From Dietzia aurantiaca (GTDB lineage Bacteria; Actinomycetota; Actinomycetes; Mycobacteriales; Mycobacteriaceae), in NCBI RefSeq assembly GCF_021033825.1, contig NZ_JAIFXZ010000013.1, positions 62,001 through 126,000 on the forward strand: DNA of 64,000 nt, in the 5' to 3' direction. Position numbers and translations under genes: made by a program. The notes beneath the pieces are model-generated. The model was not told where the DNA came from, did no database searches, and was given only the letters and a program-made list of their open reading frames with translations. Of the stretch, positions 1-64,000 are shown piece by piece. How positions within the stretch are numbered: position 1 is the first letter of the stretch; each line of letters opens with the position of its first letter.

Positions 1-200
1 TCCCGGTGTCGCATGCGACGACCGCGGTTCGCGCGGCCATCGGCGGGATCTACGAGGCCGATTATTGGAAGGCTCTGGGCTGGTTGCTCCTGTTCACTGT
101 GCCGTTCCTGTTCATCGGACTCGTGTTGCGCCTGGCGGTGAGGAAGTTCAACGACGACCTGAACTCCTCACTGGAGGGCACCAAGCTCATGAGCGTGTGA
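1..200 (+). CDS. C-terminal fragment of a YhgE/Pip-like membrane protein (5' end outside window)
   Basis: The frame is open from the window edge and ends at a TGA at 198-200. A GTG at 6 is in frame but is probably internal, because the visible part starts in the middle of a domain. It reads as a short soluble stretch ending in a Gly-Gly-Ile-Tyr turn, then one clear membrane segment (about residues 22-42), then a charged tail. This pattern resembles the last transmembrane helix of YhgE/Pip or ABC-2-type membrane proteins, where a conserved glycine-rich turn precedes the final helix. These families often export substrates or lie in type VII secretion-like loci. The family call rests on about 65 residues and is tentative. 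A hairpin terminator follows directly. Confidence 0.5.
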   Translation, partial: PVSHATTAVRAAIGGIYEADYWKALGWLLLFTVPFLFIGLVLRLAVRKFNDDLNSSLEGTKLMSV

Positions 201-227
201 TCGAATTCCGCACTGGTATCAACTGAC

Positions 228-261
228 GAGATCAGCCGCCTCATTCGGGGCGGCTGATCTC
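228..261 (+). terminator. Rho-independent-type hairpin after the YhgE/Pip-like gene
   Basis: A perfect 13-bp inverted repeat (228-240 with 249-261, GAGATCAGCCGCC arm) surrounds an 8-nt loop and is followed by GTGTTTC. It begins 28 nt after the stop codon, so it most likely ends the transcript entering from the left. Confidence 0.75.
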
Positions 262-307
262 GTGTTTCAGGCCGGCACCCGCGATCGGGTGTCGGCGGAA
301 AAAAGAA

Positions 308-366
308 GGGTCAGGTGGGAACTTCCTCCAAGGGCTGACCCTCGGCCTGAAGTTTCCACCTGACCC
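308..366 (-). terminator. Terminator of the orn - tRNA-His transcript
   Basis: An 18-bp inverted repeat (308-325 with 349-366, one G-U pair) lies just 3' of tRNA-His. Read on the minus strand, it is followed by a T-rich run (TTCTTTTTT), as expected of an intrinsic terminator for leftward transcription. Confidence 0.8.
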
Positions 367-369
367 GGG

Positions 370-446
370 TGGGGTGGCTGACGGGGCTCGAACCCGCGAC
401 ATCCAGAATCACAATCTGGTGCTCTACCAGCTGAACTACAGCCACC
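370..446 (-). tRNA. tRNA-His (anticodon GTG)
   Basis: The reverse complement folds into a full cloverleaf with anticodon GTG in the loop TTGTGAT. The 5' end carries the extra G(-1), which pairs with C73, the histidine identity element. The CCA end is encoded (370-372). It lies immediately downstream of orn on the same strand, an arrangement I also recall from mycobacteria. Confidence 0.95.
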
Positions 447-519
447 ATCGCCGTCCTCGCGGACAGCGTCATCGACCTTACCCTGCGGGGGGTCGAGTCG
501 GGAAATCGGCTGGTGGGCG

Positions 520-1188
520 TCAGTCGGCCGGGGACAGCCCGGCCGCCGCCTGCTTGACCTCGTCGGTGGTGGGTCCGGGCTGGGACACGAAAGCAGTCGA
601 GCGGTAGTACTGCAACTCGCGGATCGATTCCTTGATGTCCGCCAGTGCGCGGTGCGACATGCCCTTCTCGGGCTGGCCGAAGTAGATTCGCGGGTACCAG
701 CGCTTGCACAGTTCCTTGATGGAGCTGACGTCGATCATCCGGTAGTGGAGGTAGCTGTTGAGCTCCGGCATGTCCCGGGCGATGAACCCGCGGTCAGTAG
801 CGATCGAGTTGCCGGCCAGGGGAGCGGAGCCGCCCACGGGCACCCACTGGCGTACGTAGTCCAGCACCGCCTTCTCGGCCTCGGCCAGCGTCACGGTGGA
901 TTCGCGGATCTCCTCGGTCAGGCCGGAGGAGGCGTGCATATCGCGGACCACGGGAAGCATCGCGTCGAGCTTGGTGTCAGAGGCGTGGATGACGATGTCC
1001 ACGCCCTCGCCCAGGACGTTGAGCTCGGAATCGGTGACCAGCGCAGCGATCTCCACCAGCGCGTCGGAGCCGGTGTCCAGGCCGGTCATCTCACAGTCGA
1101 TCCAGACGATCCGGTCGTTCTTGGACTCCTGGTGGGGCGTGGCCGCGGACGACGGACTTGACGGCTGGGAAGAGGTCGGTTCTGGCAT
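520..1188 (-). CDS. orn: Oligoribonuclease
   Basis: This is a 3'-to-5' exoribonuclease that degrades 2-5 nt RNA fragments (nanoRNA) to mononucleotides in the cytoplasm and also clears linear cyclic-dinucleotide products. The DEDD-family motifs are visible: an N-terminal D-C-E-M-T-G-L-D block (motif I), a central block around A-T-D-R-G-F, and a C-terminal H-R-A-L-x-D-I block with the catalytic His and Asp. The protein is 222 aa, slightly longer than the usual 200 or so because of short extensions at both ends. I chose the ATG at 1188. An in-frame start 24 nt further upstream is possible but only adds a non-conserved stretch. The gene is followed by tRNA-His and a shared terminator, and the upstream SDR gene runs in the same direction. 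Confidence 0.95.
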
Positions 1189-1278
1189 TATTCGACTATA
1201 TCCGCCGACCACGGACGTCCCTCGTCGTGCAACAGGCCGATCGTCAGCCGGCAGGTGAATCGGGTGCCCAGGGACCGA

Positions 1279-2097
1279 TCAGGCCTCGGCCTGGCCCTCG
1301 CCCAGCTTGGCGTAGAAACGGCCCACGACGGGCGCCATGATCCCGCGCGGGGTGTAGTTGCCGGCCACGGACATGACCTGCCCGAGCGGCCCCGGTACGA
1401 CACGCATCTTGTTGCGCGCGAGGGCGTCGAGCGAGAGCCGGGCCGTGTATGCGGTGTCGACCCAGAGGCGGTCGGGGACCAGGCGGTCGACGAAGGTCTT
1501 GTCCTCCTCGACGATCTCCTCCGTGCGCACCGGCCCGGGCGCCAGCAGCGTGACGTTGACGCCGGAGCCCTTGAGCTCGCCTCGCAGCGATTCGGAGAAG
1601 GTGTTGAGGAATGCCTTGCTGGCCGCGTAGGTGGCATTGTTGGGGACAGGCATGTTGCCCGCGGCCGAGCCGACGTTGAGGATGGCACCGGAGCGCCGCG
1701 CGACCATCCCCGGCAGCACCGCGAGCACGAGGTCGTGGCAGGCCACGGCGTTGACCTGGACCTGGTGCTTCTCGTACTGCGGGTCGAGCGAGGCGATGGG
1801 CCCGAACGTGGCGATGCCGGCGTTGTTGCACAGGATCGAGATCTCGCGCTCGGCCAGCTCGTCGAGCAGCGGCTGCCGCGCGGCGGGGTCGGCGAGGTCG
1901 CAGGAGCGCACCTCGACGGACACGGTGAACTCGGCCTCGAGCCGGGTCTTGAGTTCTTCGAGCACTTCGCCGCGACGCGCTACCACGATGAGCGAATGTC
2001 CGCGGCGGGCGAGTTCGGTGGCCAGCGCCATGCCGATTCCGGAGGAGGCGCCGGTCACGACGGCGCGGTTCGACGCGGTGGGCAGGGGCAGCGACAT
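1279..2097 (-). CDS. Short-chain dehydrogenase/reductase (SDR), unknown substrate
   Basis: This is a classical SDR of 272 aa with a Rossmann fold. The cofactor motif T-G-A-S-S-G-I-G lies near residue 16, N-N-A-G near residue 93, and the catalytic Y-A-A-S-K is clearly visible after the active-site serine region. The Arg residues after beta-strand 2 suggest NADP(H). The C-terminal half resembles actinobacterial SDRs annotated as short-chain acyl or ketone reductases, but the substrate cannot be read from sequence. The ATG at 2097 is the only start that places the cofactor motif at the usual position, and upstream codons in frame are not conserved. It is divergent from the UMF1-type transporter across an 84-bp gap. 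Confidence 0.85.
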   Translation of the reverse strand: MSLPLPTASNRAVVTGASSGIGMALATELARRGHSLIVVARRGEVLEELKTRLEAEFTVSVEVRSCDLADPAARQPLLDELAEREISILCNNAGIATFGPIASLDPQYEKHQVQVNAVACHDLVLAVLPGMVARRSGAILNVGSAAGNMPVPNNATYAASKAFLNTFSESLRGELKGSGVNVTLLAPGPVRTEEIVEEDKTFVDRLVPDRLWVDTAYTARLSLDALARNKMRVVPGPLGQVMSVAGNYTPRGIMAPVVGRFYAKLGEGQAEA

Positions 2098-2181
2098 GGT
2101 GCGTCCTCGGTTCTCGGGAATGTGCGGGGCAGTGCCCGAGCGTACCGCCAATGCCCCGTCCCGCCGGATAGCGTGGCCCCT

Positions 2182-3606
2182 GTGAATCAATCGAAGCCCG
2201 CAGGATCGTCGCCGGTGACCGCGCACTCCGCCGCTGCCTCGTCGTCGTCGACTCGCCCCCACGCCGCGACGCGCGGTCAGGTCTTAGCCTGGGCGATGTG
2301 GGACTGGGGTTCGGCCGCGTTCAACGCGGTGATCGTCACCTTCGTGTTCTCGGTCTACCTCACCGATTCGGTCGGAAAGGACCTGGCGGAGCCGTTCTCG
2401 GCCGCGACGTGGCTGTCGATCGCCATCGCGCTGGCGGGCCTGGTCATCGCACTCACCGCGCCGGTGATGGGGCAGCGTGCCGACCGCGGCGGGCGTCGAC
2501 GCCGGTCGTTGGCCCTGTGGACGTACCTGACGATCGCGCTCACCGCGCTGATGTTCCTCGTCGACTCGGGCTCGCCCCATCCGTGGTTCTGGGTGGGACT
2601 GGTGCTGCTGGCGGTCGGATCCATCACCTTCGAGTTCGCCGAGGTCTCGTACTTCGCCATGCTGCGGCAGGTGTCCACACCGACCACTGTCGGGCGCGTG
2701 TCGGGCTTCGGCTGGGCGATGGGCTACTTCGGCGGCATCTTCCTCCTGCTGGCCGCGTTTCTCGGCTTCATCTCCGGCGAGGGCGACGAGCGCGGCCTGC
2801 TCGGCATCCCCGTCGACGGTGGCCTCAATGTGCGGATGGTGTGTCTGATCGCCGCCGTGTGGTTCGCGGTGTTCGCGCTGCCGGTGCTGTTCAGGGTCCC
2901 CGAGAACCGGCCCAAAGAGAAGAACGACGACGACAACGACGCCAACGCCGGCTTCCTCGAGTCGTATCGCATCCTCTGGGCCGATCTGAAGACGCTGTGG
3001 GCGCGCGATCCACGGACGGTGAAGTTCCTCATCGCCAGCGCGATCTTCCGGGACGGGCTCGCGGGTGTGTTCACCTTCGGGGCGATCCTCGCGGTGACCG
3101 TGTACGGGCTGGCCCCAGGGGATGTGCTGATCTTCGGAGTGGCGGCTAACGTGGTGGCGGCGCTCGGGGCGGTGGCGGCCGGTTACCTCGACGACCGGGT
3201 CGGGCCCAAGGCCGTGATCGTCGGCTCGCTGGTGGCGATGCTGGTGACCATGACCGTGCTGGTGTTCGTCGACGGCGCCGCCATGTTCTGGATCTTCGGC
3301 CTGCTCATGTGCCTGTTCGTGGGGCCGGCGCAGTCGGCGTCGCGCTCGTTCCTCGCGCGACTGGTCCCGCCTGAGAGCGACGGCCAGATGTTCGGGCTCT
3401 ACGCCACGACGGGGCGCGCCGTCTCGTTCCTCGCGCCGGCGCTGTTCGGGCTGTTCACCTGGGCGTTCAGCGCCGACCGGGCGGGCATCGCGGGGATCGC
3501 GCTCGTCCTTCTGGTCGGCCTGCTCCTGCTGCTGCCGGTACGCACCCCGACCAGTGTCGAGACCTCGGAGCACTGGGCCGAGGACCCCTCGACGCCGTCG
3601 GTCTGA
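2182..3606 (+). CDS. UMF1/Atg22-like MFS transporter
   Basis: This is a 474-aa integral membrane protein with about 12 hydrophobic segments. It opens with the signature W-A-M-W-D-W-G-S-A-A-F-N-A in the first helix, typical of the MFS families related to yeast vacuolar Atg22 (UMF1 in bacteria). It carries the MFS loop motif with R-A-D-R-G-G-R-R-R-R between helices 2 and 3, and a long charged central loop rich in Asp/Asn (about residues 248-258). The exported substrate is not known for bacterial members. I chose the GTG at 2182; another GTG at 2173 is equally in frame. The gene ends 46 bp before the convergent HAD phosphatase. Confidence 0.85.
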   Translation: MNQSKPAGSSPVTAHSAAASSSSTRPHAATRGQVLAWAMWDWGSAAFNAVIVTFVFSVYLTDSVGKDLAEPFSAATWLSIAIALAGLVIALTAPVMGQRADRGGRRRRSLALWTYLTIALTALMFLVDSGSPHPWFWVGLVLLAVGSITFEFAEVSYFAMLRQVSTPTTVGRVSGFGWAMGYFGGIFLLLAAFLGFISGEGDERGLLGIPVDGGLNVRMVCLIAAVWFAVFALPVLFRVPENRPKEKNDDDNDANAGFLESYRILWADLKTLWARDPRTVKFLIASAIFRDGLAGVFTFGAILAVTVYGLAPGDVLIFGVAANVVAALGAVAAGYLDDRVGPKAVIVGSLVAMLVTMTVLVFVDGAAMFWIFGLLMCLFVGPAQSASRSFLARLVPPESDGQMFGLYATTGRAVSFLAPALFGLFTWAFSADRAGIAGIALVLLVGLLLLLPVRTPTSVETSEHWAEDPSTPSV

Positions 3607-3652
3607 CAGTGCGCCGCCTCGTCTGGCCTGCCGCTGCCAGGGCCAGCGAATG

Positions 3653-4357
3653 TCAGCCGAGGTCGTCGAGGCGGGCGAGGACAGCCGCGGCGTCGTCGAC
3701 GATGTCGGAGAAGCCCGCTGCGCGGAGTTCGTCGTCGCCGATCCCACCGGTGCGCACCGCGATCGAGCGAATGCCGAGCTTGGTGGCCGCGATAGCGTCC
3801 CAGGTGGCGTCGCCGACCATGACCGCATCTGAGGCGTCGACGCCCGAGCGCTCCAACGCGATCGCCACGATGGTCGGATCCGGCTTGGCCTGGTCCACGT
3901 CCTCGCCCGTGGTCACGGCGTCCACGAACTCGTCCACGTCCAGCAATGTCCGGGCGGACTCGAACTCCGACGGCGGAGCGGACGTGGCCAGCACAGTGAT
4001 CCATCCGCTTTCCCTGGCCTCGCGCACGAGATCGCGGGCCCCCGGCAGCAGTCGCAACGATTCGGCGGCCTCGGCGTAATACCGGCTGTGCAGATCCTTG
4101 GCCCGGCTCGCTATGCGGTCGCGTTCCTCGTCGTCGTCGACCCCCGCCAGCTCGAGTAGCTCGGCGACGAGCGTGCCACCGTCCTTACCCACGCGGCGGT
4201 GGACCTCCACGTGGGGCACCGTCGCGCCCGCTTCGTCGAGGGCGCGGTGCCACGTCGACACGTGCACATATGTGGAGTCGACCAGGGTGCCGTCGACGTC
4301 CAGGAGGAGAGCGCGGTGACGCGCACCTCGGGACACAGTGGGCGCTGACTCTGACAT
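3653..4357 (-). CDS. HAD-superfamily phosphatase (phosphoglycolate phosphatase-like)
   Basis: This is a 234-aa haloacid dehalogenase-fold hydrolase. Motif I is L-D-V-D-G-T-L-V-D (nucleophile and acid Asp), motif II is the Ser/Thr in L-A-T-S-A, and motif III/IV is K-P-D-P ... M-V-G-D-A-T-W-D. An alpha-helical cap follows motif I (subfamily I, beta-phosphoglucomutase or phosphoglycolate phosphatase type). The substrate is probably a small phosphorylated metabolite and is not determinable here. The ATG at 4357 gives motif I at about residue 20. The gene is divergent from the F420-type oxidoreductase. Confidence 0.85.
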   Translation of the reverse strand: MSESAPTVSRGARHRALLLDVDGTLVDSTYVHVSTWHRALDEAGATVPHVEVHRRVGKDGGTLVAELLELAGVDDDEERDRIASRAKDLHSRYYAEAAESLRLLPGARDLVREARESGWITVLATSAPPSEFESARTLLDVDEFVDAVTTGEDVDQAKPDPTIVAIALERSGVDASDAVMVGDATWDAIAATKLGIRSIAVRTGGIGDDELRAAGFSDIVDDAAAVLARLDDLG

Positions 4358-4495
4358 GTCACGACCGTGCCTTCGCGCGGGGCCGGCGGCAACCGGTGGA
4401 GGACTGGTTCGGCGGCGACGTTGCCGCGAGCGGCAGCCGAGCTGGATCAGGGCCGACCGGTGGCAGGGGACCGGCGGCGCGCGCACGCTCGGGGC

Positions 4496-5488
4496 ATGAC
4501 ACGTTTCGGCTACACCCTCATGACCGAACAGTCCGGCCCCAAGGAGCTCGTGCGCTATGCCGCGGCCGCCGAACAGGCGGGATTCGATTTCGAGGTGGCG
4601 TCCGACCATTACTTTCCGTGGCTGTCCTCGCAAGGACACGCTCCGTACGTCTGGAGCGTGCTCGGGGCAGTCGCGCACGTGACCGAGCGCGTGGACCTGT
4701 GCACCTACGTGACGTGCCCGATCCTGCGATACCACCCGGCCGTGGTGGCGCAGAAGGCCGCGACCGTGCAGATCCTCGCCGACGGACGGTTCATGCTCGG
4801 GATCGGCTCCGGCGAGAACCTCAACGAACATGTGGTGGGGCAGGGGTGGCCTGCGCTGGATGAGCGGCACGAGATGACCGTCGAGGCGTTGGAGATCATC
4901 CGCGAACTGTTCGACGGCGGTCTCGTCACCTACTCGGGCGAGCACTACCGCGTCGATTCGGCCCGCCTGTGGGACCTTCCCGAGAAGCGTGTGCCGATCG
5001 GGGTAGCCGCGGGCGGGGAGAAGGCGCTCGAACGGTTGGCGCCTCTGGCTGACCACCTCATCGCCACCGAACCCGAGGCCGCGTACATCGAGGGATGGAA
5101 CGCGATGGAGGAGCGGCCGAATATCGGGGACGGCGCACGGGCGATCGCCCAGATCCCGATCAGCTGGGATCCGGACTCCGAGAAGGCGGCGGTCGAGCGA
5201 GCGCACGACCAGTTCCGGTGGTTCGCCGGCGGGTGGGCGGCCAACGCGGATCTGCCCACGACTGCCGGGTTCGCCGCGGCGACGAAGTTCGTGCGGCCCG
5301 AGGACGTTGCGGATCAGCTGGCCTGCGGACCGGACCTCGATGCGATCGTGGAGAAGGTGCGGCCGTACTGGGAGGCCGGGTACACCGATATCGCGCTGAT
5401 CCAGATCGGGGACTCGACGCTGGACCGGTTCCTGGCCGAGGCGGCGGAGCCTCTGCTCGCGCGGTTACGGGAGGCGTCGCCGACCTAG
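4496..5488 (+). CDS. LLM-class F420-dependent oxidoreductase
   Basis: This 330-aa TIM-barrel protein belongs to the luciferase-like monooxygenase superfamily. It has the N-terminal F-G-Y-T-L strand, the D-H-Y-F-P-W segment, L-G-I-G-S-G-E-N-L-N-E-H and the P-I-G-V-A-A-G-G-E-K-A phosphate-binding loop. These match the F420-dependent glucose-6-phosphate dehydrogenase-like family (TIGR03557 type), which passes hydride to or from deazaflavin F420. The true substrate is unknown. F420 enzymes of this class are numerous in Mycobacteriales. The ATG at 4496 starts directly at the conserved first strand; codons further upstream are low-complexity and Arg/Gly-rich. Confidence 0.88.
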   Translation: MTRFGYTLMTEQSGPKELVRYAAAAEQAGFDFEVASDHYFPWLSSQGHAPYVWSVLGAVAHVTERVDLCTYVTCPILRYHPAVVAQKAATVQILADGRFMLGIGSGENLNEHVVGQGWPALDERHEMTVEALEIIRELFDGGLVTYSGEHYRVDSARLWDLPEKRVPIGVAAGGEKALERLAPLADHLIATEPEAAYIEGWNAMEERPNIGDGARAIAQIPISWDPDSEKAAVERAHDQFRWFAGGWAANADLPTTAGFAAATKFVRPEDVADQLACGPDLDAIVEKVRPYWEAGYTDIALIQIGDSTLDRFLAEAAEPLLARLREASPT

Positions 5489-5582
5489 GCGGGCCGACGC
5501 GGTGCGCGAGACCCACGGGCCACCGACGGCAGGGGCGAGGTGCTCTGGCCTGGCCGAGACCGGGCGCGCCTGAGTCGGCGCC

Positions 5583-7628
5583 TCACCGCCCTCGGTCCGG
5601 GGGCGCCGCGCTGAACACGCGACCGCCGGGCTGGCCCCGTCGTCCCGCCTGCGACCGCAGACGATGGAGCTTGAGACCGGCGTGCACCTCGAACGCCCGC
5701 GGCTGGTCGCGCCAGCCCGGACCGAGGAGTCGCGAGATCCGGCCGGCGCGTTGGGTGATGGTGTTGGGGTGCACGTCGAGGTCGGCGGCCGCGGCGCGGA
5801 CCCCCCCGGCGTGGTCAAGCAGCGCCAACGCGGTGGCGGCCAGAGCGGTGCCGTGGCGGTCATCGCTGTCGAGCAGGGGGCCCGCCTGGGCGCGGATGAA
5901 GTCGTCGAGGTCCTCAGCGGTGGGGTCGGTGAACAACATGGAGAACACGCCGAACTGCTCGACGCGCACTACCTCGCCGGTGTAGCCGAGGGCGTGGGCG
6001 AGGTGAAGCGAGCGAAGCGTGTGCGTGAATTCGGGGCGGATGAGTTCAAGGTCCACCACTGCGCGGCTGAGCACCACGATCTCGCCCAGCTCTCCGGACA
6101 ACTCGGTGGCCAGCGTCGCGAGCGGCCCGCCGGATTCGGCGGGGGCGAGAACCACCGCGACCTCGTCCACGACGGCTGCCATCCCGTTGTGCTGCTCCGT
6201 CCACCGCGTCAGCCGCCGCTCCCGTGACGGATCGCCGGAATCGCACAACAGGATCCGCAGCCCGTCGAGCCCGATGCCGGATCGTTGCAATTTACGACGC
6301 AGTTCGGGTGATGACGACGAGACCAATTTCCGCACCACTTCAGTGGCAGTGCGCCGCTCGGCGTCCGCGAGGGCCTGTGTGGACAGCTGGCACAGGGCGA
6401 CCGCCTGCGAGGTCCACTGGAGCAGCCGGGCCGTGGCGGGGTCCTCAAGGGCCTGCGTGCGGGTGACGAGGTGGCCGACCGCGCGGTTGTAGGCCACGAC
6501 GTCGATCACGGCCCACCGGCGGCGGCCGACCTGCACCTCGCGAAGTTCCGGGCGGGGCAGTTCGCCGCGCGGGGTGGCCAGAACGGACGGCTCGGGCAGG
6601 GTCCAGGAGGCGGCGGTCGTCGGGGTGAGCGGGGTGCTCGCGACCACGGCGGTGCCGGTGGTCCGGTCGACATAGGCGACGTCGGTTCCGGCCTCCTCGC
6701 CTACGGCGGCGAGGACCTCGGAGACACCGGCACCGTCCAGGACCACCGCGTTGAGGCGGGCATGAAGGCGGGACTGGCGCTCCTCCTCGGCTCGCTTGGC
6801 CTCGCTCTGTTCCGCGGCCACCGACACTTCGCGCAGTGCTCGTTCGCGGCGTTCATCCAGCTCGGCGTTCTGTAGGGCGATCGCCGCGTGGCGGGCGAGC
6901 GCGGAGAGGAGGAACACCTCGTCGTCGGAGAACTTCTCCTCATGGGTGCGGGCGGCGAACAGGAGGCCGGTGATCCGGCCGCCCACCACGAGGGGAGTGG
7001 CCAGGAGGGTGGAGATCTGTTGGCGGGCAAGCAGTTCGGCGTAGTCGGCCGGGGTGTCCGCCGGGCGGGTCGTGGCGTAGTCCGCCACCTGGTACGGCTG
7101 GCCGGTCTGCAGGACCACGCCGCCCACCCCGAGACCGGGGGAGACAGGGATGCCGAGGAACTCCGGGGCGAGGTCACCGCTCCACGCCCGAATCGCGTAG
7201 GAGACCGGCTCGGCGGCGGGCACGCTTGAGGTGACTCCGGCGCCGGCCGGCGAACCGCGTCCGCCCGGTGCCGTGTCTCCCGCCGGCTCGGGGGTGTTGA
7301 GGTACACGTAATCGCAGTCCAGCAGGCGGCGAGCTCGGGAGGTGATCTCCCTGAGCACCGCGTCGACATTGTGGACGGCCACCAACTCGCCTGTGGACTC
7401 GATCACCTCGAACAGCCGCGCGACCCGTCGCCGTTCCGCCCGGGCCGTCGCCCGCGCGGCGTGCGCGGCGGCCCGGATCCGCGCAGCCATCTTCGCGTCC
7501 AGCCCGGCCTCGACTGCCCGCAGGCGCGCGTCGAACTCCTCGGTGGGGCTTATCTCGACCACGCCCGAGAGCAAACTGGCGATGGCGGATGGGTGAACAG
7601 CACCAGCATCGCTGTGTGTAGAGATCAC
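5583..7628 (-). CDS. GAF-domain PucR/CdaR-like transcriptional regulator
   Basis: This 681-aa regulator has a helical N-terminal segment with an Ala/Arg-rich coiled coil (about residues 35-75), then a GAF sensory domain (about 80-235, with the typical V-L-Q-T-G-Q-P and L-L-A-T-P-L-V-V-G motifs). A second coiled coil and a middle region follow, and a C-terminal helix-turn-helix (about 600-655) reads L-L-D-H-A-G-G-V-R-A-A-A-A-D-L-D-V-H-P-N-T-I-T-Q-R. That C-terminus is typical of the PucR/CdaR group, where the helix pair binds DNA and the upstream domains sense a metabolite. It is divergent from the HMG-CoA reductase operon across 138 bp, so it is probably its regulator. The start codon is GTG at 7628. 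Confidence 0.85.
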   Translation of the reverse strand: MISTHSDAGAVHPSAIASLLSGVVEISPTEEFDARLRAVEAGLDAKMAARIRAAAHAARATARAERRRVARLFEVIESTGELVAVHNVDAVLREITSRARRLLDCDYVYLNTPEPAGDTAPGGRGSPAGAGVTSSVPAAEPVSYAIRAWSGDLAPEFLGIPVSPGLGVGGVVLQTGQPYQVADYATTRPADTPADYAELLARQQISTLLATPLVVGGRITGLLFAARTHEEKFSDDEVFLLSALARHAAIALQNAELDERRERALREVSVAAEQSEAKRAEEERQSRLHARLNAVVLDGAGVSEVLAAVGEEAGTDVAYVDRTTGTAVVASTPLTPTTAASWTLPEPSVLATPRGELPRPELREVQVGRRRWAVIDVVAYNRAVGHLVTRTQALEDPATARLLQWTSQAVALCQLSTQALADAERRTATEVVRKLVSSSSPELRRKLQRSGIGLDGLRILLCDSGDPSRERRLTRWTEQHNGMAAVVDEVAVVLAPAESGGPLATLATELSGELGEIVVLSRAVVDLELIRPEFTHTLRSLHLAHALGYTGEVVRVEQFGVFSMLFTDPTAEDLDDFIRAQAGPLLDSDDRHGTALAATALALLDHAGGVRAAAADLDVHPNTITQRAGRISRLLGPGWRDQPRAFEVHAGLKLHRLRSQAGRRGQPGGRVFSAAPPDRGR

Positions 7629-7766
7629 ATTTTTTAGTCTACGGGAGTGGCCTCAGCACATTGTCTACCTGTGATGACGGTCATAAGGTCGCGACTACGA
7701 GCGTCGGGACCTCAATGCGGGGTCTCGGGCGCGACCCCGTACAACAGCGAAGGTGTGACTGACGAC
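7629..7766. promoter_or_regulatory. Divergent control region of the mvaA operon with an 11-bp palindrome
   Basis: This 138-bp region separates the GAF regulator from mvaA. It is less GC-rich than its surroundings. It holds a perfect palindrome ATGAC-G-GTCAT at 7674-7684 and two GTCTAC hexamers (7637-7642 and 7663-7668) spaced 26 bp apart. A GAAGG stretch ending at 7753 could serve as ribosome site for mvaA, with long spacing. These elements are candidate operator and promoter parts. The assignment to the divergent regulator is inference. Confidence 0.45.
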
Positions 7767-9041
7767 ATGGTGAACAGCCGGATTCCCGGGCTCAAAGACC
7801 TGACTCTTGACGAGCGGCGCGAGATCGTCGCCACGAACTCCCCGCTCAGCGCGGACGACTTCGCCGCGTGGGACCCCGCCACGGCGCTGACGCTAGAGCA
7901 GGCCGACCACATGATCGAGAACGTGGTGGGGGTACTGCCGATCCCGATCGGCTTCGCCGCCAACTTCACCATCAACGGCCGCGATGTCCTGGTACCCATG
8001 GCCACCGAGGAGCCCTCCGTGGTGGCCGCGGCCTCCAACGCCGCCCGCATCGCCCGGGCCTCCGGCGGCTTCACCACCAGCTCCTCCGCGCCGATCATGC
8101 GCGCCCAGGTGCAGGTTGTGGATGTGGCCGACCCGCAGGCTGCTCGCCTTCGTCTGTTCGAAGCCCGTGACGAGCTCATCGCTGCAGCCAACGCCCAGGA
8201 CCCCATGCTCGTCAGCCTCGGCGGCGGTGTGCGCGACATCGACGTGCAACTCGTCGAGGCCGCGAACCAGACCTACGTGGTCCTTCACCTCATCGTGGAC
8301 GTCCGTGACGCAATGGGTGCCAACGCGGTCAACACCATGGCCGAGGCCATAGCCGCCCGCGTGGGCGAACTGGCCCAGGGTCGCCCGGTCCTGCGTATTC
8401 TGTCCAACAAGGCCGACCTGCGCGTGGCCCGCGCCCGCGCCGTGTTCTCCGCCGAGCAGCTGGGCGGGGAGGAGATCGTCGACGACATCGTCCACGCCGC
8501 CGCCCTGGCGAACGCCGACCCGTACAGGGCCGCAACCCATAACAAGGGCGCCACCAACGGCATCGTCGCCGTGGTCCTGGCCACCGGTAACGACACCCGC
8601 GCCGTCGAGGCGGGCATCCACTCCCACGCCGTGCGTGAGGGCCGCTACACCGCGCTGACCCGGTTCGAGAAGGACGCCGGCGGCGACCTCGTGGCCTCGC
8701 TCGAGATCCCTATGGCCGTCGGCCTGGTGGGCGGCGCGACCAAGGTGCACCCAGGCGCGCAGAAGGCCGTCAAGATGCTCGACGTATCCACCGCGTCTGA
8801 ACTCGCCGAGGTGATCGTGGCCGTGGGCCTGGCCCAGAATGTCGCCGGTCTGCGCGTGCTGGCCACCGAGGGCGTCCAGCGCGGCCACATGTCGCTACAC
8901 GCCCGGAACGTCGCCGTGGCGGCCGGGGCCAGCACACCGGAGGAGATCACCGCCGTGGCCGAGAAGATGGTGTCCGAGAAGGCCGTGCGCGCCGAGCGTG
9001 CCGCCGAGATCCTGGAAGAGGTGCGCGGTGATGGCAAGTAA
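7767..9041 (+). CDS. mvaA: Class II (degradative) hydroxymethylglutaryl-CoA reductase
   Basis: The enzyme interconverts mevalonate plus CoA and HMG-CoA. Class II bacterial enzymes of the Pseudomonas mevalonii type normally work in the oxidative, catabolic direction with NAD. The 424-aa protein follows the P. mevalonii sequence almost throughout as I remember it: E-N-V-V-G near residue 51, the E-E-P-S-V-V-A-A-A-S block with catalytic Glu82, the H-N-K-G block with Lys260, A-T-G-N-D with Asp276, V-G-L-A-Q-N near 353, and R-G-H-M-S-L-H-A-R with His374. The ATG at 7767 matches the family N-terminus; a GTG at 7755 is also in frame. Its last 11 bases overlap the next gene. No HMG-CoA lyase or synthase is encoded nearby, so the product must be handled by enzymes elsewhere. 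Confidence 0.93.
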   Translation: MVNSRIPGLKDLTLDERREIVATNSPLSADDFAAWDPATALTLEQADHMIENVVGVLPIPIGFAANFTINGRDVLVPMATEEPSVVAAASNAARIARASGGFTTSSSAPIMRAQVQVVDVADPQAARLRLFEARDELIAAANAQDPMLVSLGGGVRDIDVQLVEAANQTYVVLHLIVDVRDAMGANAVNTMAEAIAARVGELAQGRPVLRILSNKADLRVARARAVFSAEQLGGEEIVDDIVHAAALANADPYRAATHNKGATNGIVAVVLATGNDTRAVEAGIHSHAVREGRYTALTRFEKDAGGDLVASLEIPMAVGLVGGATKVHPGAQKAVKMLDVSTASELAEVIVAVGLAQNVAGLRVLATEGVQRGHMSLHARNVAVAAGASTPEEITAVAEKMVSEKAVRAERAAEILEEVRGDGK

Positions 9042-9564
9042 CCCTGAGACTCCCGGCTCGCACGCGGGTGCGGTCGTACCCGACGGCGACCCGGAACTGG
9101 TCAGCGTCTGGAACGAGACCGTCAAGACGCGCAACCTCGGCTACTCCCTTCTCATCAGCGTCCCGGCGACGCTGATCGGCTTGCTCGTGGCCGAGAACCT
9201 GCTCTCGCGTGTGATGGCCGACGCGGATATCGCCAAGACCTACTCCCTGCTCATCGGCCTGGCGATCGTGGTGACCACCGCCGTGATCAATGCCCGTCTG
9301 TTCAAGCCCCAGCGAATCGTCACTACTGAGGAGCCCGGCGAGAGCACCACCTTCGAGGAGACCCTTCGCGAACTCGCCGACGAGCCCGCAGGCCTGGGCG
9401 ACACCTCCGCCGTGCCCGAGGAGGTCCGCCAGGAGATGCGCGAGCTCGGACTGTACGACGCGTTCGTGCGCGCCGAGAAGCGTGTTGCCGCTGAACGCGC
9501 CGGGGCGACCGGTGCGGGTACGGCCGGCGCCGACCGCACCGCAGGGGAGGGTGATGCCCGATGA
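9031..9564 (+). CDS. Small two-helix membrane protein of the mvaA operon
   Basis: This 177-aa protein is not a family I recognise. It has a short hydrophilic N-terminus, two predicted membrane helices (about residues 32-50 and 62-80), then a long charged, probably cytoplasmic tail rich in Glu and Ala. The gene starts inside the end of mvaA (ATG at 9031) and its TGA overlaps the ATG of the TctA-like permease, so all three are translationally coupled. By position it occupies the slot held by the small TctB subunit in tripartite tricarboxylate transporters. However, TctB usually has four helices and no such tail, so it is either a divergent partner or a new accessory subunit. Function is inferred from context only. 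Confidence 0.7.
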   Translation: MASNPETPGSHAGAVVPDGDPELVSVWNETVKTRNLGYSLLISVPATLIGLLVAENLLSRVMADADIAKTYSLLIGLAIVVTTAVINARLFKPQRIVTTEEPGESTTFEETLRELADEPAGLGDTSAVPEEVRQEMRELGLYDAFVRAEKRVAAERAGATGAGTAGADRTAGEGDAR

Positions 9565-10940
9565 TGCTCATCCAGGATCTGCCCACCGCGCTGCTGTGGG
9601 CGCTCATCGCCGCCGTCGTTTTCGGTGCCCTCGGCCTGGTCTCCGGTACCGACGAGACCGCCACCATCACACCCATCACCCTGCTCGTGGTGCTCCTCGG
9701 CGTCCCGCCGGTGGGGATCTTCGCCTTCTTCATCGCGGCGGTGGTCTCCAAACACCTCACCCACGCCATCCCCACCACCATGTTGGGGATCCCCGGCGAC
9801 ACCATGGCCATCCCCTTGCTCGAGGAGGCCAACTTCCTGCGCAGGCTCGGCGTGCCGCACATCGCGCTGCGCAAGGCGATCAGCGGCGGCATCATCGCCG
9901 CCCTCATCTCCGTCCCGGTCTCCGTGGGTATCGCCGGTCTGCTCAGCCCGTTCGCCGACGCCGTCACCTCCGCCGCGCCGTGGATATTCCTCGCCGCAAC
10001 AGTGCTCATCGCGTACTTCTCGCCGGCACGCATTGCCGGTGTGCTCGTGATCATCCCGTTCGTCATGCTCGTGCTGGGTCTGCGCGCGATCGGCGCCGAC
10101 TTCGGAGGGCAGACCCTCACCGTGAGCTTCTTCCTCGGCATCGCGGCCGGGCCGCTCATCCTGGACCTGCTGCTGGTCTCGTCGCCGGCCGGTCGACGCG
10201 AGGCGCGTCGGGACCAGGTGGAGACGCGTCACATGTCGGTGTCGCAGACCTCGTCGTCGTCGTACTTCCCCAACCCACTCAAGATCCTCGACAAGCGCCA
10301 GGTGGGCCTCACCGCGGCGGCGTCGGCGGTCTCGTCGAGCACGTTCGTGTTCAGCCCCGTCGCCATGACGGTGATGGTCGGCGAGGCGATCCGTCGCTTC
10401 CCCAAGAACGCCTACCACCGCCTCACCACCCGCATGGCCGTGAAGAACGGCACTACGGAGTCGACCTACCTGGGCGAGACCCTCATCCCGCTTGTCGCGT
10501 TCGGCCTGCCACTGAGCCCCATGTCCGTGGGCCCGGCGGCGCCGCTGTTCAACGCCCCGCCGCGGTTCACCGTCGACACCGAGACGGGTGAGGTGACCAA
10601 CCTCCACACGTTCATGACCAGCTGGGAGTTCCTCGTCTTTGGTCTGGTCGGCGTGCTGGTCGCGGCGGTCGTCGTTTACCCGTTGGCGATGAAATTCGCC
10701 GCGCCCGCAGCGTCGTTCGTCATGCGCAAGGTCAGCCACGAGGCCGTGGTCGCCGCGTTCACCGCGCTCATCCTCATGGTGGCGGTGTGGGAGGGCGGAA
10801 TCTACGGCGTCCTCGTGGTCATCACCGTCGGACTGGTCGGCGGACTGCTCTCCCGCGCCTTCAAGCTCCACGCGGGTGTGCAGTTCATGGCCTTCTACGT
10901 GGCCCTGCTCACCGTCCCGGCGATCTTCGCCCTGTTCTGA
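9561..10940 (+). CDS. TctA-family (tripartite tricarboxylate-type) permease
   Basis: This 459-aa polytopic membrane protein has about 11-12 hydrophobic segments. The TctA signatures are present: I-T-P-I-T-L-L near residue 33 and the H-A-I-P-T-T-M-L-G-I-P-G-D block near 70, which correspond to the conserved substrate and ion region of the large subunit of TTT transporters. No periplasmic binding protein (TctC) is encoded in the window, so uptake may not need one here, or it is supplied from elsewhere. The operon suggests a hydroxylated carboxylate such as mevalonate as substrate; this is inference. The ATG at 9561 overlaps the upstream stop and follows a GGGAGG ribosome site. Confidence 0.85.
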   Translation: MMLIQDLPTALLWALIAAVVFGALGLVSGTDETATITPITLLVVLLGVPPVGIFAFFIAAVVSKHLTHAIPTTMLGIPGDTMAIPLLEEANFLRRLGVPHIALRKAISGGIIAALISVPVSVGIAGLLSPFADAVTSAAPWIFLAATVLIAYFSPARIAGVLVIIPFVMLVLGLRAIGADFGGQTLTVSFFLGIAAGPLILDLLLVSSPAGRREARRDQVETRHMSVSQTSSSSYFPNPLKILDKRQVGLTAAASAVSSSTFVFSPVAMTVMVGEAIRRFPKNAYHRLTTRMAVKNGTTESTYLGETLIPLVAFGLPLSPMSVGPAAPLFNAPPRFTVDTETGEVTNLHTFMTSWEFLVFGLVGVLVAAVVVYPLAMKFAAPAASFVMRKVSHEAVVAAFTALILMVAVWEGGIYGVLVVITVGLVGGLLSRAFKLHAGVQFMAFYVALLTVPAIFALF

Positions 10941-11008
10941 TCCACAATCGCGCCCGGGGACTCGCACGTCGGGACCCCGGGCGCGCTCTTCTAGGAAGGA
11001 CTCGACCC

Positions 11009-12808
11009 ATGACTGTGCGTATCGCCAACTGCAGCGGCTTCCTCGGCGACCGCCGGACCGGCCCCCGCGAGATGCTGGAGGGCGGCCCGGTCGACTACCT
11101 CACCGGCGACTGGCTGGCCGAGCTCACTATGAGCATCCTCGCCAAGCAGCGCAGCCGCGACACCGAGGCGGGGTTCCCCACCTCGTTCGTGGACCAGATC
11201 TCCGACGTGCTCGCGCTGTGCCGTGAGAAGGGTGTGAAGGTTCTCGCCAACGCCGGCGGCGTCAATCCGCACGGGTGCGCCGCCGCGGTGGCCGCCGCAG
11301 CAGCCGAGCGCGGCGTCGACGTGCAGATCGCCGTGGTCGACGGTGACGACGTGGTGGGCCGCGTCGATGAACTGCAGGCCGACGGCTGGACCGCCGAGCA
11401 CCTCGATACCGGCATATCCTTTGCCGAGACCGGGTTGACCCCCGCGGTGGTCAACGTCTACCTGGGCGCGTGGGGGATCGTCGAGGCCATCAGGGCCGGC
11501 GCCGACGTGGTGATCACCGGCCGCGTGTCCGACGCTTCGCCGATCGTGGCCGCGGCAGCCGCCCACCACGGCTGGACCCCGGGCGACCTGGACCAGATCG
11601 CGGGCGCCGTGGTGGCCGGGCACCTCATCGAGTGCAGCGCCCAGGTCACCGGCGGCAACTACTCGTTCTTCACCGAGATCGACCAACCCGAGCACCCGGG
11701 CTTCCCCGTAGCGGAGATCGAGGCCGACGGCTCCTGTGTCATCACCAAGAACCCCGGCACCGGCGGCGCGGTGACGCGTGAGAGCGTGATCGCGCAGTTG
11801 CTGTACGAGATCAACGGTCCCGACTACGCCAATCCCGACGTCCTGGCCCGCTTCGATCGCCTCGAGGTGGAGCAGCAGGGCCCCGACCGCGTCCGCGTGA
11901 CCGGTGCGTTCGGCGAGGTCGTGCCCGCCACGCTCAAGGCAGGCATCGTGGCCGACTACGGCTGGTCGGCCGAGATGATGGTGCTCGTCACCGGCGACCG
12001 GCGCCGCGCCAAGGCCGACTACTGCCTTCGGCAGCTGTGGGCTGAGTTCCCTCAGGGGCGCGAGACGTTCGAGGATGTGGTGGTCAATCTCATCGGCGAG
12101 GAGGTCGAGAACCCGGCCACCCTCGACCAGGGCACCAGCATTCTGCGGATCGCGGTGGCGGACGCCGACCGCGCCCTGGTCAACCGCTTTCCACGCGCGC
12201 TCGTGGAGATCCTGCTCGGCGGCTTCCCCGGCATGGCGCTCACCTCGCCGCCGAGCCGGGCGCGTCAGCGGCAGCTGTTCTGGCCCACGCTGCTCGACGC
12301 GCGGAAGGTGCCCGAGCGGGTGACATTCGAGGGTCGGACATGGGAGGTCGATCGCGCCGCCGTGGCCGCTCCCGCCGAGCAGACACCGCTGCCGGAGGTG
12401 GGGGCCGGCGCCGCGACGAGGGGTGACGACAACGACGCCTCCTCGGCCGGGAACTCCGACCTGGTCTCCGTACCGCTCGGCAGGATCGCCGGCAGTCGCT
12501 CCGGCGACAAGGGCGGTAACGCCACGGTGGGAATCTGGGCCTTGTCGGACGAGGCGTACGCGTTCCTCTCCGACTGGTGGACGCAGGAGAACGTGGCCGG
12601 TCTGCTGCCGCCCGAGGAGTACTCAGGACTGAGGCTGTGGGCCATTCCGAGCCTGCGTGCGCTCGGCGTGACCGTCACCGGCTGGCTCGGCCTCGGCACC
12701 GCGAGCAACGTCGCCCTGGACACCCAGGCCAAGGGCCTCGGTGAGTTCTTGCGGGCCCGGCACCTGCAGGTGCCGCAGGCGGTGCTGCACAGCATCGGGT
12801 CACGTTGA
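11009..12808 (+). CDS. AtuA-family protein (DUF1446) with C-terminal ferredoxin-fold domain
   Basis: This 599-aa protein is of the acyclic terpene utilisation AtuA type. The N-terminal DUF1446/AtuA domain spans about residues 1-450 and shows the opening S-G-F-L-G-D-R, N-A-G-G-V-N-P-H and G-R-V-S-D-A-S blocks and the C-S-A-Q-V-T-G-G-N-Y block. After an acidic linker, a C-terminal domain of about 110 residues begins at G-R-I-A-G-S-R-S-G-D-K-G-G and matches the AtuA-like ferredoxin-fold region. AtuA is required for citronellol and geraniol catabolism in Pseudomonas, but its exact reaction is not established to my knowledge. Linkage here to HMG-CoA reductase and a permease suggests a step on a branched 3-hydroxy acid or its CoA ester. 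The gene ends with a terminator at 12830. Confidence 0.88.
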   Translation: MTVRIANCSGFLGDRRTGPREMLEGGPVDYLTGDWLAELTMSILAKQRSRDTEAGFPTSFVDQISDVLALCREKGVKVLANAGGVNPHGCAAAVAAAAAERGVDVQIAVVDGDDVVGRVDELQADGWTAEHLDTGISFAETGLTPAVVNVYLGAWGIVEAIRAGADVVITGRVSDASPIVAAAAAHHGWTPGDLDQIAGAVVAGHLIECSAQVTGGNYSFFTEIDQPEHPGFPVAEIEADGSCVITKNPGTGGAVTRESVIAQLLYEINGPDYANPDVLARFDRLEVEQQGPDRVRVTGAFGEVVPATLKAGIVADYGWSAEMMVLVTGDRRRAKADYCLRQLWAEFPQGRETFEDVVVNLIGEEVENPATLDQGTSILRIAVADADRALVNRFPRALVEILLGGFPGMALTSPPSRARQRQLFWPTLLDARKVPERVTFEGRTWEVDRAAVAAPAEQTPLPEVGAGAATRGDDNDASSAGNSDLVSVPLGRIAGSRSGDKGGNATVGIWALSDEAYAFLSDWWTQENVAGLLPPEEYSGLRLWAIPSLRALGVTVTGWLGLGTASNVALDTQAKGLGEFLRARHLQVPQAVLHSIGSR

Positions 12809-12829
12809 TACGCACTATCGAGAAGGGTG

Positions 12830-12862
12830 CCCCGCACATTTCCCGAGCGGAGGTGTGCGGGG
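12830..12862 (+). terminator. Terminator of the mvaA-AtuA operon
   Basis: A perfect 9-bp stem (CCCCGCACA at 12830-12838 with TGTGCGGGG at 12854-12862) starts 22 nt after the AtuA stop codon and is followed by TCCTCTTGTCGTT. Confidence 0.7.
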
Positions 12863-12988
12863 TCCTCTTGTCGTTGGCACGGTCGCTGACGCTCTCGGTG
12901 AACGTCGGCAAGGGGAATGTGGGCAAAATGTGTGCACGGCGACCGGTTGAGGTGCGGTCGCCATGCCGAAAACACGCCCTGAGCTGGG

Positions 12989-13061
12989 CGCCCCCGAGAG
13001 GATTCGAACCCCTGACCAGCCGGGTAGAAACCGGATGCTCTATCCACTGAGCTACGGAGGC
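12989..13061 (-). tRNA. tRNA-Arg (anticodon TCT)
   Basis: The reverse complement gives a 73-nt cloverleaf: acceptor GCCTCCG paired with CGGGGGC (one T-G pair), D-stem GCTC/GAGC, anticodon loop TTTCTAC and a T-arm with TTCGAAT. The anticodon TCT reads AGA. No CCA is encoded. The first pair of the anticodon stem looks mismatched (T-C). Confidence 0.93.
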
Positions 13062-13169
13062 ATGCGGCGCCTGCAGCAGGCGTCGCCGGAAGAATGGTAG
13101 CCGATGCAGGGGGACCGCCGAGAAGGAGCGAATCGCCGTCGAGGCATCGGGCTTCCTACGATGGAGGTC

Positions 13170-15200
13170 ATGACGTCGTCGAAGTCCGCTCCCGCCATTC
13201 TCGGTCGGCTGGGAGCCCGCGGTGCGGTTCTGCTGGTGCTGCTCCTCGCGGCCGTCGCCGCGGCGGTGGTCGTTCCGCTGTCGGCCATGTCCACCGACGT
13301 GGCGCTGGAGTTGATCGGCGTGCCCGACCCCGGGGTGCTGACCACCGCCGGGCTGCCGGCGATCCGCGCGATCGGTGAGTTGCTCGCGTCCGTCGCGGTG
13401 GGCACCGCGTTGTTCGCGGCGTTCTTCACCCCGCCGCAGAAGGACAAGACGCTCGACGTCGACGGGTACCGCATGCAGCACATCTCGTCGTGGGCGAACA
13501 TCGCCTGGGCGGTCGCGGCGGCGCTTCTCATCCCGCTGACCCTGTCCGATGTCTCAGGTCGGACCTTCGTCCAGTCCCTGCCGCCGGACCAGTGGCTGGT
13601 GGCGATCAATCAGATCGACGTCGCGTCCTCCTGGCGCTGGGCCGCCGTGATCGCGGTGGTCGCCGCCATCGGCCAGCGACTCACGCTGAGTTGGCGCTGG
13701 TCGACGATCTGGTTGGCCGTCACTGTGCTGTCTCTGCTCCCGGTGGCCGCCACCGGCCATGCCTCCGGCAGCACGGCCCACGACATCGCCACCAACTCGC
13801 TGATCATCCACCTGTTCAGCGCCGCGTTCTATGTCGGCGGTCTCGTGGCGGTGATCATCCACACCATGCGCGGCGGCACCCGGGTGGCGTTGGCCCTGCG
13901 CCGGTACTCGGTGGTCGCGACCGTGGCGATCGCCGCTCTGGCGTTCACCGGTGTGATCAACGCGATGGTCCGCCTGCACCCGGCCGACCTGTTCTCCTCC
14001 ACCTACGGCCTGCTGGTGGTGGCCAAGGCGCTGTTGCTGTGCTTGCTGGCCCTGTTCGGGCTCGCGATCCGGCGTCGCATCATCGCCAAGATCGAGTCGA
14101 CGAATGCCAATGCGCCGGTCGACCGCGGCACGCTTCTGCGGATCGTCCTGGTCGAATCGGCCGTGATGGCGGGAACCATCGGCCTGTCGGTGTCGTTGGG
14201 CCGCACCCCGCCGCCCGCGCCGTTGTACGTGCCCACCCGTCAGGAGGCGCTACTCGGCTTCGAGTTGCCGGGTCCGTTCTCGTTCGAGACGGTCTTCGGA
14301 CTCTGGCGCTTCGACCTCGTCCTGGGCCTGGTGTCCGTGGTGCTGCTCGGCCTGTACCTGTGGGGCGTGATCCACCTGCGCAGGCGCGGGGACTCGTGGC
14401 CCGCGGGCCGGACGTTCTTCTGGGTGGCGGGCTGCGTGACGCTGTTCATCACCACCAGCTCCGGCCTGGGGATGTTCATGATGGCCGACTTCGCCAGCCA
14501 CATGGTGGGCCACATGCTCATCTCGATGCTGGTTCCGGTCCTGCTCGCCCTCGGTGGTCCGCTGACCCTGGCGCTTCGCGCGCTCCCGGCCGCCGGTCGC
14601 GGCAATCCGCCGGGCCCGCGCGAGTGGATCGTCGAGTTCATCAACAATCCGCTCTCGCGCTTCCTCACCCACCCGATCGTGGCGTCGATCCAGTTCGTGG
14701 CCGGCTTCTACCTCATCTACTTCGGTGGGTTCTACGAGACGCTGGCCTCCGAGCATCTGGGTCATATGTTCATGAACGTGCACTTCCTGATCAGTGGCTA
14801 CCTGTTCTACTGGGTGATCATCGGGGTCGACGCGGCGCCGCGGCAGTTCACGTCGATGTACATGATGATGGTTTTGCTGTCCTCGCTGCCGTTCCACGCC
14901 TTCTTCGGCATCCTGCTCATGAACTACCCGACGGTCCTGGCCGAGGGCTGGTACTCCGGCATCGGACTGCCCTGGATCCCGGACCTCCTGCAGAGTCAAC
15001 GGGTCGGCGGCGGCGTGGCCTGGGCGATGGGGGAGATACCCCTGTTCATCGTCATGATCGCGCTCGCCTGGCAGTGGTACCAGAGCGATATGCGCGAGGC
15101 GCGGCGCTCGGAGCGGCAGGCCGAGCGCGACGACGACGCCGAGCTCAAGGCCTATAACGAGATGCTGGCGCAGATGGCCAAGGCGGACCGCCGGCACTGA
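13170..15200 (+). CDS. CopD/CtaG fusion: copper resistance and cytochrome c oxidase assembly membrane protein
   Basis: This 676-aa multi-pass membrane protein has two halves. The N-terminal half (to about residue 360) holds a CopD-like domain with several helices and a conserved histidine pair region (T-G-H-A-S-G ... I-I-H). The C-terminal half is a caa3_CtaG/DUF1404-type domain with conserved His residues in H-M-V-G-H-M and a further M-N-V-H segment, thought to bind copper. It resembles the mycobacterial protein Rv0102. The likely role is periplasmic copper handling or delivery to heme-copper oxidases. The ATG at 13170 was preferred; an ATG at 13161 is also in frame. The extreme C-terminus is charged and cytoplasmic. 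Confidence 0.85.
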   Translation: MTSSKSAPAILGRLGARGAVLLVLLLAAVAAAVVVPLSAMSTDVALELIGVPDPGVLTTAGLPAIRAIGELLASVAVGTALFAAFFTPPQKDKTLDVDGYRMQHISSWANIAWAVAAALLIPLTLSDVSGRTFVQSLPPDQWLVAINQIDVASSWRWAAVIAVVAAIGQRLTLSWRWSTIWLAVTVLSLLPVAATGHASGSTAHDIATNSLIIHLFSAAFYVGGLVAVIIHTMRGGTRVALALRRYSVVATVAIAALAFTGVINAMVRLHPADLFSSTYGLLVVAKALLLCLLALFGLAIRRRIIAKIESTNANAPVDRGTLLRIVLVESAVMAGTIGLSVSLGRTPPPAPLYVPTRQEALLGFELPGPFSFETVFGLWRFDLVLGLVSVVLLGLYLWGVIHLRRRGDSWPAGRTFFWVAGCVTLFITTSSGLGMFMMADFASHMVGHMLISMLVPVLLALGGPLTLALRALPAAGRGNPPGPREWIVEFINNPLSRFLTHPIVASIQFVAGFYLIYFGGFYETLASEHLGHMFMNVHFLISGYLFYWVIIGVDAAPRQFTSMYMMMVLLSSLPFHAFFGILLMNYPTVLAEGWYSGIGLPWIPDLLQSQRVGGGVAWAMGEIPLFIVMIALAWQWYQSDMREARRSERQAERDDDAELKAYNEMLAQMAKADRRH

Positions 15201-15245
15201 GGACGCGCTCCTCGTCGTCGTCGGGGTCCGTTCTTCCACACCCGT

Positions 15246-15265
15246 CGTCCCTGTCCACAGGGACG
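15246..15265. repeat. Perfect 9-bp-arm palindrome between CopD-CtaG and ssb genes
   Basis: CGTCCCTGT and ACAGGGACG flank a CC centre. The element is 45 nt after the CopD-CtaG stop and 103 nt before the ssb start. It could be a short terminator stem or a dimer-binding operator. There is no T-tract. Confidence 0.4.
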
Positions 15266-15368
15266 TCACAGCGAGCGGTGAGGGCAAGGGATGACGACGA
15301 CGACGTCGTGCACTGTTGCGGACAGGTGGCCGGCGCCCGGTCGGTCCCGACGACACAGGAGAGTCCCC

Positions 15369-15938
15369 ATGAACGAGACCCAGACGACCGTCCGCGGCAC
15401 CATCATCACCGACCCCGTCACCCGGCGCGTGGGCGACGACGAGGTGTTCACCTTCCGCGTCGCCAGCAACACCCGCTACCAGGACCGTAACTCGGGGGAG
15501 TGGAAGACCGGCGGCACGCTGTACTTCTCCGCGAACTGCTGGGGCAAGCTCGCGCAACGCACCGCGGGGCGGCTGTTCAAGGGGGACGCGGTGCTCGTCC
15601 ACGGGCGGCTGCTGACCAACGAGTACGAGCGCGAGGGACGTGTGCAGCGGGACCTGGAGATGCGGGTCAGTGCGATCGGGCCGGACATGTCGCGCATGGA
15701 CGTCTCGGCCCGGCGGATCCGGTTCGATCCGGTCGAACCCGGGGCCGGTGGTCCCCGGGATGGTGGCGAGACCGGGGCGGATGCGATGTCGATCGGGTCG
15801 GTGTCGAGTGACGAAGTGGACGGTGAGTCGTCCGGTGATGCGGAGGTCGACGGCCTGCGCGGGCTGGACGGTACCGATTCGGACCTCCTGGGTGAGCGGT
15901 CCGACATGAACGAGTTGGCGGTAGCCACACCCGCCTGA
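15369..15938 (+). CDS. Single-stranded DNA-binding protein paralogue (SsbB-like)
   Basis: This 189-aa protein has an N-terminal OB fold (about residues 1-110): V-R-G-T-I-I-T-D-P-V, F-R-V-A-S-N-T-R-Y and the V-L-V-H-G-R-L strand are typical of bacterial SSB. The C-terminal half is acidic and low-complexity. It ends in A-V-A-T-P-A and lacks the D-D-D-x-P-F tip that recruits repair and replication partners in the main SSB. It precedes ettA, as the SSB paralogue Rv2478c does in M. tuberculosis, so it is probably the secondary SSB and not the essential one. The ATG at 15369 follows a GGAGA ribosome site. Confidence 0.85.
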   Translation: MNETQTTVRGTIITDPVTRRVGDDEVFTFRVASNTRYQDRNSGEWKTGGTLYFSANCWGKLAQRTAGRLFKGDAVLVHGRLLTNEYEREGRVQRDLEMRVSAIGPDMSRMDVSARRIRFDPVEPGAGGPRDGGETGADAMSIGSVSSDEVDGESSGDAEVDGLRGLDGTDSDLLGERSDMNELAVATPA

Positions 15939-16040
15939 CTCCGCTGTGCGAGCCGGGCCGCGGGCAGCCACGTAACATGGGGGTCGTGCCCGCGGCCCAC
16001 CCGCGGCGATGAGAACTGTTTTCGCAGGTGAGAGGGTAGA

Positions 16041-17714
<1,674 letters not shown>

Positions 17715-17719
17715 GCGCG

Positions 17720-18187
17720 ATGAGTGCCCCCACCGCGGCCGACGCGGACGGAACTAACACAGCCGACGCCCCGGACGGGACGTCGGGCCCTGTGCACCGG
17801 GTCCGGATCCCGTTGCGGATCTCGGATTTTGTGGGGATGCACGTGAACAACGTGCGTTTCCAGGAGTTCTCGCAGGACGCCCGGCTCATGTGGTTCCGCG
17901 AGAAGTTCGACGTCCCCGGTTCGCGCGTGCCGATCGCGTTGGCCCGGTGGATGGAGATCGACTTCCGGCGCGTCATCGGCATGGGCGTCCCGGAGGTGTG
18001 GGTGGACGTCCAGGTGCTGCGGGTGGGCCGGACCTCGTTCACCATGCGGACTGCGATCGGCTCGGAGTACACCGGGTCCGAGCCGTGCGCGATCGTCGAC
18101 ACGGTTCTCGTGGTCGCGGCCGCCGACGAGGTCACGACAATGGAGATCACCCCCGAGGAGCGTCGTGCGCTCCTGGGGGCAGGCTAG
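17720..18187 (+). CDS. Hotdog-fold acyl-CoA thioesterase-like protein, altered active-site motif
   Basis: This 155-aa protein has a 4-hydroxybenzoyl-CoA thioesterase-like hotdog fold. After a disordered N-terminus of about 25 residues comes R-I-S-D-F-V-G-M-H-V-N-N (33-44). Compared with its downstream neighbour, the segment between the first Asp and the His is one residue shorter and has no counterpart of the second, usually catalytic Asp. This may mean altered or lost hydrolase activity, or a partner role in a mixed oligomer. It is the first of three tandem hotdog genes after ettA. The ATG at 17720 is 5 nt after the ettA stop. Confidence 0.78.
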   Translation: MSAPTAADADGTNTADAPDGTSGPVHRVRIPLRISDFVGMHVNNVRFQEFSQDARLMWFREKFDVPGSRVPIALARWMEIDFRRVIGMGVPEVWVDVQVLRVGRTSFTMRTAIGSEYTGSEPCAIVDTVLVVAAADEVTTMEITPEERRALLGAG

Positions 18188-18196
18188 GAGGCGGGT

Positions 18197-18658
18197 ATGA
18201 GTACCGGCGACGAGGCGACCGACAACGGGGTGTTCCGCTGCACCCTGCAGGTGCGGTGGGCTGACTTCGATCAGTTCGGTCACGTCAACAACGTCAAGTA
18301 CATCGAGTACGCGCAGGAGGCGCGGATCCTGTTCTCGCGCAGCCGCTTCAGCCCGTTCGGGCTGGGCAACCTCGCCCAGGTGGTGCGCCGGACCGAGATC
18401 GACCATCTGCGCCCGGTGCTCCGGGACTCCGCCACGGTGGACGTGGAGATCGAGGTCGTGCACGTCGGGACCTCCTCGTACCAGCTCCGGCAGACGATCC
18501 TGGATGCCGCGGGCGACGTGTGTTGCACGTTGCACGTGGTGATGGTCGCCTACGACGTCGCCTCGTCGTCGTCCGTCGAGATCCCGGCCACGGTGCGCAA
18601 CGTGCTCGAAGCGGCCCGGCAGCGGGCCGCGATCACCGAGAAGGAGTCGGCCGGATGA
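18197..18658 (+). CDS. Acyl-CoA thioesterase (YbgC/4HBT-like hotdog)
   Basis: This 153-aa single hotdog domain carries the intact family motif R-W-A-D-F-D-Q-F-G-H-V-N-N (residues 20-32) with catalytic Asp25, then the long helix Y-I-E-Y-A-Q-E-A-R. Such enzymes hydrolyse acyl-CoA thioesters in the cytoplasm; the chain length or ring specificity cannot be read from sequence. The gene starts 9 nt after the preceding paralogue and its TGA overlaps the next ATG, so the group is an operon. Confidence 0.82.
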   Translation: MSTGDEATDNGVFRCTLQVRWADFDQFGHVNNVKYIEYAQEARILFSRSRFSPFGLGNLAQVVRRTEIDHLRPVLRDSATVDVEIEVVHVGTSSYQLRQTILDAAGDVCCTLHVVMVAYDVASSSSVEIPATVRNVLEAARQRAAITEKESAG

Positions 18659-19140
18659 GCGAACAGCTCGTCTTCGACACCGGCGGACCGCTGGGCGTCT
18701 CGGGCGAGCCCGGCCGCATGGTCTACACCGCCGCGATGCCCGTCCGGTGGTCGGACCAGGATCTCTATCACCATGTCAACCACGCACGGATGATCACGCT
18801 CATCGAAGAAGCGCGCATTCCGTGGCTCTTCGAGGAGGGCACCCCCACGTCGACTCTCGCCGCGGGAGCGGTGATGACCGATCTCGCGGTGAAATACCGC
18901 GGGCAGATCAAGCACGCCGACGGACCGATCCGCGTGCGCATGTGGTGCGAGAAGGTCGGGGGAGCCCTGTTCGTGGCACGCCATGAGGTGCGCGGACGTC
19001 ACACACCCGACTCCGAGCCCCCGGAGGTGGACTGCACGGCGAGGATCGCCGCGTTCGACCTGCAGACCCAGCGGCCCCGGCGGTTCACCCCGGCCGAGCG
19101 CGAACACCTACTGCGGTTCCATCACAAGGATCCCTCGTGA
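18655..19140 (+). CDS. Acyl-CoA thioesterase-like hotdog protein
   Basis: This 161-aa hotdog protein has the motif R-W-S-D-Q-D-L-Y-H-H-V-N-H in its N-terminal third. It keeps the catalytic Asp but replaces the usual Gly before the His with His. Position and sequence resemble the mycobacterial Rv2475c group. The ATG overlaps the preceding stop (ATGA), and its own TGA overlaps the GTG of the next gene. The substrate is unknown. Confidence 0.8.
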   Translation: MSEQLVFDTGGPLGVSGEPGRMVYTAAMPVRWSDQDLYHHVNHARMITLIEEARIPWLFEEGTPTSTLAAGAVMTDLAVKYRGQIKHADGPIRVRMWCEKVGGALFVARHEVRGRHTPDSEPPEVDCTARIAAFDLQTQRPRRFTPAEREHLLRFHHKDPS

Positions 19141-19820
19141 CGGAGGCCGGCCTGCGAGACGGCATGATCCGTGTTCCCGCGCCCGCGGACCGCGACGACC
19201 TGCGTACCCTGCTGCGACGGGTGCTGAGACTGGACGAGGCGGCGGTCGTCCGGCTCACCACAGCCGGGGACGGACGGATGCGCGTGTGGGCGCGCACTCC
19301 GTTCGGGCCGCTGGTCGTGCGTGTACTCGGTGGGGAATGTCCCGGTGGTGACGTGGTGTGCGGCGCCGACCACCTTCTCACCGAGCTGGACCTCCTGCCC
19401 CGTGGGGACAGCGAAGGCCGGGTCGACCCCGGTATGCCGTTGCTGTCCGCCTGGCAGGGGCTGCTGCCTCCGACGGACGGGTTCCAGTTGGTCGAGGACG
19501 TACCCGCCCAGGTATTGCTGGACCTCACCGAGTCGGGCCGCACCGTGGCGCAGGAGAACGCCGGGCCCGCCGGGCTGCCGCCGTCTTTGCTCGACCAGGA
19601 GGCGCTCACGGTTCGCTCGGACGGCAGTACTCCTCTGGGCATCGACATGCGAACCGTGTTCTCCCTGGTCATGTGTGGCTTCGTCCCCGAGCGAGGTGGC
19701 CGTGCGCCGGAGGGCGAGCCGGTCAGGGTCAGCGAACGCGGGGCGTGGCTGCGCATCGACGCGCGCTACGGCACGGTGTACCGCCGCACCGACTCACTCA
19801 CTCTCGAACCGCTGAGGTGA
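19137..19820 (+). CDS. Conserved protein of unknown function (Rv2474c-like by position)
   Basis: This 227-aa soluble protein has no signal peptide or membrane helix and no motif that I recognise. The first half reads as alternating strands and helices with many Arg and Asp residues (D-D-L-R-T-L-L-R-R-V-L-R-L). The second half contains a D-M-R-T-V-F-S-L-V-M-C-G-F segment that looks like a hydrophobic core helix. By position next to the third thioesterase it corresponds to Rv2474c of M. tuberculosis, also uncharacterised. GTG start at 19137 overlaps the upstream TGA, and its own stop overlaps the start of the methyltransferase gene. Confidence 0.75.
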   Translation: MTEAGLRDGMIRVPAPADRDDLRTLLRRVLRLDEAAVVRLTTAGDGRMRVWARTPFGPLVVRVLGGECPGGDVVCGADHLLTELDLLPRGDSEGRVDPGMPLLSAWQGLLPPTDGFQLVEDVPAQVLLDLTESGRTVAQENAGPAGLPPSLLDQEALTVRSDGSTPLGIDMRTVFSLVMCGFVPERGGRAPEGEPVRVSERGAWLRIDARYGTVYRRTDSLTLEPLR

Positions 19821-21043
19821 CTCCGCAGGGGTTCTCGGTCTCCTGGCCGGGCCGGGGTGAGCCGTCGCCACCGGGCGCGCACGGGCCCGCCCCGCGCCTT
19901 CGTGCTGCCCTCCCGGCGCAGGTAGACGGCCCGACGGGCCGTTCTGCCGAACTATCCGCTGCACCGGCTCGAGGGGCCGTGCTCGTGGGCGACGGTGCTC
20001 GGCTCGCCGAGGCCGCCGGTGAACTACAGGAGCTCGGGCTGGGGCCGGTGGGCACCACGCAGCTGGCATATCTCGACCCGCCCTATAACCGCGGCGGCAG
20101 CTTCAACGGTTATGACGACAACATGCCCCGGCACGAGTGGCTCGCCTACATCGAGGAACGCCTTGTCGTGGCGCGAGAACTCCTCGCCGAGACCGGGACC
20201 ATCTGGGTGCACCTCGACGACGCGGAGGCGCATCGGGTGAGATGCCTGCTCGATGAGGTGTTCGGTGTCGAGGCGTTCATCGCCGACCTCACGGTGGAGA
20301 GCAACCCGAAGGGCCGCCAACTCGATCGATTCTTCGCCGGCTCCCACGACCGCCTGATGGTGTACGCGCGGAACCCGGAGAAGGTGGTACTGGACGGGGG
20401 GATCGCCGCCGCGGTCAACCCGGCGGACTTTCCGCACGTGGATTCCGACGGGGTGAACTTCCGGCTGTTGCCGCTACGAAACACCAATAAGCGCTTCAAC
20501 CCGCTGACCACCCCCACCATGACGTACCCGCTCTACGGGGATCCGGAGACCGGCGCCGTCGCGGTGGACCCCGGGCCCGGAAAGGTCGAGATCCTGCCGG
20601 TGTTCGGCGACCTCACACCGGCGGTGTGGCGTTGGTCCCGGGATCGCGCCGTCGAGCGCGTGGACGAGCTGGTGTGCCGGACGGTGCGAGGCCGCTCGGG
20701 CACACGCATCGACATCTATCAGCGGGATCGGCACGAGGTGGGTCGGATCAAGAAGCTCAAGACCATCTGGCTGTCCCAGGAGGTGGGCTCGACGGACACC
20801 GCCCGCGCCGAGTTGCGCGCGGCCGGCGTCGATGGCTTCCGCACCCCCAAGCCCGAGGCGCTGATGCGGCGCATCATCGAACTGTCGACCGGGCCCGATG
20901 ACCTGGTGGTGGACCTGTTCGCCGGATCGGGCACGACCGCGGTCGCCGCCCGGGACCTCGGCAGGCGCTGGGTCGTGGTCGAACGTAATCCGGACACGGT
21001 CCGCGACGTCGTCCTGCCGAGGCTCGGCCTCACAGGCTCATGA
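19817..21043 (+). CDS. Orphan Mod-type (beta-class) adenine DNA methyltransferase
   Basis: This 408-aa protein has the catalytic motif IV D-P-P-Y at residues 87-90 and the AdoMet motif I F-A-G-S-G near 368-372. Motif IV before motif I is the beta-class order of type III Mod subunits, which make N6-methyladenine. The S-N-P-K-G-R-Q-L-D-R-F-F segment and the following H-D-R-L-M-V-Y-A-R also fit Mod proteins. It is shorter than classical type III Mod (600 or more residues), and no res gene is adjacent, so it looks solitary. Candidate roles are gene regulation, phage protection marking, or a remnant of a restriction system. Start GTG 19817 overlaps the upstream TGA; the first 50 residues are non-conserved. 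Confidence 0.82.
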   Translation: MTPQGFSVSWPGRGEPSPPGAHGPAPRLRAALPAQVDGPTGRSAELSAAPARGAVLVGDGARLAEAAGELQELGLGPVGTTQLAYLDPPYNRGGSFNGYDDNMPRHEWLAYIEERLVVARELLAETGTIWVHLDDAEAHRVRCLLDEVFGVEAFIADLTVESNPKGRQLDRFFAGSHDRLMVYARNPEKVVLDGGIAAAVNPADFPHVDSDGVNFRLLPLRNTNKRFNPLTTPTMTYPLYGDPETGAVAVDPGPGKVEILPVFGDLTPAVWRWSRDRAVERVDELVCRTVRGRSGTRIDIYQRDRHEVGRIKKLKTIWLSQEVGSTDTARAELRAAGVDGFRTPKPEALMRRIIELSTGPDDLVVDLFAGSGTTAVAARDLGRRWVVVERNPDTVRDVVLPRLGLTGS

Positions 21044-21049
21044 CCGGGC

Positions 21050-21793
21050 TCAGCGGAGCATGACGCTGCCACCGTCCACCATCATGGTCTGCCCCGTCAT
21101 GTAGGCGGCATCCTCGGATGCGAGGAAGACGGCCACCCGGCCGATGTCGCCCTCCGGGTCACCGAACCGGCGCATGGGGGTGCCGGCGAGGAGCTTCTTC
21201 TCGATGCCCGGGTTGGCCTCGATGTAGCTCTCCACGCCTTCGGTGAGCGCCAGCGGCGAGATCACGTTGACGTTGATCCCGTCCCGCGCCCACTCGTTCG
21301 CCGCGACGCGGCTGATGGCACGGATCGCCTCCTTGGCCGCTGCGTACGAGCCCTGGGTGGGATGGCCGTTGATCCCGGCGCCGGAAGCGAAGTTGATCAC
21401 CGATCCACCACGCTCCGCCAGCTGGGCGTGAGCTGCCTTCATCAACCAGAACGTGGGGTAGAAGCCGGTGTTGAATGACAGATCGAGCATGTCCTGGGTC
21501 GTCTCCAACAGCGGGGCCTGCTGAGAGGCGTGCGCGTTGTTGACCAGGATGTCGACCCCACCGAACGCCTCGACCGCGGCGGTGACGATCTTCTCGGCGT
21601 TCGCCTCGACCGAGATGTCGACACTCAGGAAGCGGACCTTCTCGCCGAGCTCGTCGGCGAGCGCCGCGCCGGCGTCGTCGTTGATGTCCACAGCGAGGAC
21701 GGAGGCGCCCTCCTTGACGAACGCGCGGGTGATGCCGCGGCCGATCCCGCCGGCCCCGCCGGTCACGATGGCGGTCTTGCCCGAAAGTCGCAT
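21050..21793 (-). CDS. SDR-family oxidoreductase (FabG-like)
   Basis: This 247-aa classical SDR has T-G-G-A-G-G-I-G-R-G at residue 12, D-I-N after strand 2 (an Asp favouring NAD), N-N-A-H near 87, catalytic Ser in N-F-A-S-G-A and Y-A-A-A-K. The C-terminus ends in the V-D-G-G block common to FabG-like enzymes. The substrate is unknown. It is convergent with the methyltransferase gene (6 bp gap) and lies 20 bp downstream of the alpha-glucosidase gene on the same strand, so it may share that transcript. Confidence 0.85.
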   Translation of the reverse strand: MRLSGKTAIVTGGAGGIGRGITRAFVKEGASVLAVDINDDAGAALADELGEKVRFLSVDISVEANAEKIVTAAVEAFGGVDILVNNAHASQQAPLLETTQDMLDLSFNTGFYPTFWLMKAAHAQLAERGGSVINFASGAGINGHPTQGSYAAAKEAIRAISRVAANEWARDGINVNVISPLALTEGVESYIEANPGIEKKLLAGTPMRRFGDPEGDIGRVAVFLASEDAAYMTGQTMMVDGGSVMLR

Positions 21794-21813
21794 CTCTCGA
21801 TTCCTTCTTCGTC

Positions 21814-23403
21814 TCAGTTCCGGAGCCACACGGCGGTGTCCGGTGGCAGGTGGTCCCCGTCGAGCGGTCCCGAGGACAGGACCACATCGCCGGTCGGAAG
21901 CGGCACCGATCGACGGGATGTGTTGATCATGCACACGATCGGGCCGTCTTCGCGCCGGAATTCCAGACACCCGTCAAGTTTGCTGGTCCAGTGCACAACG
22001 GCTGTGGTCGAGGCGGCCCAGGAATGTCGGATCCGGATCGCCTGCCGGTACAGCGCCAGCGTCGAGTCGGGGTCGGCGTCCTGGGCCGCGACGGTGAGAC
22101 CCGCCCAGGTCTCGGGCATCGGCAGCCACGTCTCGTCGGCGGCGGAGAAACCGTAGGGCGGACGCAGCCCGGCCCAGGGCAGTGGCACGCGGCAGTGATC
22201 GCGTCCCAGCTCGGCGTGGCCGGTGCGTTCCCAGGTCGGGTCGGTGAGGCGGTCGTGCGGGATCGAGAAGTCGCTGGGCAACCCGAGTTCGGCACCGTTG
22301 TAGACGAACGCGATGCCGGGCAGTGCCAGCGTGACCAACAGCATCGCGCGGGCCCGGGAGAGTCCCACCTCGCCGTTGCCGTAGCGGGTCACCTCGCGCA
22401 CGACATCGTGGTTGGAGAGCGCCCACGTCGGGGCCGCCCCGGAAGCACGCGCGGCCTCGAGGCCGGAGTCGATAGCCGTGCGGATGGCATCGGCCTCGAA
22501 CGGCGCGTCGGTGAGGGCGAAGTGGAAGGCGAAGTGCAGTTCGTCGGACCGGAGGTAGCGGGCGAACCTCTCGACTGGGCCGACCCACACCTCGCCGAAC
22601 GCGGCGGTGCCGGGGTACTCGTCGAGGACGCGACGGATGTGGCGGTGCACGTCGTGGACGCCGGAGCGGTCCCAGCGGGCGTCACGGGCGTCGACGACGA
22701 GCTGGGCGATCTCCAGATCGTCGGGCAGGTCCGCGAGTTCCGCCGGTTTGGCGAGTCCGTGGGCCACATCGATCCGGAACCCGTCCACCCCCAGATCCAG
22801 CCAGAACCGCAGAGTGCGCTCGAGGTCGTCGGCGACCTCCGAGCTCGACCAGTCCAGATCCGGCTGCTGCGGGGCGAAAAGGTGGAGGTACCACTGCCCG
22901 GGCGTGCCATCCGGTTCGGTCACGCGGGTCCAGGCCGGTCCGCCGAAGACTGACGGCCAGTTGTTGGGCGGCTGTGTGCCGTCCTCTCCTCGGCCGTCGC
23001 GGAAGATGTAGCGGGCCCGCTCGGGGCTGCCCGGTCCGGCGGCGAGCGCCTCGATGAACCAGGGGTGCTCGGAGCTGGTGTGGTTCGGTACCAGGTCCAT
23101 GATGAGGACCATCCGCCTGTAGTGCAGGGCATCGACGAGGCGGCGCAGAGTGTCGACGTCGCCGAACAACGGGTCGACGTCACGGGGATCGGAGACGTCG
23201 TAGCCGTGGTCGACGCCGGGGGAGCGCATGATCGGCGAGAACCACACGCCGTCCACGCCCAGGGACTCGAGGTGGCCGATGTGGTCGATGACGCCCTGCA
23301 GGTCGCCGACCCCGTCGCCATCCGAGTCGGCGAATGACCGTGGGTAGATCTGGTAGAGAACCATCTCTTCCCAAAGACGCGGCGCGTGGGGCACGTGATT
23401 CAT
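21814..23403 (-). CDS. Glycoside hydrolase family 13 alpha-glucosidase
   Basis: This 529-aa cytoplasmic enzyme has a (beta/alpha)8 barrel with the GH13 conserved regions: D-L-V-P-N-H (region I), F-R-I-D-V-A-H (region II, nucleophile Asp), F-G-E-V-W (region III, acid/base Glu) and S-N-H-D (region IV). The N-terminal [21 protein letters not shown] is typical of alpha-glucosidase, oligo-1,6-glucosidase and sucrose hydrolase types. It hydrolyses alpha-glucosides such as maltose or isomaltose; linkage preference is uncertain. Start ATG 23403 overlaps the glbO stop. The same glbO-alpha-glucosidase pair occurs in mycobacteria (Rv2470-Rv2471, from memory). Confidence 0.9.
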
Positions 23404-23795
23404 GCGATGTCGGGGCTGTTGACCAGCATTGCGGCGGCCCGCGTGAGGTAGTCGACCAGCGCCGCGCGGTGCTCGTCATCCAGCGTCTCGCTGTCGATGG
23501 TGTCGACCGCGGCCATCATGTGCTTCAGCCAGGTGTCGTGCGCGGTCCGGTCGATCACGTATGGGTGGTGCCGCATCCGTAGCCGTGGGTGTCCGCGCTG
23601 CTCGGAGTAGGTGGTGGGCCCGCCCCAATACTGCTCGAGGAACATCCGGAGTCGGTCCTCGGCGGGTCCGAGATCCTCTTCCGGGTACATCGCCCGGAAC
23701 GCCGGATCTTCTCCCACGCCCCGGTAGAACTCGTGGACCAACTTGCGGAAGGTCTCCGCGCCGCCGACCTCGTCATAGAACGTGCTGCTGCTCAT
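23400..23795 (-). CDS. glbO: Group II truncated hemoglobin (trHbO)
   Basis: This 131-aa two-on-two globin shows the F-Y-D-E-V-G-G start, [11 protein letters not shown][10 protein letters not shown] block and the proximal His in R-M-R-H, with the group II Trp later (D-T-W-L). These follow M. tuberculosis GlbO closely. It binds O2 and handles NO or reactive oxygen in the cytoplasm or at the membrane. I chose ATG 23795 because it matches the family start. ATG 23804 is in frame and adds three residues. The stop overlaps the ATG of the alpha-glucosidase gene (ATGA). Confidence 0.93.
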
Positions 23796-23915
23796 GGGCT
23801 CCATTGTCCAGATCGGGAGCGGAACGGGGTCGGACGCCCGTCCCGGGTGGGAAGTGTCCGGGGGCGGGCTACTGCGGAACTCCGGCGCATTAGTCGTACG
23901 AAGAGTTCACCGAAG

Positions 23916-23969
23916 GTGCATCATCGTTGCAGGCGAGGTTCATCGCGGGCCCGGTCGACCATGATGCAC
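23916..23969. repeat. Inverted repeat upstream of the HNH gene
   Basis: GTGCATCAT at 23916-23924 is repeated in reverse complement as ATGATGCAC at 23961-23969, with 36 nt between the arms. It lies in the 204-bp divergent gap between glbO and the HNH gene, 31 nt before the latter's start. It could be a pair of operator half-sites or a long hairpin in the leader. Confidence 0.4.
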
Positions 23970-23999
23970 TGGGCTCGAAGAGACGAGCGGAGACCACAC

Positions 24000-24638
24000 A
24001 TGGGCACTGCAGTGCGCGAGAACTCGGAGTACCGACAACGGGTGTCACGACGCCCCGGCCGGCTCGAACCCGTGCCCGATGCCCGCTCCGAACCCTCTGC
24101 GCGCGCCCGGCCGGTCACGCTTGCGGCAGCCCCTCGCGTCCTCCTGCTGAACGCGAGCTACGAGGCGCTCACCGCGCTGCCGGCCCGTCGCGCGGTCGTG
24201 ATGCTGATCGGTGGCAAGGCCGATGTGGTCCATGATCACCCGACCGAGGTCGTGGTCCGGTCCGTGGAGACGTCGGTGAAGGTGCCCTCGGTGATCCGGC
24301 TTCGCGAGTATGTCCGGATCCCGTACCACTCGCAGATCCCCATGACGCGCGCGGCGCTCATGCACCGGGACTCACACCGCTGCGGGTACTGCAACGCCCG
24401 CGCCACCACGATCGACCATGTGATCCCGCGTAGTCGGGGCGGGGCACACGGCTGGGAGAACTGCGTGGCCTCGTGTGCGCCGTGCAACCACCGCAAGGCC
24501 GACAAACTGCTCTCGGAACTCGGCTGGGACCTGCGGGCGCCGCTGGTCGCACCCCGCGGTCGTACCTGGCGACTGGTGTCCCAGTTGCGGGAGATCGGCC
24601 CCCACTGGGAGGACTACCTCTACCTCGACGCCGCCTGA
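24000..24638 (+). CDS. HNH endonuclease family protein
   Basis: This 212-aa protein has a basic, disordered N-terminus (about 45 residues), a domain starting V-L-L-L-N-A-S-Y-E-A-L, and a C-terminal HNH nuclease module. The module has C-G-Y-C-N (zinc knuckle), T-I-D-H-V-I-P-R-S-R-G-G, N-C-V-A-S-C-A-P-C-N and H-R-K. The zinc Cys pairs and the D-H, N and H residues of the beta-beta-alpha metal fold are all visible. Similar proteins (Rv2469c position) are widespread in actinobacteria, with unknown cellular role. ATG 24000 follows a GGAG ribosome site. Confidence 0.85.
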   Translation: MGTAVRENSEYRQRVSRRPGRLEPVPDARSEPSARARPVTLAAAPRVLLLNASYEALTALPARRAVVMLIGGKADVVHDHPTEVVVRSVETSVKVPSVIRLREYVRIPYHSQIPMTRAALMHRDSHRCGYCNARATTIDHVIPRSRGGAHGWENCVASCAPCNHRKADKLLSELGWDLRAPLVAPRGRTWRLVSQLREIGPHWEDYLYLDAA

Positions 24639-24669
24639 CCCCCGCGGCGTCCGACGGCCCCGGGCCGGA

Positions 24670-27267
<2,598 letters not shown>

Positions 27268-27377
27268 GGTGGGGATCCTCGGTTCCTTCGGAAGACGGCT
27301 ACGGCATCAGGTCTACCACTCGCCCCCGAACGAAACCGGTGGTGGCGGCGACCGGGGTGGACGGGGAAGATGGGGTC

Positions 27378-28004
27378 ATGACCACCAGCACGCAGTCCGC
27401 GCCCGTCTCCGTCGACTTCTGGTTCGACCCGTTGTGCCCCTTCGCCTGGGTGACCAGTCGGTGGATCCTCGAGGTGGAGAAGGTCCGCGACATCACGCTG
27501 ACCTGGAACGTGATGAGCCTGTCCGTCCTCAACGACGGGCGCGACCTGCCCGAGGACTACCTGGAGAAGATGAAGCTCGGCTGGGGCCCGGTGCGGGTGG
27601 CGATCGCCGCCGCGCAGCGGCACGGCCAGGGGGTGCTCGGCACGCTGTACACCGAGCTCGGCACCCGCATCCACGACCAGGGCCGGGGGATCGCGGACCC
27701 GGCCGTGATCGCCGAGGCACTCGAGGCGGCCGGCCTGGACGCCGACCTCGCCGCCGCAGCGGGGACCGACGAGTACGACGACGAGCTGCGCGCCTCGCAC
27801 CACCGGGGCATGGACCCGGTCGGCGACGAGGTCGGTACCCCGGTCCTGCACGTGGACGGAACGGCCTTCTTCGGCCCGGTGCTCACGCGAATCCCGCGTG
27901 GCGAGGAGGCCGGCCGGGTCTTCGACGGCGCCGCGCTGCTCGCCGACTTCCCGTACTTCTTCGAGCTCAAGCGCAGCCGCACCGAGGACCCGCGGTTCGA
28001 CTGA
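27378..28004 (+). CDS. DsbA-family thiol protein (Rv2466c-like), single active-site Cys
   Basis: This 208-aa thioredoxin-fold protein has the DsbA alpha-helical insertion. It follows the M. tuberculosis Rv2466c sequence closely ([34 protein letters not shown] cis-Pro loop, F-F-G-P-V-L). Rv2466c is a mycothiol-dependent nitroreductase with a C-P-W-C active site as I recall. Here the site reads C20-P-F-A23, so the resolving Cys is replaced by Ala. A one-Cys mechanism with mycothiol is plausible. No signal peptide, so it is cytoplasmic. It lies upstream of rpiB and nei on the same strand. Confidence 0.87.
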
Positions 28005-28136
28005 CCGGGCACGCCGGGACCGCGGGGAAGGACCTGCTCGCCGGGGATACCGGTTATCGGCCTCCGCCCCTGAGCGCACCGGGCGTCGCCTCCACCGCGC
28101 GTTCCCGGCGCGGCAGCACGTGGCAGAATCTCCCGC

Positions 28137-28619
28137 ATGCGCATCTACCTGGGAGCGGACCACGCCGGCTTCGAGACCAAGAACGCCATCGCCGAGCATC
28201 TGAAGGCCTCCGGGCACGAGGTGATCGACTGTGGCGCCCACATCTACGACGCCGAGGATGACTACCCGGCCTTCTGCATCGACGCCGCCGCCAAGGTCGT
28301 CGCCGACCCCGGCAGCCTCGGCATCGTGCTGGGCGGCTCCGGCAACGGCGAGCAGATCGCCGCGAACAAGGTGCCCGGCGCCCGCTGCGCTCTGGCCTGG
28401 AGCGTCGAGACCGCTCGACTGGCCCGCGAGCACAACAACGCGCAGCTGATCGGACTCGGCGGCCGCATGCACTCCCGCGAGGAGGCGCTCGCGATCGTCG
28501 ATGCGTTCCTCGACCAGGGGTGGTCCGGGGTCGAGCGCCACCAGCGCCGCATCGATATCCTCGCCGAGTACGAGCGCACCGGGGTCGCTCCCGAGGTCCC
28601 GTCCGCGCCTGGAGCCTGA
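28137..28619 (+). CDS. rpiB: Ribose-5-phosphate isomerase B
   Basis: This 160-aa enzyme interconverts ribose-5-phosphate and ribulose-5-phosphate in the pentose phosphate pathway. The RpiB/LacAB family motifs are clear: L-G-A-D-H-A-G-F near the start, G-G-S-G-N-G-E with the actinobacterial catalytic Glu (these members use Glu and not Cys), and H-N-N-A-Q. Length matches the mycobacterial enzyme. It is followed 34 nt later by nei, so the two are probably co-transcribed. Confidence 0.95.
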   Translation: MRIYLGADHAGFETKNAIAEHLKASGHEVIDCGAHIYDAEDDYPAFCIDAAAKVVADPGSLGIVLGGSGNGEQIAANKVPGARCALAWSVETARLAREHNNAQLIGLGGRMHSREEALAIVDAFLDQGWSGVERHQRRIDILAEYERTGVAPEVPSAPGA

Positions 28620-28653
28620 GGCCCGGAGACCGAGAACCGGAACCCGATACGCC

Positions 28654-29505
28654 GTGCCAGAGGGTCATACCCTCCACCGACTGGCCCGCCTGCACACCCG
28701 GTACTTCGCAGGCGGGCCCGTCCGTGTGTCCAGCCCACAGGGGCGGTTCGTCGACCATGTCGTCGTCGACGGACGGTACTTCGACCACGCCACGGCGACG
28801 GGCAAGCACCTCTTCCACCACTACGAGGGGGGCCTGGCGGTACACGTCCACCTGGGCCTCTACGGCTTCTTCGACACCCACCTCGTCGAGGACGGCGCCG
28901 AACCGCCCGCGCCTGTCGGACAGGTGCGGATGCGCGTCGGTCGGTCGGGGGAGGCAGCCAGGGGCGGGCCCGCCCACGTCGTGGACCTGCGGGGCCCCAC
29001 GAGGTGTGAGGTGGTCGACGACGACGGCGTCGCCGACGTCCGCGACCGGCTGGGCCCCGACCCGCTCGACCCCGACGCCGACCCGGAGCGGGCGTGGGCG
29101 CGGATCCGCCGCAGCTCTCGCCCGATCGGCGCGCTGCTGATGGACCAGAAGGTGCTCGCGGGCGTGGGCAACGTCTACCGCGCCGAGGTGTTGTTCCGGG
29201 CGGGACTCGATCCATTCACACCGGGGAACCGGGTGCGCGAGGACGATTTCCGTGCGATCTGGAACGACCTGGTTGCGCTGATGGCCGTCGGTGTCGACAC
29301 CGGGGCGATCCACACGATCCGGCCGGCGCACGACCACGGTGACCTCCCGCGGCGCGGCGCCGACAGGCCACGGAACTACGTCTACCAACGCGACGGCTGG
29401 GAGTGCCGGGTCTGCGGGACGGAGATCGCGCTGCAGACGATGGAGGCCCGCACGCTGTTCTGGTGCCCCACCTGTCAGGCGGGGCGGGGGAGCGCGTCCA
29501 GATGA
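28654..29505 (+). CDS. nei: Formamidopyrimidine/endonuclease VIII-type DNA glycosylase
   Basis: This 283-aa base-excision repair enzyme starts (GTG) with P-E-G-H-T, where Pro2 and Glu3 (counting Met) are the catalytic nucleophile and acid of the Fpg/Nei family. A helix-two-turn-helix region holds L-M-D-Q-K-V-L-A-G-V-G-N-V-Y-R-A-E, and a C-terminal zinc finger has C-R-V-C and C-P-T-C. P-E-G-H-T in place of P-E-L-P-E places it in the Nei1 branch (Rv2464c-like), which removes oxidised pyrimidines and opens abasic sites. Confidence 0.92.
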   Translation: MPEGHTLHRLARLHTRYFAGGPVRVSSPQGRFVDHVVVDGRYFDHATATGKHLFHHYEGGLAVHVHLGLYGFFDTHLVEDGAEPPAPVGQVRMRVGRSGEAARGGPAHVVDLRGPTRCEVVDDDGVADVRDRLGPDPLDPDADPERAWARIRRSSRPIGALLMDQKVLAGVGNVYRAEVLFRAGLDPFTPGNRVREDDFRAIWNDLVALMAVGVDTGAIHTIRPAHDHGDLPRRGADRPRNYVYQRDGWECRVCGTEIALQTMEARTLFWCPTCQAGRGSASR

Positions 29506-29507
29506 CG

Positions 29508-29546
29508 GATGCCCCGCGCGGTCGGCGATCGACCGGGCGGGGCATC
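29508..29546. terminator. Strong hairpin between nei and tRNA-Gly
   Basis: A 10-bp perfect outer stem (GATGCCCCGC at 29508-29517 with its complement at 29537-29546) encloses a second short inverted repeat (GGTCG/CGACC). It begins 2 nt after the nei stop and ends 3 nt from tRNA-Gly, so it can serve both converging transcripts. Confidence 0.7.
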
Positions 29547-29549
29547 GTG

Positions 29550-29623
29550 TGGAGCGGGTGACGGGAATCGAACCCGCGTATTCTGCTTGGAAGGCAGAGG
29601 CTTTACCATTAAGCTACACCCGC
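29550..29623 (-). tRNA. tRNA-Gly (anticodon TCC)
   Basis: The reverse complement forms a cloverleaf with acceptor GCGGGTG/CACCCGC, anticodon loop CTTCCAA (TCC) and T-arm GTTCGATTC. Discriminator base is T, as in bacterial tRNA-Gly, and the CCA end is encoded (29550-29552). Confidence 0.95.
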
Positions 29624-29823
29624 ATCGGCGGCGTGACCTGGTGTTTCATCCCCGGTCCCGCGCGTGCTCCGCCAACACTACCGGACGGTCGCGAAGCCCC
29701 CAACTTCCGGGCCGCGAACTCGGAATCGGCGCCACGTCGGGCCTGTCGTACACTGGGAGAGTTGGTTTAACGGCCCGGCAGGTTTCCCGCGCGCGACGTG
29801 GGGTGGCCGGCCGCGCGACTCAC

Positions 29824-29900
29824 CGGGATGTGGCGCAGCTTGGTAGCGCATCCGCTTTGGGAGCGGAGGGTCGCAGGTTCGAATCCTGTCATCCCGACCA
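29824..29900 (+). tRNA. tRNA-Pro (anticodon TGG)
   Basis: A 77-nt cloverleaf with acceptor CGGGATG/CATCCCG, D-arm, anticodon loop TTTGGGA (TGG), T-arm GTTCGAATC, discriminator A and encoded CCA (29898-29900). A TACACT box at 29749-29754 may be the -10 of its promoter. It precedes tig by 49 nt and may be read through into it. Confidence 0.95.
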
Positions 29901-29949
29901 GCGGAGAACGACGTACGAATCCCCAAAGACTTTCTAGGAGAACATCACC

Positions 29950-31338
29950 GTGAAGAGCACTGTCGAGCAGCTGAACCCGACCCGGGTCAAGGTCACCGTC
30001 GAGGTGCCGTTCGCGGAGCTCGAGCCGGACTTCGACAAGGCGTACAAGGCGCTCGCCGGTCAGGTCAACATCCCCGGTTTCCGTAAGGGCAAGGCCCCGG
30101 CCAAGCTCCTGGAGTCGCGGATCGGCCGCCCGGCCGTCCTCGAGCAGGTCATCAACGACATGATCCCCGCCCGCTACTCGGCGGCCATCGAGGAGCACGA
30201 CCTCAAGGTCCTGGCACAGCCGGAGATCGAGGTCACCAAGCTCGAGGACAACGACGTCGTGGAGTTCACGGCCGATGTCGACGTCCGCCCGGAGATCACC
30301 CTGCCGAAGTACGAGGAGCTCGAGGTCACCGTCGAGGCACCCGCGGCCGACGACAGCGCGGTCGACACCGAGCTGGACAACCTGCGCGCCCGGTTCGGCA
30401 CCCTCAAGGGTGTCGAGCGTGGCGCCGCGGAGGGTGATTTCCTGTCGGTCGACCTGGCCGCCACCGTCGACGGCGAGGCCGTCGAGGAGGCCTCCACCGA
30501 GGGGCTGTCCTATGAGCTCGGTTCCGGCACGCTCGTCGAGGGACTCGACGACGCGGCGAAGGGCCTCAAGGCCGGCGAGTCCAAGGAGTTCCCCTCCTCG
30601 CTCGTCGCCGGTGAGTTCGCCGGCAAGGAGGCACTCATCACCGTCACCGTGCAGTCTGTCAAGGAGCGCGAGCTGCCCGAGGCCGACGACGAGTTCGCCC
30701 AGATGGCGAGCGAGTTCGACACCCTCGAGGAGCTGCGCGCCGACCTGGTGGAGAAGGTCGCCCAGCAGGCCAAGGCCGGTCTGGCCGGCGAGATCCGCGA
30801 CAAGGTGCTCGACGCCCTGATCGAGGCCACCGAGGTCCCGACCCCCGACGCCGTCGTCGACGCCGAGGCCCACGCCCAGATGCACCAGCTCGTCGACCAG
30901 TTCGGTGGCGACACCGCGATCCTCGACCAGGCTCTGGCCGCCGAGGGCACCGACCGCGAGACCTTCGAGTCCGAGACCCGCGAGGGTGCCGCCCGCGCGA
31001 TCCGCAGCCAGCTCCTGCTGGACGCGGTGGCCGAGGAGGCCTCGACCGAGGTTTCGCAGGAGGAGCTCACCCAGCACATCCTGTTCCAGGCGCAGCGCTA
31101 CGGCATGGACCCGAACCAGTTCGTCCAGCAGATCCAGCAGGCCGGCCAGCTCGGCTCGCTGTTCGCCGACGTGCGTCGTTCCAAGGCCCTGGCCGACGTG
31201 ATCGAGAAGGTCACGGTCAAGGACACCGAGGGCAACGCCGTCGACACCAGCGAGTTCTTCGGCACCGGCGAGGACGCCGAGGGCGAGTCGGCCGAGGCTG
31301 CCGCCGAGGCCACCGACGAGCAGGCCTCCGAGGACTGA
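29950..31338 (+). CDS. tig: Trigger factor
   Basis: This 462-aa ribosome-bound chaperone and peptidyl-prolyl isomerase has an N-terminal ribosome-binding domain with the loop signature G-F-R-K-G-K (near residue 44), a central FKBP-like PPIase domain (about 155-240), and a helical C-terminal substrate cradle (about 245-430). A low-complexity acidic tail follows. The GTG start at 29950 follows an AGGAG ribosome site at 29936-29940. It is the first gene of the tig-clpP1-clpP2-clpX neighbourhood conserved in actinobacteria, but two strong hairpins separate it from clpP1. Confidence 0.96.
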   Translation: MKSTVEQLNPTRVKVTVEVPFAELEPDFDKAYKALAGQVNIPGFRKGKAPAKLLESRIGRPAVLEQVINDMIPARYSAAIEEHDLKVLAQPEIEVTKLEDNDVVEFTADVDVRPEITLPKYEELEVTVEAPAADDSAVDTELDNLRARFGTLKGVERGAAEGDFLSVDLAATVDGEAVEEASTEGLSYELGSGTLVEGLDDAAKGLKAGESKEFPSSLVAGEFAGKEALITVTVQSVKERELPEADDEFAQMASEFDTLEELRADLVEKVAQQAKAGLAGEIRDKVLDALIEATEVPTPDAVVDAEAHAQMHQLVDQFGGDTAILDQALAAEGTDRETFESETREGAARAIRSQLLLDAVAEEASTEVSQEELTQHILFQAQRYGMDPNQFVQQIQQAGQLGSLFADVRRSKALADVIEKVTVKDTEGNAVDTSEFFGTGEDAEGESAEAAAEATDEQASED

Positions 31339-31346
31339 CATCCGCC

Positions 31347-31375
31347 GGACGGGCCCGAGTGATCGGGGCCCGTCC
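31347..31375 (+). terminator. First terminator-like hairpin after tig
   Basis: A perfect 10-bp stem (GGACGGGCCC at 31347-31356 with 31366-31375) and 9-nt loop begin 8 nt after the tig stop. It is GC-only and has no T-tract, so it probably works together with the next hairpin. Confidence 0.65.
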
Positions 31376-31378
31376 CGT

Positions 31379-31419
31379 GCCGACGGCCGGCCACCGTGAG
31401 ACGGTGGCCGGCCGTCGGC
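31379..31419 (+). terminator. Very strong terminator hairpin after tig
   Basis: A perfect 19-bp stem (31379-31397 with 31401-31419) closes a GAG triloop and is followed by TATTTGG. This isolates clpP1P2 transcription from tig. Confidence 0.85.
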
Positions 31420-31458
31420 TATTTGGTCGGGTCCGCGGGGGAGGGTGGCCGGTTCGGG

Positions 31459-31476
31459 TCGACGCTGAGAGCGAAC
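31459..31476 (+). promoter_or_regulatory. Predicted ClgR activator site upstream of clpP1P2
   Basis: TCGACGCTGAGAGCGAAC fits at every position the consensus WNNWCGCYNANRGCGWWS that I recall for the Corynebacterium glutamicum activator ClgR, which turns on clpP1P2 and other proteolysis genes under stress. It lies 123 nt upstream of the preferred clpP1 start. A possible -10 (TAGTGT, 31515-31520) lies downstream. Confidence 0.75.
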
Positions 31477-31599
31477 ACCCGCCCCGGCGGGACGGTTCCG
31501 TCGGTGTAGTTGGTTAGTGTTTGACGTAACGGTTTCCCGGCCACCGGTCGGCCGGGCGCCGCGGTAGCGGCGAAGACGATGAGCGAAGGTAGGTTCCCC

Positions 31600-32241
<642 letters not shown>

Positions 32242-32309
32242 TCGATCCCGCTCCCCGCGGGTCCGTTCCCGCCGACCGCCCATTCCAGACCACGACCACG
32301 GAGTCCCAG

Positions 32310-32945
32310 ATGACCTCAATGCCGTCCTCACTGCCGACCTCCCGGTACATCCTTCCGTCCTTCGTCGAGCACTCCAGCTACGGCGTCAAGGAGTCCAACC
32401 CGTACAACAAGCTCTTCGAGGAGCGCATCATCTTCCTGGGCACCCAGGTCGACGACGCCTCGGCGAACGACATCATGGCCCAGCTGCTGGTCCTGGAGGG
32501 CCAGGACCCGGACCGTGACATCACGATGTACATCAACTCGCCGGGTGGCTCGTTCACCTCGTTGATGGCGATCTACGACACGATGCAGTACGTCCGCCCG
32601 GACGTCGTGACGGTCTGCCTGGGCCAGGCGGCCTCCGCCGCCGCCGTCCTGCTCGCCGCCGGCACGCCGGGCAAGCGCGCCGCCCTGCCGAACGCGCGCA
32701 TCCTGATCCACCAGCCCGCCACCGGCGGCATGCAGGGCCAGGTCTCGGACCTAGAGATCCAGGCCGCCGAGATCGAGCGCATGCGTCGTCTCATGGAGAC
32801 CACGCTGGCCCGCCACACCGGGCGTGATGCCGATCAGGTCCGCAAGGACACCGATCGCGACAAGATCCTCACCGCCGAGGAGGCCAAGGAGTACGGGATC
32901 ATCGACACCGTCTTCGACTACCGCAAGCTGTCGGCGACCAACTGA
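32310..32945 (+). CDS. clpP2: ATP-dependent Clp protease proteolytic subunit ClpP2
   Basis: This 211-aa partner of ClpP1 contains [21 protein letters not shown], the long N-terminal segment typical of actinobacterial ClpP2. The catalytic Ser is in G-Q-A-A-S-A-A-A-V and His in I-L-I-H-Q-P. ATG 32310 follows a GGAG ribosome site with 6-nt spacing. An in-frame GTG at 32238 overlapping the clpP1 stop is a weaker alternative. A stem-loop follows at 32954. Confidence 0.95.
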
Positions 32946-32953
32946 GGCGGTGG

Positions 32954-32983
32954 CGGCGCGCCGCTACGGGTAGCGGCGCGCCG
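32954..32983 (+). terminator. Stem-loop after clpP2
   Basis: A perfect 13-bp stem (CGGCGCGCCGCTA at 32954-32966 with 32971-32983) and CGGG loop begin 8 nt after the clpP2 stop. No T-tract follows, so it may terminate or only stabilise the mRNA. Confidence 0.6.
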
Positions 32984-33091
32984 TCGGGTGCAATGAACTG
33001 ACCGCGCAGGGGTCGGCTTTTCGATCTGCTGCGCGTACCGTCGACTTGGGGGTGTGCATCGGCGCCCCTGGATTGCGAGGACGTAGAACTC

Positions 33092-34360
33092 ATGGCACGT
33101 GTGGGTGAGAGCGGCGACCTGTTGAAGTGCTCCTTCTGTGGGAAGAGTCAGAAGCAGGTCAAGAAGCTGATCGCCGGTCCCGGGGTCTACATCTGCGACG
33201 AGTGCATCGAGCTGTGCAACGAGATCATCGAATCCGAGGTCGAGGACGCGCAGGAGTCCGGCCTGGAGGAGCTGCCCAAGCCGGCGGAGATCCACTCGTT
33301 CCTCGACGAGTACGTGGTGGGACAGGACGCCGCCAAGCGGAACCTGGCCGTGGCCGTCTACAACCACTACAAGCGCATCCGCGTGGGGGCGACCCTCGGC
33401 CGCGGGGACAGCGTCGAGTTGGCCAAGTCCAACATCCTGATGCTGGGCCCCACGGGTTGTGGCAAGACGTACCTCGCGCAGACGCTGGCCAAGATGCTCA
33501 ACGTTCCGTTCGCGATCGCCGACGCCACCGCGCTGACGGAGGCCGGCTACGTGGGCGAGGATGTCGAGAATATTCTCCTCAAGCTCATCCAGGCCGCGGA
33601 CTACGACACCAAGCGCGCCGAGATGGGCATCATCTACATCGACGAGGTCGACAAGATCGCCCGCAAGGCCGAGAACCCGTCGATCACCCGTGATGTGTCC
33701 GGTGAGGGCGTCCAGCAGGCGCTGCTGAAGATCCTCGAGGGCACGCAGGCCTCGGTGCCGCCGCAGGGTGGTCGTAAGCACCCGCACCAGGAGTTCATCC
33801 AGATCGACACATCCAACGTGTTGTTCATCGTGGCCGGTGCGTTCCAGGGGCTGGAGAAGATCGTCGGCGACCGTGTGGGCCGCAAGGGCCTGGGTTTCGG
33901 CGCCGAGGTCGCGAGTAAGAACGAGCTCGACACCACGGCCAACTTCTCCGAGGTCATGCCGGAGGACCTGGTCAAGTTCGGGCTCATCCCCGAGTTCATC
34001 GGCCGGTTGCCGGTGGTCGCCACCGTCACCAGCCTGGACCGCGAGGCGCTCGTCAACATCCTTGCCGAGCCCAAGAACGCGCTGGTCAAGCAGTACGCCC
34101 GGCTTTTCGAGATGGACGGCGTGGAGCTCGAGTTCACCCAGGACGCGCTCGAGGCCGTGGCCGATCAGGCGATCCTGCGCGGCACCGGTGCCCGCGGCCT
34201 GCGCGCGATCATGGAGGAGGTCCTCCTCCCCGTGATGTACGACATCCCCGGTCGTGACGATGTGGCCCGCGTCGTGGTCAGCGGCGAGACGGTCCGGGAC
34301 AACGTCCTGCCCACGATCGTGCCGGTCTCCGACGAGGAGCCGCGCGAGCGGTCTGCGTAG
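33092..34360 (+). CDS. clpX: ATP-dependent Clp protease ATP-binding subunit ClpX
   Basis: This 422-aa AAA+ unfoldase has an N-terminal zinc-binding domain (C-S-F-C-G ... C-D-E-C, about residues 12-40) and Walker A G-P-T-G-C-G-K-T near 124. Walker B is [10 protein letters not shown] near 182, followed by sensor motifs and the ClpP-binding I/L-G-F-G-type loop (K-G-L-G-F-G-A-E). It feeds unfolded substrates to ClpP1P2. It has its own 108-bp upstream region after the clpP2 stem-loop. The aromatic catabolism genes start convergently just downstream. Confidence 0.97.
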
Positions 34361-34386
34361 GCTTCCGCGCGTCACGCACCTCAGAC

Positions 34387-34419
34387 CCCGGGCCGTCCCG
34401 CATCGCGGGGCGGCCCGGG
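34387..34419 (+). terminator. Terminator of clpX
   Basis: A 15-bp stem with one G-U pair (34387-34401 with 34405-34419), a 3-nt loop and the sequence TCATTTCC after it. It starts 26 nt after the clpX stop. Confidence 0.75.
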
Positions 34420-34467
34420 TCATTTCCGGGTTGTCTCCCGGGGAGCGCAGGCGGCCGACATTTCCGA

Positions 34468-34491
34468 ACGGCCCGTCCCGCGACGGGCCGT
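34468..34491 (-). terminator. Hairpin at the end of the ben operon
   Basis: ACGGCCCGTC (34468-34477) and its complement (34482-34491) form a perfect 10-bp stem with a 4-nt loop, overlapping the end of the benE stop codon. It probably terminates the leftward ben transcript. Confidence 0.6.
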
Positions 34492-35768
34492 CAGGACATC
34501 GAACGGCGTTCGAGCAGCGCGGTCACGAGCATTCCCAGGACGATGCCCCAGAACGGCGCCGAGATGCCCATCAGTGAGACGTCGGCGACGGTCACCAGGA
34601 AGCAGACCAGGGGGCCGAGCGCGCGGTCGGTCCGGAACGCGGTGACGAACGCGCCCTGGAGCGGGGCGAGCATCGCCAGCCCGCCGAGGGCCGCGATGAA
34701 CGCGGCGGGGGTGCCCAGGATCAGCCCGACGAACGCCGGCGAGAGGATGCCCACGACCAGCGCCAGCGCGCCGTTCGCGATCGCGGCCGCGTAGTGGCGC
34801 TCGCGCTCGCCGGAGGACACGAGCAACGCGTTGGTCGGGCCGGTCAGACATGTGGAGACGGCGCCGATGGAGGCGACCAGCAGCGACCACACGCCGGAGG
34901 CGGTGGCACACGCGGACACCGGCGGGTGATGGCCGCGGGCGCGCAGGACCGCGATGCCCTGGCCGTTCTGCACAACCAGCACGGTGATGGCGAGCGGGAC
35001 CACCAGTTCGGTGATCGCGCGGAGGGTGAACTCGGGTGTCTGGAACACGGGGGCGGCCACGAGGCCTCCGTCGAGTACCCCGCGGGACAGGCCGCCGGTC
35101 AGAACCACGGCGATGATCCCGGCGACCATCGCCGCGAGGATCGGGGGGAAGACCCGGGCGAGCCGCGGTACGGCGCCGACGAAGACGAAGGCCATCGCCA
35201 TCGGGAGGGCCACGGCCAGGGAGGTCCACACGGCGTCGACCAGTCCGAGCCCGAACTGGAGGAAGACACCGGCGACCATCGCCATGATGATCGGAATGGG
35301 GATCCAGTCCATGAGCCGTCGGGCGAGCCCTGACAGGCCGACGGCCACGATCAGCAGTCCCGTCACGACGTACGCGCCGAGGACCTCGGACCAGCCGAGG
35401 TGTCCGAGGGAGTTCCCGACGATCACGGTGCCGGGAATGGTCCAGAAGAACGCGAGCGGGGTGCGGTAGACCCAGCTCATGAGGATCGTGAGTAATCCGT
35501 TGGCGAAGAACACGCCGAAGATCCACGACGACAGCTGCGCGGGGGAGAGTCCGCCCTGGGCGCCCGCGGTGAGGATGACCGCCACGGGCCCGGTCGCGGA
35601 GAAGATGAGCGCGATGAGGGCGTTGGCGAACTCGCGGGGCCCGAGATCGGTGAGGACCTGACGGGGCGAGGGCCGGCGGGGCCGGCCGGGCCGGGCGACC
35701 GGGTCGTTCTCCCCGCCGGGTGCACCGGTGGGACTTCCGGGCGCGCGGAGGTCGGGGCTGTTACTCAT
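34491..35768 (-). CDS. benE: Benzoate/proton symporter BenE
   Basis: This 425-aa membrane protein has about 12 predicted helices after a disordered Pro/Gly-rich N-terminus of about 40 residues. The BenE family features are clear: S-A-T-G-P-V-A-V-I-L, F-F-A-N-G-L-L-T-I, F-F-W-T-I-P-G-T and the repeated internal P-I-I-M-A-M-V-A-G region. BenE imports benzoate with protons across the inner membrane. The ATG overlaps the stop of the LuxR-type regulator gene (ATGA), so it is the last gene of the ben operon. Confidence 0.93.
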   Translation of the reverse strand: MSNSPDLRAPGSPTGAPGGENDPVARPGRPRRPSPRQVLTDLGPREFANALIALIFSATGPVAVILTAGAQGGLSPAQLSSWIFGVFFANGLLTILMSWVYRTPLAFFWTIPGTVIVGNSLGHLGWSEVLGAYVVTGLLIVAVGLSGLARRLMDWIPIPIIMAMVAGVFLQFGLGLVDAVWTSLAVALPMAMAFVFVGAVPRLARVFPPILAAMVAGIIAVVLTGGLSRGVLDGGLVAAPVFQTPEFTLRAITELVVPLAITVLVVQNGQGIAVLRARGHHPPVSACATASGVWSLLVASIGAVSTCLTGPTNALLVSSGERERHYAAAIANGALALVVGILSPAFVGLILGTPAAFIAALGGLAMLAPLQGAFVTAFRTDRALGPLVCFLVTVADVSLMGISAPFWGIVLGMLVTALLERRSMS

Positions 35769-38617
35769 TGGTCTCCCGGGGGGTCGGGTCTGAAGGGCTC
35801 AGCGTTGCGCGAGACGTAGACCGCGAGTTCGGTCCGGCCGCTGATGCCGAGCTTCGAGTAGATGCGCGTCAGGTGGTACTGCACGGTCTTGACGGAAAGG
35901 AACAGTTCCTCGGCGGCCTGGGCGTTGGTTCGGCCGTCCGCCACGAGCGTCGCCACGGCCCGCTCCTGAGGGGTCAGCGTGCTGTTGCCGCCGGTGCGGG
36001 TGACGTCCACGCCACCGGCGCGGCGTTCGCGGTCGCACCGCTCCACGTAGGCGCGGGCGCCGAGCTGCTCGTAGATGTCGCGGGCGGTGCCCAGTGCCAG
36101 GTGCGCCTCACGACGTCGTCCCGCCCGGCGCAGGGTCTGCCCGTAGCCGAAGTGCATGCGCGCCGAGTAGTACGGCATCGCCAGGCCGTCGAGGTGCTCG
36201 AGGCTGCGCCGGAAGATCCGGTTGCACTCGTCGACGTCCCCGCGCACCGCGGCGATGCGGGCGCGGACGGCGCCGAGGCGGGCGAGGGTGGAGCGGTGCC
36301 CCTGGGCCTCGGCCCGGGATTCCGAAGGGCCGATGAGCCCCTCGGCCTCGTCCAGCCTGCCGCCCAGCACGAGGGCGTGGGCGTACAGGTCGTGCCAGGG
36401 CCAGAACCCGGGCTGATCGATGTCCATCGCATGGGACAGTGAGACGATCGGCTCGGCGGCCAGCCGGACGGACGTGTAGTCGCCGCTCGCGGCGGCCACC
36501 TGCATGCGGGCCATCGCCGACGGGATGATCTGCATGGGGTAGGCGTCGCTGCTGGTGGTGAGGCTGCGCAGGTGAGCGGCGGCCCCGAGGTGGTCGCCGC
36601 GCATCGAGCGGACGACGGCCCCGGACCAGTGGATGACCGGGGCGAGCAGATCCAGTTCCAGGTCGTCTACCCGTCGGGCGGCGGTGTCGACCACCCGCAG
36701 GGCGTCGTCCCATTCCCCGCGGATCGTGAGCGTCCGGGCGAGCCATGCCTGGGCAAACAGGGAGATGCGGGCCGACCCGGAGACGTCGGCGGTCGGGACG
36801 GCCGAGCCGAGGTGCCGGCGGGCGGTCTCGAGATCGTCGCGGGCAAGGGCGATCCAACCTGTCGCCATCTCGAAGCGCTGGGCCACGGCGGGGGCGAGCC
36901 CGGCCAGCCGGTCGTCGATCGCGGGGCCGGTGTAGGTCCCGCCGTCGATCGCACTGCCCAGCAGTTCGACGGCGCGGGCCTCCTCGATCTCGGGGCGGTC
37001 CCGGGCGGGGCTGGAGATGACCACCGCCGCCCAGTGCCGGATCCGGTCGGGACGCCATTCGCACAGTGAGTGGACGACGTACTTCTGCGCGAGTGCGAGC
37101 GCGACGGACGGCTCTGCCGGTGCGTGCTGGTCCGTGTCAGCACCCGCGGTGAGGGCGCGGCCCAGCTGGGCCTCTGCCTCACGTGCGTGGCCGAGATGCA
37201 GGGCGAGCGACCCCAGGACGGCGTCGCGCCGGGCGTCCTTGCGTACCCGCTCGAGGGCGTGGGACAGGGCGCGGGCCTCGCTGATCCGCCCGGAGTTGAT
37301 GAGCGCGTCGATACCGTCGATGTGCAACTCGCGTGCGGCATCGGCATCCGGATTGAGCGCCGCAGCGGTGAGGAAGGCCCGACCGGCGTCGCTCCAGTGG
37401 CCGGCGCGGGCGTGTTCGAGCGCGCGGATGCGCAGCCTCTCGGACAGGTCCGGGTCCGGCCCGGTCGACGCCGACGCCCGGTGGTCCAGCGCCGCGTCTG
37501 TGTCGTGGAGCTGTTCGGCCACGCCGGCTGCCAGAGTGTGTAGTTCCAGCAGGAGGCTCGGCGCGAGGCTGCGCAGCACCGACGTGCGCAGGAGGGGCGA
37601 TCGGAAGAGGATCCCGGCGGCACCGGGGGACAGATCCATCCGCATCAGGCCGGCCTCGTGGGCGGCGTCGAGCGCGGCCGAGACCACGGTCTCGTCAGGG
37701 GCGTTCCCCGCCCGTGCGGTGATGAGGGCGGCCAGGGTGGTGAGCGTGACCGGGGGCGCGAGCACCGCGGCGGCCTCCAGTACAGCTCGCTGGTCGGGGT
37801 CCATGTCGGCGAGCAGCGCGACGGTCTCCCGCTCGACGGAGGCGGGTAGGGGAGGCACGGAGAACGGGGAGCCCCACCACGAGTCGGGGGCCTCGTCGAC
37901 CACCGTCGCCACCGCGCCCGCCTCGCCACCGGTGAACTCGAGCAGTTGACGGGCCGCGGCGGCGGAGGGCTCCCGGCCTGTCCGGGTGGCCACCAGTTCG
38001 CGGATCTCGGACTGATCGAGTGGGCCCAGCCGCACCGTCTCCCGGGCTAGCTGTGCGCACAGCGTCGCAGACGGGCCGCGGGCGGGGCTTCCGAGGGTGA
38101 GGACGAGCAGCACCGGGGTCGGGCCGGCCGCCTCCAGTGCCGAGGTGAGCACCCGTAGGGAGTCGGGGTCGCAGTACTCGGCATCGTCGATCACGATGAC
38201 CGTGCCGGCACCGGCAGTGGTGAGAGCGCGCGCCAGGGCGTCGACCAGGACGGCGAACCCGTCAGGCGCGCCACCGGGTGCGTCACCGGGCGCGACAGAC
38301 TCCGGCTGCTCGGTGGCAGGGGGATCGGAGCCGGGCTCGGGCCGACGCGGCAGATCGGCCTCCGGCCGTGGCAGCCGGTCCAGGACGCGGGCCGCCACCA
38401 CCCATCGCGCGTCCTTCTCCCACGGCAGAGCCCGGACCAGCACAGAGGTGATGCCGGTCAGCTGGACGAGCACCGAGTCGACGAGATGACTCTTGCCGCC
38501 GCCGTCGGTGGCGGACACCACGACGATCGAGGAGGTCGAGCGCGCCACCGCGCCGTGGATCGCCCGGAGACGGTCCACGGCGCGGTGGCGGCTGTGACGC
38601 GGGAGGGAGGTGGTCAT
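35765..38617 (-). CDS. Large ATP-binding LuxR-type (LAL) regulator, probable BenR
   Basis: This 950-aa protein has an N-terminal P-loop NTPase (Walker A-like A-T-D-G-G-G-K-S near residue 36 and Walker B-like V-I-V-I-D-D-A-E near 145). A long alpha-helical TPR-like middle follows (about 300-870). A C-terminal LuxR helix-turn-helix (about 880-940) reads L-T-P-Q-E-R-A-V-A ... S-V-K-T-V-Q-Y-H-L-T-R-I-Y-S-K-L. This MalT/LAL layout fits the LuxR-type BenR that, from memory, regulates ben genes in Corynebacterium glutamicum. It lies inside the ben operon between benK and benE, so it would be produced when the operon is on (positive feedback). Effector and operator are not shown by sequence. Confidence 0.85.
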   Translation of the reverse strand: MTTSLPRHSRHRAVDRLRAIHGAVARSTSSIVVVSATDGGGKSHLVDSVLVQLTGITSVLVRALPWEKDARWVVAARVLDRLPRPEADLPRRPEPGSDPPATEQPESVAPGDAPGGAPDGFAVLVDALARALTTAGAGTVIVIDDAEYCDPDSLRVLTSALEAAGPTPVLLVLTLGSPARGPSATLCAQLARETVRLGPLDQSEIRELVATRTGREPSAAAARQLLEFTGGEAGAVATVVDEAPDSWWGSPFSVPPLPASVERETVALLADMDPDQRAVLEAAAVLAPPVTLTTLAALITARAGNAPDETVVSAALDAAHEAGLMRMDLSPGAAGILFRSPLLRTSVLRSLAPSLLLELHTLAAGVAEQLHDTDAALDHRASASTGPDPDLSERLRIRALEHARAGHWSDAGRAFLTAAALNPDADAARELHIDGIDALINSGRISEARALSHALERVRKDARRDAVLGSLALHLGHAREAEAQLGRALTAGADTDQHAPAEPSVALALAQKYVVHSLCEWRPDRIRHWAAVVISSPARDRPEIEEARAVELLGSAIDGGTYTGPAIDDRLAGLAPAVAQRFEMATGWIALARDDLETARRHLGSAVPTADVSGSARISLFAQAWLARTLTIRGEWDDALRVVDTAARRVDDLELDLLAPVIHWSGAVVRSMRGDHLGAAAHLRSLTTSSDAYPMQIIPSAMARMQVAAASGDYTSVRLAAEPIVSLSHAMDIDQPGFWPWHDLYAHALVLGGRLDEAEGLIGPSESRAEAQGHRSTLARLGAVRARIAAVRGDVDECNRIFRRSLEHLDGLAMPYYSARMHFGYGQTLRRAGRRREAHLALGTARDIYEQLGARAYVERCDRERRAGGVDVTRTGGNSTLTPQERAVATLVADGRTNAQAAEELFLSVKTVQYHLTRIYSKLGISGRTELAVYVSRNAEPFRPDPPGDQ

Positions 38618-38621
38618 TCCG

Positions 38622-40088
38622 TCAGCCTAGGGTCGACTCCGACCGCGAGTCCGGTGTCGCGACAGAGTCGACCGAGGCGGTCCCGGGCTCGAAGACCAGC
38701 GGCGCCTCGGGCTCGGCGGGGGCCGCCGGCTCCTCCGTGGCCGGCGAGCGCGGGACGGCCAGGGTCAGGCCGGCGCCGACCAGCGCGATACCGCCGAACA
38801 CCAGGAAGGAGGTCTCCGCCCGGAGACCACCGGCGACGAGCAGCCCGCCGATGACCGGCCCCAGGATGCCGCCGAGGCGACCGAAGCCGGCACACCAGGC
38901 CACCCCTGCGGCGCGGGCACCCGTCTCGTAGTAATTGGAGACGAAGCCGTACAGCAACACCTGGGTGCCGATCGTGCCCATCCCGGCCGCCGCGACGAGC
39001 AGCACCATGAGCGCGAACGGCGGGGAGATGGTGATCGCGACCAATGCCAGTGTGGCCAGGACGAACGAACAGGCCACGATCACGCGCGGGCCGTGACGGT
39101 CAGCGAGCCACGAGGCGGCCAGTCCGCCGATGATCGCACCGCCGTTGAGGACCAGCAGGAAGCCGAGCGAGCTCGTGGCGTTGATACCGTAGGTCTCCAT
39201 GATCGTGGGTAGCCACGTGTTGAGTCCGTAGGTCAGCAGCAGGCCGGCGAAGCTCATGAACCCCAGCAGAAGCGTGCCGAACCGGTAGTCGGGGGACAGC
39301 AGGGCGGCGAAGCCGGTACGTGAACGGGCCCGGGTGGGAGCGTTGTCGTCGTCGCTCCCGGGTGCGGTCGGCTCCACGGCGCCCGGTGCCTCGACCAGGG
39401 CCATCGCCCGCGGCAGACCGTAGGCGTCGCACACGGTGCGGGCGCGCTCGACACGGCCACGGGAGGCCAACCACCGCGGCGACTCCGGCAGCGCGAACCA
39501 CGCGTAGGGCAGCACCGCAACCAACGGAAGCGCGCCGATGAGGAACAGCCCGCGCCACCCGATGTGGTCGCGCAGGATCATCGCCAGCGCCGAGGCGACC
39601 ACACCACCGGCGGGGATGCCGCTGTAGACCACGGCGTTGAACAGGTTCCGTCGCCCGGCGGGCGCGAACTCGGCGATCACCGCGCCGGCGGTCGCCACGA
39701 TCGCACCGATCCCGATACCGGTGAGCAGGCGCAGGATGCCGAACGTCGTGATATCCCGCGCGAGGGCGGTGGCGGCCATACCGACCGAGAACCAGGCGAC
39801 CGCACCGAGCATGATCCTGCGTCGGCCGATCCGGTCACCGATCGCACCGGCGCTGAGTGCGCCGATCATCACGCCGACCAGCGCGTACGAGCCGAGAGCG
39901 CCGGCCTGGGCCGCACCGAGCGCGCCGATCTGCGAAGGGTCGTTCATCAGGGTCGGCAGCACGGCACCGTAGACGACGAGGTCGTAACCGTCGAACAGGA
40001 TGGACAGCGCCACGACGGTGAGCACGCCGTACACGGTGCGCCGATGCGCGGGGGACTCCCACACTGTCTGGGCAGGGGCGATGGACAC
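38622..40088 (-). CDS. benK: Benzoate MFS transporter BenK (AAHS family)
   Basis: This 488-aa protein has 12 predicted helices and belongs to the aromatic acid:H+ symporter branch of MFS. The signature D-G-Y-D-L-V-V-Y-G is in helix 1 and the loop G-D-R-I-G-R-R-R-I-M is between helices 2 and 3. The helix 1 Asp of D-G-Y-D is needed for proton-coupled uptake in family members. The C-terminal tail is acidic and low-complexity. It lies 66 nt downstream of benD and 4 nt upstream of the LuxR-type gene. Together with BenE it gives two unrelated benzoate importers. Confidence 0.93.
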   Translation of the reverse strand: MSIAPAQTVWESPAHRRTVYGVLTVVALSILFDGYDLVVYGAVLPTLMNDPSQIGALGAAQAGALGSYALVGVMIGALSAGAIGDRIGRRRIMLGAVAWFSVGMAATALARDITTFGILRLLTGIGIGAIVATAGAVIAEFAPAGRRNLFNAVVYSGIPAGGVVASALAMILRDHIGWRGLFLIGALPLVAVLPYAWFALPESPRWLASRGRVERARTVCDAYGLPRAMALVEAPGAVEPTAPGSDDDNAPTRARSRTGFAALLSPDYRFGTLLLGFMSFAGLLLTYGLNTWLPTIMETYGINATSSLGFLLVLNGGAIIGGLAASWLADRHGPRVIVACSFVLATLALVAITISPPFALMVLLVAAAGMGTIGTQVLLYGFVSNYYETGARAAGVAWCAGFGRLGGILGPVIGGLLVAGGLRAETSFLVFGGIALVGAGLTLAVPRSPATEEPAAPAEPEAPLVFEPGTASVDSVATPDSRSESTLG

Positions 40089-40154
40089 GGAAGAGCTCCG
40101 TTCGGTGGGGTACGGGGAGGGCGGGGCGACGGCCCGGGTCGGGGTGAGGAGTTG

Positions 40155-40988
40155 TCAGCCCTGGTCGCCACCGGCGACGGGCAGGACTGATCCGGTGATG
40201 TACGAGGCCTCGTCCGAGGCGAGGAAGCAGATGGGCGCGGCCTGCTCGTGCAGCGTTCCGTAGCGGCCCAGCGCGGTGGACTCGACGGTCTGGTCGACGA
40301 TCTGCGAATACCAGGCCTTCTCCTGCTCGGTGCGGGCGTCACCGCCGCGGGAGACCCGACGCTCGGGCGCGAGCGTGCCGCCGGGGGCGGTGGCCACCAC
40401 CCGGACTCCGTGGGGCGCGGCCTCGAGCGCGAGTGCCGAGGTCAGCCCATTGACACCCCCCTTGGACGCCGCGTACGGCACGCGATTGACACCGCGTGTG
40501 GCCACGGATGAGACGTTGACGATCGTGCCGACACCACGGTCGACCATGGCCGGCAGTACGGCGCGACACATCCACAGTGTCGGAAACAGCGAGCGCCGCA
40601 CCTCCGCCTCGATCTGGTCGGCGGAGTACTCGTGGTACGGGCGCGCCCAGATCGTCCCGCCCACGTTGTTGATGAGCACGTCGATCCGGCCGTGCGCCGT
40701 CAGCGCGGCGTCGGCTGCAGCCCGCGCGCCCTCGAAGGTCTCGAGGTCGGCCTCCACAGGTGTAACACGGATCGATTCCGGCGAGACGGTGGTCAGCTCG
40801 TCCGCGACGGAGGCGATGAGGTCGGCGCGGTCCACCACGGTGACGGCGCCGCCCTCGCGGACGACCCGGTCTGCGACCGCGCGGCCGATGCCCTGCACGG
40901 CGCCGGTGATGAGGACCGACCGGCCGGCGAATCGGCCCGGGGAGAGGACCGGGGGCACGGCATCGTGCTCGCCGACGGGCGCGCTCAC
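40155..40988 (-). CDS. benD: 1,6-dihydroxycyclohexa-2,4-diene-1-carboxylate dehydrogenase
   Basis: This 277-aa SDR oxidises the cis-diol made by benzoate dioxygenase to catechol with release of CO2 and reduction of NAD. Motifs: T-G-A-V-Q-G-I-G-R near residue 28, N-N-V-G-G near 108, catalytic Ser in V-S-S and Y-A-A-S-K-G-G near 172. The D-R-A after strand 2 suggests NAD preference. Start GTG 40988 overlaps the benC stop, which shows coupling. Confidence 0.92.
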   Translation of the reverse strand: MSAPVGEHDAVPPVLSPGRFAGRSVLITGAVQGIGRAVADRVVREGGAVTVVDRADLIASVADELTTVSPESIRVTPVEADLETFEGARAAADAALTAHGRIDVLINNVGGTIWARPYHEYSADQIEAEVRRSLFPTLWMCRAVLPAMVDRGVGTIVNVSSVATRGVNRVPYAASKGGVNGLTSALALEAAPHGVRVVATAPGGTLAPERRVSRGGDARTEQEKAWYSQIVDQTVESTALGRYGTLHEQAAPICFLASDEASYITGSVLPVAGGDQG

Positions 40989-42970
40989 GACGCCGCCCCC
41001 AGCCCCTGACGGTCCATGGCGGTCCGCATGGTGGCCTTGGCGTGCGCGCTGTGCCGCCGGATCAGGTAACGGGCCGCGTCACGGTCGCCCGTCTCGAACG
41101 CGTCGACGATCTCGAGATGCTCGGGGACGATGTCCTGCGACACCCAGCGCGCGTCAGGCAGGACGCTGTTCATCACCTGCGTCACCTCCAACAGTCGGTA
41201 GGCCTGCAGCAGCGAGTCGTTGCCGGTGCAGCGGAACAGGAACTCGTGGAACTGGGAGTTGGCGGCGGTGAACTTCTCCGGGTCGAGGAAGCGGTCGCCG
41301 TCGATGTACTGGTTGGCGGATTCGGCCAGCATCCGGAACTCGGACAGCCGCGCCCGGTCGAGGCGCCCCATGGTCAACTCGACCACACCGAGCTCGAGCG
41401 CCATGCGGGCGTCGAACTGGGCGTCCGAGTGGCTGATCGCGGGGTGGATCTCGCCGCTGACGACGCCGGGCCCGGACGTGATGGTCTCCGAGCGTGGGGC
41501 CGCCTGTGTCGCCGCGGTGGGGAGGATGACCGGCGGCGGGGTGTACCCGTCGGGACGCGCGGCGATGGGCGCACGGGGCTCGGCGACAGCACCCGCGGCG
41601 GGGAACAGGCCGGGAGCGGGCGGGGTGTGGCCGTCGGGTCGCGCGGCGATCCCGGCGAGCGTGTCGGGCGTGTGGGCGGCGGCCGGGTGGGTTCCCGGGG
41701 CGGGCGGGGTGTAACCGCGCGGGCGGGCTTCGATCGAGGGGATCGGGTCACCGGGCAGCCGCGAGACGAGCCTGGCCCCGGCGGACGGGAGGGGCGTGAC
41801 AGGTGCGGCGGCCGGGGCGGGAGCCGCCGGCGCCGCGGGGGAGGACCCGCCGACCGGGGTGTCGACGACGAGAACGGCGTCCACCTCGGCTTCGTCCGCG
41901 GGGACGACGCCGGTCTCGGAAGCGGCGACCTTCGCCGGAGCGGCCTGCTCACCGGCCGGCGCGCTGGCCGGGGTGAACTTCTCGTAGTAGAAGTGCGTGA
42001 CCTCCAGGCCCTCGGCGTCCAGGTGGCCGCGTACCGCCTCGACCATCGGGGGAGGACCACAGAGGTAGATGTCGGCGGTGCCGCCGTGGAGGTGATCGGG
42101 AGTGATCAGGCCCGTCACATAGCCGGAGTTGGGGTGCACGGTCTCCGGGTCGGCCACGACGAGGTCCCACGTCATGCCCGGGATGCGGGTCGTGTACTCG
42201 TCCAGCAGATCCGTGTACACCACGTCGGTGTCGAAGGAGGTGCCGTAGACGAGGTGGATCGGGCGGCCGGTGGTGCCGGCCGTCGCGAGGGTCTCCAGGA
42301 TCGACAGGACCGGCGCGAGGCCGGTGCCGCCCGCGAGAAGCAGCAGGGGTCGGGCCGACTCGCGGAGGAAGAACGAGCCCATCGGCCCGGTCAGCTCCAG
42401 CCGGTCGCCGACCGCGCACCGCTGCGCGAGGTACTCCGACATCGCGCCGCCCTCGGCGTACTTGATGAGGAACGACAGCCGGGCCGCATCGGCGCCGGTG
42501 GAGAACGAGTAGGAACGCGTCTGGTCGGTGCCGGGGACCGAGATGTTCACGTACTGGCCCGGCAGGAACGCCAGGGCCGCGCGGTCATCGAGCTCCACGG
42601 TCAGGGCGAACGCACCCTCGGCCAGCCGATCCACGGCCGTGACCGTGGCGGGGTGCGCGGCGGCCGTCGTCTTGGCCACGTCCGAGGTGGTGGGGATCTG
42701 CACCACCAGGTCGGAGGTCGGGACCATCTGACACGGCAGGCAGTAGCCTGCCGCGGCCTCGTCCTCGGTGAGGGCGTCGTCGATGTAGTCGCCGCCGTCG
42801 AACTCGCCGGACTCGCAGAGGGACTTGCAGGTGCCGCAGGCTCCGTCACGGCAATCGAGCGGGATGTTGATCCGCGCCTTGTACGAGGCGTCGGCGACGG
42901 TCTCCGTCGGGCCGCAGTTGACGAAACGCGTCACTCCGTCCTCGAAGCTCAGGGCCACCTTAAAGCTCAT
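40985..42970 (-). CDS. benC: Benzoate dioxygenase reductase BenC fused to a C-terminal FCD domain
   Basis: This 661-aa protein joins two modules. Residues 1-336 are a complete BenC: a plant-type 2Fe-2S domain (C40, C45, C48, C80), an FAD domain (R-S-Y-S-F near 152) and an NAD domain (G-G-T-G-L-A-P near 214, C-G-P-P-P-M near 304), which passes electrons from NADH to BenAB. Residues 337-510 are a Pro/Ala-rich linker with three copies of an A-R-P-x-G-Y/H-T-P-P motif. Residues 515-660 look like an FCD effector domain of GntR regulators (N-S-Q-F-H near 571, P-E-H-L near 616, H-S-A-H near 640), without any DNA-binding helix-turn-helix. The frame is continuous. ATG 42970 follows an AGGAG ribosome site. 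The FCD part may sense a pathway metabolite; this is inference. Confidence 0.9.
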   Translation of the reverse strand: MSFKVALSFEDGVTRFVNCGPTETVADASYKARINIPLDCRDGACGTCKSLCESGEFDGGDYIDDALTEDEAAAGYCLPCQMVPTSDLVVQIPTTSDVAKTTAAAHPATVTAVDRLAEGAFALTVELDDRAALAFLPGQYVNISVPGTDQTRSYSFSTGADAARLSFLIKYAEGGAMSEYLAQRCAVGDRLELTGPMGSFFLRESARPLLLLAGGTGLAPVLSILETLATAGTTGRPIHLVYGTSFDTDVVYTDLLDEYTTRIPGMTWDLVVADPETVHPNSGYVTGLITPDHLHGGTADIYLCGPPPMVEAVRGHLDAEGLEVTHFYYEKFTPASAPAGEQAAPAKVAASETGVVPADEAEVDAVLVVDTPVGGSSPAAPAAPAPAAAPVTPLPSAGARLVSRLPGDPIPSIEARPRGYTPPAPGTHPAAAHTPDTLAGIAARPDGHTPPAPGLFPAAGAVAEPRAPIAARPDGYTPPPVILPTAATQAAPRSETITSGPGVVSGEIHPAISHSDAQFDARMALELGVVELTMGRLDRARLSEFRMLAESANQYIDGDRFLDPEKFTAANSQFHEFLFRCTGNDSLLQAYRLLEVTQVMNSVLPDARWVSQDIVPEHLEIVDAFETGDRDAARYLIRRHSAHAKATMRTAMDRQGLGAAS

Positions 42971-43029
42971 GGTTTCACTCCTGGTCACTGGCGATATCGG
43001 CCGCTGACGTGCGGCCCCTGGTCGGGGAG

Positions 43030-43054
43030 CCGGCCCGGAAGACGACCGGGCCGG
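43030..43054 (-). other. Intra-operon hairpin between benB and benC
   Basis: A perfect 9-bp stem (CCGGCCCGG at 43030-43038 with 43046-43054) and 7-nt loop lie in the 96-nt gap between benB and benC. It may modulate readthrough or protect the benAB part of the mRNA, giving more oxygenase than reductase. Confidence 0.5.
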
Positions 43055-43066
43055 CGCCGGGGTGGG

Positions 43067-43576
43067 TCACACCATGTAGACGTCGACGATGTGATGGATG
43101 TAGTCGTTCTTCAGCACGACCTTCTTGTACGTGATCAGCGGGGACTCGCCGGTCACGTCGAGCGTGTAGAAGGAGGTGCCGAAGTACTGGTCCGTGGTGT
43201 TGTACCGGAAGTACGCCGACAGCCAGTTGAAGCGGATGTCGACCTCGCCCGGGCGGCGCTCGAGAACCTCGATGTTGCTGATGAGGTGATTCGTCCTCGG
43301 CTCGGGAAGGGACGTGGCCGAGGATCGCTCGGTCCGGATCCGGAACACGCGGTCCTCGATGCCGGCCCGATTGGGGTAGAAGATCAGGCTGATCTCGGAG
43401 TACGGATCGGTGGTGAGCTCACCGTCGTCGTCCCAGGCGGGCATCCAGTACATCGCGTCCTCGCGGTAGCACTCGATCCACTGCTCGAACTGCCGGTCAT
43501 CGAGCAGCCGGGCTTCACGGAACAGGAAGGCGGAGATCTCGTCGACCGTGATCGACGCCGTCGCAGGTGCGGACAT
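43067..43576 (-). CDS. benB: Benzoate 1,2-dioxygenase small (beta) subunit
   Basis: This 169-aa beta subunit of the ring-hydroxylating dioxygenase has a cone-shaped NTF2-like fold. Family features include F-R-E-A-R-L-L-D-D near residue 19, W-I-E-C-Y near 33, Y-W-M-P-A near 43 and a conserved C-terminal Y-K-K-V-V-L-K-N-D. It carries no cofactor and structures the (alpha-beta)3 hexamer with BenA. The upstream open frame is longer, but ATG 43576 fits the family start and is 32 nt after benA. Confidence 0.94.
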   Translation of the reverse strand: MSAPATASITVDEISAFLFREARLLDDRQFEQWIECYREDAMYWMPAWDDDGELTTDPYSEISLIFYPNRAGIEDRVFRIRTERSSATSLPEPRTNHLISNIEVLERRPGEVDIRFNWLSAYFRYNTTDQYFGTSFYTLDVTGESPLITYKKVVLKNDYIHHIVDVYMV

Positions 43577-43608
43577 GGTCAGTCCTTTCTCGCTGTAGTG
43601 GGCGGGGA

Positions 43609-45024
43609 TCAGGCGTCGGCGGTGACTGCGGGGCGGTCGGCCACGCCGTTGGCGGAGGGGGCCTTCGCCGAGAGCTTCTCCTCCGCGTCGACGGCGCGAC
43701 GCATGGTCTCGAGCCAGTAGCCGTGCTGGACCGGGTACAGGCCCTCGTCCTCGGTCTTGGCGCCGGAGGACAACACGTTGTTCATGCCGAGCCCGCGGGC
43801 GGTCTCGTCCGGGCCGTTCAGCTGGTGGGTACTGCCGCGGGTCATGTCGTTCCACGGGGCGGCCTCGGCGAGGTAGGTCTTCTGGCAGGAGCGGAACTCC
43901 TCCAGGTCGTCCGGGGTCGCCATGCCGGTCGCGTTGAAGAAGTCCTCGTACTGGCGGATGCGCGCGGCGCGGGCCTCGGCGCTCTCGCCCTTGGGGGCGA
44001 TGCAGTAGATCGTGACCTCGGTCTTGTCCACGGAGATCGGCTTGAAGTGCCGGATCTGGCTGGAGAACTGGTCCATCAGGTAGACGTTCGGGTACAGGCA
44101 CAGATTGCGCGAGGCGCCCACCATGAACTCGGCCTTCTTGGTGCCGATCTGGTCGGCCAGCTCCTGACGCCGCTCCCACAGGGGACGGTCCTCGGGGTTG
44201 CCCCACCACATCCACAGCAGGAGGTGGCCATGGTCGAAGGACCAGTAGCCGCCGCCCTGCTTGCCCCAGGTCCCGGCGTCCATGGCCTTGGTCTCGTTCT
44301 TGGACTCGCCCGAGCCCCGTCGGGCGGTGGTGGCGGCGTAGTTCCAGTGCGTGGCCGACACGTGGTAGCCGTCCGCGCCGTTCTCGGCCTGGAGCTTCCA
44401 GTTGCCGTCGAAGGTGTATGTGGACGAGCCGCGGAGCACCTCCAGGCCCTCGGGTGACTGGTCGACCATCATGTCGATGATCGTGCGGCTGTCTCCCAGG
44501 TGCTCCTCGATCGGCAGCACGTCCGGGTTGAGGCTGCCGAACAGGAAGCCGCGGTAGTTGGCGAACTTGGCGACGCGCCGCAGGTCGTGGGAGCCGCCGG
44601 AGTTGAACTGCTCCGGGTAGCCGGCGTCGCGGGGGTCCTTGACCTTGAGCAGTTCACCCGAGTTGGAAAACGTCCAGCCGTGGAACGGGCAGGTCAGGGT
44701 CGTGCGGTTGTCGGTCTTGCGGCGGCACAACATCGCGCCGCGGTGCGAGCAGGCATTGACGAGGAGGTTGAGCTCCCCGTCCTTGCCGCGCGTGATCACC
44801 ACGGACTGGCGACCGATGTCGGTGGTGAAGTAGTCGCCCACCTCCGGTAGCTGGCTCTCGTGGGCCAGGTACACCCAGTTGCCCTCGAAGATGTGCTTCA
44901 TCTCGAGTTCGAAGATCTCCTCGTCGGTGAAGATCCGACGATTGGCGCGGACGATGCCCTCTTCGGGGCGGTCCTCGAGAGCGGTGTCGAGGGTGTGCTG
45001 CAGGTGATCGAGTCGCTCCGACAT
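43609..45024 (-). CDS. benA: Benzoate 1,2-dioxygenase large (alpha) subunit
   Basis: This 471-aa catalytic subunit adds O2 to benzoate to form the cis-1,2-dihydrodiol. The Rieske 2Fe-2S ligands are C92-S-H94 and C112-P-F-H115. The mononuclear iron site is D218-G-Y-H221 ... H226 in the [13 protein letters not shown] block. A disordered Ala/Ser tail follows residue 450. It is the first gene of the benABCD-benK-regulator-benE operon. ATG 45024 follows a GAGGAG ribosome site 7 nt upstream. Confidence 0.96.
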
Positions 45025-46236
<1,212 letters not shown>

Positions 46237-46285
46237 TCAGGGCGCGCGCCCTACCCACGACCCTGTGACGGGGTCTCCCACCGTC

Positions 46286-46314
46286 CGCCCCGGCCGCCAC
46301 ACGCGGTCGGGGCG
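46286..46314 (+). other. Intra-operon hairpin between catA and catB
   Basis: A 12-bp stem with one G-U pair (46286-46297 with 46303-46314) and CACAC loop lie in the 109-nt gap. It is terminator-like without a T-tract and may lower catB-catC expression relative to catA or stabilise catA mRNA. Confidence 0.5.
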
Positions 46315-46345
46315 TCGGTGCCAGCAGCGAAACGAGGACCGATCC

Positions 46346-47467
46346 ATGCCCGATATGACCATCCGCTCCGTCGAGACCCGCATTCTCGACGTCCCGCTGA
46401 TCCGGCCGCACAAGTTCGCCACCACCACCGCGACCAGGCAGTCGATCCTGCTCGTGTCGGTGACCACCGACGACGGCGTGGTGGGTTACGGCGAGGGCGT
46501 CACCCCCGGCGGGCCGTGGTGGGGTGGCGAGTCCGCGGAGACCATGCAGGTGCTGGTGGAGAAGTACCTCGCCCCGGTCGCGGTGGGACGTCGGGTCGAC
46601 GAGGTGCCGGCGGTGCTCGAGGCGATGGAGGGCGTGGTCGCGCGCGGCCGGTTCGCCAAGGCGGCTCTCGAGATCGCGATGTTCGACGCCTGGGCCCGCA
46701 CGCTCGATGTCCCGGTCCGGTCGCTACTCGGCGGCGCGGTCCGCGACTCGATCGAATGCACCTGGGCGCTCGGAGCGATGCCGCTGGACGAGATGGTCGA
46801 GGAGATCGACGAGCTCCTGGCGTCCGATCGCCACCGCACCTTCAAGCTGAAGATGGGTGCCCTCGACCCGGCCGAGGACGTGGCCCGGATCGCCGCTCTC
46901 GCCGAGCGTCTCGACGGCCGCGCCGGCCTTCGGGTGGACATCAACGCCCGCTGGGACCGCTTCACTGCCAACGTGCACCTTCCGGCGCTGGTGGAGGCGG
47001 GTATCGAGCTCATCGAGCAGCCCACGCCGACCGAGCAGGTCGAGGTCCTGGCAGAACTCAACCAGACGCTGCCGGTGCAGTTCATGGCCGACGAGTCCGT
47101 GCAGTCGCCGCACGACGCGCTCGAGATCGTCCGACGCGATGCCGCCGGCGTCATCGCGGTGAAGACCACGAAGCTCGGCGGCCTGACCCGGAGTAAGGAG
47201 GTCGTGGCCATCGCGCGCACGGCCGGCGTGGCGTGCCACGCGGCGACCTCGCTCGAGGGCCCCATCGGCACGATGGCCTCGCTGCACCTGGCATGCGCCG
47301 AGCCCGGCTTCAACTACGGCTCGGAGCTGTTCGGCCCGCTGCTGTTGGCCGAGACGTATGTGACCACCCCGATCCGCTACGAGGCCGGTCGCGTGCACCT
47401 GCCGGAGGGACCGGGCCTGGGCGTGGAGCTCGACCACGACGCCGTGGAGAAGTTCACCCGCCGCTGA
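46346..47467 (+). CDS. catB: Muconate cycloisomerase
   Basis: This 373-aa enolase-superfamily enzyme lactonises cis,cis-muconate to muconolactone. It shows the substrate-binding Lys pair in F-K-L-K-M-G, metal ligands Asp in V-D-I-N, Glu in I-E-Q-P and Asp in A-D-E-S, and the second catalytic Lys in V-K-T-T-K. The N-terminal capping domain (residues 1-130) holds the P-G-G-P-W-W-G-G-E specificity loop of muconate cycloisomerases. ATG 46346 was chosen from the family start; a longer open frame upstream overlaps catA. Confidence 0.94.
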   Translation: MPDMTIRSVETRILDVPLIRPHKFATTTATRQSILLVSVTTDDGVVGYGEGVTPGGPWWGGESAETMQVLVEKYLAPVAVGRRVDEVPAVLEAMEGVVARGRFAKAALEIAMFDAWARTLDVPVRSLLGGAVRDSIECTWALGAMPLDEMVEEIDELLASDRHRTFKLKMGALDPAEDVARIAALAERLDGRAGLRVDINARWDRFTANVHLPALVEAGIELIEQPTPTEQVEVLAELNQTLPVQFMADESVQSPHDALEIVRRDAAGVIAVKTTKLGGLTRSKEVVAIARTAGVACHAATSLEGPIGTMASLHLACAEPGFNYGSELFGPLLLAETYVTTPIRYEAGRVHLPEGPGLGVELDHDAVEKFTRR

Positions 47468-47540
47468 TCACCCGGGCCGCGGGCCGAGCAGGCCGTGACC
47501 CCCGACGGACATCACAACTCAACCCCAGGAGAGAAACGAC

Positions 47541-47822
47541 ATGGCACTGTTCCACGTACGCATGGACGTCAACATCCCGCACGATCTGGACCCCGAGGTC
47601 CGCGCCGAGACCGTCGCCCGCGAGAAGGCCTACAGCCAGGAGCTACAGCGCTCCGGCACGTGGCGCGAGCTCTGGCGCATCGTCGGCCAGTACTCCAACA
47701 TCAGCATCTTCGACGTGGAGTCGGCCGACGAACTGCACGAGATCCTCCAGGGCCTGCCCCTGTTCCCGTACATGGACATGGAGGTCATGGCACTGACCCG
47801 GCACCCGTCGCGGGTCGACTAG
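47541..47822 (+). CDS. catC: Muconolactone delta-isomerase
   Basis: This 93-aa ferredoxin-fold enzyme forms decamers and isomerises muconolactone to 3-oxoadipate enol-lactone. Length and the sequence M-A-L-F-H-V-R-M-D-V, R-E-K-A-Y-S-Q-E-L-Q, L-W-R-I-V-G-Q-Y and L-P-L-F-P-Y-M-D match the CatC family throughout. An AGGAGAG ribosome site precedes the ATG. Its TAG shares bases with the stop codon of the convergent thioesterase gene. Confidence 0.95.
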   Translation: MALFHVRMDVNIPHDLDPEVRAETVAREKAYSQELQRSGTWRELWRIVGQYSNISIFDVESADELHEILQGLPLFPYMDMEVMALTRHPSRVD

Positions 47823-48385
47823 GTCTCGAGTGGGAAGACCAGGAGACTCCCGGACGCGGTAGCGACGACCTTCCCGGCCGCATCCATGACCTCGCCCTCG
47901 GCGAACACGACGCGCCGGCCGGGCTTGACCACCGTGCCGGTGCACAGCATCGGCCCGCTGCCGGCGGGGACCGGACGGAGATAGTTCACCTTGTACTCGA
48001 TCGAGGTGTACCCGGTCCCCGCCGGCAGCGTCGTGTGCGCTGCGCAGCCCAGGGCGGAGTCGAGCAGGGTGGAGACGAGCCCACCGTGGACCATCCCGAT
48101 CGGGTTGTAGTGCGACTCGTCGGGGTGGCAGCGGAAGGTCACGGTGCCGGGGTCGGCCGCGATGAGCTCCATGGCGACGTGGGAGGCGATGGGGGCCTGC
48201 GGCACCTCGCCCGCAGCCATGCGGCGGAGGAAGTCGAGTCCGTCGAGACGCGGTAGCTCGGCCAACCCCACGGCCGGGTCGACCCATCGCACGGTGGCTT
48301 CGCGTGCGTTCATGCGTGTGGCCGTGATCTTCGCCTCGCCGCCGGTGCGGAGGGGGTCGTGGCGGAGCTTCTCGTCGCCGGTCAC
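47819..48385 (-). CDS. PaaI-type hotdog thioesterase
   Basis: This 188-aa protein has one PaaI-like hotdog domain. N-P-I-G-M-V-H-G-G-L-V-S-T-L-L-D-S-A holds the Asn/His-Gly-Gly and Asp residues used by PaaI-type thioesterases. An N-terminal extension of about 50 residues begins V-T-G-D-E. Start GTG 48385 overlaps the stop of the upstream paralogue (GTGA). The ATG at 48313 is a plausible alternative that shortens it by 24 residues. It is convergent with catC and shares a CTAG at the stops. It may clear dead-end aryl- or acyl-CoA esters formed during benzoate growth; this is inference. Confidence 0.82.
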   Translation of the reverse strand: MTGDEKLRHDPLRTGGEAKITATRMNAREATVRWVDPAVGLAELPRLDGLDFLRRMAAGEVPQAPIASHVAMELIAADPGTVTFRCHPDESHYNPIGMVHGGLVSTLLDSALGCAAHTTLPAGTGYTSIEYKVNYLRPVPAGSGPMLCTGTVVKPGRRVVFAEGEVMDAAGKVVATASGSLLVFPLET

Positions 48386-48801
48386 GGGAGCGGGACGTTC
48401 TGAAGTCGGAGCTGTCCGCGGGACAGGGCCTTGGAGGTCGCGGTGTCGGTGATGACGACCTCCCACAGCTGTTGCGTGCGGCCCTGATGTAGCGCGGATG
48501 CGGCGACTGCGATCCGCGCGCCGGTGGAAGGGCGTAGGAAATCTGTCGCATTGTGGATGCCCACGGCGAACTCGCCCCGGTCGGCCACGGCATGGCTGGC
48601 CGCGATACTCCCGGCGCTCTCGACGATCGTGGCGTAGACGCCGCCGTGGACCACCCCCCATGGCGTCAGGTGGTGCTCGCCGAGGTCGGCGTGGCCGCTC
48701 AGGGTGGTGGCGGTGACCTCGTCGACGACGAAACCGGAGGCGGCTACGAAGCGGCTGGCGGCCTCGAGCGAGACGTCCGGAACCGGATTCGGGATGGGCA
48801 T
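48382..48801 (-). CDS. PaaI-type hotdog thioesterase
   Basis: This 139-aa single hotdog domain contains L-T-P-W-G-V-V-H-G-G-V-Y-A-T-I-V-E-S-A, the PaaI active-site block, with Glu in the position usually taken by Asp or Glu. Its N-terminus (S-R-F-V-A-A-S-G-F-V-V) is short. It is coupled to the next thioesterase by a 4-nt overlap and divergent from the HxlR regulator gene. Substrate unknown; clearance of unwanted acyl-CoA is likely by context. Confidence 0.82.
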   Translation of the reverse strand: MPIPNPVPDVSLEAASRFVAASGFVVDEVTATTLSGHADLGEHHLTPWGVVHGGVYATIVESAGSIAASHAVADRGEFAVGIHNATDFLRPSTGARIAVAASALHQGRTQQLWEVVITDTATSKALSRGQLRLQNVPLP

Positions 48802-48862
48802 GTGCAGTGGTCCTTCCGGGACGGGGTCGCGCGGCGGTCGGTGTGAAGTGACGCGCGCTTCT

Positions 48863-48885
48863 GGCTATTAAAAACGAAGTTAGCC
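48863..48885. promoter_or_regulatory. Candidate HxlR operator and promoter
   Basis: GGCTA (48863-48867) and TAGCC (48881-48885) form an inverted repeat around an A-rich centre, followed by a possible -10 TATGCT (48886-48891). It lies in the 156-bp divergent gap between the thioesterase pair and the HxlR gene and is the most AT-rich stretch there. Confidence 0.45.
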
Positions 48886-48957
48886 TATGCTTGAGGCGCG
48901 CGTCAATGGCGTCGCCCCGGGCGTCGACGGCGTACGTGCCAGGCAAGGAGGTCCGAC

Positions 48958-49422
48958 GTGGACTGGCTCAGTTATGACTCCGCGGTCTGCTCGATCCGAC
49001 GAACCCTGGATGTGGTCGGTGAGCGGTGGTCGCTGCTGATCCTGCGAGAGGCGTTCAACGGTGTGCGGCGTTTCGACCAGATGCGTGATCATCTGGGGGT
49101 GTCGGACGCGGTGCTCTCCGCGCGGTTGAGACGCCTCGTCGAGGCGGGGGTGCTCGAGGCGGTCCCGTATCAGGAGCCCGGATCCCGCACGCGCAACGAG
49201 TACCGGCTCACCTCCCGCGGACACGACCTGTATCCGGTGATGATCGCGCTGCTGAACTGGGGCGACGAGCATCGGGCAGGTTCGGACGGGCCGCCCCTCG
49301 AGGTGGTGCACGACGGCTGTGGCGAGCCGGCCCGCGTCGAGGTCCGTTGTGCCGCAGGTCATGTCCTGGATTCCGCGCGGGAGAGCCGTGTCTCACCCGG
49401 GCCGGGGGCGCGTCTGAGATGA
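48958..49422 (+). CDS. HxlR-family winged-helix regulator
   Basis: This 154-aa regulator has the HxlR opening C-S-I-R-R-T-L-D-V-V-G-E-R-W-S-L-L-I-L-R-E, with a single Cys (Cys11) that in some family members senses electrophiles. The recognition helix lies in L-G-V-S-D-A-V-L-S-A-R-L-R-R-L, followed by a wing with Y-R-L-T-S-R-G. An unusual C-terminal tail holds two further Cys (H-D-G-C-G and V-R-C-A-A-G). It is divergent from the two PaaI thioesterases and probably controls them. GTG start at 48958 follows an AGGAGG-like ribosome site. Confidence 0.87.
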   Translation: MDWLSYDSAVCSIRRTLDVVGERWSLLILREAFNGVRRFDQMRDHLGVSDAVLSARLRRLVEAGVLEAVPYQEPGSRTRNEYRLTSRGHDLYPVMIALLNWGDEHRAGSDGPPLEVVHDGCGEPARVEVRCAAGHVLDSARESRVSPGPGARLR

Positions 49423-49494
49423 GCTGCGGCGGAGCGCCGTCGGGCACGCGGGAGGGCCGGGCGTCGACGAGCCCTTCGACGCCGCCCGCCGGGG

Positions 49495-50706
49495 TCAGAC
49501 GCGCTCGAACACCGCAGCCAGGCCCTGCCCGCCGCCGATGCACATGGTCTCCAGGCCCCACTGCGCGTCGCGGCGGACCATCTCTCGCGACAGTGTGGCG
49601 AGTATGCGGGCGCCGGTCGCGCCGACGGGGTGGCCGAGCGAGATTCCGGAACCGTGCGGATTGAGGTGCTCCGAGGTCGGGTCGATGTCCCACTCGCGCA
49701 TCACGGACAGCGCCTGCGCCGCGAACGCCTCGTTGAGCTCGATGACGCCCATGTCGGCGAGCGTCAGGCCGAGGCGCCCGAGAGCCTTGGCGGTGGCCGG
49801 GACGGGCCCGATTCCCATGGTCTCCGGCGCCACGCCCGCGACGGCCCACGAGGCGAGCCGGACGAGCGGGGTCAGGCCCAGCGCGGCCGCGTTGTCGGCG
49901 GTGGTGACGATGCACATCGCCGCGCCGTCGTTCTGTCCGGACGCGTTCCCCGCCGTCACCGTGGCATCGGGGTCGGTGTGTCCCATCATGGGGCGGAGCC
50001 TCGCGAGCGCCTCGACGGTGCTGTCGGCGCGGGGGTGCTCATCGGTGTCGACGACGACGTCGTCGCCCCTGCGCTGCGGAACGCTCACCGGCACGATCTC
50101 GTCGGCGAACACGCCGGACCCCTGGGCGGCGACAGCGCGCTTGTGCGACTGCACGGCCAGCTCGTCCTGCTCCTCGCGGCCGATGCCGTACTCGCGGCGG
50201 AGGTTCTCGGCGGTCTCGATCATGCCGCCCTCGATGACGTGCGAACGGCCGCCCACTGTGGTGCGGGCGCGGCCGAGACGGTCCACGAGCGAGACGCCGT
50301 CCCCCTTGATGCCCCAGCGGGGGGACGGGGTGGCGTAGAACTCGACCTGGCTCATGGACTCGACGCCGCCGGCCACCACCAGGTCGACGCCCCCGGAGGC
50401 GACCTGCAGGGCGCCGGTGATCACGGCCTGCAGGCCGGAGCCGCAGCGGCGGTCGAGCTGCATGCCGGGAACGTCGATGCCGAGCGGCGAGTCCAGGGCG
50501 GCGATCCGGCCGATCGCGGGCCCCTCGCCACTCGGCGAGCCCTGACCCAGGATCACGTCGTCGACGTCCGCGCCGGTCAGCCCGGTGCGTTCCACCAGGG
50601 CGGTGAGCAGTCCGGTGGCGAGGACGCCCGCGTCGAGGTCGCGGAACACGCCGCCGAAGCGGCCGACCGGGGTGCGTAGGGGTTCACAGATGACGACGTC
50701 ACGCAT
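49495..50706 (-). CDS. pcaF: 3-oxoadipyl-CoA thiolase (acetyl-CoA acyltransferase family)
   Basis: This 403-aa thiolase cleaves 3-oxoadipyl-CoA with CoA into succinyl-CoA and acetyl-CoA. The nucleophilic Cys is in D-R-R-C-G-S-G-L-Q-A-V near residue 92, N-E-A-F-A-A near 318, the active-site His in G-H-P-V-G-A-T-G-A-R near 358, and the second Cys in M-C-I-G-G-G-Q-G near 388. Context with pcaIJ, pcaD and pcaR favours PcaF over a general acetoacetyl-CoA thiolase, although the sequence alone does not separate them. It lies 98 nt downstream of pcaR on the same strand, after a hexamer repeat tract. Confidence 0.9.
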   Translation of the reverse strand: MRDVVICEPLRTPVGRFGGVFRDLDAGVLATGLLTALVERTGLTGADVDDVILGQGSPSGEGPAIGRIAALDSPLGIDVPGMQLDRRCGSGLQAVITGALQVASGGVDLVVAGGVESMSQVEFYATPSPRWGIKGDGVSLVDRLGRARTTVGGRSHVIEGGMIETAENLRREYGIGREEQDELAVQSHKRAVAAQGSGVFADEIVPVSVPQRRGDDVVVDTDEHPRADSTVEALARLRPMMGHTDPDATVTAGNASGQNDGAAMCIVTTADNAAALGLTPLVRLASWAVAGVAPETMGIGPVPATAKALGRLGLTLADMGVIELNEAFAAQALSVMREWDIDPTSEHLNPHGSGISLGHPVGATGARILATLSREMVRRDAQWGLETMCIGGGQGLAAVFERV

Positions 50707-50722
50707 GGTTTCTCCTGAAGTC

Positions 50723-50746
50723 GGGACGGGGACGGGGACGGGGACG
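50723..50746. repeat. Four tandem GGGACG hexamers upstream of pcaF
   Basis: Four exact 6-bp copies (reading CGTCCC on the pcaF mRNA) end 8 nt before the pcaF ribosome site (CAGGAG). Copy-number change would alter the leader length but not the reading frame. They may also be simple slippage products. Confidence 0.7.
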
Positions 50747-50804
50747 GGGTCTGGGGGTGGGGCTCGGGGTACGGCGGGGCCGGCAGCTTCCGGGCCGGGG
50801 CGAG

Positions 50805-51662
50805 CTAGCGGTTGACGGTGCCGAGATCGGCGGACAGGGCGCGCGCGGCGTCCAGGATGACGGGAACCAGGTCGTCGTGGAGCTGCTCCAGGGAGTATCG
50901 GGCGGCGTGGGTCGAGACGTTGAGTGCGGCGACGACCCGCCCGTCACGGTCGCGTACCGGCGCGGCCAGTGAGCGGAGTCCGGGCTCGAGCTCCTGGTCG
51001 ACCAGTGACCATCCGCGCGCGGAGATGACGGCGAGCTCGGCCCGCAGTGCGGCCTCGTCGGTGAGACCATGCGGGGTGATTGCGCGCATATCGGTTTCCG
51101 CCAGGTAGGCGTCGAGCTCGTCGTCCGGCAGCGCGGCCAGCAGTACCCGGCCCATCGAGGTAGCGAACGCCGGGAATCGCGTGCCGATGGTGATGCCGAT
51201 GTTCATGATGCGCCGGACCTGGACGCGTCCGACGTAGACGATGTCCGACCCGTCGAGCACGGCCACGGACGAGGACTCGTCGAGGCGGGCGCTGAGCTTC
51301 TCCAGGTGCGGCTGTGCCAGTTCGGACAGCGGCATCGAGGACAGGTAGCTGTAGCCCAGGTCCAGCACGCGCGGGGTCAGCCAGAAGCTGGTGCCGGCGG
51401 TGTCGACGTAGCCGAGCTCGACGAGGGTGTGCAGGAACCGACGGGCCGTGGCGCGGGTCAGTCCGGTAGCGCGGGCCACCTCGCTGAGGGTCTGCCTCGG
51501 GTGGTCCGCGTCGAAGGCGGTGATCACGGCGAGACCGCGCGCCAGGGACTGGACGAAGTCGGGGGAGGCGGACCGCTCGACGGTCGACGTGTCCGCGGGC
51601 TCGGAGGTCGCGGCGGGTTCGGTACTCACTGCGCCTGCTCTCTCGGTGCTGGAGGCGGTCAT
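50805..51662 (-). CDS. pcaR: IclR-family regulator of 3-oxoadipate genes (PcaR-like)
   Basis: This 285-aa regulator has a disordered N-terminus of about 35 residues, an IclR winged helix (V-Q-S-L-A-R-G-L-A-V-I near residue 37, L-T-R-A-T-A-R-R-F-L recognition helix near 68), and a GAF-like effector domain (I-G-T-R-F-P-A-F-A-T-S-M-G-R-V-L-L-A near 160). The PcaR/PobR subfamily binds 3-oxoadipate or protocatechuate. The start overlaps the pcaD stop (ATGA), so pcaD-pcaR-pcaF form one leftward unit. Direct repeats upstream of pcaD and pcaI are its likely targets. Confidence 0.9.
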   Translation of the reverse strand: MTASSTERAGAVSTEPAATSEPADTSTVERSASPDFVQSLARGLAVITAFDADHPRQTLSEVARATGLTRATARRFLHTLVELGYVDTAGTSFWLTPRVLDLGYSYLSSMPLSELAQPHLEKLSARLDESSSVAVLDGSDIVYVGRVQVRRIMNIGITIGTRFPAFATSMGRVLLAALPDDELDAYLAETDMRAITPHGLTDEAALRAELAVISARGWSLVDQELEPGLRSLAAPVRDRDGRVVAALNVSTHAARYSLEQLHDDLVPVILDAARALSADLGTVNR

Positions 51663-52450
51663 ACCCGGCCCGGGGCGGAGGCGGCGGTGAGGTGGTCACG
51701 CAGCACCTCCGTGACCCGGTCGGGGATCTCGACGGTGGGGACGTGGGCGGCGGGGGAGAGCGTCACGAAGCTCGACCCCGGGATGCCGTCCGCGATCTCG
51801 CGGAGCACGCCGGGCGGGGTGGAGGGGTCCTCGTCCCCGGCCAGGACCAGCGTCGGGCAGCTGACCCTGCCCAGGTCGGCGCGGTTGTCCCAGCCGGACA
51901 GCGCGTCGCACGCGGCGGCGTAACCCTCGGCCGCGGTCCCCACGACCATCTCGCGGAGTCGCGCCACCAGTTCGGGTTCCGCCTCGGCGCGGGCGGGGGT
52001 GATCCACCGGGCGACCACCGCGTCGGCGACGGCCTCCGTCCCGCCCTCGCGGACGGCCGCGGCGCGTTCGATCCACGCGGACGGCTCCCCGAAGCGCGCG
52101 GCGGTGCACAGCAGCGCCGCCGAGAGGATCCGCTCCGGCGTGTTGACGGCGAGCCACTGGGCCACGGCGCCGCCCAGCGACAGGCCGGTCACGTGGAATC
52201 GGTCCACCTCCAGCGAGTCGAGAAGTGCGAGTACGTCGCCCGCGAGGTCGGCGATGGTGGCCGGGCCGGGCACGATCTCCGAGCCGCCATGACCGCGATG
52301 GTCGGCGGCCACGACGGTGTGGTCGACCCGCAGGTCTCGCACCTGCGCGTCCCACATGCGCCGGTCGGATCCCAGGGACCCGAGCAGTACCACGACGGGA
52401 GTCTCCGGTGAGCGGGGGCCGCTGACCTCGTACGACAGGGTGGCGGGCAT
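51659..52450 (-). CDS. pcaD: 3-oxoadipate enol-lactonase
   Basis: This 263-aa alpha/beta hydrolase hydrolyses 3-oxoadipate enol-lactone to 3-oxoadipate, the first shared step after the catechol and protocatechuate branches merge. Nucleophile Ser is in G-L-S-L-G-G-A near residue 97, Asp in A-G-D-E-D near 213, and His in A-A-H-V-P near 240; the oxyanion motif is L-G-S-L-G-S. It is a stand-alone PcaD, not fused to a PcaC domain as in some actinobacteria. ATG 52450 was chosen from the family start. Confidence 0.91.
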   Translation of the reverse strand: MPATLSYEVSGPRSPETPVVVLLGSLGSDRRMWDAQVRDLRVDHTVVAADHRGHGGSEIVPGPATIADLAGDVLALLDSLEVDRFHVTGLSLGGAVAQWLAVNTPERILSAALLCTAARFGEPSAWIERAAAVREGGTEAVADAVVARWITPARAEAEPELVARLREMVVGTAAEGYAAACDALSGWDNRADLGRVSCPTLVLAGDEDPSTPPGVLREIADGIPGSSFVTLSPAAHVPTVEIPDRVTEVLRDHLTAASAPGRV

Positions 52451-52502
52451 GCATCCGTCCTTTCGTGGGCGATCGGTGATGGGCACCACGATACGTCCAA
52501 TA

Positions 52503-52537
52503 TGTGCGAATTGCGAACGCTTGTGCAATCTGCGAAC
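52503..52537. promoter_or_regulatory. Paired PcaR-box-like direct repeats between pcaD and pcaI
   Basis: TGTGCGAATTGCGAAC (52503-52518) and TGTGCAATCTGCGAAC (52522-52537) agree at 13 of 16 positions and are spaced 19 bp, about two helical turns. The inverse form of the first, GTTCGCAATTCGCAC, resembles the Pseudomonas putida PcaR box as I remember it (GTTCG...CGCAC). The pair lies 53-87 bp upstream of pcaD and 20-54 bp upstream of pcaI, so one regulator could control both directions. Confidence 0.6.
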
Positions 52538-52556
52538 ACGGACTACGGTGCGTGAC

Positions 52557-53324
52557 ATGACCAACAAGATCTTCGCCTCGGCCGCCGACGCGGTCGCGGA
52601 TATCCCGGACGGCGCCTCCCTCGCCGTGGGAGGTTTCGGTCTGGTCGGCATTCCCGCCGTCCTCATCGACGCGCTCCTCGAGCAGGGTGCAACCGATCTG
52701 CGCACCGTCAGTAACAACTGCGGCACGGACGGATTCGGCCTCGGCAAGCTCCTCGAGGCCCGGCGTATCTCCCGGACCACCGCCTCGTACGTGGGCGCCA
52801 ACAGGGAGTTCGCCCGTCAGTACCTGAACGGCGAGCTCGAAGTGGAGCTCACGCCGCAGGGCACCCTCGCCGAGCGCATGCGTGCCGGCGGCGCCGGGAT
52901 CCCTGCCTTCTACACCCCGGCCGGTGTCGGCACGATGGTCGCCGACGGTGGCCTTCCGCTGCGCTACGACGGCCAGGGCGGGGTGGCCGTGGCCTCCGAG
53001 CCCAAGGAGGTCCGCGAGTTCGACGGTGTGCCCTACGTACTCGAGCACTCCATCGTCACCGACTTCGCACTGGTGCACGCACGCAGGGCGGACACGGCCG
53101 GCAACGTGCAGTTCTACGGCACCGCCCGCAACTTCAACCCGGATGCCGCCATGTCGGGTCGCGTCACCATCGTCCAGGCGGAGGAGATCGTCTCCGCCGG
53201 CGAGATCAACCCGGCCGACGTACACCTGCCCGGCATCTTCGTCCAGCGTCTCGTCGAGGTCGGTCGCCAGGAGACCGGTGTCGAGATCGAGAAGCTCAGC
53301 AGTAAGGGAGAGGACCGGTCATGA
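52557..53324 (+). CDS. pcaI: 3-oxoadipate CoA-transferase subunit A
   Basis: This 255-aa alpha subunit of a class I CoA-transferase moves CoA from succinyl-CoA to 3-oxoadipate. The typical [12 protein letters not shown]-x-G-I-P near residue 19, the N-N-x-G block near 53 and the T-P-x-G-V-G-T block near 122 are present. A 3-ketoacid (SCOT) role cannot be excluded by sequence, but location beside pcaD, pcaR and pcaF favours 3-oxoadipate. It is divergent from pcaD and its end overlaps pcaJ by 4 nt. Confidence 0.9.
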
Positions 53325-53950
53325 GCTGGACCCATGAGCAGATGGCGGCCCGCATCGCCGCCGACTTCAGCGACGGCCAGTACGTCAACCTCGGTATCGG
53401 CATGCCGACCCTCATCCCGGACTATCTGCCCGAGGGCGTCCAGGTCACCCTCCACTCGGAGAACGGAATCCTCGGCGTGGGCCCGTATCCCACCAGTGAG
53501 CAGCTGGATCCGGAGATGATCAATGCCGGCAAGGAGACCATCACGGCCGCGCCGGGCGCCGCGTTCTTCGGTTCCTCGGACTCGTTCGCGATGATCCGCG
53601 GCGGCAATGTCGACGTGGCCGTGCTCGGTGCGATGCAGGTGTCGCAGGCCGGCGACCTGTCCAACTGGATGATCCCCGGTGCGATGGTCAAGGGCATGGG
53701 CGGCGCGATGGACCTCGTCCACGGTGCCGGCAAGGTCATCGTGATGATGGACCACGTCACCCGCAAGGGTGACATCAAGCTGATGGCCGAGAACACGCTG
53801 CCCTACACCGGTCGGGCCTGCGTCCAGCGGGTCGTCACCGACCTCTGCGTCCTCGACATCACCGACGAGGGCTTCCGTCTGGTCGAGCTCGCCCCGGACG
53901 TGACGATCGACGAGGTCCGTGAGAAGACGGGCGCCCCGGTCCACGCCTGA
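53321..53950 (+). CDS. pcaJ: 3-oxoadipate CoA-transferase subunit B
   Basis: This 209-aa beta subunit carries the catalytic Glu in S-E-N-G-I-L-G-V-G near residue 47, which forms the glutamyl-CoA intermediate. N-L-G-I-G-M-P-T and [14 protein letters not shown] are family blocks. The ATG overlaps the pcaI stop, so the subunits are translated together. A large stem-loop follows 41 nt downstream. Confidence 0.92.
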
Positions 53951-55048
<1,098 letters not shown>

Positions 55049-55147
55049 TCCGGTATCGCTGATCGGCGCGGGCCGGCGCGCCTGTGCGGGTGGGCCGGCG
55101 TCGACGGCGTGTGTCGGCCCCGGGCGCTCACGGCCTACGATGGGCGG

Positions 55148-57859
55148 GTGACGACTCCAGCCTCCCCCGCCCCGAACACCGACCGCGCGGACGCCCTGCC
55201 CGCCTCCTGGAACCCAGGTGAGGTGGAGGCGGAGTTGTATCAGCGCTGGGTCGACGCCGGGTACTTCGAGGCCGATTCCGCCAGCGCCAAGCCCGCCTAT
55301 TCGGTGGTGCTGCCGCCGCCCAACGTGACGGGCAGCCTGCACATGGGCCACGCGCTCGACCACACCCTGATGGACGTGTTGACCCGACGCAAGCGCATGC
55401 AGGGTTTCGAGGTGCTGTGGCTGCCTGGCATGGACCACGCCGGTATCGCCACCCAGACCCTCGTCGATCGCAAGCTCCGCGAGGAAGGCATCGACCGTCA
55501 CGAGATCGGCCGTGAGGCATTCATCGACAAGGTCTGGGAGTGGAAGGCCGAGTCCGGCGGTACAATCGGCGAGCAGATGCGCCGACTCGGCGACGGCGTC
55601 GACTGGTCGCGCGAGCGGTTCACGCTGGACGACGGGCTGTCCCGCGCCGTGCAGACCATCTTCAAGGAGCTGTTCGACCAGGGCCTGATCTACCGGGCCG
55701 AGCGTCTGGTCAACTGGTCGCCCGCGCTCCAGACCGCGATCTCGGACATCGAGGTCAAGTACGCGGACGTCGAGGGCGAGCTCGTGAGCTTCCGCTACGG
55801 CTCGATGGACGATTCCCAGCCGCATCTGGTGGTGGCCACCACCCGTCTCGAGACGATGCTCGGCGACACCGCGATCGCCGTGCACCCGGAGGACGAGCGT
55901 TACGCCCACCTGGTGGGCACGCAGATCCCGCATCCGTTCCGCGAGGGCTGGACCATGCGTGTCGTGGCCGACGACTACGTCGACCCCGAGTTCGGCACGG
56001 GCGCAGTCAAGGTCACCCCGGCGCACGACCCGAACGACTTCGCGATCGGCCAGCGCCACGGCCTCGAGATGCCCACGATCATGGACGCCACCGGCCACAT
56101 CACCGGCACGGGCACCCGGTTCGACGGGATGGACCGCTTCGAGGCCCGCAAGGCCGTCCGCGAGGAGCTCGCCGCCCAGGGTCGCATCGTCAAGGAAGTG
56201 CGCCCGTACCTGCACTCCGTGGGCCACTCCGAGCGCTCCGGCGAGCCGATCGAACCGCGCCTGTCACTGCAGTGGTGGGTCCGCGTCGAGGAGCTGGCGC
56301 GGATGTCCGGCGACGCCGTTCGCGACGGCGACACCGTGATCCATCCGACGAGCCAGGAGCCGCGCTGGTTCGACTGGGTCGACGACATGCACGACTGGTG
56401 CATCTCCCGTCAGCTGTGGTGGGGGCACCGGATCCCGATCTGGTACGGCCCCGCCGGCGAGGTCGTCTGCGTCGGGCCGGACGACCGGGCGCCCGCCGGT
56501 TACACACAGGAGTCCGACGTGCTCGACACGTGGTTCTCCTCGGCGCTGTGGCCGTTCTCGACGATGGGCTGGCCCGGGCGCACCGCTGACCTGGAGCGGT
56601 TCTATCCCACGTCCGTGCTGGTCACCGGATACGACATCCTGTTCTTCTGGGTGGCCCGGATGATGATGTTCGGCACCTTCGTGGGGCAGCGGCTCACCGG
56701 TGACAAGTCGGCCCCGGGCAGGGTTCCGTTCACCGACGTCTTCCTGCACGGCCTGGTCCGTGACGAACACGGGCAGAAGATGTCCAAGTCCAAGGGCAAC
56801 GGCATCGACCCGCTGGACTGGGTGGACCGCTTCGGTGCCGACGCGCTGCGTTTCACTCTCGCCCGCGGTGCCAACCCCGGCGGCGACCTGTCGGTGGGCG
56901 ACGACTCGGCCCAGGCCTCGCGCAACTTCGCGACCAAGCTGTTCAACGCCACCCGCTTCGCGCTGATGAACGGTGCGACAGTGGGGACGCTGCCGGAGTC
57001 CTCCGCGCTCACCGACGCCGACCGCTGGATCCTCCGGCGTCTCGGCGAGGTGCGCGTGTCCGTCGACGACGCACTGGAACGCTACGAGTTCTCCAAGGCG
57101 TGCGAGACGCTCTACCACTTCGCGTGGGACGAGGTCTGTGACTGGTACCTCGAGCTGGCAAAGGTCCAGTTCGGTGGCGACGACGAGGCCCGCTCCTCCG
57201 ATCGGGCCGGATACACCAGGCTTGTCCTGGGCCACGTTCTCGACGTCGTGTTGCGGATGCTGCACCCGGTGATCCCGTTCGTGACCGAGACGCTCTGGAC
57301 CGCGCTGACCGGACGGGAGTCGCTCGTCGTCGCCGAGTGGCCCGCCGATGTCGTCGCCACCGGCGACGCCGCGGAGTCGGTCCGCCGCGTGGGCGATGCC
57401 CAGACGCTCGTCACCGAGATCCGCCGGTTCCGCTCGGATCAGGGGCTCAAGCCCGGCCAGCGGGTCCCCGCCCGCCTGTCGCGGACCGGCGAGGCGGACC
57501 TGCCGGCCGACCTGCTCGACCAGGTCACGTCGCTGGCCCGGTTGGCCCCGGCGGAGGCCGACTTCACGGCCACCGCGTCACTCGAGGTCCGCCTGGGCCT
57601 GTCGACGGTCGGCGTGGAGATCGACACCTCCGGGACGATCGACCTGGCCGCCGAGCGTCGCCGGTTGGAGAAGGACCTCGCCGCCGCGCGCAAGGAGTTG
57701 GAGACCACCGGCGCCAAGCTGGGTAACGAGGCGTTCCTCGGCAAGGCCCCCGACCACGTGGTGGACAAGATCCGCGCGCGCCGCGACCTGGCCGAGGCCG
57801 AGGTCGAGCGCATCGGCGCCCGCCTCGAGGCGATGCCCGCCGGGAGTGGATCGGCGTGA
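55148..57859 (+). CDS. valS: Valine-tRNA ligase
   Basis: This 903-aa class I synthetase attaches valine to tRNA-Val. The HIGH motif appears as H-M-G-H in [13 protein letters not shown] near residue 62, an editing (CP1) domain with [12 protein letters not shown] lies near 230, and the K-M-S-K-S loop near 545. The C-terminal anticodon-binding domain and a coiled coil ([16 protein letters not shown]) close the protein. Length is normal for ValS. GTG start at 55148. The final TGA overlaps the folC start. Confidence 0.96.
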
Positions 57860-59454
57860 GCGATCGCAAATGGCTCCCGCCGCACGACCCGGAGGAGGGG
57901 TGGGACACCCCCACAGAGGAGGACGTCGCCGACATGCTCGGCGAGGACGGCCTCGTGGCCGGCGTCTCTCTCGGCGGGCCGCTCCCCGGTGACGAGGAGG
58001 GCGACGGCGACGACCATCTGCCGCCCCGCCCGATCCCCGAGGTCGGCAGCCCCGAGTGGCAGGCCGACACGGCCGAGCTCGCCGCGGTCGAGGAGGAGTT
58101 GTCCTCCCGGTGGCCCGAGTCCCGCCTCGAGCCCAGCCTCGACCGGATCAGCGAGCTGACCTCGGTCCTCGGCGACCCCCAGCACGCGTACCCGGTCGTT
58201 CATGTGGCCGGCACCAACGGCAAGACCTCGGTCACCCGGATGATCGACGCCCTGCTCCGCGCACTGCACCAGCGCACCGGTCGCAACTCGAGCCCGCACC
58301 TGCAGACCGTGACCGAGCGCATCGCCCTCGACGGCGAGCCGATCACCGCCCGGTTGTTCGTGGACACCTACCGCGAACTGCAGCCGTATCTCGAGCTGGT
58401 CGACCAGCGGTCCGAGGCGGCCGGTGGCCCCCGCATGAGCTACTTCGAGGTGCTGACCGCGATGGCGTTCGCGGCGTTCGCCGACGCGCCCGTCGACGTG
58501 GCCGTGATCGAGACCGGGATGGGCGGCACGTGGGATGCCACCAACGTGGTGCGGCCGGCCGTCGCCGTCGTCACCCCCGTCGGCCTGGACCACACCGACT
58601 ATCTCGGCGAAGACCTCGCCACCATCGCGGGGGAGAAGGCCGGCATCATCCAGCCCGCCCCCGCCGACGACCTGCTGCCCCGCGACCCGGTCGCGGTGAT
58701 CGGTCGCCAGGAGCCCGAGGCGATGGAGGTCCTGCTGAGGCGGGCCGTCGAGGTGGGCGCTGTCGTGGCCCGTCTCGGCTCGGAGTTCGACGTGATCGAC
58801 CGCCGCCTGGCCGTCGGTGGGCAGCAACTCACCCTGCGCGGCCTCGGGGGCGAGTACACCGACGTCTTCCTTCCGCTGTTCGGCGAGCACCAGGCCGAGA
58901 ACGCCGCCACCGCCCTCGCCGCGGTCGAGGCCTTCTTCGGCGCCGGTCCCGGGCGGACGCTGGATCCCGAACTCATCCGCGCCGGGTTCGCCGCGGTCGA
59001 CAATCCGGGGCGTCTCGAGCGACTCAGCTCGAGCCCCACGGTCCTGGTCGACGCCGCCCACAACGGGCACGGGGGTCGCGCTCTCGCGCAGGCCATCACC
59101 TCGGAGTTCGACTTCAAGCGGCTGGTCGCGGTGGTGGCGATGCTCGACGGCAAGGATGCGGACGCGTTCCTCGCCGCGCTCGAGCCGGTCGTCGAGGACG
59201 TCATCGTCACCCGGGCGGCCTCGCCCCGGGCGATGGCGCCCGAGGACCTCGCACAGATCGCCGAGGAGCGGTTCACGTCCCAGCGTGTCCACGTCGTGGA
59301 CACGCTCCCCGACGCGGTCAGTGCCGCGCTCGACCTGGTGGGGGTCCCCGACCCGACCGCCGACGACGACGTCTCCGGCGTCGGCGTACTCGTCACGGGG
59401 TCCGTGGTGACCGCCGGGGCCGCACGCAGCCTGTTCGGAGAGGACGCACAGTGA
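57856..59454 (+). CDS. folC: Folylpolyglutamate synthase/dihydrofolate synthase
   Basis: This 532-aa Mur-ligase-type enzyme adds glutamate to dihydropteroate and folates. The P-loop is G-T-N-G-K-T near residue 118, with the D-A-A-H-N motif near 397 and [14 protein letters not shown] at the end. It closely resembles mycobacterial FolC but has an N-terminal extension of about 50 acidic residues with an E-E-G-D-G-D-D stretch. Start GTG 57856 overlaps the valS stop (GTGA). DUF4233 follows with the same kind of overlap. Confidence 0.94.
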
Positions 59455-59888
59455 GCAAGCCCGAAACCGGCGGCTCCGCCGGCCCCGCGCTCGACGGCAC
59501 CACAGCACACGCGCCCTCGGTGGATCCGTGGAAGGGGCTGCGCGGCATCATGGCCGGCACGCTCTTCCTCGAGGCCATCGTGATCGGGCTCGTGCTCACG
59601 GTGATCGCGCGTCTCGATGACGGCGCCCACTTCCAGTCGTGGAAGGTGTGGTTCGTCAGCCTGCTGGCCGTGGCGATGATCGCGGCGGCGGGTCTGCAGC
59701 GCAGGCCGTGGGCCATCCCGATGAACATCGTCCTGGCCACACTCGCGGTGATCCCGGGGTGGATCGTGCACTGGTCGATGGGCGTGTGTGGCCTGATGTT
59801 CGCCGCGGTGTGGGCGTACATCCTGTACCTGCGGTACGACCTGAGTCGACGGATAGCCGGCGGGTATCTGCCCAGCCAGCACGACTGA
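59451..59888 (+). CDS. DUF4233 membrane protein
   Basis: This 145-aa protein has an about 25-residue hydrophilic N-terminus and four predicted membrane helices (starting near residues 30, 66, 91 and 112). The R-G-I-M-A-G-T-L-F-L-E-A-I-V segment and the W-S-M-G-V-C-G-L-M-F-A block are typical of DUF4233, which sits between folC and ndk in many actinobacteria (Rv2446c in M. tuberculosis). No function is known to me. GTG start at 59451 overlaps the folC stop. Confidence 0.88.
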   Translation: MSKPETGGSAGPALDGTTAHAPSVDPWKGLRGIMAGTLFLEAIVIGLVLTVIARLDDGAHFQSWKVWFVSLLAVAMIAAAGLQRRPWAIPMNIVLATLAVIPGWIVHWSMGVCGLMFAAVWAYILYLRYDLSRRIAGGYLPSQHD

Positions 59889-59918
59889 GCCCGCAACGCT
59901 GCTTGTAGCATTGCGTTC

Positions 59919-60332
59919 GTGACCGAGAGAACCTTCTTCCTCATCAAGCCCGACGGCGTCGAGCGCGGCCTCACCGGCACGATCCTCGCCCGCATCGAGG
60001 CCAAGGGCCTGACGATCGCGGCAATGGATCTGCGGCAGGTACAGCGGGAGACCGCGGCCGAGCACTACGCCGAGCATGCCGAGCGCCCGTTCTACGGTGA
60101 CCTGCTCGAGTTCATCACCTCCGGTCCGGTCGTCGCCGGCGTCCTCGAGGGCCCCCGCGCCATCGCCGCGTGGCGTCAGCTCGCGGGTGGGACCGACCCG
60201 GTCGAGAAGGCCGCCCCCGGCTCGATCCGTGGCGACTTCGGTCTCGAGACGCAGCTCAACCTCGTCCACGGTTCGGACTCCGAGGAGTCCGCCGCCCGCG
60301 AGATCGCCCTCTGGTTCCCGGGCCTGGCCTGA
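59919..60332 (+). CDS. ndk: Nucleoside-diphosphate kinase
   Basis: This 137-aa enzyme transfers the gamma-phosphate between nucleoside triphosphates and diphosphates. The start [13 protein letters not shown] and the active-site His in N-L-V-H-G-S-D-S near residue 117 are clear. Length is standard for bacterial Ndk. GTG start at 59919. It is followed by a strong hairpin at 60375. Confidence 0.96.
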
Positions 60333-60374
60333 GGACTCCGCACCTCCGGGTTGCTGCATCGACCCGACCCCCTC

Positions 60375-60408
60375 ACGCGCCCGTCGGTCCCCGGATCGGC
60401 GGGCGCGT
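60375..60408 (+). terminator. Terminator of ndk
   Basis: A perfect 9-bp stem (ACGCGCCCG at 60375-60383 with 60400-60408) and a 16-nt loop are followed by TCTCGTCTGT. It ends the valS-folC-DUF4233-ndk unit and leaves rne with its own promoter. Confidence 0.75.
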
Positions 60409-60666
60409 TCTCGTCTGTAGTGCCCGCGCGGCGACGCTTGAGCGCCGGGTGTGGGAGAATGGCCGAAGCTCATCCTGACGAGTGGTCTACCAGTCCGCCC
60501 CGGAACGAGCGCCCGCCACCGTGGCCGGTTCCGATCGGTACCGCGGACCAATAGACATCGCCCCGCCTCGGCGGGGCCGAGACCAGAAACGCCCGACCCC
60601 GTGCGGCGGCGTGGGTCACCGTGATCGGTGACGTGATCGCGCCCGGAGTCCGGCCAGAGGAGACAC
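60409..60666 (+). promoter_or_regulatory. Long rne leader/promoter region with possible 31-codon ORF
   Basis: The whole ndk-rne gap is 334 bp; after the ndk terminator 258 bp remain. A short open frame at 60459-60554 (ATG to TAG, 31 codons, begins M-A-E-A-H-P-D-E-W) could be a leader peptide, but no ribosome site precedes it. A GAGAAT at 60455-60460 overlapping its ATG could instead be a -10 box. Long leaders that mediate RNase E autoregulation are known in E. coli and reported in mycobacteria. An AGAGGAGA ribosome site precedes the rne GTG. Confidence 0.45.
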
Positions 60667-63600
60667 GTGTCGGATCCGAACCTGACCATCGACCATCTCA
60701 ACGCGCTTCCCGAGAGGATGCGCGCACACGCGGCCGCCAAGGCCGTGGGCATGACGAGCAAGGAGTTCCTCGCCGCCATGTCCGGGATCGGCGTGGAGAT
60801 CAAGAGCGCCCAGTCAGGCGTGACCCGCGAGGTGCTGCTCACCTGGTTCGAGGGCCGTCAGAGGGGTACCGGAGCCGCGACGGACGCAGCTGCGGCGCCG
60901 GCGCCCACAGCGGCCGAGCCCGAGACTGCCAGCGACGCTGGCGCCGGGGCCGGGGCCACTGCGGCACCGGCGAAGAAGACCTCTGCCAGGAAGGCCGCGG
61001 CGAAGAAGGCGCCGGCGAAGTCCGCCGCGAAGAAGGCCCCGGCCCGGGAGTCCGCCCGGTCACAGGACCCGGCAGCGCAGGCCCCGGCAGCGCAAGACTC
61101 GACTGCGGCGGGATCAGCTGCGGATACCGTCGCCACGGGCTCGACCGACCAGGTCACAACCGAGCCGGCGCCGGCCGCGAAGAAGGCCCCCGCACGCAAG
61201 CGCAGTCCCAAGAAGTCGACGGCGCCGCAGGCTGATACCGCGGCCCCCGCCACGTCCTCGGAGCGACCGGCGCTTCCCGAGGCGATCGTCACCGGTGAGG
61301 TCGGCTCGGCCGAGTCCGGCAACCGGCGCCGTCGGTCGTCGGCGAGCCCGTCGTTCTCCCCACTGTTCCTGTCGCCCGAGGAGTCGGAGGCGCAAAGCAG
61401 TCGGGCGTCGGGTTCCGACCGTCCCGGCAGCCGCGATTCCGGCGGCCGCGCGTCCGGGAGCGGTGCGGCCGGCGGCGACACCGCTCGTGGCACCGACGGT
61501 AGCGATGCGGGCGGCGACGAGACGGATCAGGACGGCACCCGCGACGACGACGATCAGTCGAGCCAGGGCGAGGGCGGAAATCGCCGCCGCAGGCGTGGTC
61601 GCCGTGGCCGCGGCCGCGGGCGTGGCGAGGGCGGCGACGACCAGAACCAGAACGCCGACGACGACGCCGCCGACCAGTCGGGCGGCGGCTCGGGCACTGG
61701 CTCCGGCTCGGACACCGACGGACGCGACGATGCCGACGGTGGGGACGACAAGCCGACCACCGGACCCGACGGCTCCGCCGGCACCGCGCCCGGCGCGAGC
61801 GACGACGCGGACGGCGGGACCGACTCGAACGACCCCGACTCCGACGACGATTCCGACGGCTCGGATTCGTCGCCCTCGGGCTCGCGTCGCCGACGCCGTC
61901 GTCGTCGTCGCAGTGGGGGCTCCGGCTCCGGTTCCGACGACAACCAGGGCGCGGCCGACGACCCGCCCAACACCGAGATCCACGAGCGCGACGGTCGCCG
62001 GCGCTCCGGACGCGGGGGACAGAGCTCAGGCACCGCCTCCGACGAGGTGCAGGGCATCACCGGTTCGACCCGCCTCGAGGCCAAGCGCCAGCGTCGCCGG
62101 GACGGCCGGGAGGCCGGCCGCCGCCGTCAGCCGATCCTGTCCGAGTCCGAGTTCCTCGCCCGGCGCGAGTCCGTGGACCGCGTCATGGTGGTGCGCGAGA
62201 AGCCTCGCGTCGACGGCAAGGGGATCATGACCCAGGTCGGCGTACTCGAGGACAAGGTGCTGGTGGAGCATTTCGTCACCACCGAGTCCGCGCGCTCGAT
62301 GGTGGGCAACGTCTACCTCGGCCGCGTGCAGAACGTGCTGCCCAGCATGGAGGCGGCGTTCGTCGACATCGGGCGCGGCCGCAACGGCGTGCTGTACGCC
62401 GGCGAGGTCAACTGGGAGGCCGCCGGGCTGGGCGGCAAGGCCCGCCGTATCGAGCAGGCGCTCAAGCCCGGTGACATGGTTCTGGTGCAGGTCACCAAGG
62501 ACCCGGTCGGGCAGAAGGGTGCCCGCCTGTCCACGCAGATCTCACTGGCCGGCCGCTTCCTGGTGTACGTGCCGGACGGCAACTCCGCCGGGATCTCGCG
62601 CAAGCTCCCGGATACCGAGCGCCGTCGCCTCAAGGCGATCCTCAAGGACGTCGTCCCCGAGGGTTCGGGCGTGATCATCCGCACGGCCGCCGAGGGCGTG
62701 AGCGAAGAGGAGATCGGCCGCGACGTCGAGCGTCTGGCCGGGCAGTGGACAGAGATCTCCGAGGACGCCGCCAAGCGGACCTCCTCCGGCGCCGGCAACC
62801 CCGTCGCGCTCTACGAGGAGCCCGACCTGCTGGTCAAAGTCGTGCGTGACCTGTTCAACGAGGACTTCACCAAGCTCGTCATCCAGGGCGAGACGTCGTG
62901 GAAGACCGTCCACGACTACGTCTCCCGTGTCGCTCCCGAGATGGTGGAGCGGCTCGAGCGCTACGACAACCCCGAGGTCGACGTGTTCGCCACCCACCGC
63001 GTGGACGAGCAGCTGGCCAAGGCGCTCGAGCGCAAGGTGTGGCTGCCGTCCGGCGGCTCGCTGGTCATCGACCGCACCGAGGCCATGACGGTCATCGACG
63101 TCAACACCGGCAAGTACACCGGTTCCGGCGGCAACCTCGAGGAGACCGTCACCAAGAACAACCTCGAGGCGGCCGAGGAGATCGTGCGGCAGCTGCGGCT
63201 GCGCGACGTCGGCGGCATGGTGATCATCGACTTCATCGACATGGTGCTCGAGGGCAACCGCGACCTCGTGCTGCGGCGCCTGACCGAGGCCCTCGGCCGC
63301 GACCGCACGCGTCATCAGGTCTCCGAGGTCACGTCGCTCGGACTGGTGCAGCTGACGCGGAAGAAGCTCGGTACCGGCCTGGTCGAGGCCTTCTCCACCC
63401 CGTGTGAGCACTGCCATGGACGCGGTCTGATCGTGCACGCCGACCCGATCCACACCGAGTCGCACAACGCCGACGAGCCGGGCACCCGCCGTGGCCGGCG
63501 CCGCGGCGGCAAGGGCGGCGATTCCGCGTCGCCCTCCTCGGAGCCGGCCGCGACCAAGCAGGCTCCGCGCAAGGAGGGACCGGCGCCGTCCGCGCACCCG

Positions 63601-64000
63601 GCCGCCCTGGCCATGGGGCGGCAGACGCCCGAGGCTGACGGAACGGCGACCGACGACGGTCGCGCGGAGAAGCCCGCGGCCGCGGCGTCCACGGCGGCGG
63701 AGAGCACTCCGGCGGTGGACGAGGCCACGTCCGCGACGGCGACGACGCCCGCGGACACGAGCTCCACGGACACGGCTACCGACTCCGCAGACGCGGCTGC
63801 GGCTGCGGCTGCGGCCGGGTCGGCTCCGGCGACGGAGAAGGCCGGCGAGTCCGACGACTCGTCCGTTGCGGAGTCCTCGGACGCCGCGGGGGCCACGCGT
63901 CCGTCTCGTCGTCGTCGAGCGACCCGCCGGTCGACCTCGAGCGCACCCGCGCGGGGCTCACCCTCGTCGACCGGGCGGTGGTTCATCGCCGGGACCTGGC
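60667..64000 (+). CDS. rne: Ribonuclease E/G (3' end outside window)
   Basis: The frame stays open from GTG 60667 to the window edge, at least 1,111 codons, longer than the mycobacterial enzyme (about 950 aa). RNase E starts mRNA decay and processes rRNA and tRNA. A small N-terminal helical domain (about residues 1-60) precedes about 480 disordered residues. These include lysine/alanine runs like histone H1 (about 100-131 and 167-185), R-R-R-R-R-G-R-R-G-R-G-R-G blocks and acidic stretches. The catalytic core has an S1 domain from about 545, metal ligands D811 (V-I-D-V-N-T-G) and D855 (I-I-D-F-I-D-M), and the zinc link C913-E-H-C916. A low-complexity Ala/Glu/Arg tail follows to the window end. 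Confidence 0.94.
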   Translation, partial: MSDPNLTIDHLNALPERMRAHAAAKAVGMTSKEFLAAMSGIGVEIKSAQSGVTREVLLTWFEGRQRGTGAATDAAAAPAPTAAEPETASDAGAGAGATAAPAKKTSARKAAAKKAPAKSAAKKAPARESARSQDPAAQAPAAQDSTAAGSAADTVATGSTDQVTTEPAPAAKKAPARKRSPKKSTAPQADTAAPATSSERPALPEAIVTGEVGSAESGNRRRRSSASPSFSPLFLSPEESEAQSSRASGSDRPGSRDSGGRASGSGAAGGDTARGTDGSDAGGDETDQDGTRDDDDQSSQGEGGNRRRRRGRRGRGRGRGEGGDDQNQNADDDAADQSGGGSGTGSGSDTDGRDDADGGDDKPTTGPDGSAGTAPGASDDADGGTDSNDPDSDDDSDGSDSSPSGSRRRRRRRRRSGGSGSGSDDNQGAADDPPNTEIHERDGRRRSGRGGQSSGTASDEVQGITGSTRLEAKRQRRRDGREAGRRRQPILSESEFLARRESVDRVMVVREKPRVDGKGIMTQVGVLEDKVLVEHFVTTESARSMVGNVYLGRVQNVLPSMEAAFVDIGRGRNGVLYAGEVNWEAAGLGGKARRIEQALKPGDMVLVQVTKDPVGQKGARLSTQISLAGRFLVYVPDGNSAGISRKLPDTERRRLKAILKDVVPEGSGVIIRTAAEGVSEEEIGRDVERLAGQWTEISEDAAKRTSSGAGNPVALYEEPDLLVKVVRDLFNEDFTKLVIQGETSWKTVHDYVSRVAPEMVERLERYDNPEVDVFATHRVDEQLAKALERKVWLPSGGSLVIDRTEAMTVIDVNTGKYTGSGGNLEETVTKNNLEAAEEIVRQLRLRDVGGMVIIDFIDMVLEGNRDLVLRRLTEALGRDRTRHQVSEVTSLGLVQLTRKKLGTGLVEAFSTPCEHCHGRGLIVHADPIHTESHNADEPGTRRGRRRGGKGGDSASPSSEPAATKQAPRKEGPAPSAHPAALAMGRQTPEADGTATDDGRAEKPAAAASTAAESTPAVDEATSATATTPADTSSTDTATDSADAAAAAAAAGSAPATEKAGESDDSSVAESSDAAGATRPSRRRRATRRSTSSAPARGSPSSTGRWFIAGTW

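What the first reader, a model, noticed from the sequence alone, without database searches (positions are those of the whole stretch)
5583..12808. HMG-CoA reductase, TctA-like permease and AtuA-family protein in one regulated operon
A degradative class II HMG-CoA reductase (all four catalytic residues visible) is translationally coupled to a small membrane protein and a TctA-type permease, followed by an AtuA-family (DUF1446) protein and a terminator. A GAF/PucR-like regulator is divergent. I know mevalonate catabolism as mvaA-mvaB and AtuA from citronellol catabolism, but not this combination. It suggests uptake and breakdown of mevalonate or a related 3-hydroxy-3-methyl acid, with AtuA catalysing an unassigned step. 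The HMG-CoA lyase expected for mevalonate use is absent here.
Basis: partly seen in the sequence, partly recalled or inferred. Interest (0 to 1): 0.75.

Follow-up and report, generated by a model that had tools for sequence, protein, structure and literature searches.

The report
Mevalonate-degradation operon with substitute lyase
An actinobacterium carries a gene cluster that looks built for taking up and breaking down mevalonate, in which the usual HMG-CoA lyase appears to be replaced by an enzyme of the poorly understood AtuA family, giving that family a testable job.

Summary
In detail: divergent GAF/PucR regulator, degradative HMG-CoA reductase (HMGR), small membrane protein, TctA permease, AtuA, then a strong hairpin. 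The first three forward genes overlap; AtuA starts 68 bases after TctA.

Where HMGR has this transporter pair in other loci, HMG-CoA lyase mostly lies between them (27 of 36 loci). In the window, a congener and Corynebacterium variabile the lyase is missing and AtuA follows TctA. C. variabile shows no lyase homologue; the window's genome and its congener have only a below-cut-off relative. In contrast, 78 of 79 named HMGR loci without linked AtuA have a lyase in the stretch or genome. HMGR and AtuA also overlap on two haloarchaeal plasmids, in another branch of the AtuA tree, so the pairing most simply arose twice. A modest model of AtuA matches one solved structure clearly: citramalate lyase (9evf), itself an AtuA-family protein.

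Best reading: AtuA cleaves HMG-CoA here. Context, phylogeny and fold support this; no reaction was measured. Whether it gives acetoacetyl-CoA plus acetate (or acetyl phosphate), or acetoacetate plus acetyl-CoA, is open.

The parts
5583..7628 (-). GAF + PucR-type HTH_30 transcriptional regulator, divergent
   Evidence: PF01590 69 bits, PF13556 45 bits; members of this gene family lie in 74 of the loci, in which 82 loci have HMGR
7629..7754 (.). divergent intergenic region, presumed promoter/operator
   Evidence: position only; the sigma-70-type scan of 3500-14000 found no site
7755..9041 (+). degradative class II HMG-CoA reductase; working start GTG 7755 (ATG 7767 possible)
   Evidence: TIGR00532 410 bits over cut-off 260; 1qax and 6dio matches, catalytic residues in place
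9031..9564 (+). small membrane protein in the TctB position, 177 aa
   Evidence: no Pfam family; its gene family recurs in 36 loci, the same number as TctA; overlaps both neighbours
9561..10940 (+). TctA-family permease, presumed mevalonate importer
   Evidence: PF01970 71.6 bits; recurs in 36 loci
10949..10985 (+). hairpin between TctA and AtuA (attenuator, processing site or terminator-like)
   Evidence: fold -33 kcal/mol for 73 nt, z -2.6; inverted repeat 16 nt, 88%
11009..12808 (+). AtuA-family protein: AtuA domain plus fused AtuA_ferredoxin domain; proposed HMG-CoA-cleaving lyase
   Evidence: PF07287 508 bits, PF23544 37 bits; fold match 9evf citramalate lyase E 3.6e-14; profile match 9erq/9evf E 2.6e-12
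12819..12873 (+). strong hairpin after AtuA, terminator-like
   Evidence: z -5.9; inverted repeat 25 nt, 76%

Best explanation
This is a mevalonate-catabolism operon. The PucR/GAF protein senses the substrate (inferred), the small protein plus TctA import it (inferred), and HMGR oxidises (R)-mevalonate with CoA and NAD+ to (S)-HMG-CoA (established for its family, recalled). AtuA then cleaves HMG-CoA in place of the TIM-barrel HMG-CoA lyase. AtuA's predicted fold is that of a recently solved citramalate lyase whose subunit A is an AtuA-family protein; the window's AtuA carries the small ferredoxin-like domain fused at its C-terminus, while haloarchaea make it as a separate protein. By analogy the most likely chemistry is release of the free-carboxylate arm of HO-C(R)(R')-CH2-COO-, giving acetoacetyl-CoA plus acetate (or acetyl phosphate, since one solved complex holds ADP). 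A thiolase, next to AtuA in C. variabile, would finish the job. Supported by computation: linkage, lyase absence, fold relationship. Inferred: substrate, reaction, products, any use of ATP.
For: Exclusion: of 80 named HMGR loci (the best 80 of 525), 57 have HMGL in the fetched stretch. Of the other 23, one (C. variabile) has linked AtuA; the genomes of the other 22 were searched and 21 carry HMGL over the cut-off (7 of 7; 14 of 15, the miss being a Rhizobiales MAG). So 78 of 79 loci without linked AtuA have a lyase in the stretch or genome, against 0 of 3 with it (window genome, G013, C. variabile). Fisher 4.5e-5, or 9e-4 with the two congeners counted once. C. variabile has no HMGL match beyond 26 bits inside a 1184-aa frame. 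Convergence: HMGR and AtuA overlap by 4 bases on two haloarchaeal plasmids, no lyase annotated within 9 kb; in a 36-protein AtuA tree the HMGR-linked rows need at least two changes and form one group in 0% of 200 bootstrap trees. Same position elsewhere: of 19 actinobacterial AtuA loci, 16 have biotin-dependent acyl-CoA carboxylase genes within 6 kb and 0 have HMGL. Fold: only one PDB match below E 0.001, citramalate lyase 9evf (E 3.6e-14, 445 columns); the AtuA profile finds 9erq/9evf, named 'Acyclic terpene utilization AtuA family protein | Citramalate lyase, subunit A (cmlA)', E 2.6e-12. A thiolase follows AtuA in C. variabile. The PF03328 lyase-like gene in the carboxylase clusters of these three genomes is placed like Rv2498c (placement recalled), which cleaves only (R)-HMG-CoA (PMC6689899, passages), whereas mevalonate gives the (S) isomer (recalled).
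Against: No activity was measured. The window's genome and G013 each hold one HMGL-family gene (185 and 191 bits, below the 246 cut-off; active-site motifs of the former look intact by eye) next to a CaiB CoA-transferase, which could cleave HMG-CoA in trans. C. variabile was searched as a draft (contigs under 3,000 bases are not held). Only one actinobacterial group of three genomes and two archaeal plasmids show the linkage; three other haloarchaeal plasmids have HMGR with no AtuA annotated beside it. Genome-wide, AtuA-family genes are common in HMGR genomes that do have HMGL (22 of 26 such genomes), so the association is with operon linkage, not mere presence. The fold match rests on a model of mean pLDDT 57 from a 3-sequence alignment, TM 0.51; an earlier full-length model gave no significant match; invariant H205 of the 17 AtuA proteins is lysine in the solved enzyme by the alignment. 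A review assigns the equivalent terpene step in Pseudomonas to the HMGL-family LiuE (PMC4097962, passages).
Confidence: 0.7

Rival explanations
1. Ordinary mevalonate catabolism with the lyase in trans: HMGR makes HMG-CoA, the HMGL-like protein beside CaiB elsewhere in the genome cleaves it, and AtuA does something auxiliary such as processing a side substrate.
For: An HMGL-like gene exists in the window's genome and in G013; the genomes of 21 of 22 other HMGR loci with neither lyase nor AtuA in the stretch have a lyase elsewhere.
Against: It scores under the family cut-off; it is found in 11 of 23 genomes of the genus while HMGR is in 2 of 23 (some genomes incomplete); C. variabile has the AtuA operon and no HMGL beyond a 26-bit match.
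Confidence: 0.17
2. A PF03328 (CitE-like) beta-hydroxyacyl-CoA lyase of the Rv2498c type cleaves the HMG-CoA, and AtuA is auxiliary.
For: All three AtuA-operon genomes have such a gene beside acyl-CoA carboxylase and acyl-CoA dehydrogenase genes.
Against: Rv2498c is specific for (R)-HMG-CoA (PMC6689899, passages), the wrong isomer for mevalonate (recalled); the gene is not linked to HMGR. The proteins here were not aligned with Rv2498c.
Confidence: 0.06
3. AtuA acts on HMG-CoA but not as a lyase, for example as a CoA-transferase, hydrolase or isomerase making the substrate fit for another enzyme.
For: Linkage shows the substrate class, not the reaction; CoA-transferase genes lie near some AtuA genes (naming by eye).
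Against: The only related solved structure is named a C-C lyase for a tertiary hydroxy dicarboxylate, and the missing step is a C-C cleavage.
Confidence: 0.07

Closest known systems
Mevalonate catabolism mvaA-mvaB (Pseudomonas mevalonii, recalled; HMGR-HMGL-TctBA clusters of actinobacteria)
   Same: Degradative class II HMGR of the same family; same regulator type and transporter pair in most of 27 loci that also have HMGL
   Different: HMG-CoA lyase is absent and AtuA is added; seen in 3 actinobacterial genomes, and as HMGR-AtuA on 2 haloarchaeal plasmids
Citramalate lyase subunit A, CmlA (PDB 9erq/9evf, AtuA-family protein)
   Same: Same predicted fold over almost the full AtuA domain; profile match with shared GR..D, EC, LYE and LK motifs
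   Different: About 15% identity; substrate citramalate, not a CoA thioester; only PDB names were seen, not a paper
AtuA of acyclic terpene utilisation (atuABCDEFGH)
   Same: Same family name; [quoted passage not shown]
   Different: PMC4097962 gives that step to LiuE (passages). Here AtuA sits with HMGR, not with carboxylase and dehydrogenase
(S)-HMG-CoA lyase (NF004283 family) and (R)-specific Rv2498c
   Same: Proposed same overall step
   Different: Different families; AtuA would be a third kind of HMG-CoA-cleaving enzyme

Membership tests
Degradative class II HMG-CoA reductase | TIGR00532 score over curated cut-off | tested here: met
   410.4 bits against 259.95
Degradative class II HMG-CoA reductase | Catalytic Glu, Lys, Asp, His | tested here: met
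   E86, K264, D280, H378 counted by hand on the 1qax alignment; residue roles recalled
Degradative class II HMG-CoA reductase | NAD+-dependent oxidation of mevalonate | not testable with these tools
   D149 is opposite Asp146 of 1qax (role recalled)
mvaA-mvaB mevalonate catabolism | HMG-CoA lyase gene in the operon | tested here: not met
   the genome-wide NF004283 search has no match on contig C5, which holds the window; one sub-cut-off gene on C1
mvaA-mvaB mevalonate catabolism | Growth on and induction by mevalonate | not testable with these tools
   needs a culture
AtuA family | PF07287 and PF23544 over gathering score | tested here: met
   508.5 bits (cut-off 22.8) and 36.9 bits (cut-off 27)
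CmlA-type citramalate lyase | Fold and core motifs of 9evf | tested here: met
   Foldseek E 3.6e-14, TM 0.51 on a modest model; profile E 2.6e-12, best stretch 2.5e-7; H205 not shared
CmlA-type citramalate lyase | Lyase activity on citramalate or a related tertiary hydroxy acid | not testable with these tools
   needs enzyme assay
Tripartite tricarboxylate transporter | TctA permease, TctB, and TctC binding protein | tested here: inconclusive
   TctA met; small protein has no Pfam match; no binding-protein gene recognised in the stretch, but TctC was not searched as a family
TIM-barrel HMG-CoA lyase | HMGL-family sequence in AtuA | tested here: not met
   no PF00682 or HMGL match in the 11009-12808 product at E 0.01

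The most novel reading that the evidence does not exclude
AtuA-family enzymes are a general class of lyases for tertiary alcohols of the form HO-C(R)(R')-CH2-COO-, releasing the free-carboxylate arm as acetate or acetyl phosphate with help of ATP/ADP. In this operon the enzyme would turn HMG-CoA straight into acetoacetyl-CoA, a third unrelated way to split HMG-CoA found in bacteria and archaea; the same chemistry would explain AtuA in citronellol breakdown, in the carboxylase clusters of actinobacteria, and beside citrate-type transporters.
Probability: 0.4. Interest if true: 0.82.

Novelty: new variant of a known kind. Interest (0 to 1): 0.7.

Why it matters
AtuA proteins are widespread (175 of 394 genomes of the window's class have one at E 1e-100 or better). 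I found the protein named as a lyase in one paper and the step given to LiuE in another (passages). HMGR-linked AtuA gives a clean test: the compound that the next step must handle is known, (S)-HMG-CoA, and C. variabile shows no competing HMGL-family lyase. One assay could assign a reaction to the family, add a third HMG-CoA-cleaving enzyme, and show how mevalonate is degraded in these bacteria and perhaps in some haloarchaea.

Tried and rejected
Rejected: lyase hidden in the window stretch (no NF004283 match on its contig). Rejected: AtuA merely a neighbour by chance (same set in C. variabile with 61% AtuA identity; HMGR-AtuA overlap in haloarchaea). Considered: absence of lyase from the operon as evidence by itself; rejected because 22 other HMGR loci lack it and 21 of those genomes keep one elsewhere. 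Considered: AtuA presence in the genome as the signal; rejected, since 24 of 28 HMGR genomes searched have some AtuA, among them 22 of the 26 with HMGL over the cut-off; the MAG without HMGL over the cut-off has an AtuA, but on a contig without HMGR in the part read.

Led nowhere: viral-contig scan for more AtuA sequences gave one short fragment; the first AtuA model of the full 599 aa was poor (pLDDT 46.5) and its fold search had no match under E 0.001; a scan of 151 genomes of the genus of C. variabile found HMGR in 1, C. variabile itself; phmmer with the window AtuA alone missed 9erq/9evf, the profile found it. Paper searches, 10 in all: within an open-licence library; of the listed papers I opened only four, and only passages. 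The paper behind 9erq/9evf was not found. Whole-genome lyase content of the two haloarchaea could not be examined.
Full report
WHAT IS THERE. The window's first 13 kb contain, on the minus strand, a 681-aa GAF/PucR-type regulator (5583-7628) and, diverging from it, HMG-CoA reductase (working start GTG 7755, end 9041), a 177-aa small protein (9031-9564), a TctA permease (9561-10940) and a 599-aa AtuA protein (11009-12808). Family scores: PF00368 344 bits and TIGR00532 'degradative' 410 bits (cut-off 260); PF01970 71.6 bits; PF07287 508.5 and PF23544 36.9 bits; the small protein has no Pfam family. The reductase aligns over nearly its whole length with 1qax, with E86, K264, D280 and H378 opposite the catalytic residues (counted by hand, residue roles recalled). 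HMGR, the small protein and TctA overlap end to start. TctA and AtuA are 68 bases apart with a G+C hairpin between them (-33 kcal/mol, z -2.6); after AtuA comes a stronger one (z -5.9). In the congener G013 and in C. variabile the TctA-AtuA gap is 12 and 15 bases. A tRNA-Arg gene lies beyond at 12985-13062, minus strand.

WHERE IT OCCURS. HMGR is rare in the genus: 2 of 23 genomes counting the window's own (several genomes incomplete). In 397 genomes of the order, 25 have it; in 151 of the genus of C. variabile, 1. A scan of named genomes found 525 encoded relatives, of which the best 80 were kept, nearly all actinobacterial. In those 80 plus G013 and G047, a phmmer and gene-family survey shows recurring layouts: HMGR-HMGL-small protein-TctA, most with a PucR-type gene before (27 loci); HMGR with hydantoinase-like A/B, CaiB and enoyl-CoA hydratase, with or without HMGL (names by eye); HMGR with HMGL and other genes; HMGR-small protein-TctA without lyase (9 loci, among them L009 and L089 with AtuA; in L088 the pair lies on the other side of the regulator). 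HMGL lies in the fetched stretch at 57 of 80 named loci. The HMGR-small protein-TctA-AtuA layout is seen in the window, in G013 (HMGR 90%, AtuA 83-84% identical) and in Corynebacterium variabile (HMGR 73%, AtuA 61%), where a thiolase follows AtuA.

THE MISSING LYASE. With the HMG-CoA lyase model NF004283 (cut-off 246 bits), C. variabile has no match except 26 bits inside a 1184-aa frame; the window's genome and G013 have one HMGL-like gene each at 185 and 191 bits, beside a CaiB gene, plus matches of about 30 bits or less. The 22 named loci with neither HMGL nor AtuA in the stretch were then checked genome-wide: 21 of their genomes have HMGL over the cut-off, the miss being a Rhizobiales MAG (7 of 7, 14 of 15; five further genomes in those calls were controls with HMGL in the locus, all five over the cut-off). 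So 78 of 79 named loci without linked AtuA have a lyase in the stretch or genome, and 0 of 3 with linked AtuA have one over the cut-off (Fisher 4.5e-5; 9e-4 if the two congeners count once). Limits: loci are counted, not genomes, and a few genomes give two loci; the 57 loci were judged by phmmer in the stretch, not by the NF004283 cut-off; C. variabile is a draft; the sample is the top 80 of 525. The HMGL-like gene of the window's genome is found in 11 of 23 genomes of the genus, not tracking the operon.

ANOTHER LYASE KIND. The window's genome, G013 and C. variabile each have a carboxylase cluster with a PF03328 (CitE-like) gene and a 169-175-aa protein that looks MaoC-like by eye; CoA-transferase genes are in the stretches of G013 and C. 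variabile, not in that of the window's genome. This looks like the Mycobacterium tuberculosis leucine cluster (recalled), whose lyase Rv2498c cleaves (R)-HMG-CoA only (PMC6689899, passages). Mevalonate gives the (S) isomer (recalled), so this enzyme should not serve the operon. I did not align these proteins with Rv2498c.

INDEPENDENT LINKAGE IN ARCHAEA. A tblastn of the reductase against 72,556 plasmids gave 37 records. On two haloarchaeal plasmids, Salinigranum marinum and Halalkalicoccus sp., HMGR is followed with a 4-base overlap by a 449- or 450-aa AtuA, then by a small protein; the Salinigranum one is an AtuA_ferredoxin domain (PF23544, 102 bits), and a symporter gene lies nearby. No HMGL is annotated within 9 kb; the gene table is incomplete. 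Three other haloarchaeal plasmids (Halomontanus, Halocatena, Natronosalvus) have HMGR with no AtuA annotated nearby; the remaining 32 records were not opened. In a tree of 36 AtuA proteins the HMGR-linked ones need at least two changes, forced by well-supported branches, most simply two gains: the actinobacterial trio sits beside a carboxylase-linked Rhodococcus AtuA, the archaeal pair elsewhere.

WHAT AtuA DOES ELSEWHERE. I picked 19 actinobacterial AtuA loci (one from the own genome, the others mostly top matches): 16 have acyl-CoA carboxylase genes within 6 kb and none has HMGL. The sample is biased to near relatives. Of 161 plasmid records with AtuA I opened 10: 3 have carboxylase genes near (Natrinema, Achromobacter, Rhodococcus), none has an annotated HMG-CoA lyase within 6 kb, and others sit beside citrate:proton symporters, TRAP, ABC or TTT genes or acyl-CoA dehydrogenases. 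In Rhodococcus ruber AtuA is followed by enoyl-CoA hydratase, a phosphate acyltransferase and a thiolase. [quoted passage not shown] PMC4682846 (passages) notes a DUF1446 gene (AtuA's older Pfam name, recalled) downstream of methylaspartate ammonia-lyase in enterobacteria, and that the fate of citramalate there was unclear in 2015.

FOLD. A first model of the whole protein was poor and gave no match under E 0.001. A model of residues 1-450 from a 3-sequence alignment (mean pLDDT 57) gave one PDB match under E 0.001: 9evf, 'Citramalate lyase - ADP - pyruvate complex', E 3.6e-14, probability 1.00, 445 columns, TM 0.51, 15% identity; the next match was E 8e-3. A profile of 17 AtuA proteins finds the same sequence (9erq, 9evf), named 'Acyclic terpene utilization AtuA family protein | Citramalate lyase, subunit A (cmlA)', E 2.6e-12 (best stretch 2.5e-7), with GR..D, EC, LYE and LK motifs shared. 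Among the 33 invariant columns of the 17 proteins are E38, R172, D175, H205, E208, C209, K247, Y266, E267 and K310; H205 is lysine in the solved enzyme. I saw only the PDB names, not a paper.

MECHANISM. Shown by computation: gene order, overlaps, lyase absence, separate origins of the HMGR-AtuA link, relation to citramalate lyase. Inferred: mevalonate as substrate of transport and regulation, HMG-CoA as AtuA's substrate, cleavage as its reaction. HMG-CoA, 3-hydroxy-3-isohexenylglutaryl-CoA and citramalate share HO-C(R)(R')-CH2-COO-, so one chemistry could serve all. Acetate or acetyl phosphate plus acetoacetyl-CoA is my preferred outcome: ADP is in a solved complex, a thiolase follows AtuA in C. 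variabile, and a phosphate acyltransferase lies near AtuA in R. ruber. These hints are weak, and acetyl-CoA plus acetoacetate is not excluded.

VERDICT. Real, and more than a curiosity: a mevalonate operon in which AtuA probably replaces HMG-CoA lyase. The pathway and, by its PDB name, the lyase activity of one AtuA-family protein are known; AtuA as the HMG-CoA-cleaving enzyme did not turn up in my paper searches, which cover an open-licence library only.

Noticed in passing
window 10949-10985: G+C hairpin between TctA and AtuA; the two relatives with the same operon have gaps of only 12 and 15 bases there, so it could lower or uncouple AtuA expression in the window's strain.
   Followed up: partly
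L165 13304-14752 (own genome, contig C1): A second, shorter AtuA paralogue near the carboxylase-linked AtuA; very long tree branch (3.31). By eye the EC motif at 208-209 is lost, suggesting a non-catalytic partner.
   Followed up: no
loci L012, L020, L025, L030, L035, L043, L049 and others: HMGR clustered with hydantoinase-like A and B subunits, CaiB CoA-transferase and enoyl-CoA hydratase (gene families F8, F9, F4, F7, named by eye; F8 in 24 loci). What these do in mevalonate use is unexplained.
   Followed up: no
L243 5992-10352 (Rhodococcus ruber plasmid): AtuA - enoyl-CoA hydratase - phosphate acyltransferase - acetyl-CoA acetyltransferase, which would fit acetyl phosphate as a product of AtuA.
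   Followed up: no
L009 3181-7710 (Corynebacterium variabile): CitMHS transporter - second AtuA - separate AtuA_ferredoxin protein - CoA-transferase A and B, just upstream of the mevalonate genes; looks like a pathway for another hydroxy acid.
   Followed up: partly
L091, L265, L255-L262 and L264: HMGL-like lyase genes beside CaiB CoA-transferases recur in these actinobacterial loci; their substrate is unclear.
   Followed up: no
window 4496-5488: F420-dependent LLM oxidoreductase (TIGR03557, 482 bits) converging on the regulator; no sign that it belongs to the operon.
   Followed up: no
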